Origin: Treponema sp. Marseille-Q3903
Lineage (GTDB): Bacteria > Spirochaetota > Spirochaetia > Treponematales > Treponemataceae
Assembly (NCBI RefSeq): GCF_014334335.1
Contig: NZ_JACSEU010000001.1
Coordinates: 2,108,001 to 2,172,000, forward strand
Reading direction: 5' to 3'
Length of the DNA: 64,000 nt
Part shown: positions 1-64,000 of the stretch, piece by piece
Position numbering within the stretch: position 1 is the stretch's first letter
Layout of the letters: the number at the start of each line of letters is the position of its first letter
Position numbers and translations under genes: made by a program
Notes under the pieces: model-generated
Told to the model about the DNA's origin: nothing
Database searches by the model: none
What the model saw: the letters and a program-made list of their open reading frames with translations, nothing else

Positions 1-162
1 GCAACAGAATTGGCAGCCTCTGTTGAAACAAGAGGACTTGGTATCTCATGTAAAAAAACAAGCTATACTGAAATTCATTTCAGTATATTTGATGCATTGT
101 TATTAATAGCAATGGTAACATTTTATACAGTCATTATTGTTATGAAAATGAAAAATTATTAA
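1..162 (+). CDS. ECF transporter T component (EcfT/CbiQ family), 3' end only
   Basis: Open from the first base to a TAA at 160-162, so only the last 53 residues are present. They contain a VETRGLG segment, which matches the Ala-Arg-Gly type coupling motif by which EcfT proteins dock on the ATPases, followed by a hydrophobic helix and a basic end (MKMKNY). EcfT is the membrane scaffold of energy-coupling-factor vitamin/metal importers. The S-component gene follows after 20 bp, so the two form an operon whose upstream part, probably including the ATPase, lies outside the window. The family call is good; the substrate is unknown. Confidence 0.75.
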   Translation, partial: ATELAASVETRGLGISCKKTSYTEIHFSIFDALLLIAMVTFYTVIIVMKMKNY

Positions 163-182
163 ACTCCAAGGAGGACTGAATA

Positions 183-764
183 ATGAAAGAAAAAAGAAGG
201 TTTCAACTCAAAGATTTGATTGTTACCGCATTAATGGTTTTATGCTCACAGATTTTGTATAGAGTATTATCATTTCTGTTTATATCACCATATACCTTGC
301 TTTTTGCTATTCCTATCTGGGCAATCATAGGAGCAATCGCTTATTTCCTAGTACCTACTAAAACAAAAAATCCATGGATGATATTACTGTTTTGTGTACT
401 TACCAGCCTGATAGGCTTTTATCCGCCATATATAATCAGCTGTATTACCGGTGGAATTGCTGCAATGCTGATCGCAAAAATAAAAGGCATAGGGGATTAT
501 ATAGGTTTAACCGTAGGATATATGATATTTTGTGTACTTGCAGGATTTGGTGGAATGTATGTACCGTTCTTATTTTATGCGGAACAGACAATTACTTCTT
601 ATAAGGAACTATTTGGAGATGAATACTTAGATATTTTAACTAAAATAGTTTCACCAATCACAACAGTAATAATGCTTATTGTTATAGCAATCTGCGCGAT
701 TATTGGTGCAATGATTTCAAAAAAGCTTCTAAAAAAGCATTTTGAAAAAGCAGGGGTTATTTAA
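183..764 (+). CDS. MptD/Trep_Strep family ECF transporter S component
   Basis: 193 residues, almost entirely hydrophobic, with about six predicted membrane segments and a short basic C-terminus (KKLLKKHF). The same ending (GKLILKRHF) closes the second S-component protein at 4517-5197, supporting a shared family, the Trep_Strep integral membrane proteins now called MptD-type putative S components. S components bind the substrate and plug into EcfT plus two ATPases. A strong ribosome site (AAGGAGG) lies 8-14 bp before the ATG. It is the last gene of its operon and converges on the ABC gene on the other strand. The substrate cannot be read from sequence. Confidence 0.8.
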   Translation: MKEKRRFQLKDLIVTALMVLCSQILYRVLSFLFISPYTLLFAIPIWAIIGAIAYFLVPTKTKNPWMILLFCVLTSLIGFYPPYIISCITGGIAAMLIAKIKGIGDYIGLTVGYMIFCVLAGFGGMYVPFLFYAEQTITSYKELFGDEYLDILTKIVSPITTVIMLIVIAICAIIGAMISKKLLKKHFEKAGVI

Positions 765-850
765 AAAGTAATATTTTAATTGTTTAGGTATGAGTAATCT
801 CTAAAAACCGTAACCCCCATTTGCCTGTTCTGTAAGGAATGATTATTATA

Positions 851-885
851 GGCAATCTCTAAAAAACGAAGTTTTTAGAGGTTCC
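851..885. repeat. Imperfect palindrome with CTCTAAAAA arms
   Basis: Arms based on CTCTAAAAA and TTTTTAGAG pair around an ACGAAGT centre. The hairpin overlaps the stop codon of the ABC gene remnant at 859-861 and supplies its last residues (SKNFVF). A partial arm, CTCTAAAAACC, also occurs about 45 bp to the left near 808. It may act as a bidirectional terminator between the convergent genes, but it resembles the other mobile palindromes of this region. Confidence 0.55.
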
Positions 886-2764
886 TTGAATATCCCACAG
901 CCGCCGGTATAGTCCCTCTTGTGCAATCAGCTCTGCATGAGAGCCGCGCTGACTGATTGTTCCGTTTTCCAGCACGAGAATCTGATCGGCGTTCTGTATA
1001 GTAGAAAGTTTATGTGCAATCATAATCACTGTTTTGTTTTTTAAAAGTTCCTGTAAAGCCGTTTGAATCAGCGTTCCTTAAAATGCAACAGTTGAACAAA
1101 GTTTGAACTTTGGAAACTGTTGCATTCGTGCGCGATAAGCGCACATATAATACTGCGATGTTTCGGCTTCGCCCGAAACTCGTCGTTTAACAAGGCGGTG
1201 CTATTTTAACCGCCGAAGTTAAACATTCGTCTTCCGCATCGACATTTGCCGTTACCTCGTCCAAAAGGATAATCGGCGCATCCTTGATAAGAGAACGCGC
1301 AATGGAAATACGCTGCTTTTCTCCGCCGGAAAGTCGTGCTCCCGCCTCACCGATAACCGTGTTGTAGCCATCTTCCATCGCTTCAATAAATTCCGCACAG
1401 CCTGCACGCCGTGCTGCTTCACGGACTTCTTCAATCGTTGCTTCCGGCCGGCCGATGCGGATATTGTTCAGCACGGTATCATTAAACAAAAACACATCCT
1501 GAAATACAAAACTGATATTCTTTAACAAGTGTTCGTACGAGAGCATTTTTACCGCCTTGCCGCCGATGCTGATCTCCCCGTGCCCGGGCAGGATATCCCA
1601 AAAGCGGGCAATCAAATTCGTAACCGTCGTTTTGCCGCTCCCCGAAAGTCCGACAAGAGCCGTCGTCGTTCCTTCCGGTACGCAAAAACTAACATCTCGC
1701 AATACCGGCGTTTTATTGTATGCAAAATTCACATGCTCAAAACAAATATCGTACCGCTCAAGTTTTTCCGTGCCGGAAATATCTTCTAATTTAGGAATCG
1801 TCTTAATTTGATTCATCCGGTCGATGGACTGTTGCGTCATCTTCGCAAAGATACTGAATATACCCATCGCTTCGGCGCCGGTAAAAAGACTGAACGAGGC
1901 AAGCATCAATAAAAAGGCTTGCGGAAATACGAAGTCCTTGTGCAATAGAAACAGTCCGGAAAGAAATACAATTCCCGTCGTAATCAGCCGAAAACATAAT
2001 TGATACATGCCCATCGGCGGGATATGAACAAATTCTCCCCGCACGGAAAATGCGCGCAATCTTTCATAAGCGTCTTGTGTTTTGGAAAATTGTTTTTCCG
2101 TCATATTGTAGGATTTCAATACGGGCAGTCCCTTGATAAATTCAATCGTATCCTCCGTTACCTGTCCGATCAATTTTTGCCGATTTAGCTTGAGCGCATC
2201 CTGCCGTGTTGCAAGATATCGGTAGGCAAACCATGTCGGGATGAGCAAGACAAGCACGAGCAAAAAAATACGGTAATCAAATGAGAGGCAGATCATAAGC
2301 GCGATGACAAATACCGGAATGCCGACTGCAACTTTTTCAATGACACCTATGCCTTCTATTTCTAAAAACGCTGCGTCCGAGGTAATCGTTGAAACCACAT
2401 CGCCCAAATTCTTTTCGTTAAAAAAACCGAGCGGAACCTTCCGCAATTCCTTCCCCAACGTTTTGCGCTCTTCCGCCATACACTTATACCCCGCGCCCGA
2501 CCGCAGATACGAAACAAGGTAGCGCAACACAATGCGGGCAAAAATACTCGCCAGCATAATCAGCGAATACCGGATCATTACCGGCATCGTCAAAGCCTCC
2601 GCAACGTCATGATTAAATTCCGGCATCTGCGCGGTAATATGGAACGCTGCCAGCAAAGGAACTACAATCAGCCAGCCGTCAAAAAAGCTCAACACAAGCG
2701 AAGCATACAGTTCCCTTTTTTGCCCGCTCATCAATTTGATAAAATCCCGCACCGTTTTTAACAT
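859..2764 (-). pseudogene. ABC exporter-type half-transporter, interrupted by a palindromic element
   Basis: The reading frame starts at the ATG at 2764, with a GGGGAGG ribosome site; the ATG overlaps the stop of the upstream ABC gene (ATGTTAA), so the two are translationally coupled. It encodes a membrane domain of about 310 residues, then a nucleotide-binding domain with Walker A GLSGSGKTT, signature LSGGEKQRI and Walker B IILLDE. About six residues after Walker B, near 1225, a roughly 150-bp palindromic element interrupts it and the open frame ends at 1187. The missing end (TLIQTALQEL, H-loop IAHKLST, stop at 859-861) is intact on the other side of the insert but in another frame. As it stands the protein lacks its H-loop. 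With its partner it would form a heterodimer resembling IrtAB-type transporters. Confidence 0.85.
1082..1224. repeat. Four-hairpin palindromic element, copy 1
   Basis: Four consecutive hairpins: 1082-1093 with 1115-1126 (12-bp perfect arms), 1128-1133 with 1139-1144, 1160-1166 with 1173-1179 (flanked by GATG and CTCGTC), and 1185-1199 with 1209-1224, whose loop contains GCTATTTTA. The same order of hairpins, with different stem sequences, occurs at 5474-5613. It lies inside the ABC gene, between two parts that would otherwise be adjacent. Confidence 0.8.
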
Positions 2765-4512
2765 ATTGCCTCCCCGATTCCCCTCTCCAGCTTCCAGTTC
2801 CGGCTCTGTACCTGCGTACTCCACAGCTTTGCATACAGCGGTGATTGCTTCAACAGTTCGCCGTGTGTTCCCGTAGCGGCGATCGTTCCGTTATTCATCA
2901 CGATAATTTGATCGCAGCCGGTAACCGTTGATAACCGGTGTGCAATTACAATGAGCGTTTTGTCTTTACACAATTCTTCGAGTGACTTTTGAATTTTGTG
3001 CTGATTTTCCATATCAGCATAAGCGGTTGCTTCGTCAAGAATCAGTATCGGTGCGTTCCGCAAAATCGCACGTGCAATAATAATCCGCTGCCGCTGACCT
3101 CCCGACAATTTTGCACCATCATCTCCCGCACTTGTGTTGTAGCCATTTTCAAACGCAATGATAAACTCGTGGCAATATGCTTTTTTCGCCGCTTCAATCA
3201 CTTCCTCATCGGATGCATCGGGATTCCCAAGCCGTATATTTTCCATAATCGTCATGTTGAATAAAAAGGTGTCCTGCGTTACATAGTTGACCCGCTGCAT
3301 CAGCTGATCCAAAGATAAATCTCGATAAGCAACACCGCCTATTGTTATACTTCCTTCCTGTACATCCCAAAAGCGTGCAATAAGATTAGCGACGGTCGTT
3401 TTACCGGAACCTGAATGTCCGACAATCGCGGTCTTTGTTTTTTCAGGGAACACAAGCGAAATATCATGCAGCACCTGCACATCTTCATACGCAAAAGAAA
3501 CATGATGCAGCGCAATTTCGTTATTCGGTATTTCACCGGCGGCTGTATCGGGTTCTTGTAATTCGGGAGCAGCGAGAACTTCGTTGATGAGACGTTCGCC
3601 GTTTTTAATGTAATAAAAGTTATCCATAAATTCCGTGAACTTTAAAAGCGAAGTGCCGATCCCGACAGATACTAACACGGAAAACAAATACAAGTGTGCA
3701 CTCAAACTGCCGGCGCAATATAAAAAGCCTCCGACACTCAGTACGCTTGCCAAAAGCGAGGAGAGTAAAACAATCGAAGGAGATGCTGCAACGTACATTC
3801 TGTTATAAAGCCGCAGCGTCGCCGTTTTGTATTCGTCGATGGATGTTTCATAGTGGGAAAGCGCCGCATCTTCGCGCCCGAAGATTTTGATTTCCTTATT
3901 TCCGCGGATATATTCGATAACCCTCCCGTTCATATTTTCGAGCATGGTATAATAGGTGTCCGCAAATTCATTCATAATGCCGATATACATCGGAAGATAA
4001 AACAGCAGCGTCAGCGCCGCGGGAACCAACACCGAAAGCCCCATCCGCCAGTCAAAACTGAAAAGCAGCGCGATAACACTGACAGGCAGTAGTACGTTTG
4101 AAGTCGTTTCGGGGATTGCGTGCGCAAGCGGATATTCGAGGTGTTCGAGGGTGTCAATCAAGAGGCTGTGAAAGTAGCCGCTCCCTTTTGCTTGCATGTA
4201 GCCGAGCGGCATACGCATCATTTTTTCCGTAATGGAAAGCCGCACTTTTTTCAAAATAGAAAACGCAGTCTTATGCGAAAGAGCGGTTGAAAGACAGTGC
4301 ATCAGGATTTCGAGCGCAAGCGACAGCAAAATCAACAGCGCATACCACAACACTGTCTGTCCATTGCAGCCCTGCACAATACGCAGCAGCAGCCGGTACA
4401 CCGCATAATACGGCAACAACCCGAAAAACACGGAAGCAATCGCCATGGCCACAGAAACACTATAAACCGGAATATGCTCTCTTATAAAATCCTTAAACTG
4501 CATGGTTGGCAA
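2758..4512 (-). CDS. ABC transporter, fused permease and ATP-binding protein
   Basis: 584 residues: six-helix exporter-type membrane domain (about 1-310) followed by an ATP-binding domain with Walker A GHSGSGKTT, signature LSGGQRQRI, Walker B ILILDEAT and H-loop IAHRLST. All nucleotide-site residues are intact. It lies 4 bp after the S component and overlaps the next ABC gene, so it belongs to the ECF operon. Pairs of such half-transporters next to a Trep_Strep S component and an AraC regulator suggest handling of a chelate or similar nutrient, comparable to IrtAB-like systems; that role is inference. Its partner gene is interrupted, so function as a heterodimer is doubtful. Confidence 0.85.
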   Translation of the reverse strand: MPTMQFKDFIREHIPVYSVSVAMAIASVFFGLLPYYAVYRLLLRIVQGCNGQTVLWYALLILLSLALEILMHCLSTALSHKTAFSILKKVRLSITEKMMRMPLGYMQAKGSGYFHSLLIDTLEHLEYPLAHAIPETTSNVLLPVSVIALLFSFDWRMGLSVLVPAALTLLFYLPMYIGIMNEFADTYYTMLENMNGRVIEYIRGNKEIKIFGREDAALSHYETSIDEYKTATLRLYNRMYVAASPSIVLLSSLLASVLSVGGFLYCAGSLSAHLYLFSVLVSVGIGTSLLKFTEFMDNFYYIKNGERLINEVLAAPELQEPDTAAGEIPNNEIALHHVSFAYEDVQVLHDISLVFPEKTKTAIVGHSGSGKTTVANLIARFWDVQEGSITIGGVAYRDLSLDQLMQRVNYVTQDTFLFNMTIMENIRLGNPDASDEEVIEAAKKAYCHEFIIAFENGYNTSAGDDGAKLSGGQRQRIIIARAILRNAPILILDEATAYADMENQHKIQKSLEELCKDKTLIVIAHRLSTVTGCDQIIVMNNGTIAATGTHGELLKQSPLYAKLWSTQVQSRNWKLERGIGEAIC

Positions 4513-4516
4513 TCCT

Positions 4517-5197
4517 CTACTCCATATCCTTAAAATGCCGTTTTAAGATGAGCTTTCCGATATAGATACCTGCAATACCTAAAACGATAGCGGATACTAT
4601 GCCGATAACGGCGAAGGTTCCGGTAAAATAGTGTACATACTCAAGTATCTCTTCCCGGCTCATTCCCATTTCCTGCCACTTTGCCAGTTCCCGTTCCAAA
4701 AAGAAAAGAAAAGGGAACACGCCTCCGGTAAAATATGCAGCCTGCGTAAGTCCGTGACCGATACCGACCGAAAGCGTTTTGAACCTTGTTTTTGTAATAA
4801 TCACATCGGCTATCAAACCTGCAATGACAACAAAAATCAGACAGTTAATACTTCCCATTCCGGTCAGCGTAAAGAGCGCGACACCCAGTCCTGCCAGCAG
4901 CGTCAACACGCCGAATCTCCGCACAGTCTTTACAACAAAAAGCACGATAGGCCCCATCAAAAGTCCCGTCATACCGGGCGCAAACACATGCATAACGGGG
5001 ATAGTAACGGCTGTCAGCATTCCGACCCCATAAATAACGGCTGCATAAATTGCGGCCATTAAACCGATTAAAACAAAGTGTTCCATAAAATTAAACAGCC
5101 GAAGAAAGTATGAACTTTTGAGGCTGTTTAATTTATGCACTTTTGTAAGGCGCCAGCCTGAAAAAGCGCAGACAATAGAGCCGTTTTGTGAAAACAA
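4517..5197 (-). CDS. MptD/Trep_Strep family S component with a displaced N-terminus
   Basis: The hydrophobic body (from HFVLIGLMAAIYAA onward, about six membrane segments, ending GKLILKRHF) is a Trep_Strep/MptD-type S component. The first 37 residues from the TTG at 5197 are read from a palindromic element and are unlike the family. The native start is probably the ATG at 5278, preceded by an AGAGAGG ribosome site: it gives METKTNHWKII in the same frame, then runs into the element and hits a TAG about 20 codons in. An internal ATG at 5086 is the other option. Translation now needs a new start inside the element or stop readthrough. The gene sits between the EcfA fusion and the ABC pair. Confidence 0.7.
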   Translation of the reverse strand: MFSQNGSIVCAFSGWRLTKVHKLNSLKSSYFLRLFNFMEHFVLIGLMAAIYAAVIYGVGMLTAVTIPVMHVFAPGMTGLLMGPIVLFVVKTVRRFGVLTLLAGLGVALFTLTGMGSINCLIFVVIAGLIADVIITKTRFKTLSVGIGHGLTQAAYFTGGVFPFLFFLERELAKWQEMGMSREEILEYVHYFTGTFAVIGIVSAIVLGIAGIYIGKLILKRHFKDME

Positions 5198-5240
5198 AAC
5201 GGTTAGTGTTTTTAAGCGGCGCTATTTAAGCCGCTTAAAA
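5088..5240. repeat. Four-hairpin palindromic element, copy A
   Basis: Arms: 5088-5100 with 5122-5134 (13 bp perfect, inner AAAGT/ACTTT stem), an imperfect stem TGC..CTTTT / AAAAG..GCA around 5136-5170, 5181-5188 with 5195-5202 (8 bp), and 5210-5220 with 5230-5240 (11 bp, loop GCTATTTAA). It interrupts the N-terminus of the S-component gene between codons for METKTNHWKII and FVLIGL. Confidence 0.75.
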
Positions 5241-5304
5241 TAAACGATGATTTTCCAGTGATTGGTTTTTGTTTCCATACCTTTATAACCTCTCTTTAAG
5301 AACA

Positions 5305-5426
5305 AACCTGTTCAGAAACTTCAGTTTCGGAACAGGTTACCCTGTAATGCGATGTTCTAAATCGTGCTATTTGTGCGATTTAGAACTCGTCGACCTGTTC
5401 GACAACAAAGTTATCGAACAGGTCGA
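5305..5426. repeat. Palindromic element, copy B (three hairpins)
   Basis: Arms: 5305-5313 with 5330-5338 (inner AAACT/AGTTT), 5354-5364 with 5376-5386 (11 bp, loop with GCTATTT, flanked by GATG and CTCGTC), and 5390-5402 with 5414-5426 (13 bp). The first hairpin is nearly the same sequence as the one inside the EcfT gene at 7635-7664. The fused ATPase gene now ends inside this copy. Confidence 0.75.
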
Positions 5427-7048
5427 ATATATTCCAACTGCATCGAACCGTTCAATTGAAAATCTTCCTTACGATGCAACGGCTGAACAAAATGTGAATT
5501 TTTGAGGCCGTTGCATTCATGCGCGTCAGCGCATACGTTTAATAAGCGATGTTTGCGATAAGCAAACTCGTCATTTAACTTTGGTTGCGCTATTTTAGCA
5601 ACCAAAGTTAAATCTTCGGTTATTTGTCCGTCTTCCAAAAGAACCGCTCTATTGCAGGTGTTTAAAATGAATTCATAATCATGCGTGATAATAACGGAGG
5701 CGTTTGTCTTGCCCGTTATCGAATCGATTAACGCACAGACATTTTGCATACTACCGTAATCCAAACCGCTTGTCGGTTCGTCAAAAATAGTGAGCCGCTT
5801 ATTTTGTAAAAATGATGCAGCGACTACCAAGCGCTGTTTTTGTCCCATCGACAGTGTTGTCGGATGCTGTTCTTGCAGCGTCGAAAGATCAAGCGCTGTA
5901 AGAACGCTTTGTATCCGGTTTTCCCGATCGGGCAGCGCTTCGTTACCGAGCAATAGATCATCATATACGCTGCACCCGAAAAGCTGAAAGTCTACATTTT
6001 GCATCACATACCCGGCGGTCTTACTGCGTACCCTAGCAGGGAACGCTCTTCCGTCCAACAAAACGGTACCGCTCTGTTCCTTTTTTAATCCGCACAGGAT
6101 TTTCCCAAGCGTTGTTTTTCCGCATCCGTTTTTACCGATTAAAGCAATCTTGTCTCCGGGATATATCGAAAGATGTATTCCTTTTAAAACCTCAGCATTT
6201 TTCCGATATCCAAAATGAATATCGTGCAGTACAACCAAGGCTTCGTCTTCATGCTGACGCCGCGGAGCGGGCAGCGTATTGCGGTGATTTTGAAATACAT
6301 GCAAGCCTCGAAGTCCTCGTTTGTGGAACTCATCATTACCGATAGTGCGTAACGAATCTTTTTCATATTCCCGTACTATGGTTCCGTTTTCCATTACGAT
6401 GAGCCGGTCGCAGAGTTCCGCCAAATAATGCAGCCGGTGTTCGATGATGAGTATCGTGTAACCTTTTGATTTTAGCTGTGCAAGTATTTGTGTAAGCAAT
6501 TCAACGGATCGATAGTCAAGATTGGAAGACGGCTCGTCCATCAATACAACGCGCGTATCCAACATTAAAACCGAAGCGATTGCAATTTTTTGTTTTTCAC
6601 CTCCGGAGAGTTCCGAAAGCTTTCTGTTCAAAAGCGGTTCCAGCGATAGCAGTTTTGTAACACGGTGCAGCCGCTCTTGTATTTCCTCTTTTTCTATACC
6701 GTAATTTTCGCACGGATATACAAGATCGGAAAGCACATCGGTGGTAAAAAACTGGCTTTCGGGATTTTGAAAAACGGAAGCTGCAATGTTCGATATATCG
6801 CATATGCGCATCGACGAAAGAACTTTGCCGTTTAATGTAAGCGTTCCGTTTATTTCTCCTTCATAAAAATAAGGACACAGCCCGTTCATACAGCGAAACA
6901 CGGTCGTTTTTCCGCAGCCGCTTTTTCCGGTAATAACAACCAGTTCTCCTTTTTTGATAGACAAGGATACGTGTCGAATTGCCTGCGCCGCGGCACCGTT
7001 ATATTTGTAGCTTACATCATTCAGGTTGATCATACGCGAGGCTCTCAT
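5411..7048 (-). CDS. Fused ECF transporter ATPases (EcfA1-EcfA2 type)
   Basis: One polypeptide with two ABC ATPase domains. Domain 1 (about 1-230) has Walker A GKSGCGKTT, signature LSGGEKQKI and Walker B VVLMDEPSS; domain 2 (about 265-475) has GKNGCGKTT, LSMGQKQRL and LTIFDEPTS. Together they would power an ECF importer with the adjacent EcfT and S component. The T-component stop and this ATG are almost adjacent (TGAATGAG), so translation is coupled. Residues after about 476 are encoded by palindromic elements C and B, so a native end near the sequence LLEDGQITED has been replaced by about 69 extra residues. Both nucleotide sites look intact, so the protein may still work. Confidence 0.85.
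   Translation of the reverse strand: MRASRMINLNDVSYKYNGAAAQAIRHVSLSIKKGELVVITGKSGCGKTTVFRCMNGLCPYFYEGEINGTLTLNGKVLSSMRICDISNIAASVFQNPESQFFTTDVLSDLVYPCENYGIEKEEIQERLHRVTKLLSLEPLLNRKLSELSGGEKQKIAIASVLMLDTRVVLMDEPSSNLDYRSVELLTQILAQLKSKGYTILIIEHRLHYLAELCDRLIVMENGTIVREYEKDSLRTIGNDEFHKRGLRGLHVFQNHRNTLPAPRRQHEDEALVVLHDIHFGYRKNAEVLKGIHLSIYPGDKIALIGKNGCGKTTLGKILCGLKKEQSGTVLLDGRAFPARVRSKTAGYVMQNVDFQLFGCSVYDDLLLGNEALPDRENRIQSVLTALDLSTLQEQHPTTLSMGQKQRLVVAASFLQNKRLTIFDEPTSGLDYGSMQNVCALIDSITGKTNASVIITHDYEFILNTCNRAVLLEDGQITEDLTLVAKIAQPKLNDEFAYRKHRLLNVCADAHECNGLKNSHFVQPLHRKEDFQLNGSMQLEYIRPVR
5474..5613. repeat. Four-hairpin palindromic element, copy C
   Basis: Arms: 5474-5483 with 5507-5516, 5519-5524 with 5529-5534, 5551-5556 with 5562-5567 (flanked by GATG and CTCGTC), and 5573-5588 with 5598-5613, a perfect 16-bp stem whose loop is GCTATTTTA. 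Order, spacing and loops match copy 1, while most stem bases differ. It is read through as the C-terminus of the double ATPase. Confidence 0.8.
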
Positions 7049-7861
7049 TCAAAATAGTTTTGCGTACATACTTGCCGTCAACACTGTGATTACAGCGAGC
7101 GAAAACACGGCATCTACCGGCCGGAGTTTGACATCAAAGTACGAGGTTTTTTTACCGGTGTTTTCAATACCCTTAACCAACGCCGCACAGGAAAGTTCTT
7201 CCGCAGTCTTTAGGCTTTTAAACAACATCGGCACGATTATAAATTCCATCGTCCGTATCGGATGAAGCATAGCCGAACGTTTTGAGGTGTACAAACCTTT
7301 CAGTTTCATCGCATCGATAATAACCAGAAAATCATCTTTTATTGCAGGAAAATAACGAAACATCACCGCTATGCTGAGGATAACGCCTCGCGGAAGCCGC
7401 ATACGGTCGAGAGCCATTGTAATTTCCGAAATATTTTTTTGTTTTTGAATTACCGTTCCCAGCAGCATAAATGGAATAATCCTCTGCACGATAAAAGCGA
7501 CTATTCCGATAACGGAAAAAACTGCGGATTGAAACATCGGAACATGCACATGCAAAATCAGTTGATAATAGGAAAAAAGTACTGCAAACAAAACAGTGTA
7601 GCACAACAAGACACCGTATCGCATTTTAAGACAGCCTGTTCTAAAACTGAAGTTTCCGAACAGGTTTAATTCTGTTATGACCGGCACTGCCGCCGCAACG
7701 ATAAAAGAGCAAAGAGTTACCTCCGCCTTTCCTGAAATCAGCATAAAAACCATAATCACTATGTCTAAAAAAAGAAGCGTTCTAACATCGAATAGAGAGG
7801 TTTTGTTTTCTTTCATACTAAGCTTTTCCGCATATAGCAATTTTTTATACATCATAGCCAT
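7049..7861 (-). CDS. ECF transporter T component (EcfT) with an in-frame palindrome insertion
   Basis: 270 residues with several membrane segments and the cytoplasmic ALDRMRLPRG and DAMKLKGLY regions plus an ALVKGIENTG segment, resembling the EcfT coupling helices. It starts the - strand ECF operon, divergent from the AraC-type regulator. The start is uncertain: ATG at 7861 lacks a clear ribosome site, and an ATG at 7813 (MKENKTSLFD) is an alternative. Residues about 66-76 (NLFGNFSFRTG) are encoded by a palindrome almost identical to the first hairpin of copy B, so a mobile hairpin appears to have been accepted in frame, in a loop between membrane segments. Confidence 0.8.
   Translation of the reverse strand: MAMMYKKLLYAEKLSMKENKTSLFDVRTLLFLDIVIMVFMLISGKAEVTLCSFIVAAAVPVITELNLFGNFSFRTGCLKMRYGVLLCYTVLFAVLFSYYQLILHVHVPMFQSAVFSVIGIVAFIVQRIIPFMLLGTVIQKQKNISEITMALDRMRLPRGVILSIAVMFRYFPAIKDDFLVIIDAMKLKGLYTSKRSAMLHPIRTMEFIIVPMLFKSLKTAEELSCAALVKGIENTGKKTSYFDVKLRPVDAVFSLAVITVLTASMYAKLF
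7635..7664. repeat. Single-hairpin palindrome inside the EcfT gene
   Basis: Arms CCTGTTC (7635-7641) and GAACAGG (7658-7664), with inner AAACT and AGTTT. Matches 5307-5336 except for a few loop bases. The host frame stays open across it. Confidence 0.75.
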
Positions 7862-8016
7862 ACAAGTTAGATATGACTATCAGGATATCGAAACATTGTC
7901 TTTTTGCCATATTTTTTGGCTGTGAGCAAAAGCAAGTGGGAGGGAGATTTGTTTTACCGTCATTATACAGATTATTAATGGATGCCTCGCACATAGCATT
8001 ATTCGGCTATTTATTG

Positions 8017-8038
8017 TATAATATAAGAGGTAGGAGGT
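8017..8038 (+). promoter_or_regulatory. -10 box and ribosome site for the small gene and AraC-type gene
   Basis: A consensus TATAAT at 8017-8022 with no good -35 at 17 bp, followed by GGAGG at 8034-8038, five bases before the ATG at 8043. The 180-bp gap to the ECF operon is the natural place for divergent control. Confidence 0.45.
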
Positions 8039-8042
8039 TATT

Positions 8043-8273
8043 ATGAATCGTAAAAGTTTTTGTGAAAAAGATGGAATTGTAATTACATATACCGATAACG
8101 ATGTATGTTTTGAAGATTCTAAAACAGCCGAAGCTATCTTGCTTACAAATAAAGGGGAAATAATCCATTCTAATTTTGATGTAGAAAAAAATGAATATTT
8201 TAAAAACTATCTAACACAGATTTATCAGTCGATAACGGCATTCCGCAATCTTGACGCACTGGAGAGCGCCTGA
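8043..8273 (+). CDS. Small hypothetical protein upstream of the AraC-type regulator
   Basis: 76 residues, acidic, no membrane segment or motif that I recognise. It has a consensus -10 box and a well-spaced GGAGG ribosome site, so it is very likely translated. It lies 55 bp before the AraC-family gene in the same direction and divergent from the ECF operon, so the two may be cotranscribed. Function unknown. Confidence 0.55.
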   Translation: MNRKSFCEKDGIVITYTDNDVCFEDSKTAEAILLTNKGEIIHSNFDVEKNEYFKNYLTQIYQSITAFRNLDALESA

Positions 8274-8328
8274 TACCCATAGCGTAGAAGTACAATTTTA
8301 TAATTGATTATATTAGGAAACCCTAAAA

Positions 8329-9285
8329 TTGACTAAAAGCTATCAAAGTTTTATAGAACATACCGGCAGCACACTTACCAAAAAAGGCGCGCTGCTGAAC
8401 AAGTGTTTTGACACATACCAATTTTCATCCGAGTACGGCAAGGGGTATACTGCCTTATATCAACTCGATTCCTATGCGAGTATATGCATTGCGGAGCATT
8501 CATACACCAGAGATTTTGAATATTCCGTGACAACAGAGGATTCTATCGTCATACAGCAGTACGATTCTATCGATTCTGACCGACGTTATTCGCATGGAAA
8601 TGTTTCATCGGGAATGCAGTATATCGATTATGCACCGGGTAACCAAACCTATCAATATGTCATCAAAAAAAACGTTCCGGCAAAGGTGATCAGTGTTCAG
8701 CTGTTGCCGGATTATTACGAAACATATCTCAAAAAAGAGTTCGGTATAAAAGGTATCGATTTGAAAAAAGACCTACAGGTGTTTCCGCACGGTGTTGTAA
8801 TTCCTGAAATTGCAGCGATATTTAGCAAGATACGCAGCTTTAACGGGACTGAACTCAGCACACGGCTATTTTTCAAAAGCAAGATCGATGAACTTACTGC
8901 AATCCTTATTCAAAAAGCGGAAGAATTCAGTTTGCCGGAAAACAGGAAAATTATAGCTTCAGACAGGCGTACCGTTACAAGGATTACGGAATATGTGAAT
9001 ACTCATTTGTCAAAAAACTTTTTATTGTCCGAACTGGCAGCCGAGGCATATATGAGCGTTTCAAAATTCAAATATGTGTTCAAGGCAGTCACAGGGCAAA
9101 CGTTTTCCGACTACATAAGGCAAAAAAAGATAGAAAAGGCCTGTGAACTTTTAACGCAAAGCAATCTCTATGTTGCGGAAATTGCTTATCGACTCGGCTA
9201 TAAAAACGCAGGAAGTTTTTCTGTTCAATTCAAAGAATACACAGGTGTGCTGCCGTCTGATTACCGTATCTTGGGAATCAAATAG
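8329..9285 (+). CDS. AraC/XylS family transcriptional regulator
   Basis: 318 residues from a TTG start. The last hundred or so residues form a typical double helix-turn-helix: first helix region LSELAAEAYMSVSKFKYVFK, then IAYRLGYKNAGSFSVQFKEY and a PSDYR ending, the classic AraC signature. The N-terminal part (1-215) is a sensor region without recognised motif; its length suits PchR/YbtA-like regulators of chelate uptake. Placed divergently from the ECF/ABC operon, it is the likely regulator of that operon (inference). Confidence 0.85.
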   Translation: MTKSYQSFIEHTGSTLTKKGALLNKCFDTYQFSSEYGKGYTALYQLDSYASICIAEHSYTRDFEYSVTTEDSIVIQQYDSIDSDRRYSHGNVSSGMQYIDYAPGNQTYQYVIKKNVPAKVISVQLLPDYYETYLKKEFGIKGIDLKKDLQVFPHGVVIPEIAAIFSKIRSFNGTELSTRLFFKSKIDELTAILIQKAEEFSLPENRKIIASDRRTVTRITEYVNTHLSKNFLLSELAAEAYMSVSKFKYVFKAVTGQTFSDYIRQKKIEKACELLTQSNLYVAEIAYRLGYKNAGSFSVQFKEYTGVLPSDYRILGIK

Positions 9286-9376
9286 TAAAAAATACAGCTA
9301 TAAATGCGTTTGAAAATCCCTTTCACATCACAGCTTTAAGTACACAATCAATTCAACGGGTTCGCGAGCGGAATAT

Positions 9377-10315
9377 ATGAAGATACATTTCCGCCGTATT
9401 TCACACAGGCTTTGAATTCAAGTTTTTTTATTTATTTTTCCCATTTAACAAATTTTCGTTGTATAATACAGAAGTGAGACTGTTCATCTATTCATTGCAG
9501 CGGGAAATAACTCAAATAATTTCTGATCATCTTTCAAATGAAGGGCATTTGTGTTTGACGTTTGACGAGCAATCTCATTTATATTCAACAATCAAAGACT
9601 TAAAAAAACACCCTGACTTATTGATTTTGGATTTCCGCGTCTTCAATCATGATACATTCAATATATTTTCATATTTTGAGAGATTCGAAATAAAACTTCC
9701 CGTGCTGTTTTACAATGATCCATGCCTCACGAGGACAACACTTGCGGAACACTGGAAATCTCAGATTGATTTTTTGCAAGGCTGTTACATAGATTTTGAC
9801 GAAGAAAAATATATGCCGCTTTTTAAAAGCCTTCAAAAACTGATAGAATCAAAGGAATTCAAACCGTACATCGCCTTGCTTCAAGAGCCTCAGCCTGTCC
9901 CGCAAGAATTTATCCGCGATAAATATACGCTAGATTATTTACAATACAACAAAGATGACTCGATACTGAATTTTAAAGAAAGAAACAATCTTTCAAACAG
10001 CCTTTTTTATCTTTTATCGATATTGCAAAAAAATAAAGGGATTTCTCTGTCGTTGAAAGATATCGCAGAATTATACAAAAAAGATGATAAAAAAATAACG
10101 GTTGAATCACTTAGAGTTTTAATTTCAAAATTGAAAAAGGCAATAAGAACTGATAGAGACTGCAATTTTCTTATAAACAAAGAACTCGATAGATATAGAT
10201 TTGTAAAATATAAAAATTAAACAAAAAAGTTGCCGGAAATTATTTCGGGAGCCATCATAAAATCAGCTTAACTTGCAAACGTGCAAAGGCATGTCAGTGC
10301 TAGAGACGGGAGTTA
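9377..10315 (+). repeat. Left copy of a 0.94-kb inverted repeat
   Basis: Almost identical to 13158-14095 in the opposite orientation. It covers the response-regulator-like gene plus about 95 bp downstream. The encoded proteins differ at three positions seen by eye (F/S, A/V, D/N). On the downstream side identity stops exactly at a GTTA tetranucleotide (10312-10315), after which the copies read TGTG and GAGC. Confidence 0.85.
9459..10220 (+). CDS. Response-regulator-like protein with OmpR-type winged helix, copy 1
   Basis: About 250 residues. The N-terminal part resembles a receiver domain (DLLILDFRVF with a candidate acceptor Asp, then LPVLFYND); the C-terminal 90 residues (LSLKDIAELY to RYRFVKYKN) look like a winged-helix DNA-binding domain. 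No sensor kinase is adjacent. The first possible start is a TTG at 9459, but TATAAT at 9462-9467 is followed 6 bp later by a GTG at 9474, so the transcript may begin at that codon and be leaderless. A near-identical second copy lies inverted at 13252-14085, so one of the two could regulate the intervening MATE and flavodoxin genes. Confidence 0.65.
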   Translation: MYNTEVRLFIYSLQREITQIISDHLSNEGHLCLTFDEQSHLYSTIKDLKKHPDLLILDFRVFNHDTFNIFSYFERFEIKLPVLFYNDPCLTRTTLAEHWKSQIDFLQGCYIDFDEEKYMPLFKSLQKLIESKEFKPYIALLQEPQPVPQEFIRDKYTLDYLQYNKDDSILNFKERNNLSNSLFYLLSILQKNKGISLSLKDIAELYKKDDKKITVESLRVLISKLKKAIRTDRDCNFLINKELDRYRFVKYKN

Positions 10316-10320
10316 TGTGA

Positions 10321-10560
10321 TTAATATTTCAGGGTCTTTTTGAACCATTTCTTAAAACAAACCTTGCATCTGCTATCTTCAAAATCGCAATCATTATAAT
10401 TAATTTTAAGCTCAATCAAGCTTGGGTATCACTTCTTGGATAAATATCATTAGAAGACAATGAATTAGCGGGAATGAAAAACAAATGAATTCCTTTTTTA
10501 TCACTATCATTTAGAATTAGCTACCAATCATTGTGCAAGAAATCTATATTGGGGTTAGCC
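10321..10560 (-). pseudogene. Decayed gene fragment with a Cys-rich end
   Basis: On the - strand, a short frame ends in CDFEDSRCKVCFKKWFKK and a TAA at 10321, while the preceding piece (GIHLFFIPANSLSSNDIYPR) is in another frame with stops on either side. The protein-like composition in two frames suggests a frameshifted remnant. The stop lies directly against the GTTA boundary of the inverted repeat. Function unknown. Confidence 0.3.
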
Positions 10561-11052
10561 CAGAATTTTCGCCCATATGAATTATTTTCTGATGAAAATG
10601 TTATATTCCTATATTCTTTACTTTATTAAAATAGCCAGATTCCTTTTGGAAGTTTTGAATCTTTTGAATTCGTTTTTTTCTTCTTCAGTGCCCTTTGTTT
10701 TAAGTCTTATAAATCTTCAAAAGATTTTGATGTTTTTGCTGAATTTGTTGTTTTTGTGGTGGCAATTATATCTCCATACAAATATCTAAGTCCTCTTTTA
10801 AAAATCCCTCAAGCAAATCGCTTATATCACTGAACATACATCGTACAAAAATATTTGCCGCATCGCCCGGATTTGTTCTTTTTATTGTACCAGCCATATT
10901 CAGAATCTACTTATTGAATATTTATCCAATTGTAACCACAAGAATAAAATATTTTTACCTTATTTGCGATAAGCAACCTCTGTGTGCATTTCTGCCACAC
11001 CCATTCAGCGACTGAAATATGACGGAAAATACAAGTTTCCCCTATTTACAAT
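10561..11052. other. AT-rich stretch without a supportable gene
   Basis: Only short hydrophobic or low-complexity frames, such as a Leu/Phe-rich one at 10577-10789, without ribosome sites. I see no RNA gene, attC or strong terminator here. It is probably decayed DNA next to the inverted repeat. Confidence 0.5.
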
Positions 11053-12432
11053 TTATTTTTGTACTACTGTAAGATTTACAAGCCAGCGTTCTTTTTTCAG
11101 CCAGAAATATGCGATGACAGCTTTTACAAAGTCGGAAAGTTTTACGATTGCGTACATTGCAACTGGTCCAAGCGACGTAAGTCCGACCAACAAAAACATC
11201 CCACCGACAAACAAGATATTTGCAACAGTGTCACATACAACTCCCATCACTGTATCTCCGCCTGTTCTGGAAATTGCATATTGTCCGTTTAAGTAAGCCC
11301 ATAAAGGAAGATATGCCGCTGCGGTTATTATCAGGCCTCGTGCAATTCCTTGAGAATTCGAACTTAAATTCTTAAATACAAAAGGAACTAAAAAAACTGT
11401 AGAAAATCCGATAAACATAAAAACAATACCGAAAACTGAAGAACCAGATAATATCCAGTTTTTGTATCTTCTTGCTTCTTTCAGTTTGCCCGCACCTAGT
11501 TCCTGTCCCAGTATGACTGACGTTGCTGTTACTGTTCCAGCGAAACAGATAAAAAACAGATTGGCTATTGCAAATCCTGCCGACATTCCTGAAACGACTT
11601 CTGCACCGCCGCGTGTGTTGTATAAAGCGTTTGATACGGCTTCCGAAACCGCCCATGTCAGTTCCGAATACAAAATCATAATTGATTTTTTAATTATCGT
11701 TCCGAACAAATGAATTTTTATTTCAAACAATTTGAATATGTTGAATAAAAACGGAGGCTTTTTGATAAGCACATACACGATAAACAAAACAAGTTCCACT
11801 GCGCGAGCGATAACCGTTGCTATTCCAGCCCCTTCAACTTCAAGGCGAGGCGCACCGAGATTCCCGTAAATGAATATCCAGTTAAAAAATGTGTTGACGA
11901 GCGTTGCTATAATGGAAATGATTAAAGGCGGACATACAATTTCTATTTCGCGCAAAGAAGACGCTATTGACTGTGAAAAAACGGTAAACAAGCCTGAAAA
12001 TGCTACTGCGCGTGAATATTTTACAGCCTGGTCGATAATCACGTCAGCATCTTTGTTTACGGTAAGCATTATGCCAAAAAGATTTCGCGGCGCAATCAAT
12101 CCGACTATCACAAATACGATTCCTGCAAATCCTGTGAGCAAAAGTTTAAATCGTAGGCTCTGCTGCATTCCCTCTTTGTCTTTTGCGCCGTTAAATTGCG
12201 ACATAAATATTCCGCCGGCTGAACAAATCGTAGTCGAAAGAATCAAGAAGACGAAGATCAGCATACCGGCAACGTTTACGCCCGCCATTTTTACGTCTCC
12301 GAGTCCAGCTACCATAAAATTATCAATCAGAGAAACGAAGTTTTGGATTAAAAGCTGAGCCATCACTGGAAGAGCGATAGAAAGGGCACGTATATAAAAT
12401 TGCATCGTACCGAAATATTTATTCTTTACCAT
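11053..12432 (-). CDS. MATE family multidrug/Na+ antiporter
   Basis: 460 residues from the ATG at 12432, which has GAGG five bases upstream; an upstream ATG in the same frame lacks this. Twelve membrane segments in two halves. The first half begins IALPVMAQLLIQNFVSLIDNF with MVAGLG, and GQELGAGKLKEA occurs in the middle; both are typical MATE features. MATE proteins export cationic drugs and metabolites in exchange for Na+ or H+. The flavodoxin gene lies upstream on the same strand after about 100 bp, and both sit inside the inverted repeat. Confidence 0.9.
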   Translation of the reverse strand: MVKNKYFGTMQFYIRALSIALPVMAQLLIQNFVSLIDNFMVAGLGDVKMAGVNVAGMLIFVFLILSTTICSAGGIFMSQFNGAKDKEGMQQSLRFKLLLTGFAGIVFVIVGLIAPRNLFGIMLTVNKDADVIIDQAVKYSRAVAFSGLFTVFSQSIASSLREIEIVCPPLIISIIATLVNTFFNWIFIYGNLGAPRLEVEGAGIATVIARAVELVLFIVYVLIKKPPFLFNIFKLFEIKIHLFGTIIKKSIMILYSELTWAVSEAVSNALYNTRGGAEVVSGMSAGFAIANLFFICFAGTVTATSVILGQELGAGKLKEARRYKNWILSGSSVFGIVFMFIGFSTVFLVPFVFKNLSSNSQGIARGLIITAAAYLPLWAYLNGQYAISRTGGDTVMGVVCDTVANILFVGGMFLLVGLTSLGPVAMYAIVKLSDFVKAVIAYFWLKKERWLVNLTVVQK

Positions 12433-12535
12433 AGAACCTCGTTGATGTTGCCGCATTATATCGGCAAAAAATGAAAAAGTCAATTTTAGCCAAGTCGGGG
12501 AAAACTCTAAATTTAAGCTGAAACTTTATTGCATA

Positions 12536-12994
12536 TTATGCGTTTATGATATTTTTTTCAAAAAAATCGATTGCGTTTTTAAAATCGTTTTCGTTCGGGC
12601 AGCCTTTGTTTAAGCCGCCGATGAGCTTGAATGGTCCGAAAGTGTCAAAGCCTTTGCATCCGAATACACCAATGCAGATTTTTCCACTTTGCTCGGTTCT
12701 TTTTTGCAGCGTTTTATCAAATCCCGCATTTGGAGCGCCGGCGGTGTAAATAAAAAACAGTTTTTGAACGCTGCTTTTTAAAGCTTGTTCAAACAGAGCA
12801 TTGATAGGTTTTGCAAATTTAGAGTAAAAAATTCCTGAAGCAAAGCCGATTGCTTCATAACGCGTAAAATCAGCGGGGCTAAAATCGGCAGCTTTGATAA
12901 GCACTGTTTCGGGGTATTTTTCCTTTATTTTATTCAAAACCTTTTCAGTATTTTTATGATGCGTTGAACTGTATACGATGCATACGTCGCTCAT
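12536..12994 (-). CDS. Flavodoxin-like protein
   Basis: About 152 residues from the ATG at 12994, with AAGGAG upstream. It starts MSDVCIVYSSTHHKNTEKV, the phosphate-binding loop of flavodoxins. GFASGIFYSKFAKPI and FIYTAGAPNAG fit the later flavin-contacting loops, and the last part (GVFGCKGFDTFGP) resembles flavodoxin family proteins of treponemes. It likely carries electrons with FMN in the cytoplasm. It would be transcribed ahead of the MATE gene. Confidence 0.8.
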   Translation of the reverse strand: MSDVCIVYSSTHHKNTEKVLNKIKEKYPETVLIKAADFSPADFTRYEAIGFASGIFYSKFAKPINALFEQALKSSVQKLFFIYTAGAPNAGFDKTLQKRTEQSGKICIGVFGCKGFDTFGPFKLIGGLNKGCPNENDFKNAIDFFEKNIINA

Positions 12995-13157
12995 GTCATA
13001 ATTCTCCTTCACCCGAATATAAAAGAAAATCACTAATTAAGTCAATAAATATCTTATTTGCACAAAAGTCCATAATCGAAATAAAAGTTTTCGTCGACTG
13101 AAAGAGAAGATTCATCATGCATTAAAAGCTGGAGCCGCTATCTGTCTACAAAAGCTC

Positions 13158-14095
13158 TAACCCCCGTCTCTAGCACTGACGTAGCCCTTGCACGTTTGCA
13201 TGCTGTGCGGATTTATGGTGGCTCCCGAAATAATTTCTGGCATTTTTTTGTTTAATTTTTATATTTTACAAATCTATATCTATTGAGTTCTTTGTTTATA
13301 AGAAAATTGCAGTCTCTATCAGTTCTTATTGCCTTTTTCAATTTTGAGATTAAAACTCTAAGCGATTCAACCGTTATTTTTTTATCATCTTTTTTGTATA
13401 ATTCTGCGATATCTTTCAACGACAGAGAAATCCCTTTATTTTTTTGCAATATCGATAAAAGATAAAAAAGGCTGTTTGAAAGATTGTTTCTTTCTTTAAA
13501 ATTCAGTATCGAATCATCTTTGTTGTATTGTAAATAATCTAGCGTATATTTATCGCGGATAAATTCTTGTGGGACAGGCTGAGGCTCTTGAAGCAAAGCG
13601 ATGTACGGTTTGAATTCCTTTGATTCTATCAGTTTTTGAAGGCTTTTAAAAAGAGGCATATATTTTTCTTCGTCAAAATCTATGTAACAGCCTTGCAAAA
13701 AATCAATCTGAGATTTCCAGTGTTCCACAAGTGTTGTCCTCGTGAGGCATGGATCATTGTAGAACAGCACGGGAAGTTTTATTTCGGATCTCTCAAAATA
13801 TGAAAATATATTGAATGTATCATGATTGAAGACGCGGAAATCCAAAATCAATAAGTCAGGGTGTTTTTTTAAGTCTTTGATTGTTGAATATAAATGAGAT
13901 TGCTCGTCAAACGTCAAACACAAATGTCCTTCATTTGAAAGATGATCAGAAATTATTTGAGTTATTTCCCGCTGCAATGAATAGATGAACAGTCTCACTT
14001 CTGTATTATACAACGAAAATTTGTTAAATGGGAAAAATAAATAAAAAAACTTGAATTCAATGCCTGTGTGAAATACGGCTGACATGTATCTTCAT
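13158..14095 (-). repeat. Right copy of the 0.94-kb inverted repeat
   Basis: Inverted counterpart of 9377-10315. The ends match to within a few bases: both begin at ATGAAGATACAT and end at GTTA. The flanks differ completely. The intervening unique segment is 2.84 kb and could invert by homologous recombination. Confidence 0.85.
13252..14085 (-). CDS. Response-regulator-like protein with OmpR-type winged helix, copy 2
   Basis: Same protein as at 9459-10220 apart from three substitutions (S for F in FERFE, V for A in TLAEH, N for D in ELDRY). The frame extends 24 codons further upstream (HTGIEFKFFYLFFPF) because of a change in the flank; that extension is probably not translated, since the TATAAT and the GTG 6 bp after it are conserved here too. 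It may regulate the flavodoxin-MATE genes, or simply be a duplicated cassette. Confidence 0.6.
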   Translation of the reverse strand: MSAVFHTGIEFKFFYLFFPFNKFSLYNTEVRLFIYSLQREITQIISDHLSNEGHLCLTFDEQSHLYSTIKDLKKHPDLLILDFRVFNHDTFNIFSYFERSEIKLPVLFYNDPCLTRTTLVEHWKSQIDFLQGCYIDFDEEKYMPLFKSLQKLIESKEFKPYIALLQEPQPVPQEFIRDKYTLDYLQYNKDDSILNFKERNNLSNSLFYLLSILQKNKGISLSLKDIAELYKKDDKKITVESLRVLISKLKKAIRTDRDCNFLINKELNRYRFVKYKN

Positions 14096-14197
14096 GTCGG
14101 AGAAAACGCAATCACATGCTGCCAGAGCTTTCAAAAAAAAGCCAAGTCATACATGTTGGACGATTTGTTCCTTAAACTTCAAAACTATAATCGTCCA

Positions 14198-14608
14198 TCA
14201 GGCTAGTTGTTGAAGACTCGTACATATCTTCGTTACAGTCTCTGCAACCTTCGCTTCCGGTATATTGCTTAATTTACCACACGAGGAATCTATTGTAAAC
14301 TTCAAGTCATTCAAAAGATTGATAACTTCATCGGGAATACCGGTGTCCTTTCTATTGCCAAAAATGATTATATAGTTTTTCTTTCCTGTATGCTGAATAT
14401 CCATATAAAAAGTATATGCAGCATACATAAAGCCATCCAATACAGCGCAAGGCTCGTCGTAGGATGTTGATTCATAATACAATAAAACCGATGTTTTTCC
14501 ATCTAAATTGACGCGGATCAAAAAATCACATCTTTCTACTATAATGCGAATCGAAAAAATCAGCAGCAGCCAGATTAGGTCCATCTTCACTAAATGCGAT
14601 AAAGACAA
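14198..14608 (-). CDS. Hypothetical protein, last gene of the cassette array
   Basis: 136 residues from a TTG at 14608. The first 20 residues (LIWLLLIFSIRIIVER) are hydrophobic, then comes a soluble part with KKNYIIIFGNRKDTGIPDEV. No family recognised. The start lies about 40 bp from the end of the attC-like site at 14647, the short leader usual for integron cassettes. A hairpin with arms GGACGAT and ATCGTCC lies just downstream (14159-14193) and may terminate transcription. I see no attC after this gene. Confidence 0.5.
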   Translation of the reverse strand: MSLSHLVKMDLIWLLLIFSIRIIVERCDFLIRVNLDGKTSVLLYYESTSYDEPCAVLDGFMYAAYTFYMDIQHTGKKNYIIIFGNRKDTGIPDEVINLLNDLKFTIDSSCGKLSNIPEAKVAETVTKICTSLQQLA

Positions 14609-14646
14609 ATCAATGTTAAAGAAAAATATACCCCATCGGGTACTCC

Positions 14647-14707
14647 GCTTAATATTCGCTTAACCTATGACGGGCGTACCACCGTTGCCCGGTTAAAGTG
14701 GTTAGAT
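14647..14707 (-). other. attC-like recombination site A
   Basis: Read on the - strand it begins with ATCTAAC (fits RYYYAAC), ends with ATTAAGC (GTTRRRY with one mismatch), and has complementary inner arms (CACTTTAACC / GGTTAAGCG) around a GGGC...GCCC stem. It starts 9 bp beyond the stop of the SAP-domain gene, the usual attC position. Confidence 0.7.
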
Positions 14708-14715
14708 GAACTTCT

Positions 14716-15309
14716 CTATGTATATTTTTCCGCACGTCGGGGTATTTTGATTTTTTTCCAAGTTATATAATCTTTTTTGACCTTCATATCTTTTAGCTTA
14801 TTCCATGAGTCCAAAGCATCTCCCCTTGTTGCATTTTTTTCATTTGCAAGATATTCACTTATAAAATTGTTAAATTTGCAGGATGGAATTTGCGGAAGCT
14901 TTCCTTGAGTTTCGTTTAACCGAATATACTCACGAACGATATCATCATAAGTTATTTTTTCACCATGAGAAAGTTTATTTTCAATCCAGCGATTAAGCCA
15001 ATACTTTGCACCCAATTTCGGTTTTAGTTCAGGAACACGTTTATCCATTTCACTATATATGAATTCCCATGTTTCTTTTGTGTTGCTAAAATCTTCAACA
15101 TAACTATGATTATTCAATATGTCTCTGTGCCGGCTTTTACTCCGATAACTATTCTTTTTATTTACTGTTCCGGTTTCAAGAAAATGAATAATCATCTCTT
15201 CAAGCTGATCTTTTCGTGTTTTTGAATCAAAAGGAATTCCAAGCGATTTTGCTAACGCTTTGAGTTCGCTCATGTACCAATATTTATTTTCGAATTCTTT
15301 TATTGTCAT
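14716..15309 (-). CDS. SAP-like domain protein
   Basis: 197 residues. The N-terminus (MSELKALAKSLGIPFDSK with KDQLEEMI) fits a SAP-like helix-extension-helix motif, often nucleic-acid binding. The rest has RHRDILNN and WNRLKD-like helical segments as in SAP-containing proteins with a DUF6434-type extension; that subfamily name is from memory. It overlaps the stop of the DUF3781-like gene by 4 bp, so the two form a two-gene cassette that ends at attC site A. Function unknown. Confidence 0.6.
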   Translation of the reverse strand: MTIKEFENKYWYMSELKALAKSLGIPFDSKTRKDQLEEMIIHFLETGTVNKKNSYRSKSRHRDILNNHSYVEDFSNTKETWEFIYSEMDKRVPELKPKLGAKYWLNRWIENKLSHGEKITYDDIVREYIRLNETQGKLPQIPSCKFNNFISEYLANEKNATRGDALDSWNKLKDMKVKKDYITWKKIKIPRRAEKYT

Positions 15310-15506
15310 AGAGCTTTTTTCTTATGTGCCGTGATTATTGTATCACTGTATGCATTAACAGTTATCATAATATCCTCGATACTTATATACCAATTTTTTA
15401 CTTTTCTGATTATTGAACTTCTCTTATCAAGAATTTTATTTTTACACCGCTCAATAACATCTTTGGTATCTAAATCAAGATTACGTTTTATTCGCTCAAT
15501 ACCCAT
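15306..15506 (-). CDS. DUF3781-like small protein
   Basis: 66 residues. LDLDTKDVIERCKNKIL followed by KNWYISIEDIMITVNAYS and TIITAHK matches the pattern I know for DUF3781, a small family of unknown function often found in accessory DNA. It overlaps the SAP-like gene, and both probably share one transcript within a cassette. The start lies about 110 bp from attC site B. Confidence 0.65.
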   Translation of the reverse strand: MGIERIKRNLDLDTKDVIERCKNKILDKRSSIIRKVKNWYISIEDIMITVNAYSDTIITAHKKKAL

Positions 15507-15613
15507 TCCAGTTGTATGATTTTTTTCTTAATTTTTATACAGAATTTCAGAAATGTGTTCAATAATGATTGTATATCCGCATATTATTTTATTTTGCATG
15601 CGACAGCATGTCC

Positions 15614-15676
15614 ATCTAACAACTGGTTGTACCGCAACGGGCTTGACCCGTTGTCGGCTACGAACCTTTGTTATGT
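15614..15676 (-). other. attC-like recombination site B
   Basis: On the - strand it begins ACATAAC and ends GTTAGAT (perfect GTTRRRY). Inner arms AACAAAGGTTCGTA and ACAACCAGTT pair imperfectly, and the centre is a CAACGGG/CCCGTTG stem. It begins 3 bp beyond the stop of the ToxN-like gene. Confidence 0.75.
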
Positions 15677-15678
15677 GA

Positions 15679-16197
15679 TTATTTCTTATAATTCCTACAA
15701 GCTTCTTCTACTTTCTTAAAATCAATTACAATTTTTCCTACAGGAAACTCTTCTTCAGAAGAACTACATTTTTTTTCATAAAGATTCTTTGCAGTTTTCT
15801 CAATTTTATCTCGGTTCTCTTTACAGAAATTATATTCAGCAAGCATAAGAAGTTTATAACTAAAATCACCTTCATCATTGATTTTGTAAAGTGAAAGCTC
15901 GGATTCAGGAACCGGTATCATGCTGTTAAAGCGTAGTGTACCGTACAGCTTTTCCTTGCTTCGAAGATATATCGTTGTAAGATTATTCTTTTTGATTTTT
16001 CCATTCTCATAATCCTTGTCTTTTGGCGATGACATTGGAACGAAATATTTAAATCCGTTTATTTCCGTAAGAATTCCAACATATTTTCTGTGATAAGTTC
16101 GTTCCTGAGGTTTTTTCTGCATTACATGTCTTTCTATTTTCAAAAGATACTCAACATATTCATCGCTTACAATGTAAAAAATATTGTCTTCTGTCAT
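15679..16197 (-). CDS. toxN: ToxN/AbiQ family type III toxin
   Basis: 172 residues. Family features of the ToxN/AbiQ endoribonucleases are visible: an N-terminal YIVSDEYVEYLLKIERHV, then RKYVGILTEINGFKYFVPMS followed by SPKDKDYENG (the SSPK motif with catalytic-region Ser/Lys), and a C-terminal helical part. Such toxins cut RNA and are held inactive by repeats of a small RNA (ToxI), acting as addiction or phage-defence modules. Directly upstream are a promoter, three 34-35-bp repeats and a terminator, exactly the ToxIN order. An attC site follows the stop. Length fits the family (about 160-200). Confidence 0.85.
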   Translation of the reverse strand: MTEDNIFYIVSDEYVEYLLKIERHVMQKKPQERTYHRKYVGILTEINGFKYFVPMSSPKDKDYENGKIKKNNLTTIYLRSKEKLYGTLRFNSMIPVPESELSLYKINDEGDFSYKLLMLAEYNFCKENRDKIEKTAKNLYEKKCSSSEEEFPVGKIVIDFKKVEEACRNYKK

Positions 16198-16210
16198 GCG
16201 TTACTCCAAT

Positions 16211-16236
16211 AAAAAAAGGCGACTATTAAAGTCGCC
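16211..16236 (-). terminator. Terminator between toxI repeats and toxN
   Basis: Arms GGCGAC and GTCGCC around a TTTAATA loop, followed on the - strand by a run of seven T (16211-16217). In known ToxIN loci such a leaky terminator lets little toxin mRNA form relative to antitoxin RNA. Confidence 0.8.
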
Positions 16237-16237
16237 C

Positions 16238-16341
16238 GTTAAGTTCTCCAGTTAGGGTCGGAGCGTACCCAGTTTAAGTTTTCCGCTCAGAGTCGGAACG
16301 TACTCAGTTTAAGTTTTCCACTTAGGGCAGGAATGCTCCCA
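16238..16341 (-). ncRNA. toxI: ToxI-like antitoxin RNA: three tandem 34-35-bp repeats
   Basis: Three consecutive units at 16307-16341, 16272-16306 and 16238-16271 (35, 35, 34 bp). Each ends on the - strand with GGAAAACTTAAAC or a close variant and begins TGGGAGC, TGAGTAC or TGGGTAC. They are diverged (about 70-80% by eye) but aligned without gaps. ToxI-type antitoxins of type III systems are made of 2-6 repeats of 34-37 nt that fold as pseudoknots and bind ToxN; number, length, strand and position before the terminator and toxin all match. Confidence 0.8.
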
Positions 16342-16349
16342 ACAGTTTT

Positions 16350-16378
16350 AATATAACATTACAAGTTTATGCCGTCAA
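16350..16378 (-). promoter_or_regulatory. Promoter of the toxI-toxN locus
   Basis: On the - strand TTGACG (16378-16373), 17 bp, TATATT (16355-16350). The predicted start near 16343 falls just before the first repeat. Confidence 0.75.
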
Positions 16379-16434
16379 GTATTATCTCATTCAACTGTAG
16401 GCATTCAGCTTATTCAACTTTCCTCGAAATATTT
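16379..16434. other. Gap between toxI promoter and the broken gene
   Basis: Two copies of ATTCAAC (a possible recombination half-site on the - strand, GTTGAAT) occur here, but no matching left half. A cassette boundary is expected here and is not clearly visible. Confidence 0.3.
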
Positions 16435-17834
16435 TTATTTGCCATGCTGAATTCCTTTTATGCTGAAAATTAAGTCGAACTGCGGTACAACTTGAACTCC
16501 TGCAGAGACAGAAGTGTACTCAAATGTACCTGTGTACCTCAAGAAAACATCGTTCGCATATTTTTCTATTGCAGTCAAATCGTAAACACTGCGAATATAT
16601 ATCATATCTCCATGGAAATTTTGAGCAAGGAAGGTTTCGTTGCCTGTCCATTGGTGGACAGAAACATCATTTGCAAGATATATACAGTTTCTGTCAAGAC
16701 CATAAGGATTTAAAATTGCAGGCAATTCTTTTAACTGAATATTGTTGTTTTTAGCAAGCAATTTCGCAATCTCATTGTATGCTGATTCGTTAAAATATGG
16801 TTGGTCATAATTTTCTTTTATATAATCAGCAATTACATTTACGTTTTTTGAGGCAACGACCGCTTTGAATATTTTTGCTTGTTTTTCTTTTTCCAAACGG
16901 TCATTCTGTGCAGCCCGCTTTTTTAATTCTTGCATAACATTATATTCTTGTAAGATTTCATTAAGTGCCAGCAACTTTTCTTCTTCCGTAGAAATATTTA
17001 AAACAATTTCTTCTTTATTTATTGAATCGGATTTATTTGCTCCAAATTTATGCGATGTAAGAATTATTTCTTCTGCAGCTTCTGTATTTTCTCTTGTTTT
17101 ATAACCCTTTACTATAATCGGAATCTCAAAAATACTATCATCAACTTCTGAATTGATTTTCTTTATCATCTGTCTGAAATAATCAATGTCTCCGAGTTTT
17201 TGTTTTTTCTGAAAACTATGATTTTTTATCCACTCGTTTTGGTTTTGAACTGCTTTTTCTTCAAAAAGTTTGTTGTAAGTTTTGTTTCTGATATCAAGTC
17301 TGAAATTCCAGGCAAACAAGACTTCCCAAAGAGCTTTTATGTCATTATCAAAATAAATATTCGTTCTAAGTCCGGCTGTTATTTTTTCGCCCATATAACC
17401 GACAAAGTCTTCAAAAATTAGATTATTATTAATTGGCTATAAAGAAGCCCTGCTTCCATTACTATTGGAATCATCGGGAATGCACCATGAATTCCACCTC
17501 CCAAACTTATATCAAAAAATTGTCTCTTTGTTAGGGCAACTGCTGAATATGAATTTTTTAAATAGAATCCAAATACATTATTTTTTTCAATGGTAGAGCC
17601 GTATCCATAAATAAAATTTGCTAATTTAAAATTTATTAAAAGATTTCCATTCGCACCACCACCAAACTGTGATTCAATGTCTGTACCAGAATATTTTTCT
17701 TCAAAAGCAAGAAAAATCTCGGGACTGACTGTAAAATCAATAGACGGCTTATTTCCGAGATATTCCGCAAAAAGCGAAACAGTTACAAAAATTTCAATTA
17801 CTTCAAGAATTAATTTCTTTTTCATAAAACGCAC
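16435..17834 (-). pseudogene. Exported protein gene broken by a frameshift
   Basis: Two frames read as one protein. The 5' part (17418-17834) starts MRFMKKKLILEVIEIFVTVSLFAE, a signal-like segment, then has alternating strands as in an outer-membrane barrel (FLAFEEKYSGTDI, GNLLINFKLANF). It ends at an AT-rich run (AATTAATAATAATC). A -1 shift continues through FEDFVGYMGEKITAGLRTNI into 319 more residues with a coiled region (LKKRAAQNDRLEKEKQAKIF). The fragments are unlikely to be independent genes because GYMGEK...YF continues the strand pattern. Family not recognised. Confidence 0.55.
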
Positions 17835-18377
17835 CTACCTTATCTTAAGACTTTTTTGTATATGGTTTGTCGATTTTTCAATTAATTTATTAAATTCACA
17901 GATTGCAATTTGATTTTTTTCTTTGAATGAATCATAAGATTCTTGCAAAAAAATAGCTGATATTAAATCTCCATCTATGATTTCATCTTCATTAGGATCT
18001 TTATTTTTCAAAAAATCATTATGAAGTTTTCTGATTTTATCCAAGATATTACAATAATCTTTCCGACATTTCTTGCTTGCATAAATGCTGAATTCCGATT
18101 GCATATTTTCCAGAACCGACAACATCTTGCCGCTGAATTGTTGATACGGTTCTCTTTTCAATAAAAACAGAATATTTAGAAATTTCAAATACAATTCTTT
18201 TTGACGGTCAAATACTTTTTTATGCTTATAATCTCTTAATGCAAATTTTACAGTTGCATAAGCAATTATAATAGGAAAAATAAAATCTTTGAGGAGAAAG
18301 CAAACTATTTCCATGAGCAAATCCCAGCTTTGTCGCAAATCCACAAGGTTCAGAATGAACGAGAGGATTTGCGGCAA
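17835..18377 (-). CDS. Hypothetical membrane-anchored protein
   Basis: 180 residues. One or two N-terminal membrane segments (IVCFLLKDFIFPIIIAYATV) are followed by a basic, helical cytoplasmic part. No family recognised. It directly precedes the broken barrel gene with no gap (stop at 17835, next start at 17834), so they are one transcriptional unit. An 8-bp-arm hairpin (GGCAAAGG/CCTTTGCC) overlaps its start codon region at about 18373-18400. Confidence 0.5.
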   Translation of the reverse strand: MPQILSFILNLVDLRQSWDLLMEIVCFLLKDFIFPIIIAYATVKFALRDYKHKKVFDRQKELYLKFLNILFLLKREPYQQFSGKMLSVLENMQSEFSIYASKKCRKDYCNILDKIRKLHNDFLKNKDPNEDEIIDGDLISAIFLQESYDSFKEKNQIAICEFNKLIEKSTNHIQKSLKIR

Positions 18378-18395
18378 AGGGCTTTTTCAAGTCCT

Positions 18396-18417
18396 TTGCC
18401 TAGTGTACACTAGGCAA
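18396..18417. promoter_or_regulatory. Perfect 22-bp palindrome, candidate operator
   Basis: Half-site TTGCCTAGTGT with its exact complement. It lies between the divergent genes at 18377 (-) and 18512 (+). A further inverted pair of 15-bp sites (GCATGAATGTGCTA type) is at 18424-18438 and 18486-18500, flanking the likely promoter of the helix-turn-helix gene. A dimeric regulator such as that protein could bind them. Confidence 0.45.
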
Positions 18418-18511
18418 TTTTTTCGCATGAATGTGCTAACTTTATTCTATTATAGGTACTATTAGCATGTTTATCAAGTAATAGATAGTACATTCGTGCT
18501 ATTTTTGTTTT

Positions 18512-18793
18512 ATGTTAGACTTTTGGTTAAGAGTAAAAGACAAGTTAGATTTTCAAGACTCAACACAAAGAGATTTAGCTCAAAATATAAATGAAAGTTA
18601 CAATACATTGCAATCATGGATAAATCGCGATAGACTTCCAAACGCAGAGCAAGCCGTTAAAATTGCAGAAGCCCTTAATACTTCTGTAGAATTTTTAGTA
18701 ACCGGAAAATCTAATAACAGAAAAAATGACCATTCAAAAACTGTAAAACTACTTGAACAAGCTATAGAAAATTTACAAAAAGAAATGCAGTAA
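18512..18793 (+). CDS. XRE-family helix-turn-helix regulator
   Basis: 93 residues with a standard Cro/C1-type domain: STQRDLAQNINESYNTLQSW then LPNAEQAVKIAEALNTSVEF. The C-terminus is a short helix. It is the only gene of the array on the + strand, facing away from its neighbours, and ends just before attC site C. The paired inverted repeats upstream suggest autoregulation. Similar small repressors occur in cassettes and prophages. Confidence 0.8.
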   Translation: MLDFWLRVKDKLDFQDSTQRDLAQNINESYNTLQSWINRDRLPNAEQAVKIAEALNTSVEFLVTGKSNNRKNDHSKTVKLLEQAIENLQKEMQ

Positions 18794-18824
18794 AACTACG
18801 ATAAGCGCCCCAGTGTGGGCGTCC

Positions 18825-18968
18825 ACATAACATTCGCTTATCCTGCATTTGCGCCTTTACCGATGCGTATAGCAGCGGCAAAGTTGGCGCGAAAGTTGCG
18901 GTGCCGTATAGGCACTTTAAGCAACTTTCGTGACAAAACAAATGTCAGCGTTGAAGTGGGTGTTAGGC
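18825..18968 (-). other. attC-like recombination site C (long type)
   Basis: Read on the - strand it begins GCCTAAC (perfect RYYYAAC) and ends GTTATGT. The outer arms CACTTCAACGCTGACATTTG and CAAATGCAGGATAAGCG pair imperfectly, the extrahelical-base pattern of attC. The centre is long. The gene stop for the PfkB kinase overlaps its first bases. A GCGCCC/GGGCGT hairpin lies just outside at 18805-18823. Confidence 0.8.
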
Positions 18969-19904
18969 GTTTTTTATAATCTCCTCCAGTTTATTTTCAC
19001 TTACAAAACCTTTTGCTCCACCTGATTCTCCAATTTTATATGATGCAAAATATACGGCTTTTTCAAGACACTGATGAGGTTTTAGTCCTTTTAAATAATA
19101 ATGAACAAAACTGGAAAAAAGAGCATCTCCTGCTCCAACGGTATTTACTACAGGACGCGTGTATACACTTTTTACAAAATAAAACTGTTCTGTTGTTCCG
19201 TCAAAAAGCAAGGCTCCTTTTTCTCCTTGCCCTAAAACAATAACGTTATTTTTATATTCATTATAAATGGATATAACAAAATCTTCAGGACAACACGGCA
19301 ATCCCTCATCGCTCAAAAAAACGACATCTGACTGTTCTAAAAATCTTTTATTATAAGAATCGTGAATGTCTGTTAAAATATGCACATCTGTAAAAACTGG
19401 TTTTCCAATTTTTTTTGCATTTTTTATTAACTCATCGTTAAAATTAATATTGCAAATAACTATTCCATCACAATTTGAAATATCATGTTCGATATTTTTC
19501 AAAGAAATGCATCGTTCCTGAATATTTTTCAAATCACAATATACTTTCCGCTTTCCCTGATCGTCAAACATAACGACGGATGTACATGTAGCATCAAGCT
19601 CTTGAACAATATTTTTTGTAGAAAGGCATATTTTTTCTAAATTTTCTTTTATGAAATTTCCAAAAGGGTCTTTTCCAATAATTGAAACCGGAATAATTTC
19701 ATCTCCTAATACCGAAAGGGCGTTCATTACATTATAAGCAACTCCGCTTATGTCAAAATTGACTTTATTGAATGAATACTCAATCGGACAATAATGGATA
19801 GGGAAATTCCCAATAGCAATGTTCGTTTCTATGTTGATTAATCCGCTTACTAAAATTTTCAATGTATTATTCCTTTTGTATGTCTTTTGCATATCCGCCG
19901 CCAT
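18963..19904 (-). CDS. PfkB-family sugar/nucleoside kinase
   Basis: About 300 residues. The signature NTVGAGDALFSS (anion hole and catalytic Asp) and the N-terminal LKILVSGLINIE with a GVAYNVMNALSVLG segment are typical of ribokinase-like kinases. Substrate unknown. The first ATG (19904) lies inside the preceding recombination site; a TTG at 19862 preceded by AAAGGAA and giving LKILVSG fits the family start better. It is a single-gene cassette ending at attC site C. Confidence 0.85.
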   Translation of the reverse strand: MAADMQKTYKRNNTLKILVSGLINIETNIAIGNFPIHYCPIEYSFNKVNFDISGVAYNVMNALSVLGDEIIPVSIIGKDPFGNFIKENLEKICLSTKNIVQELDATCTSVVMFDDQGKRKVYCDLKNIQERCISLKNIEHDISNCDGIVICNINFNDELIKNAKKIGKPVFTDVHILTDIHDSYNKRFLEQSDVVFLSDEGLPCCPEDFVISIYNEYKNNVIVLGQGEKGALLFDGTTEQFYFVKSVYTRPVVNTVGAGDALFSSFVHYYLKGLKPHQCLEKAVYFASYKIGESGGAKGFVSENKLEEIIKNA

Positions 19905-20061
19905 TGCTTATCCTGCATTTGTGACTTTGCCGATGCGCATAGCAGCGGCAAAGTTGGCGCGAAAGTTCATAAAAACGGACACGGATGTTCATTCTTAATA
20001 AGGCGACCGCTCAAGCAACTTTCGCGCAAAAACAAATGTCATGTTGAAGCGAGTGTTAGAC
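19905..20061 (-). other. attC-like recombination site D (long type)
   Basis: On the - strand begins GTCTAAC (perfect RYYYAAC), overlapping the stop of viaA, with arms CGCTTCAACATGACATTTG and CAAATGCAGGATAAGCAATG nearly as in site C, and the same ACTTTCGCGC-type central arms. The right core (after ATAAGC) is degenerate, so this site may recombine poorly. Confidence 0.7.
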
Positions 20062-22041
20062 GTTATCCATTTCTTCAATCTGTCGTATTAATTTTTTACT
20101 TGAATCTTTAGAACTTGTATCATAAATCCAGTTTTTATCAAATGTAGAAATTACTTCATTATTTCCACCACTTGTTACTGCAAGACTAAAGAAACGGCAT
20201 TTCTGTTCCTGTTGTACTTTTATTTTTCCTTCCAATTCGACACCTAATTTCCCCATCACAAAGTCTGAAATCATTAGAACATCGGCATTTTTCCATTCTT
20301 TTTCTTCAAGCAGTTTTACAGAATGATTAAGTGCAGGATTTGCGTCTGTACCGCCGTTAAAACTCATACGAAGAAATTTTACAAGATTTGTTATGCCATC
20401 TGTAGAATTAAAAGAACTTAAATCCATTGTTTCAATTCCCGTAGAAAAAGAAATTAAATAACACCCCCGTTCTTCTTCAAGCGATTTTTGTGCTAATGCA
20501 AAAGCTACTGTTTTTGCAACTCTTTCCGGAGTCCCTTGCATAGAGCCGGATGTGTCAACGCAAATAATCATCGGTCCTTTATGCTCTATTGTTTCTCCAA
20601 CTTCAACTTCTTCAAGTTCCTCATGTGTTTTTTTATATTCAATATTTCTGGTATAAGAATATGATAAAAGTTGTTTTTGAGCATATTTCATTTTAAATAT
20701 TTGACGTGTTGAGGGATTATTGTATAATGCCAGTTCCGATGGTAATGCATCCAACAAAGAATCGGAAAGTCTTAGCCCTGCAATTTCTCCTTTATAGGCC
20801 GGTTCAGGATTATAAACAGTTTCTACCACAATTTTAGCACGTAATTCCTTATGAAATTCCTGTTCCTCCTGATGGTGACGACCAATCATTTCAGCAAGTG
20901 CAGTCAATTCTTCATCATCTTGTAAAAGTTCCGCATACTTCTCAAGAATATCAAAACCATTGTCATTTAATTCTCCTTGTGCTAAGTCCCAAAGTCGTCC
21001 GAAATTCTTTGTAAATGATTTTAACCGCTCAAAAATCTTCTTAAATTTTTCGATTTTTTCATAAAGTTCTTTCAACAATATTTTTCGTTGCTTTTCAATT
21101 TGTGCAAGCTCCCAATCGGTTTTTCTACGAATAAGTTCTTTTTGCATTTCCGCTTTTAAATTACGGGAAAGAATTTGATTTTCTTCTGCAATCGCTTTTT
21201 CCGACTTTTTCTTTTTTTCAGTAGATATATTTTCTTCAAATGAATTTTGGTAAAAATCTAAATCAATATTCGGTTTATAAGTTTTTACCGATTGAATTTT
21301 ATTGTAGCCAGAAATATATTTTTTGATTCCTATTTGTAAATCTTTAGGAAAAACAGGATCAATTTGCTGATTAAAAACAGTTTCGTCGACAAAAGGATTT
21401 TCTTTTTCCAGAATTTTATTTGTCTTTTCCGTCCATTCAACAATATCTTTTTTTATTGATTCTTCTAGTGAAGTTTGAGATTTTGCAAAATTAAGCAACT
21501 CTTGTTGTAAAGAGTCAGTGGGATTTAATACGGAAAGAGCGGCTTTACTCAAAGCATTTTCTTTTGAATCTGTAAAACTAGGGTGAAACTGTCCATTGTG
21601 ATATGAACTTTGAACGGAATCGACAAAACTTTTTCTCTTTTCTTCCGTGCTGAATGCAGTTCCGAATTTTTCTTCTCTGCGAATATCCTTATTTTGCGAA
21701 TATGATTTTTCAATGTTTTCAGAAAGCTCTTTTTTAGCACTATGTAACCAGCTAAATACGTTCTTATATATTTCATTAATAGCAGCCGGATTATTTTTTG
21801 TAGAATGTGCAGTATCATTTCTTGCGTATTTTACCGCATCACTATAGAAAGAAAATTTCTTGTAATTTGTCGCTGCAACTGCGTTCCCAAGTTGAATTAT
21901 ATTGAAGAGAAGCGCATCATTTTCTTCTTTTGTGAGTTTTTCATATACAGGACAAGACTTATATTTTGATTGAATTTCTTCAATGCGTTGCAAAGCTTCC
22001 TGTGAAAACTCGCGAGAACGATCAGAAATTTTATTTTTCAT
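20056..22041 (-). CDS. viaA: ViaA-like VWA-domain protein, partner of RavA
   Basis: About 660 residues. The C-terminal third is a von Willebrand A domain with a complete metal-site motif: CVDTSGSMQGTPERVA, MSFNGGTDANPAL, and MISDFVMG. The rest is helical and charged. ViaA acts with the AAA+ ATPase RavA; in E. coli the pair influences respiratory complexes and aminoglycoside uptake. The ATG at 22041 overlaps the ravA stop by 11 bp, so the two are coupled. At about 660 residues it is longer than E. coli ViaA (483 aa), mainly in the N-terminal helical part. An attC site follows immediately. Confidence 0.85.
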   Translation of the reverse strand: MKNKISDRSREFSQEALQRIEEIQSKYKSCPVYEKLTKEENDALLFNIIQLGNAVAATNYKKFSFYSDAVKYARNDTAHSTKNNPAAINEIYKNVFSWLHSAKKELSENIEKSYSQNKDIRREEKFGTAFSTEEKRKSFVDSVQSSYHNGQFHPSFTDSKENALSKAALSVLNPTDSLQQELLNFAKSQTSLEESIKKDIVEWTEKTNKILEKENPFVDETVFNQQIDPVFPKDLQIGIKKYISGYNKIQSVKTYKPNIDLDFYQNSFEENISTEKKKKSEKAIAEENQILSRNLKAEMQKELIRRKTDWELAQIEKQRKILLKELYEKIEKFKKIFERLKSFTKNFGRLWDLAQGELNDNGFDILEKYAELLQDDEELTALAEMIGRHHQEEQEFHKELRAKIVVETVYNPEPAYKGEIAGLRLSDSLLDALPSELALYNNPSTRQIFKMKYAQKQLLSYSYTRNIEYKKTHEELEEVEVGETIEHKGPMIICVDTSGSMQGTPERVAKTVAFALAQKSLEEERGCYLISFSTGIETMDLSSFNSTDGITNLVKFLRMSFNGGTDANPALNHSVKLLEEKEWKNADVLMISDFVMGKLGVELEGKIKVQQEQKCRFFSLAVTSGGNNEVISTFDKNWIYDTSSKDSSKKLIRQIEEMDNV

Positions 22042-23677
22042 AACGATTCTTCTGCTTAGCCAATTCAAGTTTTAAATCTTCAAGTTTTTTCTTTTCGTCT
22101 TCAATTTTTGAAGTAATAATTTCTTTAAACGATTGCTGAGCAAAAAGGTTTTCATTGTAAGGTTTTTCGATCTCTGCCCGAAAATCTTGCAAAGAGCTTA
22201 GTTCCTTTTCAATAGAATTGGCAATCGGAGCATATTTTTCCAAATCAAACTTTTCTTTTGTGGCGGTATATGCAACATTATTATTGAAGATAACATCATC
22301 TTTTACAATCCCCTCTTTTTGATCAATAACGGTATTTGTTTTTATTTTTATCGAGTTATTTGGATAATTTCTATTCTTCATAATAAAGTTTTTATCAATG
22401 TCTTCGTAATAATCAATAGTCCTTTCATTCCTTAAATTTGGATCATTTACATCATAATAATAACGTCGTTGATAATTTTGTGCATAATAGTCATTATCAA
22501 TTAACTCCTTCGATATAAAAGCAATATTTTGTTTGTCTATTTCTGCTGCATAAAAATTCCTATTTCCGATTCTTTTTTCAACAGGTTCTTCATGTGTAGT
22601 CTGCTTAAGTTTCTTATACCAAGTAGAATCAACATCATTCTTAAAAATTTTTATCTGTTCTTCAATATCATCAATAGCAGTCGTACATTCCAAACCGTGT
22701 GCCTGTACGATTTCTTTTACAATCGACTTCACCTCTTCTCGTTGTTTTGGTGTATTCCAAATACAGTAGGTAATAAGTTGCATATCCATCAAGTCAACTT
22801 CCGTGCGATCACACAGGAATGCCGATGTTTTAAGAAGATGAATTATTTTTTTCCATCTTCGATCAGAAACATAAAATTTTTCTTTTTCTTCGCGATTCTT
22901 TTCATGATTCTTTACTTCAAGTTCACGACGGATTTCCGTGATCACATCTTTTATTTTATCGGTAAGAATTATGCCATTGATTTTTTCAGACCAAGTTTGC
23001 AGTTCTTCAATTGTTAAAAAACTAGACCTCATATTTTCGGGAATAACAAGTTCTTTCCCCGATTTTTCACACAAGTCAAAAAAAGATTTCTCATTTTCTA
23101 AAGAAACCGGATTTACCATAGTGCGAATAATAAATCTATCGTAAAGCGCTTCAAGGCCTGCCTTTTCTTTCGGCAGTTCATTCGATGCTGCAAGCAAAAT
23201 CTGTAGCGGAACTTTCTCGACGTTGTTTCCATTACGGAATTTCTTTTCATTTATAATCGTTAAGAGAGTGTTTAAGATTGCAGGTCCGCTTTTCCAAATC
23301 TCGTCAAGAAATGCAATATTAGCCTCCGGTAAATATCCGTTCGTGTTCTTTTCGTAAATGCCTTCGTCGAGACCTTTGAGTTTTACCGAACCGAAAATCT
23401 CGTCTGGAGTTGAAAATTCGTTCATCAAATATTCAAAATATTTTGTTCCTTCTTTAAATGCGTGATGAATTCTTGAGCTAATCATACTCTTTGCGGTTCC
23501 CGGAGGACCGAGAAAAAAGATACTTTCGCCGGCAACTGCACTAAGCAATGCAAGACGAATAGCTTCTTCTTTTTCATAAAGACCTGTATTAAGAAAATCA
23601 AGGAGCTTTTTTATTCTTTGCCGAACCGATTTTAATGTTGATTCGGAATGCACTTTTTGTAAATCATTAGATTCCAT
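22031..23677 (-). CDS. ravA: RavA-like MoxR-family AAA+ ATPase
   Basis: 548 residues. Walker A GPPGTAKS (57-64), Walker B IAFLDE (121-126) followed by IWKSGPAILNTLLTIINEKK, sensor LLAASNELP, and FYVSDRRWKKIIHLLKTSAF, all close to E. coli RavA as I remember it. The C-terminal 200 residues are less conserved. It forms a two-gene unit with viaA. Upstream is a 16-bp-arm hairpin and then attC site E, so the pair is a 3.7-kb cassette, large for an integron. Confidence 0.9.
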   Translation of the reverse strand: MESNDLQKVHSESTLKSVRQRIKKLLDFLNTGLYEKEEAIRLALLSAVAGESIFFLGPPGTAKSMISSRIHHAFKEGTKYFEYLMNEFSTPDEIFGSVKLKGLDEGIYEKNTNGYLPEANIAFLDEIWKSGPAILNTLLTIINEKKFRNGNNVEKVPLQILLAASNELPKEKAGLEALYDRFIIRTMVNPVSLENEKSFFDLCEKSGKELVIPENMRSSFLTIEELQTWSEKINGIILTDKIKDVITEIRRELEVKNHEKNREEKEKFYVSDRRWKKIIHLLKTSAFLCDRTEVDLMDMQLITYCIWNTPKQREEVKSIVKEIVQAHGLECTTAIDDIEEQIKIFKNDVDSTWYKKLKQTTHEEPVEKRIGNRNFYAAEIDKQNIAFISKELIDNDYYAQNYQRRYYYDVNDPNLRNERTIDYYEDIDKNFIMKNRNYPNNSIKIKTNTVIDQKEGIVKDDVIFNNNVAYTATKEKFDLEKYAPIANSIEKELSSLQDFRAEIEKPYNENLFAQQSFKEIITSKIEDEKKKLEDLKLELAKQKNRYEK

Positions 23678-23719
23678 ATTATCCTCTTTTTTATTTAAAA
23701 TTTGCGGCTCACAGAGCCG

Positions 23720-23754
23720 CCCATTGTACGGACGCTCAGCGTCCGTACAATGGG
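23720..23754. repeat. Perfect 16-bp-arm hairpin beside attC site E
   Basis: Arms CCCATTGTACGGACGC and its complement around TCA, preceded by a GCGGCTC/GAGCCGC hairpin at 23704-23720. No T run follows on either side, so it is not a standard terminator. It lies in the leader of ravA and directly abuts the attC core. Confidence 0.6.
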
Positions 23755-23820
23755 TGTTTATCCTGCATTGCGTGCTAGTATAGGGTCTGTCCGCAATGTC
23801 ATGTTGAAGCTAGTTTAGGT
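23753..23820 (-). other. attC-like recombination site E
   Basis: On the - strand begins ACCTAAAC (imperfect core), then GCTTCAACATGACATTGCG; on the other side CGCAATGCAGGATAAACACC pairs with it, as in sites C and D. Follows the toxin gene by 8 bp. Confidence 0.7.
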
Positions 23821-23828
23821 ATTTTTTT

Positions 23829-24098
23829 TTATTGATGATAATGTGTACCGCACTGAACAATATACAATTTATTATCTTCAACTTTATATACAAGTCTATT
23901 TACCGTATCTATTCTTCTGCTCCAATACCCTGATAATTCATGCTTTAATGGTTCAGGTTGTCCTTTTCCCTTGTCGATACCATTTCTTTCAATATCTTTA
24001 ATTAAATCATGCGTGCTTTTTATCAATTTTTGTTGGTGCTTGTTAAAAAGTTCGCAATAATCTTTCCATGCAATATCAGACCAAACTTTTACCATCAC
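23829..24098 (-). CDS. yoeB: YoeB/Txe-type mRNA interferase toxin
   Basis: About 88 residues. WKDYCELFNKHQQKLIKST, then PEPLKHELSGYWSRRIDTVN RLVY and a GTHYHQ end are the Txe/YoeB signature, including the C-terminal His/Tyr of the ribonuclease site. Acts on mRNA at the ribosome. It overlaps the antitoxin stop and is followed by attC site E; this is the first recognisable cassette of the array. Confidence 0.9.
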   Translation of the reverse strand: MMVKVWSDIAWKDYCELFNKHQQKLIKSTHDLIKDIERNGIDKGKGQPEPLKHELSGYWSRRIDTVNRLVYKVEDNKLYIVQCGTHYHQ

Positions 24099-24355
24099 TA
24101 GAGTTCCTTCAATTCATGGATTTGACATCTCCCGGTTTCAATCTGATTTATGCTTTTACGCAAATATCTCATATTTTCTTCTGAATAAATATACGGATCT
24201 TCGGATGCTTTCAGCGCAAAGGGCAGTCCGTTTTCTCGAATTGTAGCCTTTACAAAAGAATTTATAGCCGAAGAAATATTGATTCCCATAGAATCACATA
24301 TTCGCTCAAAAGTTATTTTATCATCATTTGTAATTTTTGCCGATATTGTAGTCAT
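24098..24355 (-). CDS. RelB/DinJ-family antitoxin
   Basis: 85 residues with a ribbon-helix-helix N-terminus: TTISAKITNDDKITFERICDSMGINISSAIN and FVKATIRENGLPFAL, the usual RelB/DinJ pattern, and an acidic tail that would wrap the toxin. Precedes and overlaps the YoeB-type toxin. The pair normally represses its own promoter, which must lie in 24356-24400. Confidence 0.9.
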   Translation of the reverse strand: MTTISAKITNDDKITFERICDSMGINISSAINSFVKATIRENGLPFALKASEDPYIYSEENMRYLRKSINQIETGRCQIHELKEL

Positions 24356-24623
24356 GATTAATACCTCTTACTACAATATACTACATAAGTTTCTAGATAT
24401 CAACTATTAAACCTTTTAATAATCAAATTTTCGGTATTCCATTTTTCCGGTCGGTGTTACACAGCGAAGCAAAGCTATCATTTTATGACCTTTATGTTTT
24501 TCTTTCTTCTTCTGTATTTTTATTGCATATTTTTCTTTTTCATTTTTCTTACTTAATATCCTTATTTACATAATAGCCTCCCGGACGTAATTCCTCGCAC
24601 GCCGAATGCACCATTCCCCACCC
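24356..24623. other. Intergenic region between the cassette array and polA
   Basis: Contains the toxin-antitoxin promoter region (CTACAATATACTAC near 24370). I looked for an integrase gene, attI or an attC here and see none. Confidence 0.5.
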
Positions 24624-24652
24624 TTGCCCTCTAATCAGCATTTCCGTAAAAT
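24624..24652 (+). promoter_or_regulatory. polA promoter, apparently giving a leaderless mRNA
   Basis: TTGCCC at 24624-24629, 17 bp, TAAAAT at 24647-24652, six bases, then the ATG at 24659. There is no Shine-Dalgarno sequence between them. Confidence 0.5.
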
Positions 24653-24658
24653 AAAGTC

Positions 24659-27499
24659 ATGGATTTTGACAATAAAACAGTTTATATTCTTGACAGCTAC
24701 GGACTGATTTTCCGCTGCTACTTTGCTTTTATAAATCGCCCGCTGACTAACTCAAAAGGCGAAAATATCTCTGCGCTTTTTGGATTTTTTAGAAACCTTC
24801 ATTATATTTTTCAGCATTACAAACCGGCGTATCTTATTGCAGCGATGGACAGCAAAACTAAAACCTTCCGTCATCAAATGTACTCCGAATACAAAGCTAC
24901 AAGAAATAAAACTCCTGATGATTTGCACGCTCAGATTCCGTGGATTTCTGAAATTTTAAAAGCGCTCGGAGTTCCTGTGATTCAGTGTGACGGTTACGAG
25001 GCCGACGACATAATTGCAACTGTTGCAAAAAAATGTCAGGAACAAGGAAGATCATGCCGCATTCTATCCGGCGATAAAGATCTCATGCAGCTTGTAACGG
25101 AGACGACTCAAATTCTGAAACCAGAATCGGGAGCAAACACGTGGAAAGTTACAGGAATTGAAGGCGTTCAAGCTGAATGGGGAGTTAAACCTGCTCAACT
25201 TTTAGACTTGCTCTCTCTTTATGGGGATTCCGCAGACAACATTCCTGGAGTTCACGGAGTTGGTATAAAAACTGCGGCTAAGCTGATTGAAGATTACGGC
25301 ACTCTCGACGGCATATACGCTCATATCGATGAAATTAAAGGCGCAATGCAAAAAAAACTTATCGATGGAAAAGAAAATGCATATTTCAGCCAAAAGCTTG
25401 TCAGGCTTTGCGATCAGGTGCCCTGTTCAGAAATTGACGCTCTTATAAATTCAAAAGAATTTAAATACGATTATAACGCAGCCGCAAAACTTCTAAAAGA
25501 TTTTGAAGCTTTCGTCGTTTCAAAAAGCTATGCGGAGATTGCTATCGGTGAAAATGATGATTTTGCAATAAAATCGGAAGAAAGGGGGTCTAAAACGGCG
25601 CACGAACAGCCGAAAATCGAAAGCGAGCACAAATTTCTTGAAATTCATCAGAACGACACATCGGGATACAAAGCGCTCACAGAACTCACCGAACTTAAAA
25701 AATATGTTGACGAAGCGATAAAATCAGGCACAGTTGCGTATGACTCTGAAACGGACAGCCTTGACACTCTCAACTGCAATTTAATCGGTTTTAGTCTTTG
25801 TTATCAAAAAGGAAAAGCAGTTTACGTTCCGATTCAGCAGAAATCAGGCGACTTGTTCACACAGGCAAATCATAACTATATAGAAGAAAAAGACGCATTA
25901 GATGAGCTCATCAGATTGTTCGGCACTGAAAATATAAAAATCATAATGCACAACGCCAAATTCGATATAAAAGTCCTGGCGACACGCGCAAAAAAATTGC
26001 AAAAAACTGTAAATATCGCAAAAGATTCTCTAGCCGACACAATGATTCTCGCATGGCTTATAAATCCCGAACGTCTTGGCAAAAACGGTTATTCTCTCGA
26101 ATATCTTGGCGAGACAGTCCTTGGCTTGAGGGGAATAGAATATTCAGATATTGTTCAAAAAGGGCAGACATTTGCGCAAGTTCCTCTTGAGTCTGCGTAC
26201 AAATACGCCGCGGAAGATGCCGATTTTACATTTCAGCTTTACGAAAAACTAAACGAGCTGAAAAAAAGCAATTCTCATATAGAAGAACTTTTTAAACTCG
26301 AAATGAAGATTCTCCCGATTTTGACAAAAATGGAATTAACCGGCATTCACCTTGACACTGCGACTCTTCACGCATACAACAAAGAGCTGTCGCAGGGAAT
26401 TTCTGATGCCGAAAAAGCAATCTACAAAGAAGTCGGTCACGAGTTCAATATCGCATCTCCAAAACAACTTCAGACTGTTTTGTTTGAAGAGCGAGGTCTA
26501 AAGCCAGGCAAAAAGACAAAAACCGGTTACTCAACAGACACTTCTGTACTCGAAGAGTTGGCATATTCAGATACTGTTCCGAAAATGATTCTTGAATATC
26601 GCGAGATGGCAAAGCTCCAGTCAACTTATGTTGAAACTCTTCCAAAACTCACAGACTGCTACGGACGTATTCATACAGACTTTGTTCAAACAGGCACTGC
26701 GACAGGCAGGCTTTCATGCCGCGACCCGAACCTTCAAAATATTCCGGTGAGAAACGACGCCGGTCGCCGCATCAGGAGCGCTTTTACAGCCCCAGAAGGA
26801 AAGGTTTTAATTTCCGCAGATTATTCACAGATTGAACTTGTTGTGCTCGCCCACTTAAGCGGTGATAAAAATATGTGCCAATCATTCAAAGATGGAACAG
26901 ATGTTCATAAATCAACTGCTGCACTGATTTACGGAGTTCCGGCGGAACAAGTTACGCCTGATATGCGGCGCACTGCAAAAACAATCAATTTCGGTGTAAT
27001 TTATGGAATGAGCGCTTTTAGGCTTGCAAACGACCTCGGAATAAGCAGAACACAAGCGAATCAGTTTATCGAAAGTTACTTCAGGATGTACTCCAGCGTA
27101 AACGATTTTATAAACAGCACTGTGCAAAAAGCGGAACAAACTGGGTATGTAAAAACAATTCTCGGTCGCCGCCGTCCAATCATGAATATAAACAGCAGGA
27201 ACAAAGTTGAAAAATCGGCTGCCGAACGAATTGCTGTAAACACTCCTGTTCAAGGAAGCGCCGCAGACATTGTAAAACTCGCAATGATAAACGTTTCAGA
27301 AGCACTCTCCCAATCAAAGTCGCAGGCTAAACTTTTGCTGCAAGTTCACGATGAACTTATATTTGAATGCCCTGACGATAAACCGACGATTGAAAAAACA
27401 ATTTCCCTCATCAAGGACAAGATGGAAAACGCTATAAAACTTTCTGTGCCGCTTAGGGTGAGCATTGAATACGGAAAAAACTGGGGTGAATTTCATTGA
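24659..27499 (+). CDS. polA: DNA polymerase I
   Basis: 946 residues, the normal full length. A 5'-3' exonuclease (about 1-295: YILDSYGLIFRCYFAF, GYEADDIIAT, GDSADNIPGVHGVGIKTA) is followed by a proofreading domain that keeps the metal ligands (YDSETDSLDTL near 360) and the polymerase with motif A DYSQIELVVLAHLSGD, motif B RRTAKTINFGVIYGMSA and motif C QVHDELIFECP. It fills gaps in repair and removes RNA primers. No ribosome site precedes the ATG; see the promoter entry. coaE follows. Confidence 0.97.
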   Translation: MDFDNKTVYILDSYGLIFRCYFAFINRPLTNSKGENISALFGFFRNLHYIFQHYKPAYLIAAMDSKTKTFRHQMYSEYKATRNKTPDDLHAQIPWISEILKALGVPVIQCDGYEADDIIATVAKKCQEQGRSCRILSGDKDLMQLVTETTQILKPESGANTWKVTGIEGVQAEWGVKPAQLLDLLSLYGDSADNIPGVHGVGIKTAAKLIEDYGTLDGIYAHIDEIKGAMQKKLIDGKENAYFSQKLVRLCDQVPCSEIDALINSKEFKYDYNAAAKLLKDFEAFVVSKSYAEIAIGENDDFAIKSEERGSKTAHEQPKIESEHKFLEIHQNDTSGYKALTELTELKKYVDEAIKSGTVAYDSETDSLDTLNCNLIGFSLCYQKGKAVYVPIQQKSGDLFTQANHNYIEEKDALDELIRLFGTENIKIIMHNAKFDIKVLATRAKKLQKTVNIAKDSLADTMILAWLINPERLGKNGYSLEYLGETVLGLRGIEYSDIVQKGQTFAQVPLESAYKYAAEDADFTFQLYEKLNELKKSNSHIEELFKLEMKILPILTKMELTGIHLDTATLHAYNKELSQGISDAEKAIYKEVGHEFNIASPKQLQTVLFEERGLKPGKKTKTGYSTDTSVLEELAYSDTVPKMILEYREMAKLQSTYVETLPKLTDCYGRIHTDFVQTGTATGRLSCRDPNLQNIPVRNDAGRRIRSAFTAPEGKVLISADYSQIELVVLAHLSGDKNMCQSFKDGTDVHKSTAALIYGVPAEQVTPDMRRTAKTINFGVIYGMSAFRLANDLGISRTQANQFIESYFRMYSSVNDFINSTVQKAEQTGYVKTILGRRRPIMNINSRNKVEKSAAERIAVNTPVQGSAADIVKLAMINVSEALSQSKSQAKLLLQVHDELIFECPDDKPTIEKTISLIKDKMENAIKLSVPLRVSIEYGKNWGEFH

Positions 27500-27629
27500 T
27501 AATCAATAATCATGGTTTGGAGGTGCGGGCTCGAACTGCGAGAAAGCGAGCGTGCACTGATTCGGGTTTAAGTGCGGGCTTGTATTTATGTTTGGACTCG
27601 GGCTGCAAGGGAGCGTGCTGATAAAAAAA

Positions 27630-28229
27630 ATGAACGAAAAGCTGCTGAAAAAAATTGAAAATGTAAACAAAGAGCTCATCAAATCTCACTCGGTGATTGC
27701 AATAACTGGACAGATTGCTTCGGGGAAGAACTTCGTCTGTTCCCAATTTGAAAAATTCGGCTGGAATTGTGTAGATGCGGACTCTCTTACCCACGAAGCA
27801 ATAAATATTGCAGCTCCAAAAATCATAGAAGAATTTAAGCGATACGAAGAGCAATTCAATGTAAAAATCACAAACGAAGACGGCTCAATAAACAGGCGTG
27901 CGATTGGCAATATTGTCTTTGCCCGCCCGGAGCTTTTAGCAAAACAAGAAGAAATCGTATATCCTATCATCACAAAAATGGCGGAAGATTTTATCTCTGC
28001 ACACGGCAAAGTCATCATAAACGCAACTGTTTTGTACAAAACGCCAATTTTATTAGACAGATGTCAGGCAATCGTATACATAAAATCTCCGGTTTTTAAA
28101 CGGATTTTCCGAATCAGACGCCGCGACAACCTTCCATATAACCAGATATTTAAACGCCTAAAATCTCAAAGGAATCTTTTGAGCAAATATAAGATAACGG
28201 GAAAGCAAATAATTGTCATAAAAAACTAA
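27630..28229 (+). CDS. coaE: Dephospho-CoA kinase
   Basis: About 200 residues from the ATG at 27630; an in-frame ATG at 27588 has no better context. VIAITGQIASGKNFVCSQF is the P-loop, with Asn where most CoaE have Ser/Thr. DADSLTHEAI, GSINRRAIGNIVF, and HGKVIINATVLYKT fit the CoaE pattern, and the end (QIIVIKN) is slightly short. It catalyses the last step of CoA synthesis. The order polA-coaE-SPOR gene suggests one operon. Confidence 0.85.
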   Translation: MNEKLLKKIENVNKELIKSHSVIAITGQIASGKNFVCSQFEKFGWNCVDADSLTHEAINIAAPKIIEEFKRYEEQFNVKITNEDGSINRRAIGNIVFARPELLAKQEEIVYPIITKMAEDFISAHGKVIINATVLYKTPILLDRCQAIVYIKSPVFKRIFRIRRRDNLPYNQIFKRLKSQRNLLSKYKITGKQIIVIKN

Positions 28230-28298
28230 AGTAAAATTTTGAAGTTCCGATAAGTTTAATAAGGTGGCCGGTTTAATATCGGTGCAAAGAGGAAATTT

Positions 28299-29138
28299 AT
28301 GGAACAGAAAAAAACTTTATGGATTATCGCCGCTGCAGGTGCTTTTTTATTAGTTGTTTTAGGTGTACCGGCTATCATTTACAACCCTTCAAGAAATCCG
28401 ACACCTGCATATACAAGCATTTCTCCTGTAGAAAAAAGAAATACTAACAGCGGTTGGACAAATAGTGCTGAACAAGTGCCTGTTGCTCCTCCTCAGGCAG
28501 AAAAAGTAAGCGACCTCGTAGTTCTTGCCGATAACGCAACAGTTTTAAGTAAATCTCCTATCACAACTGCGGAAACTGACTCTGCAACAAACAGCGGAAC
28601 GACGATTGACTTAAATGCTCTTAAAAGTGAATTGACAAACGAAGTTTCAAAACCGCAGAATATCAACATCACTGTAAATATCCCAGAGACGAATTCAGCG
28701 ACAGTAAAAAGATCTACAGAGACATCGGAAAATAATAAGGCGATTAAAGACACAAAAGACGTATATGTAAAATCAGAACCTGTAAAAGTTCAAAAAGCAG
28801 AAACGAAAAGCACAGCGAAGACTGCAACAAAAAACCCGGCAGTAAAATCTGCCAGTCCAGATACGACAAAAACTCCTGAAAAGAAAATCACTCAGTTTTG
28901 GGTGCAAGTTGCCGCTTACAGCAATAAAAAAGGTGCGGAAGCAGCTCGTTCAGCTTTAGATGCAAATAAAATTCCGTCAGATATATTTACGTATCGAGAC
29001 AACAAAGACAAACTTTTTTACCGTGTCCGCGTCGGTCCATACACTACAAAAAGTGAAGCTGAATACTGGCGAACAAGAATCTATGCGATTTCCGAATTTG
29101 CAAAAGCCGAAAGCTACATCACAAGCACGGTAAAATAA
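28299..29138 (+). CDS. SPOR-domain membrane protein
   Basis: 279 residues: one N-terminal membrane segment (LWIIAAAGAFLLVVLGVPAI), a long Lys/Thr/Ser-rich linker, and a SPOR domain in the last 80 residues (FWVQVAAYSNKKGAEAARSA, FYRVRVGPYTTKSEAEYW). SPOR domains bind denuded peptidoglycan at division sites, so a role in septal wall metabolism is likely. GAGGAAATTT before the ATG is a fair ribosome site. Confidence 0.9.
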   Translation: MEQKKTLWIIAAAGAFLLVVLGVPAIIYNPSRNPTPAYTSISPVEKRNTNSGWTNSAEQVPVAPPQAEKVSDLVVLADNATVLSKSPITTAETDSATNSGTTIDLNALKSELTNEVSKPQNINITVNIPETNSATVKRSTETSENNKAIKDTKDVYVKSEPVKVQKAETKSTAKTATKNPAVKSASPDTTKTPEKKITQFWVQVAAYSNKKGAEAARSALDANKIPSDIFTYRDNKDKLFYRVRVGPYTTKSEAEYWRTRIYAISEFAKAESYITSTVK

Positions 29139-29210
29139 CACTTCTGATTATTTTCGATTTTTTTTCTGAATAAACTTCCTATTTTCGCATATCGCGGCAA
29201 ATTATATAGT

Positions 29211-30602
29211 ATGAAGAAAACTATAAAAGCCGCGTTCTTTTTTTTTACGCTGATGTGCTTTTTCGGCAATGCTGTGACTATGTTCTGCGAAGATTCTGAG
29301 CAAAACTTATTTGACCGATACACGCATTTTTTGTTTTATGGCGACAGCAATTTAAATTTCGGTTCAAAAATATCTCTTCCATTCGGCTCTTTTTTACTTG
29401 CCGAGAATCTAAATGAAATGAATTTCGGCTGCGAGTTTAACACATTCAAAATTGAAAAAACTTTTCCAATCACGATGAAATGTGGAAACTTAAGTTCGGG
29501 AGGAATTATTTCAAAAATGAAAAATCCGCTTCCGTCGTCTTCAGTTTCACCATTTTCTTCAGGGATATCGGAACCTTGCTGCGCTACTTCGTCTCTTCCA
29601 AGTTTTACAAATTTCAGTAATCCTGTAAGCTCGTTTTTTCAATTAGGTTTTGAAAACAAAAATCTATTCGTAAAATCAGCTCGGGTAAACTGTTTTTATT
29701 CGCCGGATAAAGAAGTCATTGTATTTTCATCTTTGATTAAAACAGATTTTCTCAACGATTTATTAAAACTCTCCGCATCTACAGCCTGCGGAATATCTTC
29801 ATACAATGAAAACAACGATTCTTCATGGTTTTCGGACGAAATGCGTTATCATTCGGGAAAACACGCCTCTTCAATGCTCCAACTTTCAGCTCAGATTCCA
29901 AATCTTTTATTTGGCTTTCAACTTTCTGTTTTTGAAAATCAATTTGGAGTATTAGATATTGCGTACCGCGCAGACGTAAAAACAAATATAAAAAAACTCA
30001 ATTTATTCGCGACCGCATTTTACAATCCGAATCAAAAACTGCTCACTTTATCCGACAAAAAAATCGACAAATGCTTTATTTTAAAAAATGGAATTCAATA
30101 TAAATTCATGCTCAAAAATAAAATTCCGCTGTTTGTAAAAACCGGACTCAGTTCTCATCTTGATTTAAAACTTCTCAAAGAGGAACATCAATTAAAAATC
30201 GGGGCAGGAGTTCAGATTACATCTTTTCTTTTTTCGGCAGGATTGAATATTTTGTGCGACACGAATTTGAACACGAAAAACTCATCTTCGCCATCGATGA
30301 ACTTAAAAAGCACATCTGTCTCAACTCAAGCGTCATTTTATATAAATGACGCCATTACAGGATTGTCTTTTTCTATTGATTTCAATCCGTCAAAAAACTT
30401 TGATTCTCTGACAATAAAATATAAAGCGTTGATAAAAGCCTCTTATTCAAAGTTTTCTAAAACATATGGAAATGCCTGTTATTCATGGCAAACAAAAGAC
30501 GGAACTTTTATTTCAAAAAAACTCTCTTTATCATTAAATACAAAGCACTCGTACAAAAAGTCGGAGCTTCAGCTCAAATTATCAGCCGATTTTGAACTGT
30601 AA
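29211..30602 (+). CDS. Hypothetical exported protein, likely outer-membrane barrel
   Basis: 463 residues. Signal peptide: MKKTIKAAFFFFTLMCFFGN then AVTMFCED. The mature part is rich in Ser, Asn and aromatic residues in short alternating stretches and ends LQLKLSADFEL, as in barrels. No family recognised; probably spirochaete specific. Cys-poor. The cleavage site and barrel are inference. Confidence 0.55.
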   Translation: MKKTIKAAFFFFTLMCFFGNAVTMFCEDSEQNLFDRYTHFLFYGDSNLNFGSKISLPFGSFLLAENLNEMNFGCEFNTFKIEKTFPITMKCGNLSSGGIISKMKNPLPSSSVSPFSSGISEPCCATSSLPSFTNFSNPVSSFFQLGFENKNLFVKSARVNCFYSPDKEVIVFSSLIKTDFLNDLLKLSASTACGISSYNENNDSSWFSDEMRYHSGKHASSMLQLSAQIPNLLFGFQLSVFENQFGVLDIAYRADVKTNIKKLNLFATAFYNPNQKLLTLSDKKIDKCFILKNGIQYKFMLKNKIPLFVKTGLSSHLDLKLLKEEHQLKIGAGVQITSFLFSAGLNILCDTNLNTKNSSSPSMNLKSTSVSTQASFYINDAITGLSFSIDFNPSKNFDSLTIKYKALIKASYSKFSKTYGNACYSWQTKDGTFISKKLSLSLNTKHSYKKSELQLKLSADFEL

Positions 30603-30773
30603 GTGTTTTGCGAGATTTCAACATTTTTAGCTTCTTTAAGTTCTCTAAAGAATAAGGTTTTTCAACATTTTGACCTTTCAGCAGTTGAATTTAAGGTGTT
30701 TTTTCATTATGATGTGTTGAATATTATATTTTTATAATTTTGTGATTATTTTATTTTTATAAGAGGTAACAAT

Positions 30774-32864
30774 ATGGCTTTGGATATTTCAAAAGTAAGA
30801 AATATCGGTATCAGTGCCCACATTGACTCAGGAAAAACAACAACTTCAGAACGTATCTTATTTTATTGTAATAAGATTCATACAATTCATGAAGTTCGTG
30901 GTAAAGATGGTGTTGGTGCTGTTATGGATAACATGGAACTGGAGCGTGAACGTGGTATTACAATCCAGTCGGCAGCTACACAAGTTCAGTGGAAAGACTA
31001 CACTATCAACCTTATCGACACACCGGGTCACGTTGACTTCACTGTAGAAGTTGAACGCTCACTGCGCGTACTTGATGGTGCTATTATGATTCTTTGTGCT
31101 GTTGCAGGCGTTCAGTCGCAGTCAATTACTGTAGACCGCCAGCTTAAACGTTACCATGTACCACGTGTAGCATTCGTAAATAAGTGTGACCGTCAGGGAG
31201 CTAATCCTCTACGTGTTTGCGGACAGCTTCGCGATAAACTCGGTCTCAATGCACACATGATGGAACTGCCAATCGGACTCGAAGACAAACTTGAAGGTGT
31301 TGTTGACCTTGTTGGAATGAAAGCTATTTATTTTGACGGACAGAGCGGAGAAGATCTCCGTATCGCAGAAATTCCGGCTCATTTAGTTGATGATGCTAAA
31401 AAATATCGTCAGGAAATGATTGAAGAAGCTTGTAACTTTGACGACGCTTTGATGGAAAAAGTTCTCAATGGTGATGAACCGACTGAGGCAGAAATCATCT
31501 CTGCTCTCCGAAAAGGTACACTCGCTGAGCAGTACGTTGGTGTATTCCTCGGTTCTGCACACGTAAACAAAGGAATTCAGCCGTTGCTCGATGCTGTTGT
31601 TCGCTATCTTCCATCTCCTGATGAAATAAACAACGTTGCTTTAGACCTCGACAACAACGAAGCTGAAGTAAAACTTAAGTCTGATGACACGCTTCCAACT
31701 GTTGCCTTAGCATTTAAGCTTGACGACGGACAATACGGACAGTTGACATACACTCGCGTTTATCAAGGAAAAATCAAAAAAGGCGAAGAGCTCTACAACA
31801 CTCGTACACGCAAAAAATTCAAGGTTGGACGACTTGTCCGCATGAACTCTGCTCAAATGGAAGATATCAGTGAAGGCTGTGCCGGTGATATCGTGGCTTT
31901 GTTCGGAGTTGATTGTGCTTCCGGCGATACATTCGTAGACAGCGGAATCAACTACTCTATGGCTTCTATGTACGTTCCTGCTCCTGTAATCTCTTTGTCT
32001 ATCACACCAAAAGATAAACAAGCTGCTATGCAGATGTCTAAAGCTCTCAACCGCTTTACAAAAGAAGATCCTACATTCCAAACTTATACAGATGCAGAAT
32101 CCGGTGAAACAATCATCAAAGGTATGGGTGAATTGCACCTTGCAGTATATGTTGAACGAATGAAGCGCGAATACAACTGTGAAGTTACGACAGGCGCTCC
32201 TCAGGTTGCTTACCGTGAATCTATCACAGGACACGGCGACTTCAACTACACTCATAAGAAGCAGACTGGTGGTTCCGGTCAGTACGGTCGTGTTGCAGGA
32301 TTTATGGAACCTGATTCAGACAAAGACTACGAATTTATAGACGCAATCAAAGGTGGTGCTATTCCTAATGAATATATCCCTTCTTGTGATAAAGGGTTCC
32401 AAAAAGCTATGAAAGAAGGCTCTCTGATTGGAGCTCCTATCGTAGGTGTAAAAATAACAATCAATGATGGACAGTATCACCCGGTTGACTCAAATGATAA
32501 CGCATTCCAGATTGCAGCTATCGGAGCTTTCCGTGAAGGTTACATGAAAGCTAATCCTGTTATTCTCGAACCGATCATGAAAGTTCAGATGACTGCTCCT
32601 ACTGAATTCCAGGGAAACTTGTTTGGTCTTATCAACCAGCGTCGTGGTGTAATCATTGATACGACTGATGAAAACAACACTTCAACGGTAAATGCCGAAG
32701 TTCCTCTTTCTGAAATGTTTGGGTTCTCAACTATTCTCCGTTCTTCAACTCAGGGTAAGGGCGAATTCACTATGGAATTTGAAAAATACGGTAAAGTTCC
32801 AAATGCTGTATCAGATGAACTCCAGAAGAAATACAAAGAAGAAAAGGCAGCAGGTAAAAAATAA
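30774..32864 (+). CDS. fusA: Elongation factor G, spirochaete mtEFG1-like type
   Basis: 696 residues with the five EF-G domains. G1 is AHIDSGKTT (not AHVDAGKTT), then [40 protein letters not shown], and NKCD. The HIDSGKTT and KDGVGAVMD segments match, as I recall, mitochondrial EF-G1 and the spirochaete/planctomycete spdEFG1 class, which is specialised for translocation, the ribosome-recycling role belonging to a second paralogue. An AAGAGG ribosome site precedes the ATG. Codon usage differs from the neighbours, as expected for a highly expressed gene. Confidence 0.93.
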
Positions 32865-32917
32865 CTTGATTATATAAAGTTGCAGTTCATTTTACTGCAC
32901 TTCAGGAGACATTATTT

Positions 32918-33574
32918 ATGGATAAAAAAGATTTAATCGCTCACAGCCCTGTTCGATATTTTGACGCCACAAACGCCGGCTTGAAAGCTGGAGAAATGGG
33001 ACTTATAACTGCTAAAAAAGGTCTTGGAAAGACTTCAGTTCTTGTTCAATTCGGAATTGATAATCTTTTGAATGACAAAGCTCTCGTTCACGTTTCATTC
33101 GATCAGCAGTCCTCAAATGTCATAGCATGGTACTCAAGCGTTCTTTCAGAAATCTCTAAAAAGAGAAATGTAAACATTGCAGATATCAACGAAGACATCG
33201 TGCGCAATCGTATGATTTTCAACTTCAACCAGGAGACTTTCAAGTTGCCAAAAGTTGTAAATCAGCTAAAAGCGCTGAAAGGAGGCGGATTCAACATCGC
33301 TTGTGTTGTTGTTGATGGGCTCGACCTTGCAAAAGCATCTAAGGAAGATCTCGATTGTTTCGCAGATTTTATCAAGTCTGAAAAGATGACTGCATGGTTC
33401 AGCTATACAAACGAAGCTCCAACACTCAAAGCGACGCTTGATAGCGATAAACTCGATGATTTTGCTACAGTTGCTCACATTGAAGCAGAAAGCAAAAACA
33501 TCAGCCTTACACTTCTTAAAAATGGTGATGGCAAAGTAAACCTTGACGCTAAGACTTTGTTGATGACTAAATAA
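32918..33574 (+). CDS. RecA-like P-loop ATPase of unknown function
   Basis: 218 residues. Walker A AKKGLGKTS near 31-39, an ALVHVSFDQQSS segment, and Walker B IACVVVDGLDLA resemble the RecA/DnaB/KaiC fold core. It lacks the DNA-binding loops of RecA and any second domain. AGGAG lies before the ATG, and a terminator closes the unit; it may share a transcript with fusA (53 bp gap). Function unknown. Confidence 0.65.
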   Translation: MDKKDLIAHSPVRYFDATNAGLKAGEMGLITAKKGLGKTSVLVQFGIDNLLNDKALVHVSFDQQSSNVIAWYSSVLSEISKKRNVNIADINEDIVRNRMIFNFNQETFKLPKVVNQLKALKGGGFNIACVVVDGLDLAKASKEDLDCFADFIKSEKMTAWFSYTNEAPTLKATLDSDKLDDFATVAHIEAESKNISLTLLKNGDGKVNLDAKTLLMTK

Positions 33575-33600
33575 CATTGTCAGAATAAGGACTAAAACAA

Positions 33601-33652
33601 AAATCCGATTCTTTTGTGGACTTTATTGTTCCATCGAAGATCGGATTTTTTT
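33601..33652 (+). terminator. Terminator after the ATPase gene
   Basis: Arms ATCCGAT and ATCGGAT separated by a long loop, ending in eight T. Closes the fusA-ATPase unit. Confidence 0.7.
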
Positions 33653-33741
33653 TATCTATCGCATATCTGCAAACTTAATGGCAGACTTCATGTGCGAACA
33701 TCATCTGCCGGCAGCGAGTTTTATAGCTTTATAGCGTGATT

Positions 33742-34560
33742 TTACTCTTCTTTCCAAGGAAATAAAAAACTTTTCCATTTTCTTGGGCCTAATGCCTGAC
33801 GGTCATCATAAATCAACTCTTCCCACGGAATCTGTTTTCTTTCGTGTTTTGTTTTTAATTCAGGATGTTCTTCAAGGTAATCATATTTATACAGGCGCAA
33901 ACGCAACGCATTTGTATCTGCAATCAAAATTCCTGCCATCGACGGAAAGAACCCGATGAACACAATTGAAAGCGCAAACAAAACGATATTGTATAAAGCC
34001 ATAGCGATTGAATAGCCTGTGTTGTCAAACATTATGATAAATGATTTCTTAAGGCATTTCTTAAAATTGTTGTGCATGATAGAACGTATCGGTATAAACC
34101 ACTGTAAAGCGAGGAAAATAAAGATATCTATCCAAATCAGCAAAATCCCAACGCAAAATCCGACAAGCGACTGAGTTTGAATGACATAATAATGAATCGA
34201 GAATCCCGAAATTATGAGTATCAGAGATATCATCAATCCGAACAAAGTCGCATCTTTTAAAACACCAGGAATTGCCTTAAAATAATCAAGCAGATGAATA
34301 CCGTTAAAATCAGCTATTTTGGCAGCAGTCTCTCCATACGCAAATGTAAAAATCGACATTATGATAAAACTTAAAATAACCGGAATTACAATAAGATATG
34401 AAAGATTTTGAGGTATTTTTGCAGCAAAATAATTTAGAAAAACAACGCCAAAACCTACAAAAAGGAAAGTAACATTTGCGGTCAGCACTGAAAAAAGATT
34501 ATCCCAGCCATCGCAAAAATTTTTTTTAATCAAAAACCCAAACATATTTAAATTTAACAA
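33742..34560 (-). CDS. Multi-pass membrane protein of unknown function
   Basis: 272 residues with about six membrane segments, a cytoplasmic C-terminus of some 60 charged residues ending RKWKSFLFPWKEE. No transport motif recognised. It is divergent from the MarR gene 40 bp away, so that regulator may control it (inference). Confidence 0.6.
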   Translation of the reverse strand: MLNLNMFGFLIKKNFCDGWDNLFSVLTANVTFLFVGFGVVFLNYFAAKIPQNLSYLIVIPVILSFIIMSIFTFAYGETAAKIADFNGIHLLDYFKAIPGVLKDATLFGLMISLILIISGFSIHYYVIQTQSLVGFCVGILLIWIDIFIFLALQWFIPIRSIMHNNFKKCLKKSFIIMFDNTGYSIAMALYNIVLFALSIVFIGFFPSMAGILIADTNALRLRLYKYDYLEEHPELKTKHERKQIPWEELIYDDRQALGPRKWKSFLFPWKEE

Positions 34561-34598
34561 TTATTCTAATTTAATACAAGGATTTTTGATGCTAAAAT

Positions 34599-35033
34599 AT
34601 GACTATGGATATAAAATCTTCTATTTCACTTTTATCACATATTCATTCTATAACAGCAGATTTTCTCATTGAAAAGTTAAAAGAAAAAGGATTCCCAGAG
34701 TTCGCTTCTTCGCACGGAAATATTTTGTTTCAGCTGAGCATAAAAAGTGAAATGACAATGGGTGAACTTTCTGAAAAGATCAATCGCGACAAGTCTACTA
34801 CAACTGTGCTTGTGCGTAAACTTGAAAGAGATGGGCTTGTTTGTAGAAATAATGATGAAAATGATAAGCGCAACAGGCTGATCAGCCTCACTGAAAAAGG
34901 AAAAGAGTTTAATTCTGCGATAAATGCAATTTCAAAAGAGTTGATAGAGACTTTTTACAAAGGTTTTTCCGAAGAAGAAAAAAAACAGTTTTTTGAATTT
35001 TTAAAACGAATTGACAATAATTTCAGCTCATAA
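34599..35033 (+). CDS. MarR family transcriptional regulator
   Basis: 144 residues. The winged helix is clear: MTMGELSEKINRDKSTTTVL then VRKLERDGLVCRNNDENDKR and LISLTEKG. A TAAAAT hexamer at 34593-34598 stands 6 bp before a second ATG (34605), so the mRNA may be leaderless and start MDIKSS. Divergent from the membrane protein. Effector unknown. Confidence 0.88.
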   Translation: MTMDIKSSISLLSHIHSITADFLIEKLKEKGFPEFASSHGNILFQLSIKSEMTMGELSEKINRDKSTTTVLVRKLERDGLVCRNNDENDKRNRLISLTEKGKEFNSAINAISKELIETFYKGFSEEEKKQFFEFLKRIDNNFSS

Positions 35034-35070
35034 GCCGAGCAGTCCCTTTCAACATTTTTATGAAAAATTA

Positions 35071-35099
35071 TTGACATTCTCTGATAGTTACACTATTAT
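35071..35099 (+). promoter_or_regulatory. Consensus promoter of a candidate small RNA
   Basis: TTGACA at 35071-35076, exactly 17 bp, TATTAT at 35094-35099. It is the best promoter match I found in the window and has no gene at the normal distance downstream. Confidence 0.75.
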
Positions 35100-35105
35100 G
35101 ACATT

Positions 35106-35201
35106 AGCTTATAAACAAGCTGATAAACTCTCTCCGATGTTCAGCAACGCTGAACGGCAAGATTCCCTTTTAGTGTTACTATCTGGGAATCTTGTTTTTT
35201 T
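35106..35201 (+). ncRNA. Candidate small RNA of about 95 nt
   Basis: Starting about 7 bp after the promoter: a short hairpin (AGCTT/AAGCT, 35106-35121), a 7-bp hairpin (GTTCAGC-AAC-GCTGAAC, 35139-35155), and a terminator with perfect 10-bp arms (35158-35167 with 35185-35194) followed by seven T. No coding signal with a ribosome site is present. I do not recognise it as 4.5S, 6S or tmRNA. It ends about 70 bp before malQ, so it could be an independent RNA or an attenuated leader. Confidence 0.65.
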
Positions 35202-35231
35202 AACACAATTTTCTTTCAGATTTTAAATTTA

Positions 35232-35263
35232 TTGATATGACATCTCCATATATGTGTTATACT
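35232..35263 (+). promoter_or_regulatory. malQ promoter with extended -10
   Basis: TGTTATACT (extended -10, hexamer at 35258-35263) with a distant TTGATA at 35232. The ATG at 35271 lies 7 bp after the -10, so the mRNA would start at or next to it. Confidence 0.5.
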
Positions 35264-35270
35264 GTTAACT

Positions 35271-37217
35271 ATGAATGAAAATAAATTAACAGGAATATCA
35301 GTTCCTCTCGGTGCACTGTACACGAAGGACAATCAGGTTATTGGAGAATTTCCTGATTTGCAGCCTTTTTGTGATTATTGTAAATCTTGCGGAGTGTCTA
35401 TCATTCAGCTTTTGCCTGTAAACGACACTGGAACTCAAAGTTCACCTTACAGCGGACTTTCAGCTTTTGCTCTTCACCCAATCTATATCCGAATAAAGGA
35501 TATCCCTGAATTTGCAGAAGTTTACAAAAAAAATGAAAAGTTCAAAAATAAATACGACAGTTTTATCGCTGAGAATAAATACTCGCTTCGTTACAATTAC
35601 GACGCAATTTCAAACAGAAAGACGGAACTTCTCAAATTACTCTATGAAGAAACGGAAACCGGCAAAACAGGAAAACCGAGCGACAAGCTTTCAAAGTGGA
35701 TAAAGTCAAATCAATGGGTAAAGACATACGCTGTCTACAAAAACCTAAAATGGAATTACATGCAAGCTTCATGGAAAAGCTGGCACGAAAATGATCAGCA
35801 TAAATCTGAAGAGCAAATACTTGAATTGTGGAATACAAAGGCCTTCAAAAAGGAGCATTTGTTTTTTGTATGGGTTCAAGAGATTGCCGATTCCCAATTT
35901 GAAAAATCTGTTTCATATATAAAAAAAGCCGGCATCTTGCTCAAAGGCGATATGCCTATTTTGATGAATGAAGATTCCTGCGACGTCTGGGCATCGCCGC
36001 TTTACTTTAATCAAGCTCTGCGCGCCGGCTCCCCTTGCGATGGTGAAAATCCTAAAGGTCAAAACTGGGGCTTCCCGATATACAATTGGAAAAACCTCAA
36101 GACTGATGATTACTGCTGGTGGAAAGAAAGACTTTTAAATGCTTCAAAATATTACGATGCATACAGGCTCGACCACATTTTAGGATTTTTTAGAATCTGG
36201 GCAATTCCGGAAAGCGATTCAAATGCATTAAACGGTCACACTGAGCCATATTCTGCAATCAAGAGAGAAACTCTCTATGAACTTGGCTTCGACGATGACA
36301 GAATTCGTTGGTTAAGCCAACCTCACATTCCAACTTCTGCAATAGAAAGAATTACGAACAACTATGACGTTGCAATTCGGATTCTTTCGACTCTGTGTGA
36401 TAGGATTGGCTCTGAAGAATTGTGGCGCTTTACGCCTGCTGTAGAAGGCTCAAAATATATTCAAGGCGCAGATTTGACAGAACTTTGCAGAGCAGAGCAA
36501 GTTCAATCTGTAAAAGAAAAGCTGATTGAATATTGGTCGAACAGGACACTGATCGAAATAAGTAAAAACAAATTTGTTCCTCTTTGGACATATTATAACT
36601 CGACTTCATGGAGCACGCTGAACGATAAGGAAAAAAATGATTTGCAGGCATGTTTTTGCGAGCTAAATTCTAAAAATGAAAAACTTTGGCAAAAACAGGC
36701 GGACGGAATATTTTCTGCTCTGACTAAATCGGTAAAAGGGGTATTTTGCGGCGAAGACTTAGGTGTAAATATAGATTGCGTTCCGACGACAATGGAAAAA
36801 CACAAAATTCTTGGATTGAGAGTAATTCGCTGGTGTCGAGAATGGGCAAAAGATGGGCAACCGTATATCCCGCTCTCTGATTACACCCCACTTTCTGTGG
36901 CGACAACATCCGTTCACGACTCCTCCACAATCCGTCAATGGTGGGCTGACGAACACAGAGAAGAATTTACGCCGGAAATCGCAGAAAAAATCATGAAAGA
37001 AGCAGCTTCATCCGCAAGCATGTGGTTTATTCCGCCGATTCAAGATTTTCTATATATGAACAAAAAATACTGGCTTTCAAATACTACAGATGAGCGAATC
37101 AACGTGCCGGGAACTGTTTCCTATTTCAATTGGACTTACAGGCTTCCTGTTTCACTTGAAGATTTGCTCGAAGATAAAGATTTGATAAATAAAATAAAAA
37201 ATATATCAAAAAGATAA
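35271..37217 (+). CDS. malQ: 4-alpha-glucanotransferase (GH77)
   Basis: 648 residues. Nucleophile in AYRLDHIL (about 299), acid/base in FCGEDLG (about 494), transition-state Asp in SVHDSS (about 548), and the early LPVNDTGTQSSPYSGLSAFA. Longer than the 500-residue bacterial type, near the size of E. coli MalQ. It rearranges alpha-1,4 glucans. It is followed after 14 bp by the giant GH13-like gene, so the two act on the same polymer. Confidence 0.93.
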   Translation: MNENKLTGISVPLGALYTKDNQVIGEFPDLQPFCDYCKSCGVSIIQLLPVNDTGTQSSPYSGLSAFALHPIYIRIKDIPEFAEVYKKNEKFKNKYDSFIAENKYSLRYNYDAISNRKTELLKLLYEETETGKTGKPSDKLSKWIKSNQWVKTYAVYKNLKWNYMQASWKSWHENDQHKSEEQILELWNTKAFKKEHLFFVWVQEIADSQFEKSVSYIKKAGILLKGDMPILMNEDSCDVWASPLYFNQALRAGSPCDGENPKGQNWGFPIYNWKNLKTDDYCWWKERLLNASKYYDAYRLDHILGFFRIWAIPESDSNALNGHTEPYSAIKRETLYELGFDDDRIRWLSQPHIPTSAIERITNNYDVAIRILSTLCDRIGSEELWRFTPAVEGSKYIQGADLTELCRAEQVQSVKEKLIEYWSNRTLIEISKNKFVPLWTYYNSTSWSTLNDKEKNDLQACFCELNSKNEKLWQKQADGIFSALTKSVKGVFCGEDLGVNIDCVPTTMEKHKILGLRVIRWCREWAKDGQPYIPLSDYTPLSVATTSVHDSSTIRQWWADEHREEFTPEIAEKIMKEAASSASMWFIPPIQDFLYMNKKYWLSNTTDERINVPGTVSYFNWTYRLPVSLEDLLEDKDLINKIKNISKR

Positions 37218-37231
37218 GGTTAGGTAAAAGA

Positions 37232-40200
37232 ATGCGACTCTCGTACAATGAATTTCATGTCTCAAAAAAAATCCGTGATTTGTGCAGTTTTGATGAAGGA
37301 CTTTTTGCTTCTTCAGGAAACGTTGTTTTTGCAAATTTGAAAAACGTCCGCGAATTCCAACTTTTGATAAACAATGTATTTAAATCGCGTGGAGAAGAAA
37401 ACAAAAAGCTTTCTGCTGGTCAACTCAATGCAATGGGGCTTATTGACGAAATTCTTCACATGGTTTGTATGATTTATCGCCGCGACAAAGTTCCTTCATT
37501 TATGAAAGACTTGCTTTCAAACCTCGATAAAGAATTCGGGCGAGAAAATATGGATGCATTCTTTCTCGATTTTATGAAGGAATTTCCGCCTGTTGAAGTT
37601 TACAAAGGAAAATGCACTTCGGAACAATATCTAAACAGAGTTGCAGTTGAGCCTAACACAGGAGCTGAACGCACAAACCGTGAACAGACTCTCGAAGAAC
37701 TTATTCTTCTTCACCTTGCAAACGAAAACCCTGCATTCAAACCTTTCATAATCATGTTTGATGAAGTGGAAGTTGCAAAAAATAAGCTATATGCAAAAAC
37801 TTGGGCGAGCATTCAAAAGTTTTCCAAGACAAAACCTTTTTTTGGTCCGTTCAACAACGACATAATAAATGTTTTGCGCGAGCCTTATATGTTCGCTCCG
37901 TACAGCCTGAAAGGTCAGCTTGAATACATCTTGAAATACTGGACTTCGATTTTCCCTGAAGGTTGGCTAAAAAAACTTCTTGCAGGAATGGATACAATTT
38001 CCGAAGAAGAAAAAGCTTCATGGCGCGGATTTGGAAGCGGAGAGTTGCCTGACATGTTGCCTTATTCTTTTGAGAACTTGATGAACGAATATGAGCGCTT
38101 CAGTGCAGACGCTTCATGGATGCCGAACGTAATTTTGATGGCAAAAACCGTCCTTGTCTGGCTAGACCAACTCACAAAGCAATACGGTTATCAAATCACA
38201 AGGCTCGACCAGATTCCCGACGCAGAGCTCGATCGATTACGTGACGAAGGTTTTACAGGATTATGGCTGATTGGGTTGTGGGAACGAAGCAAAGCCAGCA
38301 AACGGATCAAACAGATTTGCGGAAATCCTGAAGCTGCAGCGTCTGCATATTCCCTTTATGACTACAATATTGCGCAAAATATAGGTGGCTGGGACGCTCT
38401 TTCAAATTTGCGTCAGCGGCTTTGGCAGAGAGGAATAAGACTTGCTTCCGACATGGTTCCGAATCACACAGGAATGGACGGAGAATGGGTGATAAATCAT
38501 CCTGACCGCTTTATTCAAAGGCGAGACAATCCTTTCCCTCAGTATACATACAACGGAGAAAATCTTTCGCAGGACTCAAGAGTTGGAGTTTACCTTGAAG
38601 ACCATTATTACTCCCGAGAAGACTGCTCTGTAGTTTTTAAGCGAGTAGACAATCAAACAGGCGACACACGCTATATTTACCACGGAAACGACGGAACAGG
38701 ACTGCCGTGGAACGACACAGCTCAGATTGATTTTTTGAATCCTGAAGCTCGAGAAGCTGTCATGCAGGAGATTCTCCACGTTGCAAGAAATTTCCCAATA
38801 ATCCGTTTTGACGCTGCAATGGTTCTTGCCAAAAAGTCTATCCGCCGACTCTGGTATCCTGAACCGGGACATGGAGGAGACATCGCAACACGCTCCGAAA
38901 CAGGTTTGAGCACGCAGCAGTTTAATGCGGCAATTCCGAACGAATTCTGGCGTGAAGTTGTAGATAGAGTCGCAAAAGAGTGCCCAGATACTTTGCTGCT
39001 CGCAGAAGCATTCTGGATGATGGAAGGCTACTTTGTTAGAACTTTAGGAATGCACCGCGTTTACAACTCGGCATTCATGAACATGCTGAAAAAAGAAGAG
39101 AACCAAAAATATCGCGATACCGTAAAAAATACAATCACTTTTGATCCACAAATTCTTAAGCGTTACGTAAACTTTATGAACAACCCTGATGAAGAAACGG
39201 CGATTGCACAGTTTGGTGACAACGACAAGTATTTTGGCGTATGTACATTGATGATAACTATGCCGGGTCTTCCGATGTTTGGTCATGGTCAGATTGAAGG
39301 TTTCACTGAAAAATACGGTATGGAATATACAAAAGCATACAAAGACGAAAAACCAAACCAATATCTTGTAGACCGCCACTGGCATGACATCTTCCCACTT
39401 ATGAAAAAGCGTTATCTTTTCAGTGGGGTTGAAAATTTCTTGTTTTTCGATTTGTGGGAAGACGGTCATGTAAACGAAAACGTCTTTGCATATTCAAATG
39501 GAGCCGGAAACGAACGCTCAGTTGTATTCTACAACAATAAGTACGAACAGGCACACGGATGGATAAAACAGTCAGACCCATACGCAGTAAAAACCGGAAA
39601 AGGCGACGAAATTGTGATGATGACAAAATCGATTTCCGAAGGTCTCAACCTAACAGCTGAAGAAGACAAATATTGTATTTTCCAGGAACACAAAAGCCGT
39701 CGGTGGTTTATCAGAAAGAGCAGAGATATCTGTGAAAAAGGTTTGTTCATAATGCTCAACGGTTTTGAATACCAAGTATTTATCAACGTTCAGCAGATAC
39801 AAGACACTCCTGACCACAGATATAAAACTTTGTGCGATTTTTTGAATGGAACAGGATGTGAAGATATTGAAACCGCTATGCAGGAATTGCTCTACAAGGA
39901 TTTGTATTACGCGCTTAATGCATTTGCAAAAAATGCGCTCATTCCGATTGTAAAGGAATTCAATCTCACTGATAAAACTGAAGTTTCTGAAGAAAATAAA
40001 GATTCTTCAAAAAAAGCAAAAAAGACACTTCCTCACAAAGTAAACGTAAAGGAAATCTCTGAAATTCTTAAAGATTCAGAACAAAGCGCTATCGATTTCT
40101 TTGATACCGCTCAAAGATTTTCTTCATACAAAACAGATTCAAAAAAGCAGTACACATTGTTCAAAAACAGGGTAACTATGCTTGCAAAAGTTCACAATGC

Positions 40201-40909
40201 AGATTTACTCAAAAATCCTACGGATATACAAAAAGCGCTTTTGAAAGCCGCAGATGTACAGACATTTACAAAGCTCATAATTCAATCTGATTGTACGATT
40301 GAACTTCCTCTTTTGTTGTGGGCATTCATTGGAGATTATGCGGAAAATGGCTGTGCTATTGAGTGGAATTTTGCGCGCAAGTTCAACGAATATCTTGGCA
40401 GTGAAAAACTTACATCAAAAGACAATCGATATGCTTTTCAAAAATTATTCATGATTGCAGATGTGGCAAAAAGAGCGAGCGCATTGAAAAGTGAAAAAGA
40501 AAAATCATTTGAAATCGCAAGAACTCTTGTTCAGGGCAGATACGCTGGAATATTGAGCGGCGCTAACAATTTCAACAATGTATGTTGGTTCAATAAAGAA
40601 ATTCTTGAAATCAGCCTGAATGTTACAACAATGTTTTTAGCTCTAAATGCAAAGGAATCTGATTTTGCTGATGTGCTTAAGCTCTACAAATCGTTGTGTG
40701 CTGCAAAATTAAAAGCGGCATACAAGTGTGAGCTGTTCGTAAAAGAATTTGATCATATTGAGAAAAAGGCTTCAGATAAAAAAAGCGTAAAAAAGACAAC
40801 CGCCAAAAAGCCAACTGTCAAAAAGGCAGCTGCCAAAAAGCAAAATACAAAAAACTCAAAGGACGAAAAAGCAAAGGATAAAAAAGCAAAAGTAAAAAAG
40901 ACAAAATAA
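37232..40909 (+). CDS. Giant GH13-like alpha-amylase family protein with lysine-rich tail
   Basis: 1225 residues. A helical N-terminal region (1-330) of unknown role, a GH13-type barrel (about 335-700) with MVPNHTGMDG, nucleophile Asp in IRFDAAMVL (about 524), Glu in LLLAEAFW (about 589), and a divergent third-Asp region (QFGDNDKYFG, about 660), then 470 further residues of helical sequence. The last 50 residues are a run of Lys, Ala and Thr (KKTTAKKPTVKKAAAKK), like a histone H1 tail. It forms an operon with malQ. Substrate is likely an alpha-glucan; the specific activity is not predictable. Confidence 0.8.
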   Translation: MRLSYNEFHVSKKIRDLCSFDEGLFASSGNVVFANLKNVREFQLLINNVFKSRGEENKKLSAGQLNAMGLIDEILHMVCMIYRRDKVPSFMKDLLSNLDKEFGRENMDAFFLDFMKEFPPVEVYKGKCTSEQYLNRVAVEPNTGAERTNREQTLEELILLHLANENPAFKPFIIMFDEVEVAKNKLYAKTWASIQKFSKTKPFFGPFNNDIINVLREPYMFAPYSLKGQLEYILKYWTSIFPEGWLKKLLAGMDTISEEEKASWRGFGSGELPDMLPYSFENLMNEYERFSADASWMPNVILMAKTVLVWLDQLTKQYGYQITRLDQIPDAELDRLRDEGFTGLWLIGLWERSKASKRIKQICGNPEAAASAYSLYDYNIAQNIGGWDALSNLRQRLWQRGIRLASDMVPNHTGMDGEWVINHPDRFIQRRDNPFPQYTYNGENLSQDSRVGVYLEDHYYSREDCSVVFKRVDNQTGDTRYIYHGNDGTGLPWNDTAQIDFLNPEAREAVMQEILHVARNFPIIRFDAAMVLAKKSIRRLWYPEPGHGGDIATRSETGLSTQQFNAAIPNEFWREVVDRVAKECPDTLLLAEAFWMMEGYFVRTLGMHRVYNSAFMNMLKKEENQKYRDTVKNTITFDPQILKRYVNFMNNPDEETAIAQFGDNDKYFGVCTLMITMPGLPMFGHGQIEGFTEKYGMEYTKAYKDEKPNQYLVDRHWHDIFPLMKKRYLFSGVENFLFFDLWEDGHVNENVFAYSNGAGNERSVVFYNNKYEQAHGWIKQSDPYAVKTGKGDEIVMMTKSISEGLNLTAEEDKYCIFQEHKSRRWFIRKSRDICEKGLFIMLNGFEYQVFINVQQIQDTPDHRYKTLCDFLNGTGCEDIETAMQELLYKDLYYALNAFAKNALIPIVKEFNLTDKTEVSEENKDSSKKAKKTLPHKVNVKEISEILKDSEQSAIDFFDTAQRFSSYKTDSKKQYTLFKNRVTMLAKVHNADLLKNPTDIQKALLKAADVQTFTKLIIQSDCTIELPLLLWAFIGDYAENGCAIEWNFARKFNEYLGSEKLTSKDNRYAFQKLFMIADVAKRASALKSEKEKSFEIARTLVQGRYAGILSGANNFNNVCWFNKEILEISLNVTTMFLALNAKESDFADVLKLYKSLCAAKLKAAYKCELFVKEFDHIEKKASDKKSVKKTTAKKPTVKKAAAKKQNTKNSKDEKAKDKKAKVKKTK

Positions 40910-40955
40910 TTTATTTGCCGCCGCAAATTTAAACTTTTTTTGCAGGCGGCAAATA
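40909..40955. terminator. Bidirectional terminator between converging genes
   Basis: Arms TTATTTGCCGCC and GGCGGCAAATAA around a 20-bp loop. Lies between the GH13-like gene and the - strand threonine-synthase-like gene. Confidence 0.7.
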
Positions 40956-40983
40956 AACTCGACTGATGAACTTATTGCATTTA

Positions 40984-42288
40984 TCAAAGTGATTTAATGA
41001 TTTCTTTTAGTTTATTGCTGTCGGTTGCCGATGGCTTGTTTAGTGCAAAAGGCTTCATTGCAGATGCAATCTCCGGGGTAGCTTCAGGAGATTCGCCAAT
41101 CACGTGGCGGCAATAGTCAGCAGAAAGAGACGGATGATTGTATGCCATCAAGACAAATGTACCTTCATCCTCATACATGTTATGCTCATTTTCTTTTATA
41201 ACAGCATACGCAGAAGCTGTTCCAGGATCCGCAAAAACTCCGTACTTCATGTACAATTCTTTTGCAGCTTTTTCACGTTTGCGTTCGTCTATTTCTGTCG
41301 GGAATACAAAGTTTCGCATCATCAATTCATTGTGTCCAAAGAATGATTCAAGGCGCTCGAGGTTTGCAGGAATTGCAGGATTCGCATCACCGCGTTTATT
41401 CATATCTACGACAGAGTCAAGCACAACAGGCATTCCGGCAGGATTGCGACAAAATTCGATTGTGCTCGGAACATAAAACCCGTTTACAGGAAGTGCAAAT
41501 CGCCAGCTGTAAAGACCTGCCATCAGAGTTCCGTAGTTTCCTGCATCCATTGCATAGAAAATATCGCCATTGACTTTACTTTTAATTTGAGCGAATGAAT
41601 ACGGAAAGAAAAAAATCTGGCTTAGCAGACGACATACGTTAGTTGTATTTGCAACTGTAAGTCCGTATTTTTCAACAAACTCTTTATCTGCAAAAACTTT
41701 ACTGATTTCAGCTTTTATCTCGGCTTCAGTTCCTTCCATTTCTATCGGATAAATATTTCCACCGTTCCATGCAAGGCTCTCTTGATCAAGTCCACGAACA
41801 GTTCCCTTTTTGTATACAAGAACAGCCTTGATATTTTTCTTTCCCTTAAGAATTCTTGAAAGAAGCGCTCCAATGCCGCCGTGTGTAAAATTAAGAAAGA
41901 TTGCTTTTCCGCCGTTGAGCTGAAGTGTCGCTTCAAGATAAGAACAGAGATATGAAACGCCATAATCACGGTGATATCCGGTAAATCCGTGATAGAGCTC
42001 CATCAGAAATAACTTATCATCAAGCTGGCGAACTTTTGGCTCTACAGGGAACGCTTTTGTCGCAATAGTTTCACAAATAATTGGAGAAAATTCATCTTTA
42101 ATCAACGCAGAAGTAAGAGCACCTGCAATAGAAGTAAAAGGTGTATTCTCATTGATATAGTAGATCCAGCGACGAAGATCTTCTATCATGCTCGGGACAA
42201 AAACTCCGCCGTCATCGGGAATACAGTCTCTGACTGCCTTAGAAAAACTTACTGTTAAATCACTATTTCGAGTACTAGTAAATTGCAT
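40984..42288 (-). CDS. Threonine-synthase-like protein lacking the PLP lysine
   Basis: 434 residues collinear with ThrC: the opening MQFTSTRNSDLTVSFSKAV, MELYHGFTGYHRDYG aligning with the ELFHGPTLAFKDFG region, a MDAGNYGTLMAGL stretch at the phosphate loop, and the late HPSLSADY. The Schiff-base Lys of FKD is Arg (107) in HRD, and SGDTG is replaced by THGGIG. It therefore should not work as a classical PLP enzyme. It may be a regulatory or binding paralogue. It is next to argR in the same direction, but the 83-bp gap makes an operon uncertain. Confidence 0.8.
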   Translation of the reverse strand: MQFTSTRNSDLTVSFSKAVRDCIPDDGGVFVPSMIEDLRRWIYYINENTPFTSIAGALTSALIKDEFSPIICETIATKAFPVEPKVRQLDDKLFLMELYHGFTGYHRDYGVSYLCSYLEATLQLNGGKAIFLNFTHGGIGALLSRILKGKKNIKAVLVYKKGTVRGLDQESLAWNGGNIYPIEMEGTEAEIKAEISKVFADKEFVEKYGLTVANTTNVCRLLSQIFFFPYSFAQIKSKVNGDIFYAMDAGNYGTLMAGLYSWRFALPVNGFYVPSTIEFCRNPAGMPVVLDSVVDMNKRGDANPAIPANLERLESFFGHNELMMRNFVFPTEIDERKREKAAKELYMKYGVFADPGTASAYAVIKENEHNMYEDEGTFVLMAYNHPSLSADYCRHVIGESPEATPEIASAMKPFALNKPSATDSNKLKEIIKSL

Positions 42289-42371
42289 ATTATAACCCTA
42301 CCCTAAAAAAATAAATATAACAATATTTTATACTAAAAAAACTAATTTTAACTGTAAAAACTCATCGAAAA

Positions 42372-42842
42372 TCAATCTTCAAGACCTGGGATATGTTTTT
42401 TTAGCTTTTTCATAAACTCGTCACCTGAAACGCCTTCTTTGATACAAGCAAACATGCAGTTATCACCGGCAACAGTTCCGAGCACTTCATCCATATTTAA
42501 ATTGTCGAGGGCATTACAAACTGTGTTTGCATGACCGGAGAACGTTTTAATCACTACGATATTACCACTAAAATCGATGCTGACATAACCGCGCAAAAAA
42601 TCCTGTACGTAAATCGCTTCGCTTTCAGCATTTTCTCCTTCTCCAGGAAGAGCATACATGTACCCGTTTTGTCCGTCTGGCACTTTTGCAACTTTTAGCA
42701 ACTTCAGATCTCGGCTTAAAGTTGCCTGCGTTACATCGTAACCTTCTTTAAGCAATAAGGACTGAAGATCATCTTGGCTTTCAATTGTGTTATTTTTGAT
42801 AAGATTTTTGATTGCCTTAAGACGTGACTGTCGTTCTTTCAT
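42372..42842 (-). CDS. argR: Arginine repressor
   Basis: 156 residues. N-terminal winged helix (RLKAIKNLIKNN, VTQATLSRDLKLLKVAKV) and a C-terminal oligomerisation/arginine-binding part with GTVAGDNCMFACIKEG, where the GD-containing motif contacts arginine. Family length is 150-160. AT-rich repeats upstream (TATACTATAAATATAC) might be ARG boxes for autoregulation, but I cannot confirm that. Confidence 0.92.
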   Translation of the reverse strand: MKERQSRLKAIKNLIKNNTIESQDDLQSLLLKEGYDVTQATLSRDLKLLKVAKVPDGQNGYMYALPGEGENAESEAIYVQDFLRGYVSIDFSGNIVVIKTFSGHANTVCNALDNLNMDEVLGTVAGDNCMFACIKEGVSGDEFMKKLKKHIPGLED

Positions 42843-42966
42843 TTTCCTCTATCATCCTCTGTTAAATTGCATAAATATACTATAAATATACTTTTTTTTG
42901 TATAAAATTGCAAGAAATAAAGACTTTTTGAAGTGTAAATGAAAATCGGTTTCAGATTAAAGACTA

Positions 42967-44646
42967 TCAATAACCGTCCGACATCTCTCGGTTAGCGTCT
43001 TTTTTGCAAAGCTCATCATAGACAAGCGAACGCCTGCGCAAATCTTCTTTAAGCGTCTTTGGGAATGGCATGTTGCGCCAGAAAATTCCACGAACATCTT
43101 TATCAAGACGCTGAACACCTGAAGACTCCTTTGTCATCCATAAGATGTAGTCTTCTATAAAGAATTCTTTTAAATCGCCTTTAAGCTTGAGTTGTTCAAC
43201 ATGCTGATAATACTGCCCGGTAAGACCTTCTTCCATCCAGTAGTATGATGCCTTTTCCTTTGCAACTTGCCATCGCAAATCGGCAACAGCAGTAAGGACA
43301 GCAATCTTCAAATCTTTTGGATACATTGGAACTACAATACGTCCGCGGCTCGTTACACGGTTGTACCTGTCGAACGGTTCCCAGCAAAACCCTCTGTCAC
43401 CGTATGTAGGAACAAGAAGAACATAAGGCACAATCCTGTTAGGAATATTTTTATGTATACGCTGAAAAGCACCTGGGTCTAGCGATTCAACCCAACGAAG
43501 CACATCTATTACATTTTCACGAGAACCGGTGCCGCGTTCCGTACAATGATAAAATTCGCGTGTAAAAATCGGGAACTGATTACCGCGTCGCCCGATTGTC
43601 ATTTTTGCCATCTGTCGGACAGTTTCAAACTCAATTTTGACAGCTTCAGTATCATTTGTAGCAGCTACAGTGGTGCCGCTCGCATTTATCTTGTTTTCAA
43701 GGCTGTTGAACGTTTCTTTAGATTCCTTAAACTCCTCGAACACTTTTGAAAGTTCTTTGTCATTTTTAGAGAGCCTGTGAAGAAGCGCTGTTATATCTGA
43801 CAGAGACCTTCGTTGCATTTCGGAATAACCTTGTCTGTGAGGTTCAAGCCCAAGAATTGTCTGATGGTCACAAAGATCGTCAATCTTATTTTTGAGTTCA
43901 GCTTCGAGCATGCTTCTTTCATTTTCTTTTATGCTCAAAAGATTTTCAGCGCTCTGCAATTTACCGGAATTTTTAGACTGAAGCTGCATAAGCCTAATCT
44001 GCTCTGCTGATGCAGCCTGATCCGGAGTCATGTTTACAGTTTTTGTCTGGCGCTTTTCATCTGTTGCAGAATTTCCCATTCTCCCTGATGCAATCTCATT
44101 AAACCATTCATCGACATAAAGAATCGGTTCTCTTTCAATGTTCTCTACAAATATTTTTGAAAAAAATTCTTTTGATTCTTGTTTAAACAAAGACGGCAAA
44201 AGAACTCCAAAACGCACAAGCATTCTCTTAGGCATCGGGACGTTCGGATTGTTCATTTTTCCAACCATGCCGCGCAAAAGTTCCCAGTAAGCTGTCACAA
44301 TCTGCTGACGGTAAACAGCACGGTCTTTAGGATCCTGACACGTAAGATACTTTGATAAAACTTGATGGACGCGCTGCGCAGACTGATTTTCACCGGTAAG
44401 TGCAATTTTATAATATTTTGTATCATTGAATACATCAGATGGAGTATCATTTGTAAACTTAGTTATCGGCGCAAATTCTTTTACAGACAAATCTACATTG
44501 TGAATCGATTTTTTCTTAGAGCTTTGCTCATCATCCATAGGTTCAGAATTTTTACTAAAAGAAAGTTCTAATGCTGACTGATTTGTATAATTTTCAGCAG
44601 ATGACAAAATTGCTGCGATATCCGGATCTAATTCTTCACTCATCAA
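42967..44646 (-). CDS. Conserved-looking spirochaete protein of unknown function
   Basis: 559 residues, no signal or membrane segment. Acidic N-terminus (MSEELDPDIAAIL), coiled-coil middle (about 215-330, EQIRLMQLQSKNSGKL onward), and a compact C-terminal domain with WEPFDRYNRVTSRGRIVVPM and LTAVADLRWQVAKEKASYYW. Looks structural or regulatory. No family recognised. Confidence 0.6.
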   Translation of the reverse strand: MMSEELDPDIAAILSSAENYTNQSALELSFSKNSEPMDDEQSSKKKSIHNVDLSVKEFAPITKFTNDTPSDVFNDTKYYKIALTGENQSAQRVHQVLSKYLTCQDPKDRAVYRQQIVTAYWELLRGMVGKMNNPNVPMPKRMLVRFGVLLPSLFKQESKEFFSKIFVENIEREPILYVDEWFNEIASGRMGNSATDEKRQTKTVNMTPDQAASAEQIRLMQLQSKNSGKLQSAENLLSIKENERSMLEAELKNKIDDLCDHQTILGLEPHRQGYSEMQRRSLSDITALLHRLSKNDKELSKVFEEFKESKETFNSLENKINASGTTVAATNDTEAVKIEFETVRQMAKMTIGRRGNQFPIFTREFYHCTERGTGSRENVIDVLRWVESLDPGAFQRIHKNIPNRIVPYVLLVPTYGDRGFCWEPFDRYNRVTSRGRIVVPMYPKDLKIAVLTAVADLRWQVAKEKASYYWMEEGLTGQYYQHVEQLKLKGDLKEFFIEDYILWMTKESSGVQRLDKDVRGIFWRNMPFPKTLKEDLRRRSLVYDELCKKDANREMSDGY

Positions 44647-44735
44647 TAATCTCCCAATATGTAGTACATTGAATTATATTCCATAAACCCCTTATTCGCA
44701 ATAACGAAGAGAATTTTAATTTGCCGTATTTTAAA

Positions 44736-45479
44736 TTACTTTTCGGGATTCCGTTTTTTGATAATATATTGATTGTAGCCGTTTGCATTTAGTTTTTCTT
44801 CGATTTTAGGAACATCTTCTGCTCGCACGCCTTTTATGACAACACGATATATAGATTTTTTTGTGTTTTTTTGAAATATGATGTTTGAAAATCCTTGTCT
44901 CGCCAATTTTTTTGCAAATTCTACTGCATTTTCACGGGTAGAAAATGATGCTATTTGAAAATCCCAGTAAGTGCCTGCCTCTAGTTTTTCAGATGGAACC
45001 TTTTTCAATGTTTCAAATGTTTCAGCTGATATTTTTGGGACTTTTACTCCAAATCTTTTCTGCATGATTTTATCCGCTTTAGATGCAGTCTGACGGCTGA
45101 GATTTGTATCAGGGCCAAGTTTTACAATCTCTATCTTTACATGAATTGTCCCGGCTTTTATCATATCTAGTTTTTTTGCGGCAGCTAAAGAAAGGTCAAG
45201 TTCGCGGTTTGGGACAAATGGTCCACGGTCATTGACACGAACTTGCACAGATTTTGCGTTTGCAAGATTTGTTACCTTTAAGATTGAATCAAACGGAAAG
45301 TTTTTGCTCGCACAAGTCATGGCATTCATGTCGAAATATTCGCCGTTAGATGTTCTTTTCCCATGAAAATCTCCGGCATAAAAAGAAACAATTGCATCTG
45401 ATTTATAGACTTGTGCCGCGACGTTTGACGAAAATACAATAAAAATAAAGCAAAGAAAAATCTTCAAAAAAAAACGCAT
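44736..45479 (-). CDS. rlpA: RlpA-like lytic transglycosylase with SPOR domain
   Basis: 247 residues: signal peptide (FLKIFLCFIFIVFSSNVAAQ), double-psi barrel (SFYAGDFHGKRTSNGEYFDM, TCASKNFPFDSILKVTN, VRVNDRGPFVPNRELDLS) and a C-terminal SPOR domain (YWDFQIASFSTRENAVEF). Cleaves peptidoglycan strands lacking stem peptides at septa. With the SPOR protein at 28299-29138 this gives the cell at least two septal SPOR proteins. Confidence 0.9.
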   Translation of the reverse strand: MRFFLKIFLCFIFIVFSSNVAAQVYKSDAIVSFYAGDFHGKRTSNGEYFDMNAMTCASKNFPFDSILKVTNLANAKSVQVRVNDRGPFVPNRELDLSLAAAKKLDMIKAGTIHVKIEIVKLGPDTNLSRQTASKADKIMQKRFGVKVPKISAETFETLKKVPSEKLEAGTYWDFQIASFSTRENAVEFAKKLARQGFSNIIFQKNTKKSIYRVVIKGVRAEDVPKIEEKLNANGYNQYIIKKRNPEK

Positions 45480-45538
45480 ATTTTATTATCGGCATGTTGA
45501 TTAAAAACCAAAAAAAATATATATTATGACTAGCTTCT

Positions 45539-45612
45539 GGGGAATTAGCTCAGCTGGCTAGAGCATCGGCTTTGCAAGCCGAGGGTCAAGGGTTCGAATC
45601 CCTTATTCTCCA
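45539..45612 (+). tRNA. tRNA-Ala (anticodon TGC)
   Basis: Cloverleaf: acceptor GGGGAAT with ATTCTCC (one G-T pair), D arm, anticodon stem CGGCT/AGCCG with TGC, and T arm GGTTCGAATCCC. No CCA encoded. The ordinary reader of GCA and related Ala codons. Confidence 0.95.
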
Positions 45613-45617
45613 CTTTT

Positions 45618-45652
45618 AAACTGAAAGACTTTTTGGCTTTCAGTTTTTTTTT
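45618..45652 (+). terminator. Terminator after tRNA-Ala
   Basis: Arms CTGAAAG and CTTTCAG followed by nine T. Confidence 0.85.
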
Positions 45653-45772
45653 ATTTAAAGTTTGCGATAGATTAAAGGCAGATATAGACTTAAACAGACG
45701 AATCTGCTTGTTTAAGCACTAAACGCCTTGCCGAATCGTTTTTGTAATCTTTTGTGCACTGCGGGAATAATC

Positions 45773-46498
45773 TTATTTTCCAATTAAAAATATTGCAGGG
45801 ATTTTAGCAAAGTCGGGGAGTTTTTCCTGTTTCCATTTTGCGATTGTCATTGTTTTTATGTATTCTTGCGGGCAGGTGATGCCGGCAGCGACGCATAACT
45901 TTGTCTGCGGTCTCAACGCACTTACAATCGTCTCAAACATTTTTGCATTTCTATATGGCGTTTCAATAAAAAGCTGCGTTTGGTCTTCATTCCAAACTTT
46001 GTTTTCAAGTTTTTTAAGAGTTTTGATTTTCTGCCCGTCTTCGACAGGAAGATATCCGTTGAAAGCAAAACTTTGCCCGTTTAATCCGCTTCCCATCACA
46101 GACATGATTATCGAAGAAGGACCAACAAGAGGAACTACTTTATAACCTCTGCTCTGAGCAATCGCAACTACATCTGCACCCGGGTCAGCGATTGCAGGGC
46201 ACCCTGCCTCCGATATTATTCCGACAGGTTTGTTATTTTTTAACGGTTCAAGGTATTCTGCAATGAATTTTCGGTCTGTGTGACGGTTTAATTCGTAAAA
46301 CGTCAGCTCATCGATGTCTATCGATTTTTCAACTTTTTTTAAAAAGCGGCGTGCAGAACGTATATTTTCAACTATAAAGTGTTTTACGTTGACTATGACG
46401 TCTCTATTGTATGACGGCAAAACTCTAGTGATTTCAGTTTCTCCCAACGTGACAGGGATGAGATACAGTGCAGTTTCTATTTTTGATTCCGTCTCCAT
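45773..46498 (-). CDS. rsmI: 16S rRNA 2'-O-methyltransferase RsmI-like
   Basis: About 241 residues from the ATG at 46498 (GGAG five bases before it). The start begins METESK then LYLIPVTLGET, and VGIISEAGCPAIADPGADVV and PLVGPSSIIMSVMGSGLNGQ are the tetrapyrrole-methylase-fold SAM site of RsmI, which modifies C1402 of 16S rRNA. It is at the shorter, divergent end of the family. It overlaps the end of the ABC-F gene by a few bases, so the two are coupled. Confidence 0.85.
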   Translation of the reverse strand: METESKIETALYLIPVTLGETEITRVLPSYNRDVIVNVKHFIVENIRSARRFLKKVEKSIDIDELTFYELNRHTDRKFIAEYLEPLKNNKPVGIISEAGCPAIADPGADVVAIAQSRGYKVVPLVGPSSIIMSVMGSGLNGQSFAFNGYLPVEDGQKIKTLKKLENKVWNEDQTQLFIETPYRNAKMFETIVSALRPQTKLCVAAGITCPQEYIKTMTIAKWKQEKLPDFAKIPAIFLIGK

Positions 46499-46500
46499 TT

Positions 46501-48435
46501 CTACTCCAGTTTCTCTGAGGCTTCTTCCCAAACTGCTGTCAATTCTTCTATTTTTGAGGACAGCTCCGATATTTTATGCTGAACAGCTTTTGCCTTTTCG
46601 TTGTTGCTGTAGACTTCCGGTTCAGCCAATTTTGCTTCAAGTTCCGCTCTTTGCTCTTCTAAGCTATCTATTTCTTTTTCAAGTTTTTCAATTTCACGTT
46701 CGATTTTACGTCTTTCCGAATCCCGTTTTTTCTGTTCTTCCCATGAAAGCTTTGTGTGCGATTTTGGAGAGTCTGTCGCTATTGTGGACTTTTTTGCGGC
46801 TGATACTGAATCATTTTGCCCTGAACATTCTTGTTTTGCAATCTGTTCCTGATAAAATTCATAATTGCCCGGAAATGTTTTAAACTCGCCCGGCTTTAAT
46901 TCAAGAACATGCGTAGCAAGCTGCTCGATAAAACCTCTATCATGGCTGACAAAAACAACTGTGCCACCAAAATCACGAAGGGCATTTAAAAGGACATCTT
47001 TTGAATGAATATCGAGGTGGTTTGTCGGCTCATCTAAAACAAGAAGGTTCACAGGGCTCAAAAGAAGCTGGAGAAGTGCGATTCTCGATTTTTCGCCTCC
47101 GCTCAACATGTCGAGCGACTTGTAGACATCATCGCCTCGGAACAAAAAAGCACCGAGCATATCGCGGATTTTTGGAATCAAGTCTAAAGGAGCGCGAGAT
47201 TCAATATATTGGAGTATATTTTCATTGCCTCGAATTGTCTCTGCACTATCTTGACTAAAATAACCAATCTGAACACCGGCGCCCGGAATAATTTCACCGG
47301 AAAAGTTTTTGTCTTCGCCGGCAATTATCCTGAGCAATGTCGATTTTCCAACTCCGTTTCTTCCGACAACAACAAGACGCTGCCCATTTTCCAATGTCAG
47401 TTCAAGATTATCTATGACATTTTTATTTCCATCGTATGATTTACAAATATCTTTCATGCGCAGAACAAGGCGCCCGCTGTGAGGAGCCGGTGGAAAATTG
47501 AAATGGATTTTTTTTAGCGATTCTGGGATTTCAATCCTCACCATTTTATCAAGTCGTTTTTGATATTCCTGAGCTTGAGCTGCCTTTGTCGCTTTATATC
47601 CAAAGCGAGTGATAAAATCTTCGAGTTTGCTGATTTCTTGCTGTTGCTGTTCGTATTCTGCGATCAAAGTTTTTAGTTCAACTTCACGGACTTTTTCATA
47701 ATGTGAAAAATTACCAGGATAACGTTTTAACTCGCCGTTGAACAATTCGTAAACTTCGTTGATTGTCACATCGAGAAAATATCTGTCGTGGCTGACAAGC
47801 AAAAATCCGCCTTTGTAATTTTGAAGAAATTGTTCAAGCCAACTGCGCGCTTCAATATCAAGATAGTTTGTCGGTTCATCAAGAAGGAGAATATCGGGAT
47901 TCTGCATAAGAACTTTTGCAAGGGCGATGCGCATCTGCCATCCGCCGGAAAACTCTTCTGTTTTGCGATTAAAATCTGAGCGAGAAAACCCAAGCCCTAA
48001 CAGAACAGACTCAGCTGCCGCCTCACGACGATACCATCCGCTGTCTTCGAGAGCTTGAATCAACTCAGACTGCTGAAAGACAAGCGCATCAGTATTGCCA
48101 TTTCCTTTTGCAAGTTCTTCACCTATTTTATCAATCCGATGTTGCATTTCATAACCGAATACAAATGCTTTATCAGCTTCTTCTTTAAGGGTACATCCGG
48201 TATGCATAAGACCGTTTTGAGGCAGATAAGCGATTCTCGAATCTTTTTGAACGGCACGATTACCGCTGTCGGGTTTAATCAATCCCGCAAGAATTTTAAT
48301 AAAAGTAGACTTTCCGGCTCCATTTGCACCAGTAAGGGCGGCCTTTGAACCGGATTGAAGATTGATAGTAACGTTTTTTAGGATGTCTCTATCACCGAAT
48401 GCGAAAGAAAGTTGCGAAAACTGAACAAATGCCAT
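46501..48435 (-). CDS. ABC-F family ATPase (Uup/YheS-like)
   Basis: 644 residues, two ABC domains and no membrane part. Domain 1: GANGAGKST, LSGGEKSR-type in domain 2, and domain 1 EFSGGWQMRIALAK with LLLDEPTNYLD; domain 2: GRNGVGKST, LSGGEKSRIALLQ and VLDEPTNHLD. A 70-residue linker with the arm lies between them, and the last 100 residues form a coiled coil (KIEREIEKLEKEIDSLEEQR) as in Uup. ABC-F proteins act on the ribosome, in factor or rescue roles. Confidence 0.92.
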   Translation of the reverse strand: MAFVQFSQLSFAFGDRDILKNVTINLQSGSKAALTGANGAGKSTFIKILAGLIKPDSGNRAVQKDSRIAYLPQNGLMHTGCTLKEEADKAFVFGYEMQHRIDKIGEELAKGNGNTDALVFQQSELIQALEDSGWYRREAAAESVLLGLGFSRSDFNRKTEEFSGGWQMRIALAKVLMQNPDILLLDEPTNYLDIEARSWLEQFLQNYKGGFLLVSHDRYFLDVTINEVYELFNGELKRYPGNFSHYEKVREVELKTLIAEYEQQQQEISKLEDFITRFGYKATKAAQAQEYQKRLDKMVRIEIPESLKKIHFNFPPAPHSGRLVLRMKDICKSYDGNKNVIDNLELTLENGQRLVVVGRNGVGKSTLLRIIAGEDKNFSGEIIPGAGVQIGYFSQDSAETIRGNENILQYIESRAPLDLIPKIRDMLGAFLFRGDDVYKSLDMLSGGEKSRIALLQLLLSPVNLLVLDEPTNHLDIHSKDVLLNALRDFGGTVVFVSHDRGFIEQLATHVLELKPGEFKTFPGNYEFYQEQIAKQECSGQNDSVSAAKKSTIATDSPKSHTKLSWEEQKKRDSERRKIEREIEKLEKEIDSLEEQRAELEAKLAEPEVYSNNEKAKAVQHKISELSSKIEELTAVWEEASEKLE

Positions 48436-48465
48436 AAAAACCCTGTAAAATGTAAATTCTGATGC

Positions 48466-49779
48466 TTAATTTTTCTTAAAATAGATGACAATAGGACTCG
48501 AGCCGCGCTCTTTCACCTGATTTCCTTTGAATACGGCTGATGATGTATCTTCAAGCCTGAGAGCTCCGTCTTCAATTTTATACAAAAAGTTTACTTCTTT
48601 TTGCATTCCGTCAAATTTAAGAGTGAGGACGCCGTCAAAAGAAGATGAAAGGCTCTTTGAAAGAGAATATTTTACACTTGCAGAGCCGCTGTTTTTTGTG
48701 CCACCCGCAATGATAAAAGGAACGAGAAGTTTAAATCCTGTCCATTTGAATGAACCATCATCATTGAACGTAAGTTTACCGTAACTTGAACTTACAAACT
48801 CAGGACCGTGCATAAAAATCTTGTGATAAGATTGTGAGCGACGTTCTTTCTCCTCAGCTATAATATCGTTGATATTTTCACCGATTGGGACGAAGTTCAA
48901 ATCCTGAGGTTTTCCGCTATCATCTGTATAACGTATAATTATAAAATTTTGATTTTTGTAAATGATTTTTACAGGAACATCGTTAAGAGAATATTCATTT
49001 TCTCCTGTTTTTAAATAACCGTTGAAGTCCCAAACTTGATGAACTTTGCTCGTGTTGAGATTTATTTTTTTGTTAATGACATCAATCTGAAATTTGTAAG
49101 AAAGATGGAACAATGAAAGATCTATTATTTTAGTATCTATCATGCTCCTAAAATAATCAGGATACCATATCTGACTACAGATTACGTCCCAGCTATCATC
49201 TACGCTTTCTTCCTCTGTAATCTGATTGCTGCCGATTCGCTCGCCTTTTTCATCAGTTTCATATAGATTTAGGTTATATGAAAAACACCAGCCTGAAGTC
49301 CCGTCATCTGTAAGAATTTTGTACCAGTCGCCTTTAAGAGCCTCATTTCCAACCATAGGAGCTTGCCCTTTGCCTTTGTACAAAATTTTTATTATTTCAC
49401 CTTTGCGAAGACGGTAAACTTGTTTTGCAGTATTTACAGCTTCTGCACGGCAAGGAAGACCGTCGAGTTTGACAGACGCATAAGTGTGCGCATTCTCCGA
49501 ATATTTATTTAAGACAGCTTTGACCTTTCTTTTTTTTACAGGTTCAGTTAGCCGCCACAAAGGGACTTCAACTTTTTCTCCGTCATGATTTCCGATAACA
49601 TAAACATGGGAAATATTCGATTTGATGTAAACAGGGACAATGTCTCCGCTCTGAATATTTTGTTCAGGAATATTCCATAAAACAACAGAATATCCCATCA
49701 CTCTTTCAGAACAGCTTGTAATAAAAAATACAGTAATTAAAGAAAATAAAAGCGATAAAAATTTTAGATTTCGTTTCAT
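48466..49779 (-). CDS. Lipoprotein with SH3-like domain
   Basis: 437 residues. N-terminal lipobox FFITSC after a basic-hydrophobic signal, so probably anchored to a membrane. Residues about 110-190 (VYRLRKGEIIKILYKG, GDWYKILTDDGTSGWCFSYN) form a bacterial SH3-type domain. The rest is unknown and resembles WD/beta-rich lipoproteins of treponemes. Confidence 0.75.
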   Translation of the reverse strand: MKRNLKFLSLLFSLITVFFITSCSERVMGYSVVLWNIPEQNIQSGDIVPVYIKSNISHVYVIGNHDGEKVEVPLWRLTEPVKKRKVKAVLNKYSENAHTYASVKLDGLPCRAEAVNTAKQVYRLRKGEIIKILYKGKGQAPMVGNEALKGDWYKILTDDGTSGWCFSYNLNLYETDEKGERIGSNQITEEESVDDSWDVICSQIWYPDYFRSMIDTKIIDLSLFHLSYKFQIDVINKKINLNTSKVHQVWDFNGYLKTGENEYSLNDVPVKIIYKNQNFIIIRYTDDSGKPQDLNFVPIGENINDIIAEEKERRSQSYHKIFMHGPEFVSSSYGKLTFNDDGSFKWTGFKLLVPFIIAGGTKNSGSASVKYSLSKSLSSSFDGVLTLKFDGMQKEVNFLYKIEDGALRLEDTSSAVFKGNQVKERGSSPIVIYFKKN

Positions 49780-49787
49780 AACAGTAA

Positions 49788-49855
49788 AAAATCAGTCAAT
49801 AAGTTACTGGCAGTATTTGGAACCGATCCTTTTTGACTTACTGACTGATTTTACC
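49788..49855. terminator. Long imperfect hairpin between converging transcripts of one strand
   Basis: Arms AAAATCAGTCA and TGACTGATTTT with additional TAAGT/ACTTA pairs inside. It lies between the DUF308 gene and the lipoprotein gene, both on the - strand, and probably terminates the former. Confidence 0.6.
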
Positions 49856-49872
49856 TGAAAACAACTTATCTT

Positions 49873-50469
49873 TCAATCAGTCGGATTCAAATCGCTTTTT
49901 TCACCTTTTGACACTTTTTCAACATCGTTGCTTTTGAAAGAAAAGATGTCGTACAAAGCAAGAGCAATTCCCGCAATAATATTAATAATTCCTATAATCC
50001 TTATAATCGCCTGACCTAGAGTTTTTGGAGAGAGGATGATGAGAATTACGGCAGAACCAATAAGGGCAAGGTTTTCGAGATAATATTTTTTACGGTCGAT
50101 TCCTGAATCTTTAAGAAGAGAAGCGGCGTAAAAACCTGCAATTGCAGCGAGAAAAAGATAAATGATAAGAAGCCAGAAAACCGCCGTCCATGCTGAAAAT
50201 CCAAATGCAAGTGGAAAAATCACTGCCATCAACCCGACAATGATACTGACAATGCTCTTTACGAGGATTATAGTTTTATAAAAACTTGAACCGTCAAAAT
50301 CGCTTCCATCGAGGATATTTCTTGTAAAGCGAATCATGTATACGCCATACGCACATGAAGCAAGCCCGAACATCCATACGACAAGCCTAACCCAAAATAC
50401 AGGAAAAACTACAATAAGAATACCAATAACAGCAAGAAAAATTCCTGCATACAAATACCATCGTTTCAT
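49873..50469 (-). CDS. DUF308/HdeD-like membrane protein
   Basis: About 198 residues from the ATG at 50469 (GGAGA 6 bases upstream; an earlier ATG in frame lacks a site). Paired membrane helices with MKRWYLYAGIFLAVIGILIV, GLASCAYGVYMI, and a repeat of the same in the second half fit DUF308 (HdeD-like). Acid-stress HdeD is the known relative; the role here is unknown. Confidence 0.75.
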   Translation of the reverse strand: MKRWYLYAGIFLAVIGILIVVFPVFWVRLVVWMFGLASCAYGVYMIRFTRNILDGSDFDGSSFYKTIILVKSIVSIIVGLMAVIFPLAFGFSAWTAVFWLLIIYLFLAAIAGFYAASLLKDSGIDRKKYYLENLALIGSAVILIILSPKTLGQAIIRIIGIINIIAGIALALYDIFSFKSNDVEKVSKGEKSDLNPTD

Positions 50470-50602
50470 TATCTTCTCCCATAACTTTAAAGTATATGAT
50501 ATATATAATATAACTGTCCCCATACATAAATTCAAGTTTTTAAAATATTTTTCTTTTTATATTGACACAAACAGTTAAAGAATATATTCTAGTATTCACT
50601 AT

Positions 50603-50688
50603 GGAGCGATACCAAAGCGGTCGTACTGGGGCGGTCTTGAAAACCGTTGATCTTCACGGGTCCGGGGGTTCGAATCCCTCTCGCTCCG
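50603..50688 (+). tRNA. tRNA-Ser (anticodon TGA)
   Basis: Class II tRNA with a long variable arm (TTGATCTTCACGGGTC); acceptor GGAGCGA with TCGCTCC; anticodon loop CTTGAAA gives TGA. First of a row of three tRNA genes. Confidence 0.93.
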
Positions 50689-50696
50689 TTTCTGCT

Positions 50697-50782
50697 GGAG
50701 GTGTGGTAGAGCGGTAATACAACGGATTGCTAATCCGTCGGTTCCCCAAAGGGCCGGGCAGGTTCAACTCCTGTCGCCTCCG
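50697..50782 (+). tRNA. tRNA-Ser (anticodon GCT)
   Basis: Class II, acceptor GGAGGTG with CGCCTCC, anticodon loop TTGCTAA gives GCT, long variable arm. Eight bases after the previous tRNA. Confidence 0.93.
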
Positions 50783-50830
50783 AGAACTTCTGCCACGCTA
50801 CACATCAATAGTTGAAGTTTAGTTTAATAA

Positions 50831-50905
50831 GAGATTGTAGCTCAGTTGGATTAGAGCACCACCCTGCGGAGGTGGGGGTCGCACGTTCGAATCGTGTCAG
50901 TCTCA
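50831..50905 (+). tRNA. tRNA-Arg (anticodon GCG)
   Basis: Acceptor GAGATTG with CAGTCTC, stem CCACC/GGTGG, loop CTGCGGA gives GCG, so it reads CGC. Most bacteria have ACG (inosine) for the CGN box; a GCG arginine tRNA is uncommon. Only 75 nt. Confidence 0.88.
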
Positions 50906-50910
50906 AAGAG

Positions 50911-50940
50911 AAAGCTCGTCTGTGGATGAGCTTTTTTTTA
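50911..50940 (+). terminator. Terminator after the tRNA cluster
   Basis: Arms AAAGCTC and GAGCTTT followed by a T run. Confidence 0.8.
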
Positions 50941-50943
50941 TGT

Positions 50944-51219
50944 CTAAATCATTGGGTTATTAGGATTTAAGGCATTTGGTACATAGATTTCAGTGCTCCC
51001 TACCATTTTGGAACGGGCACTAAAAACCACATAAAAGACGATTTCAGTAAAAACTTCAGAAATCAGTTCAGAAAGGTCAGCCTTTTGTGGTTCTACATAA
51101 TTACGATGCAGGAGTTTTTTATTTGCCCTTTTTATCTCTACTAGAATAGTTCCGGTTATTACAATGCGGTTTTCGTTGACCCAATCAGCGGAAAGAAAGG
51201 CACAGACAAAAGCACCCAC
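50944..51219 (-). CDS. Doubtful small open frame
   Basis: 91 residues from an ATG without a clear ribosome site. It contains a plausible beta-strand-rich part but no motif. It lies between the tRNA genes and the broken recombinase and may be part of the integrated element or no gene. Low support. Confidence 0.25.
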   Translation of the reverse strand: MGAFVCAFLSADWVNENRIVITGTILVEIKRANKKLLHRNYVEPQKADLSELISEVFTEIVFYVVFSARSKMVGSTEIYVPNALNPNNPMI

Positions 51220-51272
51220 ACAAAAGACAAAATTTAGGCAACAGTCATTGCAACTGTCTTTGTTGAACGTGG

Positions 51273-52465
51273 ATGCCCAGAGCTAGAGGAAACTCCAGAG
51301 ATTTTACACAAGACGTATCTTCAACAAGATTAAACCTTAAAGACATTTGCGAACGCGTGAATCAGACAGAAGCTCTGGAACTCATTAACATGCTTACTGC
51401 AAAATACAACCTTCTAATTCCATCTGCAGCAAATCCAGAAATTAAATCGCAAATCACCACTCCCACAAAAGCAGAAGAACCGGCACAAAAGAAGCGTATT
51501 GTTGTTGTTAGGAAAAAGCCTGCTGAAATTACAGAACCTGTTCTTTCCCCAGCTCCTGTTTCAAAAACAAAAACAGAGGGCATCCCGCTTTCAGACTTCC
51601 TGCTCAACTTCTGGGATTTTGAAAAATCAGAATTTATCAAACGCTATATAGCACACGGCCATAACATGACAAAACGCCATACAGACAATATGCTCAGCCT
51701 TGTTAGAAATTACTGGCAGGCATATTTTGGTGATGAAATAACAGTACAGGAACTGGACCGCGCAACCTTGGACGATTTTTTTTACCTGAACACATAAAAG
51801 GGGCTGAAAGGCGGCACTGTAAACAAAGCTATAAACTGCGAAAGCCGTGCTTTAAGATACCTCTTTGAAAACAAAAAGATTGACTCAAATCCAATGGCTG
51901 GAATCGAGCGCTTTAATCCAGAAGAAGCAGAACGCGGTATTCCAACAGAATCTGAAGTACGACAACTTCTTAATGCAGACTGGTCAAACGAAGCATACTT
52001 CCTTGCGTTTAAGCTTGGTGCATTCTGCGGTTTACGTGCCGGAGAAATCAGCGGACTTCGTGTCTGTGACCTGGATCTGGATGCAGACCTCATACATGTA
52101 CGCCATAGTTGGAATGATACAGACGGTTTGAAATGCCCTAAAAATTCGGATGTTCGAGACTTGCCAATCGACCATCGAACATTAATGCAGCTTACAAGCC
52201 TTGCAAAAGAAAATCCAAATTATAGCGATTTAAGCTATGTATTCTTCTCACCTGTAAAACCCGAACAGCCATACTGGCCGTCATATTACGTTGACGGACT
52301 TTACGAAGCCCTTGAAAAAATCGGCATAAGTGAAGAACAGCGCAAAGAAAGAAAAATCGTATTTCACAGTTTACGACATTTCTGTGCAACAGTTCTCAGC
52401 CAGAAAACAGACTTAAAAACCGTACAGGCAGTAATGGGACACAGAACCGAATCCACAAAAGTTCC
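51273..52465 (+). pseudogene. Tyrosine recombinase (phage-integrase family), broken
   Basis: One continuous frame interrupted by a TAA at 51795-51797 (FYLNT then KGLKGGTVNK continues in frame) and truncated at the 3' end. N-terminal SAM-like/core-binding part (FLLNFWDFEKSEFIKRYIAH, LDRATLDDFF), then catalytic Arg in CGLRAGEISGL, HSLRH with the second Arg, and VMGHR. The nucleophile Tyr is absent because after TESTK (near 52463) the sequence becomes the reverse strand of a primase gene. It lies 370 bp after tRNA-Arg, a common integration site. Confidence 0.85.
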
Positions 52466-53059
52466 AACCACATCCATATCCATACGGTATTCATTATTAG
52501 CCTCGCGAACAGCTTTAGGCTCCTCTCCAAGACCTTCCTTTCTCCACATCGCATAGCCCTGAATCAGCCAGTTCAAAATTCCTGAGTTTTCAGCAATTAG
52601 TTTTTCAGTAAGCTTTTTATCTCTTTGTTCCGGCGGAATAGTCACAGTAAATGGAATCATTTTGATACGCCGCCAGATACCGTTATCAGCACCACGGATT
52701 TTCGGCTTATGGTTAGTCGCCATAAAAATCTTGAACGTCGGCTTAAAGCTGAAATACTCACCATAAAGAAATCTTGCCGTCAAATCATCTTCACCGGTAA
52801 CTGTCTTTATCAGACTTTCGCTCATCTGCTTTCCCAGTTCAATCTCGCTGGTAGTAACAAGCCGAGCACCTTTTAATCGTGCAAGGTCATTGCTCTGTTC
52901 AGAGTTCTTTTTCATAAATGTCTCAATCATTGTGCTGCAGGCGTAGTCACCAAATAGATATTGAAGCACATTCAGGAATGTAGATTTACCATTTGCACCA
53001 GTTCCCCACAGAATAAAAAGACACTGCTCACTAACATCACCGCTAAGAGCATAGCCCAT
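52466..53059 (-). pseudogene. Phage/plasmid primase-helicase C-terminal fragment
   Basis: Walker A LWGTGANGKSTFLNVL, TCSEIELGKQMSESLIKTV-type segment (TTSEIELGKQ), ATNHKPKIRGADNGIWRR and FTVTIPPEQRDKKL are the P4/D5-type (DUF5906) primase C-terminal ATPase. The 5' end is replaced by the IS3 sequence at 53060-53067 and the 3' end merges into the recombinase at about 52465, so this is a relic. Confidence 0.85.
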
Positions 53060-53066
53060 AGCTTTT

Positions 53067-53321
53067 TGAAAAAGTCAATTTTCGTATAGTTTAAAAACAC
53101 CCTGAATTTAAGCAGCTGTACAAGCAACTGCTGATTTTTCCCTGTAAACTGTTGGTGGTCAGCCGCCTGGATTTACAGTTAAAATTCTTTTTCTGTTGCA
53201 ATATGTCATCACGTATCTGAAGATGATTTTCTTTACCTGTTCCAGCGTCAGTTTTGCTGTATTGATTCTGTACAGCTTTTCTTTTTTCAGCGTCGCAAAG
53301 AACGATTCCATTCGTGCGTTG
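53067..53321 (-). mobile_element. Fragment of an IS3-family element
   Basis: About 255 bp matching 63132-63386, roughly 93-95% by eye, from the element's terminal TGAAAAAGTCAATTTTCG to the codons for the last part of the transposase (IFRYVM region). The upstream part of the transposase is missing; homology stops after GTTG at 53321. Same orientation as the copy at the window's right end. Confidence 0.85.
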
Positions 53322-53417
53322 CCAGGAAGCTCACCCCTGATTTGCAGCTTTCGGGCAAAGGATGCTAGAAGAGCTGTATTCAGAATTACAACTTAAATAA
53401 TTCAAAATTTGAACAAC

Positions 53418-53446
53418 TTGTACGTTTCCATTTTATGCTATATAAT
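53418..53446 (+). promoter_or_regulatory. Promoter of the polysaccharide cluster
   Basis: TTGTAC at 53418-53423, 17 bp, TATAAT at 53441-53446. Initiation near 53453 gives a 25-nt leader to the epimerase gene. Confidence 0.7.
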
Positions 53447-53472
53447 AGAAATACTATATAAAATTAGGAAGA

Positions 53473-54366
53473 ATGTGTGTGAAAAAGGTTCTTATTACTG
53501 GTGCTAATTCTTATATCGGAACAAGTTTTGAAAAATATGCATCCGAAAAATATAAAGATGAACTCGCTGTTGAAACCATAGATATGATTGATGGCAGCTG
53601 GAGACAGAAGTTTTTTTCTGCTTATGATGTTGTTTTTCATGTAGCCGGACTTGCTCATGCGGATGTTGGAAATGTTTCTGAAGAAGTAAAAGCAAAATAC
53701 TATAAAATAAATACAGACCTTGCTATTGAAACATGTAAAAAAGCAAAAAAGGATGGTGTTAAGCAGTTTGTTTTTATGTCTTCAGCAATTATCTATGGTG
53801 AATCTGCACCTTACGGAAAAACAAAACTCATAACAAAAGATACAGAACCTGCTCCTGCAAATTTTTATGGTGATAGTAAGTGGCAGGCAGATAAGGGAGT
53901 TCGAGAACTCGCATCTGATAGATTTGCTGTAACAGTTTTACGTCCACCAATGATTTATGGAAAAGAAAGTAAAGGAAATTACCCTGTTCTTTCTAAAATG
54001 GCAAAAAAACTGCCGATATTCCCAAACGTACATAATGAGCGTTCTATGTTATACATAGAAAATCTTTGTGAATTTCTATGTCAGGTTATGATTTTGGGAA
54101 AAGATGGTGTTTTTTTGCCACAGAATGCAGAGTACAGTAGCACCAGTGAAATTGTAAAAATAATAGCTAATGTACGAGGACATAAAATTATTGTAAGTAG
54201 AGCCTTTAGCTGGATTATTTCAATTACTTCACATATTCCTGGAAAAATAAGAAACCTTACAAATAAAGCATTTGGAAATTTGTCCTATGATTTAGAAATG
54301 AGTAAATATGACTTTAATTACCAACTTGTAAGCATTGAAGAATCCATAAAAAGGACGGAATCATAA
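53473..54366 (+). CDS. NAD-dependent sugar epimerase/dehydratase
   Basis: About 297 residues. Likely start GTG at 53479 (AGGAAG 7 bases upstream) rather than the ATG at 53473. VLITGANSYIGTSF is the NAD site, FMSSAIIYGE and the YGDSK catalytic Tyr-Lys follow. Extended SDR fold of GalE type acting on nucleotide sugars. First gene of the polysaccharide cluster; the next gene overlaps by its stop (TAATG). Confidence 0.88.
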   Translation: MCVKKVLITGANSYIGTSFEKYASEKYKDELAVETIDMIDGSWRQKFFSAYDVVFHVAGLAHADVGNVSEEVKAKYYKINTDLAIETCKKAKKDGVKQFVFMSSAIIYGESAPYGKTKLITKDTEPAPANFYGDSKWQADKGVRELASDRFAVTVLRPPMIYGKESKGNYPVLSKMAKKLPIFPNVHNERSMLYIENLCEFLCQVMILGKDGVFLPQNAEYSSTSEIVKIIANVRGHKIIVSRAFSWIISITSHIPGKIRNLTNKAFGNLSYDLEMSKYDFNYQLVSIEESIKRTES

Positions 54367-55490
54367 TGAAAAAGGCTCTAATGCTTGCATCGGTTGCATC
54401 AATGATAGATCAATTTAATATCCCGAATATTAAGCTTCTTCAGGAGCTTGGCTATAATGTTGATGTTGTTGCAGATTATACTAATCCTGGAAATATTTCT
54501 AAGGAACGCTCGGAAGATTTAAAGCATCGACTTAATGGAATGGGTGCAAAGTCAATTGATATTCCAGTACCTCGTTCTATAAATCCTTTTGTTGTAGGTA
54601 AAGCTTACAAGCTTGTAAAGAAATTAATTACTACAGAGCATTACGATTTAATTCATTGTCATAGCCCGATTGGTGGTGCTATAACTCGAATAGCTGCAAA
54701 AAAAGAAAGAAAAAATGGAACTAAAGTTATTTATACTGCACATGGATTCCATTTTTATTCAGGAGCACCTCTCAAAAATTGGCTTGTTTACTATCCTATA
54801 GAAAAAGTTTTAAGTAAATATACAGATATTCTTATTACTATCAATAAAGAAGATTACAAAAGAGCAACTGATAAGTTTAGGGCGAAAAAAACGGTATATG
54901 TACCAGGTATCGGAGTTAATACAGAGAAATTTGAGACTACATATAATGGAAAGAAAGTACGAGAAGAACTTGGGATTTCCAATTCTGATACAATGCTTCT
55001 TTCTGTCGGTGAGTTAAATGGTAATAAAAATCATGAAATTGTTATAAAAGCTTTGGCAAAACTTCTGGAAAAGCCATATTACGTTATTGTTGGTAAAGGA
55101 ATAAAAGAAACTTATCTTAAAAAATTAATAAAAGAACTTGGCTTAGAAAAGTATGTAATTTTAGCTGGCTTTCATGAAAATGTTCCAGATTTTTATGATG
55201 CAGCAGACGCATATGTTTTTCCTTCTTTTAGGGAAGGATTATCTGTTGCTCTTATGGAAGCAATGGCAAGCGGCTTGCCTGTAGCATGCAGTAAGATTAG
55301 AGGAAATACAGACCTCATTGATGAAAACGGCGGTTTCTTTTTTGAACCTGGAAATGTCGATTCAGTTTCAGAAAGTTTGGAAAAGATATTAAAGGCTGAT
55401 AAAAAAGCAATGGGAAATTATAATCTTGAAAAGATTAAAAACTTTGACTTGTCAGTTGTAAGTAATGCAATGAATGAAATATATTGGTGA
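54366..55490 (+). CDS. GT4 family glycosyltransferase
   Basis: 374 residues. N-terminal GT4 fold (MLASVASMIDQFNIPNIKLL, HGFHFYSGAPL), C-terminal GELNGNKNHEIVIKAL, FPSFREGLSVALMEAMASGL with EX7E motif and KIRGNTDLI. Resembles EpsD-type enzymes of extracellular polysaccharide. Adds a sugar to the undecaprenyl-linked oligosaccharide. Confidence 0.9.
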   Translation: MKKALMLASVASMIDQFNIPNIKLLQELGYNVDVVADYTNPGNISKERSEDLKHRLNGMGAKSIDIPVPRSINPFVVGKAYKLVKKLITTEHYDLIHCHSPIGGAITRIAAKKERKNGTKVIYTAHGFHFYSGAPLKNWLVYYPIEKVLSKYTDILITINKEDYKRATDKFRAKKTVYVPGIGVNTEKFETTYNGKKVREELGISNSDTMLLSVGELNGNKNHEIVIKALAKLLEKPYYVIVGKGIKETYLKKLIKELGLEKYVILAGFHENVPDFYDAADAYVFPSFREGLSVALMEAMASGLPVACSKIRGNTDLIDENGGFFFEPGNVDSVSESLEKILKADKKAMGNYNLEKIKNFDLSVVSNAMNEIYW

Positions 55491-55500
55491 GGGGGACATA

Positions 55501-56063
55501 ACTAAAGAAAATTGTCAGCAGAGCATTAAAAAGAGGTGAACTTGGTATACCAATAAACGCTAAAGTAATACTTTCTTTTGGAGACCTATCTGTAAGAAAA
55601 AATCATAAGTTTGTTATTAAAGATTTTAATGAGATAAATACACCTGATGTTTATTATATTATTGTGGGGAAAGGAATATTAAAAGAATAACTTGAGGAAA
55701 TGATGCAACTAATAGATTAATATTACCAGGATGCAGAACTGATATTGCAGAGATTTTGCAGGCATCAGATTTATTTATTTTTCCAAGCATATAGGAAAGT
55801 TTACCAGTTGCCTTATTATGGGGGCAATGACCAGAGTGTTGCCTTATGCTTGCAGCAGAATACGAGGGAATTCTGATTTTATTGAAGATGTAATTTGGAT
55901 GTTTACTTATAATTCAGAGAACAATGCAAAGAAATTAGTAGGGAGATATATTAAAATTAACGATTTGTTTGATATAAGCAGAAAAAATATAAATAAGATG
56001 AGAGATTTTAGTATTAGTACAGTAAATGAACAGATGAAAGCTATTTATAGACTAATGACTTAG
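55501..56063 (+). pseudogene. Decayed second GT4 glycosyltransferase
   Basis: Readable pieces in several frames: LSFGDLSVRKNHKFVIKDF, VYYIIVGKGILKE then a stop, LPGCRTDIAEILQASDLFIF, and YACSRIRGNSDFIEDV, parallel to the intact gene just upstream. Several stops and shifts, N-terminus missing. The final 82 codons are open (55818-56063). Shows gene decay in the cluster. Confidence 0.75.
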
Positions 56064-56072
56064 GAGATTACC

Positions 56073-56990
56073 TTGAATAATAATGAAATTTGTATAATTC
56101 GAGCAAAATTAAAGAAGGATTACGTTTATGATGCCATATCTCATTATGGCTATTGTATTCACACCCCATACAGGGGAAATAGATTGTTCTTTCGTATTAT
56201 TAGAGAAATCTGGTTCAGAGCAAATTTACCTGGAAAGAGTATTTGGTTTAAATACAAAAAAGCAGATATGCCATTTAAGTTTATAATTCTTTTTGATCCT
56301 CTTATAAGACAAGATTATATTGAATGGGTACATAAGAAATATCCAGAAAGTAAAATGGTTCTTTCTTATGAAAACCGTGCTGACAAGACTATAAACCCAG
56401 AAACAGTTCCTTTATATGTTGAAAAATGGTCATATGACAAAGATGATTGCAACAGATACGGAATGAAATGGAGTGGACCATTATTCTTTATGGAATATAA
56501 AAGAAAAAGGAGTCAAACCCCTAAATATGATGTTCTTTATGTTGGAAGAGATAAAGGGCGAGCGGAAAAACTTTTAGAATTAGAAAAAGAATTTAATAAA
56601 CAAGGTCTTAAAACATGCTTTCATATTTGTGCAGACAGACAGTATTTACGTTTTAAGAAGAGATTCTATAAACCTGTCTTAGATTATGATGATTACCTGG
56701 ATTTACTTGTGGAATCTAAGGCTATTCTTAATATAATACCTGATGGACAAACAAGTGTAACACAAAGAGAAATGGAAGCCGCTTTTGATGGAATAAAATG
56801 CATAACAAATAATAAAGGAATAAAACAATTTTCTTTATATGATAAGAGTATATTTTTTATACTAGGTGAAGATAGCATTAGTAATTTAGCAAAATTTATT
56901 AATTCAGAAATAAAAATTTTTGATAACGAATCTTTAGCAAAATATGATTTTACTCAAATAATAAAACAATTTATAAAAGGTGTTTGCTAA
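56073..56990 (+). CDS. Predicted glycosyltransferase-like protein
   Basis: 305 residues from a TTG with AGGAG upstream. DYIEWVHKKYPESKMVL, a nucleotide-sugar-type YDVLYVGRDKGRAEKLLELE and a late SVTQREMEAAFDGIKCITN suggest a GT-B-like transferase distinct from GT4. Family not certain. Its stop overlaps the next gene's upstream region. Confidence 0.6.
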   Translation: MNNNEICIIRAKLKKDYVYDAISHYGYCIHTPYRGNRLFFRIIREIWFRANLPGKSIWFKYKKADMPFKFIILFDPLIRQDYIEWVHKKYPESKMVLSYENRADKTINPETVPLYVEKWSYDKDDCNRYGMKWSGPLFFMEYKRKRSQTPKYDVLYVGRDKGRAEKLLELEKEFNKQGLKTCFHICADRQYLRFKKRFYKPVLDYDDYLDLLVESKAILNIIPDGQTSVTQREMEAAFDGIKCITNNKGIKQFSLYDKSIFFILGEDSISNLAKFINSEIKIFDNESLAKYDFTQIIKQFIKGVC

Positions 56991-56991
56991 A

Positions 56992-58107
56992 ATGGCAGTA
57001 TTATTCTTAATCATATTATTTCTAACAGCCCTTTTATTCCCAAAATCTAAATTTGTTTATATAACAATGCTTATTTATATGTGGATTGTATTTTCTTTTA
57101 ATATTGGTGCCCCAGATCGAAATATGTATGAATGGATTTACAATGAAAATATTGCCAGTGCATTTGAACCTGTTTTTACATTTTTAATGTTTATATCTAG
57201 AACGTTTAATTTTGGGTATGTAGGGTTTCGCATGCTTGTGGCTGCAATATATTTATTATTTTTACATTTAACATATAAAAATGTTGAACAGTATAAGACT
57301 ATGGCATTATCAATTTACATGATTTCACCTTTTCCTTGGCAAGTCTCAGGAATTAGAGCTGCATTAGCTTGTACTATCGTTATGTATGCTATTTCTTTTT
57401 TGGTAATAAATCCTAAAGAAAACAGACTTAAATTTTTGTTTTTTTTAATAATGGGAACTCTTGTACATTATTCTTCTATACTTTTCATTATTTTATTATT
57501 TCCGAAGAAGAGGTCTTCAACAACAAGAATTATAATATTTACTATTATCGCAATTTTGGTGACATTTTTATTCTTAAACTCAACAATTTTATTCACAATA
57601 GTATCTATGGTAACAGATAGAGAAAAAATTATAGTATGGCTAAAAGGTGGTAAAAATATTGAAGGATTTCCTAATTGGAAAGGTTTTACAGCCGAATTAA
57701 TTTTATTGATTGGAAATTTATATTTTACAAAAAGAGCTAAAGATATTATTGCCAGATATGATATTAATGGAGCAAAGACAATAATTGCTAAATATATATT
57801 TGACATAAATATAATTTCAATTTTATTTATACCTTTTCTAAGGATCAATGATACTTATACAAGATTACTTTTGATAATGCATGGAATCAATATTTTTTCA
57901 TATACAATGGCAGCTTTTGCTTTACAAGAAAAAAAACTTCAAAATATCGAAAGGAAACAGCCTTTTGTTTCTAAACCAAGAGTTGTATTTAATAAATTCG
58001 CATTAATTATACCGCTTTGGTCATATTTTATTGCAATTTACCAAAATCTTCCTTTTAGGGGGACTTCAATGTCAGTGCTTGAATTTTTAAATAAAGTACA
58101 GTTTTGA
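56992..58107 (+). CDS. EpsG-like/Wzy-type polysaccharide polymerase
   Basis: 371 residues, about ten membrane helices. GAPDRNMYEWIYNENIASAF and PFPWQVSGIRAALACTIVM fit EpsG-family polymerases. An upstream GTG (56980) is in frame, but the ATG at 56992 is preferred because the upstream gene's stop overlaps. Would join repeat units on the periplasmic side. Confidence 0.8.
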   Translation: MAVLFLIILFLTALLFPKSKFVYITMLIYMWIVFSFNIGAPDRNMYEWIYNENIASAFEPVFTFLMFISRTFNFGYVGFRMLVAAIYLLFLHLTYKNVEQYKTMALSIYMISPFPWQVSGIRAALACTIVMYAISFLVINPKENRLKFLFFLIMGTLVHYSSILFIILLFPKKRSSTTRIIIFTIIAILVTFLFLNSTILFTIVSMVTDREKIIVWLKGGKNIEGFPNWKGFTAELILLIGNLYFTKRAKDIIARYDINGAKTIIAKYIFDINIISILFIPFLRINDTYTRLLLIMHGINIFSYTMAAFALQEKKLQNIERKQPFVSKPRVVFNKFALIIPLWSYFIAIYQNLPFRGTSMSVLEFLNKVQF

Positions 58108-58131
58108 TAAATTTAAAAGGTTAATACAACA

Positions 58132-59586
58132 ATGGATAAACAAACTTTTGCATCAAGTGCAATTTGGAAAATAGCTGAGGCTTTTTCAACAAAAGGTATT
58201 TCTCTTATAGTTTCAATTGTTTTGGCAAGAATGCTTCTTCCAGAGGATTATGGAATTGTGACATTAACAGCTGTTTTTATTAGTTTGTCTACAATTCTTG
58301 TACAGAGTGGTTTAAGCACAGCATTAATACGAAAAGAAAAGGTAGATGATATTGATTATAATAATGGATTTTTAATGGGATTTGCTATAGCCATTATATG
58401 CTATGTTTTGTTCTTTTTTATATCTATTCCTATTTCTAACTTTTATAAAGAACCTTTACTTATTCCTGTTTTAAGAATTCAGATGATTTCCCTATTTTTT
58501 GTTGCATTTGGAAATATACAAACAGTTATTATTACACGGGAATTTAGGTTTCGAGAACTATGTATTGCAAACATCATCGCAAATACTATTAGTGGAATAA
58601 CAGGTTTATTTTTAGCTTATAAAGGATTTGGAGTATGGGCACTTGTAATTTATTCTTTACTTCGTGATTGCATTTCAAATCTTGTAATTTTTATAAAAAT
58701 AAAATGGCTGCTAGGTCTTAAATTTGATTTTTCGAGGTTACCAAGCCTGTTGAATTTTAGTTTTTGGGTCTTAAATGCTACTTTAATTGATTTCATAGGT
58801 AATAATTATTCAAATACATTAATGGGGAAAAAATATTCTTTATCTGAATTAGGTTTATATGGTAAAGGAAATCAAATTCCAGAGATGATATGTTTATATA
58901 CTTTTGGAGCTATCAGTAGTGTTCTGTTACCTACTTTGTCACAATATCAAAATGATACTGAAAAACTTAAATATGTCTGTAAAAGATTGGTTGAAATGAC
59001 AAGTTTTATTATTTTTCCAATGATGTTTGGGTTAGGACTTGTTGCATCAAAATTAGTTCCATTTTTGTTTACAGAAAAATGGATTGCAAGCGTACCAATT
59101 TTCATTTTTGCCTGTGTTTATTATGGAGTAAATCCGTTAAGATCAATAAACATGCAACTAATTTATGCATTAGGCAAGTCTAAAAAAGGATTACTTATTG
59201 AAACTATACGTGCAGTTTTACTCATTCTTGGAGTAACAATGTGTATTTTTGTATTCAAAACCAGCATTTATGGTATTTCTTGTATAGCAGCGCTTGTTGC
59301 ATTAATAAATGCAGTGATTACACAATATTTTGCTAAGAAATATATTGGATATGGCTATTTAGAATGGATTAAAGACATGCTTTCGTCTTTTTTGTTATGC
59401 ATGGGTATGTCAATTGTTGTTTTTGCTACAGGATTCCTACCAATTAACAAATATTTCCTTATGTTCATACAAATAATTACCGGTATGCTTTCATATATAC
59501 TTTTATCATTTATTACAAGAAATCGAAATTATTATGAAGTTAAAAATATTATAACTGACAAGATATTTCATAGAAAATCAACATAA
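58132..59586 (+). CDS. Wzx-type oligosaccharide flippase
   Basis: 484 residues with 12-14 membrane helices, polysaccharide-transporter (MOP) family: MDKQTFASSAIWKIAEAFST, the GIVSIVLARMLLPEDYGIVT segment and a central VYYGVNPLRSINMQLIYA. Moves lipid-linked units across the membrane. Confidence 0.88.
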   Translation: MDKQTFASSAIWKIAEAFSTKGISLIVSIVLARMLLPEDYGIVTLTAVFISLSTILVQSGLSTALIRKEKVDDIDYNNGFLMGFAIAIICYVLFFFISIPISNFYKEPLLIPVLRIQMISLFFVAFGNIQTVIITREFRFRELCIANIIANTISGITGLFLAYKGFGVWALVIYSLLRDCISNLVIFIKIKWLLGLKFDFSRLPSLLNFSFWVLNATLIDFIGNNYSNTLMGKKYSLSELGLYGKGNQIPEMICLYTFGAISSVLLPTLSQYQNDTEKLKYVCKRLVEMTSFIIFPMMFGLGLVASKLVPFLFTEKWIASVPIFIFACVYYGVNPLRSINMQLIYALGKSKKGLLIETIRAVLLILGVTMCIFVFKTSIYGISCIAALVALINAVITQYFAKKYIGYGYLEWIKDMLSSFLLCMGMSIVVFATGFLPINKYFLMFIQIITGMLSYILLSFITRNRNYYEVKNIITDKIFHRKST

Positions 59587-60286
59587 TTGTTGAAAGGAGT
59601 ATTATATATGCGAACGTTGCAAATATTAAAGACATTATGGGACTGTAGAAAAGAAATCCTTTTAGATTTTAAAATTAAAATAGATTTGATAGCATTCCAA
59701 AAAGAATGGAGAAAAAATAATCCAAACAATTCCACTGTTGCAGGATGTAAATTTAATTCTGATAAAGTTGAAATAGGAGAATACACATACGGAACTTTAA
59801 ACATACATTGCTGGGATAATCCTGCAGAGCATTTAAAGATTGGTAATTTCTGTTCTATCGCAGAAAATGTTCATTTCCTTTTAGGAGGAATGCATCCTAC
59901 AGGTAAAATTACTACCTATCCGTATAGGGGGGGGGGTAATGAATATGCCATCAATTGAACCGACACATACGAAAGGTCAAATTATTATTGAAGATGATGT
60001 TTGGCTATGTTATGGAGTTACAATTCTTTCTGGAGTTACAATAGGAAAAGGAAGTATAATAGCTGCAAAAAGTATTGTTGCAAAAGATATTCCACCGTAT
60101 TCAATTGTAATTAATGGAGATGTAAAAAAACGAAGATTTTCAGATGAAGTAATACAAAAATTACAAAATATAGATCTTCGAAAAATAAAGAAAAAAAAAG
60201 AATTGCAGGAAATATCTTTTATACTTGATACAGATATAACTGAAACAAATATAGATACAATAATTTATAAAATTCAACAGGAATAA
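59587..60286 (+). pseudogene. Hexapeptide-repeat acetyltransferase, out of frame at a G tract
   Basis: Two overlapping frames form one left-handed-helix acetyltransferase: first part LNIHCWDNPAEHLKIGNFCS, then after the G run PTHTKGQIIIEDDVWLCYGV and ILSGVTIGKGSIIAAKSIVA. With ten G (59927-59936) translation stops a few codons later; nine or twelve would join the frames. Likely O- or N-acetylates a surface sugar. Expected to switch on and off. Confidence 0.85.
59927..59936. repeat. Homopolymeric G10 tract
   Basis: Ten consecutive G inside an AT-rich gene. By frame arithmetic, 9 or 12 G restores the reading frame; 10 gives the stop seen here. Confidence 0.95.
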
Positions 60287-60287
60287 T

Positions 60288-61499
60288 ATGGCTAATATAC
60301 TGTTTATTTATCCAAGAAAGATGGTAACTGCTGAAGATATGTACAATATCTTTACATCAGAAGATGCTATAAAATATGGAATGAAAGCTCGTTTTGTAAA
60401 AACTTGGGAAGTGAATAATGAGTTGCTTGCTTGGGCAAATGTACTTATTTTTGTTCGAAACCTTGATTTATTGGCACAATGGATTCTGGTAAAAGCATGT
60501 AAAAAGGGTTTATTTATTATTCAATTTTTTGATGATGATCTTTTAGGTCTACCTCGTTCTTCTGTTAATAGAGTCCAATTTCTTTCATGGAGAAAAAAAG
60601 CAGTAAAAGAAGGTTTTAATTGTACAGATTTAATTTTATCGTCAAATAATCTGCTCGCAGAAAAATATTCAAAAATGATTCCATCTGGTAGATTTGTGAA
60701 TATTGATACTGTAGTAAATCCTAAGAAAATGATTCCATTAGCCAAAAGAGAACAACACTATACTGAAAAGGAAGTTAGACTCGTATTTGCAGCAGGTGCT
60801 AATCATGAAAAAGTTTTTGAAAAATTAATAACACCTATTCTCCCAAAATTAACAAAGGAATGCGGTAAAAAAATCTCATTTACATTTTTTGGTGTACATC
60901 CAGAAGTAACAGATTCGCTAGCTGAAATAAATATAGAATACATTGGTGCTATGCCTTTATTACAATATAGAAAAAGAATACAAGAAGGTTATTATGATAT
61001 TGGAGTTGCACCTCTAGAACATAATGATTTTACTCAATATAAATATTTTAACAAATTTATTGAATACACCATAGCAGGTTGTGTTGGCATATACAGCAAA
61101 GTACCACCCTATACATTAGTTATAAATGATAAAGAAAATGGTTTTTTTGCAGAAAACACTTCAAAAAGTTGGTATGCAGCACTAAAACTGGCGATTGAGG
61201 ATGAACTGTTAAGAAGAGAATGTTATAAAAACGCATATACTCAAATAATAACTCATATGAATGCTAATTCAATATTTTCAAAATTTTATCATGATATACC
61301 TGAACTTACTTCTGTAAATCAAAATAAGATAAAAATAAAAATAACTGGTACAAAACTGAAGTTTATGTTTGTCAGATTTTTGGAGTGTATATACCTTGTT
61401 TTAGAATATATTAGATTAACAGGTATAAAAGGTGCTGTTAATAAAATTATTAGTTATCAAAAAGATATGAAAAATGCCAGGAAAGAAAATCTTGGTTAA
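60288..61499 (+). CDS. Glycosyltransferase, first of two paralogues
   Basis: 403 residues. FFDDDLLGLPRSS, LVFAAGANHEKVFEKLITPI and HPEVTDSLAEINIEYIGAMP are shared with the next gene; the C-terminal domain is GT-B-like (YDIGVAPLEHNDFTQYKYFN). Two tandem copies indicate duplication. Donor unknown. Confidence 0.7.
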   Translation: MANILFIYPRKMVTAEDMYNIFTSEDAIKYGMKARFVKTWEVNNELLAWANVLIFVRNLDLLAQWILVKACKKGLFIIQFFDDDLLGLPRSSVNRVQFLSWRKKAVKEGFNCTDLILSSNNLLAEKYSKMIPSGRFVNIDTVVNPKKMIPLAKREQHYTEKEVRLVFAAGANHEKVFEKLITPILPKLTKECGKKISFTFFGVHPEVTDSLAEINIEYIGAMPLLQYRKRIQEGYYDIGVAPLEHNDFTQYKYFNKFIEYTIAGCVGIYSKVPPYTLVINDKENGFFAENTSKSWYAALKLAIEDELLRRECYKNAYTQIITHMNANSIFSKFYHDIPELTSVNQNKIKIKITGTKLKFMFVRFLECIYLVLEYIRLTGIKGAVNKIISYQKDMKNARKENLG

Positions 61500-61523
61500 C
61501 AATTTCTTTATAAGGAATAGAAT

Positions 61524-62693
61524 ATGAGTAAATTATTATTTATATATGAACGCGACATGCCTACCGTTAGTATAACAAGAGATGTATTTACGCATTTAAA
61601 AAATTATCCTCAGATTTCATCAGATTTTATATATTTATCCGATGTAAAGAAAACAGATATCGATGTACATGATGTAATCATATTTATAAGACCAGACAAT
61701 GCTTATAGTTGGAAAATTGCAGGAAAAGCGAGACTCTCTGGTCACGTAACTGTGACATTTTGTGATGATGATCTTTTGAATCTACCTAAAACTAATCCTG
61801 CCATACCATGGAGAAAAAAAGGTTTATTAAAGGCTTTGGCAAATTCTGATGTTATCTGGTCTTCAAGTAAATATATTCTTGAAAAGTATTGTAATCTTAC
61901 AGCAGGAAAAAGAACTGCGATAACAGATACAATTATTCAGCCAGAAGAAATAGAGGGAATTACAACACATAAAAATGAAAAAATCAAAATAGTTTATGCC
62001 GCAGCACCAAGCCATGCAGAATTATTTGAAAAATACATTACACCCATTGTTCCAAAACTTTCCAAAGAGTTTGGCAATAAAATATCCTTTACGTTTATAA
62101 GCGTACATCCAAAGGTAGAAGGGATTGATTGTGAATATCTTCCGGGAATGCCACTTTTAGAATACCGAAAATATATGGCAGAGCATAGGTTTGATATAGG
62201 TTTAGCACCTTTGCCAGAAACAGAATTTTCAAAATGTAAATATTTCAATAAATTTCTTGAATATACAACACAAGGGGTATTAGGTATTTATTCAAAAACA
62301 GAGCCTTATACATATGTTGTAAAGAATGAAGGAAACGGATTATTGGCAGAGAATAATCCGGAGAGTTGGTACAATGCGTTTTATAAAGCAATAAATGATG
62401 CACAATTAAGAGAGCAATGTGTTAATAATGCAATCCAATACATAAAAGATAATCATTCTGAAAGAGCGTGTATTGAAAGAATATGTCAAGGATTACCTGA
62501 ATTTTTAGAAGGCAATAAAGAATATTCAAAATGTAAGATATTTGGAATAAATAAATACTTATATTATTTAACAAGACCCTTTGACTGGTTTTATTTGTTG
62601 ATTTTTTATTTGAAAAACACAGGATTAAAAGCTGTTATAAAACGTATAAAGGTCCATTTTGTTGAGATAAAAGCATATGCAAGAAGAAAATAA
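61524..62693 (+). CDS. Glycosyltransferase, second of two paralogues
   Basis: 389 residues, about 40% like the previous protein by eye: FCDDDLLNLPKTN, IVYAAAPSHAELFEKYITPI, FDIGLAPLPETEFSKCKYFN. Same likely GT-B fold. Probably adds a related sugar. Cotranscribed. Confidence 0.7.
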   Translation: MSKLLFIYERDMPTVSITRDVFTHLKNYPQISSDFIYLSDVKKTDIDVHDVIIFIRPDNAYSWKIAGKARLSGHVTVTFCDDDLLNLPKTNPAIPWRKKGLLKALANSDVIWSSSKYILEKYCNLTAGKRTAITDTIIQPEEIEGITTHKNEKIKIVYAAAPSHAELFEKYITPIVPKLSKEFGNKISFTFISVHPKVEGIDCEYLPGMPLLEYRKYMAEHRFDIGLAPLPETEFSKCKYFNKFLEYTTQGVLGIYSKTEPYTYVVKNEGNGLLAENNPESWYNAFYKAINDAQLREQCVNNAIQYIKDNHSERACIERICQGLPEFLEGNKEYSKCKIFGINKYLYYLTRPFDWFYLLIFYLKNTGLKAVIKRIKVHFVEIKAYARRK

Positions 62694-62721
62694 TAATACC
62701 AACCTAGTACATACTATTTAG

Positions 62722-63114
62722 GAATTTAAAGTTATTGAGAAAAACGGAATAATTTGGATAGATAACTTAAAGTTATTTGTGTGCTATGGAGTTCTTTTAG
62801 GACATTGTTATTCACTTTTCATTGGGCAAAACTTATATGGAAAAAAACATATATCATCAACATTGAGTGCAATTTTAAAAGTATTAAATTTTATTTATAA
62901 CAGAGATATGTGGGTTATAGTATTTCGCATGATATCTGGTTATTTTATTTCATCAAAAAAATTTTCAAATTTTAGCAAATTATTAAAATCTATCTTTTAA
63001 AGGTACATAAGATTCGTTGGATCTTTAATTCTATTGGCATTTTTTATTGTAATTTTAAATAATACTATAGGTTTTGAAATACGAAGTACTCTGCTCGCTA
63101 ATAATTGGGTTTGA
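62722..63114 (+). pseudogene. Acyltransferase-3 family gene fragment
   Basis: NGIIWIDNLKLFVCYGVLLG is the N-terminus of OafA-type membrane acyltransferases. The frame has no ATG, contains one in-frame TAA (62998-63000, between LKSIF and RYIRF), and ends at 63112-63114 just before the IS3 element. Remnant of an O-acetylase gene. Confidence 0.7.
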
Positions 63115-63131
63115 TTACCTATGACTGTAAA

Positions 63132-64000
63132 TGAAAAAGTCAATTTTCGTACAGTTTAAAAACACCCTAAATTTAAGCAGCTGTACAAGCAACTGCTGAT
63201 TTTTCGCTGTAAACAGTTGGTGGCCAGCCGCCTGGATTTACAGTTGAAATTCTTTTTCTGTTGTAATAAATCATCACGTATCTGAAGATGATTTTCTTTA
63301 CCTGTTTTACCGTCAGTTTTGCTGTATTGATTCTGTACAACTTTTCTTTTTTCAGTGTTGCGAAGAACGATTCCATTCTTGCATTGTCATAGCACTTGCC
63401 GACGTCGCTCATGCTCTGAACTGCATGATGTTTTCCAATCATAAGTTTATATGCATCACTTGTGTACCGGCTTCCGGCATCACTGTGGACAAGAACTCCT
63501 GAACATGGATTTCTGAGCTTGAATGCAGCTTCTACAGCCGAAATGCATAGTTCTTTTTTCATGTTTGTGTCCATTGCAAGACTTATTATTTCGCCTCCGA
63601 AACAGTCAAAGACCTGTGCAATATAAAGCTTTCCGTCCTTGCACTGAACCTGACTGATATCCGTCAGCCATTTTTCATTCGGTGCTTTAGCCGTAAAGTT
63701 CCGTTTAAGAAGATTCTGAGGACGCATAGACTTTTTATCTGCCTTTGTAAGACCGTCAGGATTTCTTCTGTTTGGCTTCAGAAGATTACCTTTCCTCATA
63801 GCCCGTCTTACAGAGCTTAATGAGGTCATTATTCCTCGCTGAGTCAGTGCTATAAGAATTCTGTCAGCTCCGTAGTTATCGTTGTCAGGCTCCTCGTCCA
63901 AAATCCTGTGGATTTCAGCAAGCAGCGGTTGCCACTTTTTGGGACGCCCGCCGTTGTTCAGCCATTTGTAATAACCGCGTTCATTAACCGAAAGAGCCCT
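63132..64000 (-). mobile_element. IS3-family insertion sequence, left end to window edge
   Basis: Begins with TGAAAAAGTCAATTTTCG as the 53067 fragment does. Contains the OrfB transposase and continues beyond the window. Target duplication cannot be assessed. Confidence 0.8.
63173..64000 (-). CDS. IS3-family transposase OrfB, partial
   Basis: The open frame runs off the window edge (276 codons seen). DDE integrase core: LTDISQVQCKDGKLYIAQVF, VHSDAGSRYTSDAY and MESFFATLKKEKLY with all three acidic residues. HTH_21 region upstream (ALSVNERGYYKWL, GADRILIALTQRG). Appears intact in the visible part, so the element may be active. Confidence 0.9.
   Translation of the reverse strand, partial: RALSVNERGYYKWLNNGGRPKKWQPLLAEIHRILDEEPDNDNYGADRILIALTQRGIMTSLSSVRRAMRKGNLLKPNRRNPDGLTKADKKSMRPQNLLKRNFTAKAPNEKWLTDISQVQCKDGKLYIAQVFDCFGGEIISLAMDTNMKKELCISAVEAAFKLRNPCSGVLVHSDAGSRYTSDAYKLMIGKHHAVQSMSDVGKCYDNARMESFFATLKKEKLYRINTAKLTVKQVKKIIFRYVMIYYNRKRISTVNPGGWPPTVYSEKSAVACTAA

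What the first reader, a model, noticed from the sequence alone, without database searches (positions are those of the whole stretch)
15614..16378. A type III (ToxIN-like) toxin-antitoxin locus packaged as an integron cassette
On the - strand the order is TTGACG-17-TATATT promoter, three tandem 34-35-bp repeats, a hairpin terminator with seven T, a ToxN/AbiQ-type protein with an MSSPK motif, and an attC-like site three bases after the stop. Every element of a ToxIN locus is there and correctly spaced. Type II pairs are well known in integron arrays; I do not know of a type III RNA antitoxin carried as a cassette. The repeats are diverged from one another (70-80% by eye), which is itself unusual for ToxI.
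Basis: partly seen in the sequence, partly recalled or inferred. Interest (0 to 1): 0.87.

Follow-up and report, generated by a model that had tools for sequence, protein, structure and literature searches.

The report
RNA-guarded toxin riding in integron cassettes
A spirochaete related to rumen Treponema carries an RNA-controlled toxin system (ToxIN) right beside an integron recombination site, and its three unlike antitoxin RNA units appear to keep one shared knotted fold by paired changes.

Summary
The - strand has a promoter-like pair, three 35-nt units, a terminator, a 172-aa ToxN (Pfam 1.1e-38) and an attC starting just after the stop (69.8 bits). The genome has an intact integron integrase with 25 attC of 46 bits or more behind it, 1.44 Mb away; that array holds two more ToxN, each at an attC. 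The window locus is a relic integron without integrase, and the stretch between its two attC (3.2 kb) holds four other ORFs, so ToxIN is not a cassette by itself. Of 99 non-duplicate ToxN rows examined, 14 end within 5 nt of an attC, in four well-supported clades.

The unlike repeats are not decay. They fit one H-type pseudoknot with compensatory changes (96.0% of cells paired against 79.1% shuffled). In 8 relatives with toxN fourfold sites 38-83% identical, the antitoxin array is 95-99% identical and no stem base varies. Natural single-unit ToxI loci and one exchange of ToxIN class behind a shared cargo gene were also seen.

Verdict: a type III system in integron cassettes, a new variant of a known kind. 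Toxicity, rescue and mobility are untested.

The parts
16350..16378 (-). Promoter-like pair: TTGACG, 17 nt, TATATT
   Evidence: not above chance alone; kept in 10 of 10 close relatives with upstream sequence (by eye)
16316..16340 (-). ToxI unit 1 core GGGA-GCA-UUCC-U-GCCC-UAAGU-GGAA (S1 3 of 4 pairs with an A.G mismatch, S2 4 of 4)
16281..16305 (-). ToxI unit 2 core GAGU-ACG-UUCC-G-ACUC-UGAGC-GGAA (8 of 8 Watson-Crick)
16246..16270 (-). ToxI unit 3 core GGGU-ACG-CUCC-G-ACCC-UAACU-GGAG (8 of 8 Watson-Crick)
16211..16237 (-). Terminator-like hairpin with seven T between toxI and toxN
   Evidence: in relative L029 the stem changes on both sides (by eye)
16204..16207 (-). GGAG, likely ribosome-binding site, 6 nt before ATG
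   Evidence: Read directly
15679..16197 (-). toxN, 172 aa; R37, S56, S57, K59 align with ToxN-Pa Lys33, Thr52, Ser53, Lys55
   Evidence: active-site residues from PMC5086642 passages
15614..15676 (-). attC; R' GTTAGAT at 15620-15614
   Evidence: Model R1, 69.8 bits; the window site is one of the 17 in the model; pairing counts; also found by blastn likeness to array attC, 84-90%
18825..18968 (-). Upstream attC with an inserted palindrome; R' GTTATGT 18831-18825
   Evidence: R1, 48.9 bits (not in the list of the whole-genome scan); sequence
16435..17394 (-). 319-aa ORF ahead of toxIN; no Pfam match
17418..17834 (-). 138-aa ORF; no Pfam match
17835..18377 (-). 180-aa ORF; no Pfam match above cut-off
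18512..18793 (+). 93-aa helix-turn-helix protein (HTH_3)
18963..19904 (-). PfkB-family kinase gene of the preceding cassette
   Evidence: Pfam PfkB 1.6e-24
15306..15506 (-). DUF3781 gene, first after the toxIN attC
   Evidence: Pfam 1.2e-22
14716..15309 (-). SAP-domain gene; 84% identical DNA at C1:680812-681475, near intI
14638..14719 (-). Degenerate attC-like end, 79% over 85 columns with the copy near intI
   Evidence: attC label is my reading, model R1 did not report it
14472..14612 (-). Relic of the DNA between the intI stop and the attI-like site (75% over 144 columns); intI absent

Best explanation
A ToxIN-family (type III) toxin-antitoxin system at the 3' end of a multi-gene stretch between two attC sites, now in an integrase-less relic of a second integron. 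Proposed working: RNA from the promoter runs through three unlike pseudoknot units and mostly stops at the terminator; read-through makes ToxN, an endoribonuclease. ToxN cuts the RNA in the identical linkers (AACUUAAACU) and is held inactive by the freed pseudoknots. If the cassette is lost, or a phage stops host transcription, ToxI runs out and ToxN acts: an addiction and abortive-infection module with its own promoter inside a cassette. Shown by sequence: anatomy, ToxN family, pairing covariation, attC, integrase and array in the genome, recurrence beside attC. Inferred from the family: toxicity, processing and its sites, rescue, phage defence, and mobility by IntI in trans.
For: ToxN identity; S57 in 75 of 75 and K59 in 74 of 75 complete distinct ToxN. 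Pseudoknot: 22 units that I chose in one frame, 96.0% of cells paired (shuffled 79.1), 7 of 8 pairs with changes on both sides (shuffled 3.8), 33 such cells (shuffled 9.2; slid at most 6), covariation 0.524 against 0.202. On 40 distinct units from 21 arrays S1 has 148 and S2 156 Watson-Crick cells of 160 each; highest of 10,000 shuffles 108 and 138. Conservation: array 95-99% identical to the window in 8 relatives with fourfold sites 38-83% identical; 0 of 48 stem columns vary; L020, L021 and L101 agree by reading. Integron: IntI C1:681914-682861, 487 bits, no stops; 25 attC of 46 bits or more in C1:684335-723739 (counted). Recurrence: attC starts -5 to +5 nt from the toxN stop in 14 of 99 non-duplicate rows, from 11 genomes, in four starred clades.
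Against: No expression, toxicity or excision data. Promoter and terminator scans are not clearly above chance. The number of further pair types is no higher than shuffled (12 against 11.8; 307 of 500 shuffles as high), and units were delimited by eye. A nested fold of the transcript gives another, cross-unit structure (z -2.22), though that program cannot form pseudoknots. Unit 1 has an A.G mismatch; some relatives have C-A or U-C mismatches in S1. ToxN-Pa Tyr29, also of the active site, aligns with R33 here. 85 of 99 rows have no attC within 5 nt; 0 of 5 loci fetched from other genera has one. On the tree, starred branches alone force only one change of the attC label in the group test, so one old association with later losses is not excluded. 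No empty or excised site was found.
Confidence: 0.87

Rival explanations
1. A ToxIN locus that merely landed next to an attC; it has no tie to integrons.
For: 85 of 99 ToxN rows lack an attC within 5 nt; close relatives L022, L024 and L026-L029 have no attC reported after toxN.
Against: All 3 ToxN of this genome end at an attC on the same strand; 14 rows from 11 genomes do, and L016, L035, L036, L056, L077 and L087 also have an attC upstream.
Confidence: 0.08
2. A decayed relic whose repeats have drifted apart and whose toxin is no longer guarded.
For: The surrounding integron is a relic with degenerate attC ends; a sister ToxN in the array has an in-frame stop.
Against: toxN is open over its full length; the array is 95-99% identical to relatives with no stem change while toxN fourfold sites have diverged.
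Confidence: 0.07
3. The repeats are not a ToxI antitoxin but another leader or operator upstream of a ToxN-like enzyme.
For: No Rfam family reaches its threshold; nested folding gives another structure.
Against: Unit length, position before a terminator and toxN, and pseudoknot layout match known ToxI (PMC5086642 and PMC8860590 passages); the pairs covary.
Confidence: 0.03

Closest known systems
ToxIN of Pectobacterium, Bacillus thuringiensis and E. coli, and AbiQ (type III, ToxIN family)
   Same: ToxN family by sequence; 34-36-nt units and toxI-terminator-toxN order (PMC5086642 passages, and figure legends); H-type pseudoknot with 4-bp stems (PMC8860590 passages)
   Different: Units of one array differ in the stems yet keep pairing; relatives have a single unit, whereas antiQ with 0.8 repeat was inviable (1.8 sufficed) and ToxI-Pa needed 2.5; located at an integron attC
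Type II toxin-antitoxin cassettes of chromosomal integrons
   Same: Toxin-antitoxin module beside attC, thought to stabilise cassettes (recalled); a 2025 review table lists integrons for type II (PMC12548467 passages)
   Different: RNA antitoxin; here the module sits behind other genes. The same table does not list integrons for type III
Chromosomal integrons of Treponema (PMC3607928)
   Same: An integron integrase with a cassette array in Treponema (abstract start and one passage seen)
   Different: A word search of its main text found no toxin, antitoxin or ToxN

Membership tests
ToxIN (type III toxin-antitoxin) | ToxN-family endoribonuclease | tested here: met
   Sequence only; four of five ToxN-Pa active-site positions kept or similar, Tyr29 not
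ToxIN (type III toxin-antitoxin) | Tandem repeats of 34-36 nt upstream | tested here: met
   Period 35, three cores
ToxIN (type III toxin-antitoxin) | Rho-independent terminator between repeats and toxin | tested here: met
   Hairpin and T run present, in the expected place
ToxIN (type III toxin-antitoxin) | Units fold as H-type pseudoknots | tested here: met
   By covariation only
ToxIN (type III toxin-antitoxin) | Toxin cuts its antitoxin RNA and is neutralised by it | not testable with these tools
   Bench work needed
Integron gene cassette | attC on the same strand just after the gene | tested here: met
Integron gene cassette | Unit bounded upstream by another attC or attI | tested here: met
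   attC 18968-18825, 48.9 bits; the unit is then 3.2 kb with several ORFs
Integron gene cassette | Integron integrase in the genome | tested here: met
   487 bits, no stops, 1.44 Mb away on the contig
Integron gene cassette | Excision and insertion by IntI | not testable with these tools
   No empty site among 59 genomes searched with the locus DNA

The most novel reading that the evidence does not exclude
The unlike units are a selected design: stems differ between neighbours by compensated changes while the linkers stay the same, which would keep units from mispairing and from recombining and so fix their number; and ToxIN rides behind exchangeable cargo genes in integron cassettes as a swappable addiction tail. 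In line: in 13 of 13 arrays typed with unlike units, neighbours differ in at least one stem and pair better within than between units (several are close kin, and 2 of the 15 multi-unit arrays typed, L105 and L109, have identical units); class A has three units in 12 of 12 complete arrays; L157 and L158 share cargo (85%) and promoter but carry different ToxIN classes. Against: in the clade of L105-L111 plus L123 the number varies from 1 to 3, but there L106, L110 and L111 have two unlike units, so like units and changing number do not go neatly together. I lowered the probability from 0.3 to 0.25 for this.
Probability: 0.25. Interest if true: 0.75.

Novelty: new variant of a known kind. Interest (0 to 1): 0.6.

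Why it matters
It would extend integron-borne toxin-antitoxin systems to RNA antitoxins and show ToxIN hitching behind cargo genes in cassettes. The compensated unit differences and natural single-unit loci make an open question testable: why type III antitoxins come as tandem repeats and how many units are needed.

Tried and rejected
Rfam: only a sub-threshold SraG hit. Phage records: no match to 14700-17400. Nested RNA folding cannot show pseudoknots. Promoter scan not above chance. Empty site: none seen among 59 genomes. attC in other genera: 0 of 5 loci; 2 of 7 outside genomes with ToxN were not fetched. That ToxIN alone is the cassette was rejected: where an attC lies upstream and the stretch was examined (L016, L035, L036, L056, L077, L087, L127; window) other ORFs come first. 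That the repeats are decaying was rejected. chains include false links (terminators, AT-rich stretches), so unit numbers were checked by eye. In one search a search pattern missed L020, L021 and L101, which were then read by eye. Literature: the listings showed no title or abstract start on a type III system in an integron; of the 14 papers only one was opened; one search was uninformative because case is ignored and ToxIN reads as toxin. The main survey of type III systems, PMC3401426, is not held, so unlike or single-unit ToxI may already be described there.

Full report
What is there. On the - strand of 16378-15614 lie a promoter-like pair of hexamers, three 35-nt units, a terminator-like hairpin with seven T, GGAG, a 172-aa ORF and an attC. 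The ORF is a ToxN: Pfam 133 bits against a cut-off of 25, PADLOC AbiQ, and the four PDB sequences at E 1 or less are three ToxN and AbiQ. By the 2xd0 alignment, ToxN-Pa Lys33, Thr52, Ser53 and Lys55 align with R37, S56, S57 and K59; Arg at the first occurs in E. coli clusters 4 and 5 and Ser for Thr is the AbiQ state. Tyr29 aligns with R33, a miss. S57 is kept in 75 of 75 and K59 in 74 of 75 complete distinct ToxN.

The antitoxin. The units fit a frame 4-3-4-1-4-5-4 (S1, loop, S2, spacer, S1', loop, S2') from 16340, 16305 and 16270: units 2 and 3 pair at 8 of 8 positions, unit 1 at 7 of 8. The 8-of-8 frame occurs 18 times on both strands of the window; the 7-of-8 frame is common (164 per strand) and clusters elsewhere too. 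Stems change on both sides between units (GAGU/ACUC against GGGU/ACCC; UUCC/GGAA against CUCC/GGAG). On 40 distinct units typed from 21 arrays, S1 has 148 and S2 156 Watson-Crick cells of 160 each; the highest of 10,000 shuffles were 108 and 138. Units were delimited by eye, which favours pairing. The tool count on 22 units of one frame (other frames left out) gives 96.0% paired (slid 46-64%), 7 of 8 pairs with changes on both sides, and a covariation score of 0.524 (shuffled 0.202); the number of further pair types is no higher than shuffled. The layout agrees with E. coli ToxI (passages).

The differences between units are kept. In 8 relatives compared with the window, the 108-nt array is 95-99% identical while toxN fourfold sites are 38-83% identical; 6 of 108 columns vary and none of 48 stem columns does. 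L020, L021 and L101 agree by reading. The two linkers in the window are identical, which fits reports that ToxN reads the single-stranded tails.

The integron. A covariance model of 17 attC of this genome, the window's included (pairing counts), finds 25 attC of 46 bits or more in C1:684335-723739 (counted), behind an integrase at 681914-682861 (487 bits, no stops), and the window attC at 69.8 bits. The window is C1:2108001-2172000, so the locus is 1.44 Mb away along the contig. A second window attC, 18968-18825 (48.9 bits), follows a PfkB gene; the whole-genome scan did not list it. After the toxIN attC come a DUF3781 and a SAP-domain gene; the leader and the SAP gene have copies (79% and 84%) just 5' of intI in the main integron. 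Beyond them, 141 bp are 75% identical to the DNA between the intI stop and an attI-like site, but intI and the attI core are missing. The locus is thus read as a relic integron platform. The stretch 18830-15620, about 3.2 kb, holds four other ORFs and ToxIN.

Other copies. The genome has two more ToxN, both in the array and at an attC: one with three strongly unlike, pairing units, one with a single unit and an in-frame stop. Of 200 genomes of the genus group, 83 have ToxN over the cut-off and 58 an integron integrase over the cut-off. From the loci fetched (many short fragments were not), 126 ToxN rows were found; 11 from re-fetched places and 16 exact duplicates were dropped, leaving 99, three of them from Firmicutes. 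In 14 of 99 an attC starts -5 to +5 nt from the stop, one weak (L066, 23.5 bits) and one on a toxN fragment (L127); L063 has one at 67 nt. The complete ones fall in four starred clades; the fewest label changes on the tree of 75 proteins is 6, but it is a quick tree with 30 of 72 branches open and long-branch warnings, and one origin with losses is not excluded. Of 48 matching genomes in an order-level sample of 291, 7 lie outside the genus group; 0 of the 5 loci fetched from them has an attC by this model.

Composite cassettes. Where an attC lies upstream and the stretch was examined, other ORFs come first: lipoprotein-like by my reading (L016, L056, L087), a 99-aa ORF (L035), an acyltransferase (L036, L077, L127) (of the four cargo proteins scanned, only the acyltransferase had a Pfam match). 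L157 and L158 share the acyltransferase (85%) and the promoter but go on into a single-unit and a three-unit ToxIN of different classes. Homologues of the acyltransferase (L160-L165) and of the 158-aa ORF (L176-L181) have no ToxN in the stretch fetched, 12 of 12 loci. ToxIN thus looks like an exchangeable tail; how it is joined is not shown.

Single-unit ToxI. In one clade (for example L036, L049, L059, L066, L074) only one pseudoknot fits between promoter and terminator. Review passages say antiQ with 0.8 repeat was inviable while 1.8 worked, and ToxI-Pa needed 2.5, so natural one-unit loci are worth testing.

Novelty. A 2025 review table lists integrons for type II but not type III systems (PMC12548467 passages), and the listings showed none. 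The main type III survey was not held. Function, processing and mobility are inferred from the family.

Noticed in passing
window 9377-10315 (+) and 13158-14095 (-): Inverted duplicate, 97% identical, covering a 277-aa gene with a sub-threshold Trans_reg_C match.
   Followed up: no
window 18884-18936 and 19954-20030; G000 C1:693642-693797 and 704942-705101: A palindromic element sits inside attC or attC-like sites and lengthens them, like a small mobile repeat.
   Followed up: partly
window about 20061-19897 (-): Attenuated attC-like sequence with the same palindrome and no clear R', just before the PfkB gene (by eye).
   Followed up: no
G000 C1:698198-698662 (L015): Third ToxN of the genome, in the array, with an in-frame stop and a single-unit ToxI.
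   Followed up: partly
G000 C1:723858-724924 (L164): Broken acyltransferase gene after the last strong attC of the array, with no ToxN in the stretch fetched.
   Followed up: partly
G000 C1:680650 and 683007: Two attI-like cores lie one on each side of intI.
   Followed up: no
L039 (Ruminococcus): A ToxI array outside spirochaetes also seems to have unlike units (two fit the frame).
   Followed up: no
L081, L083, L084, L086, L088, L090, L095, L096, L098, L100: ToxN relatives whose upstream repeat (GGTCTCCATTAACC...) does not fit the frame used here.
   Followed up: no
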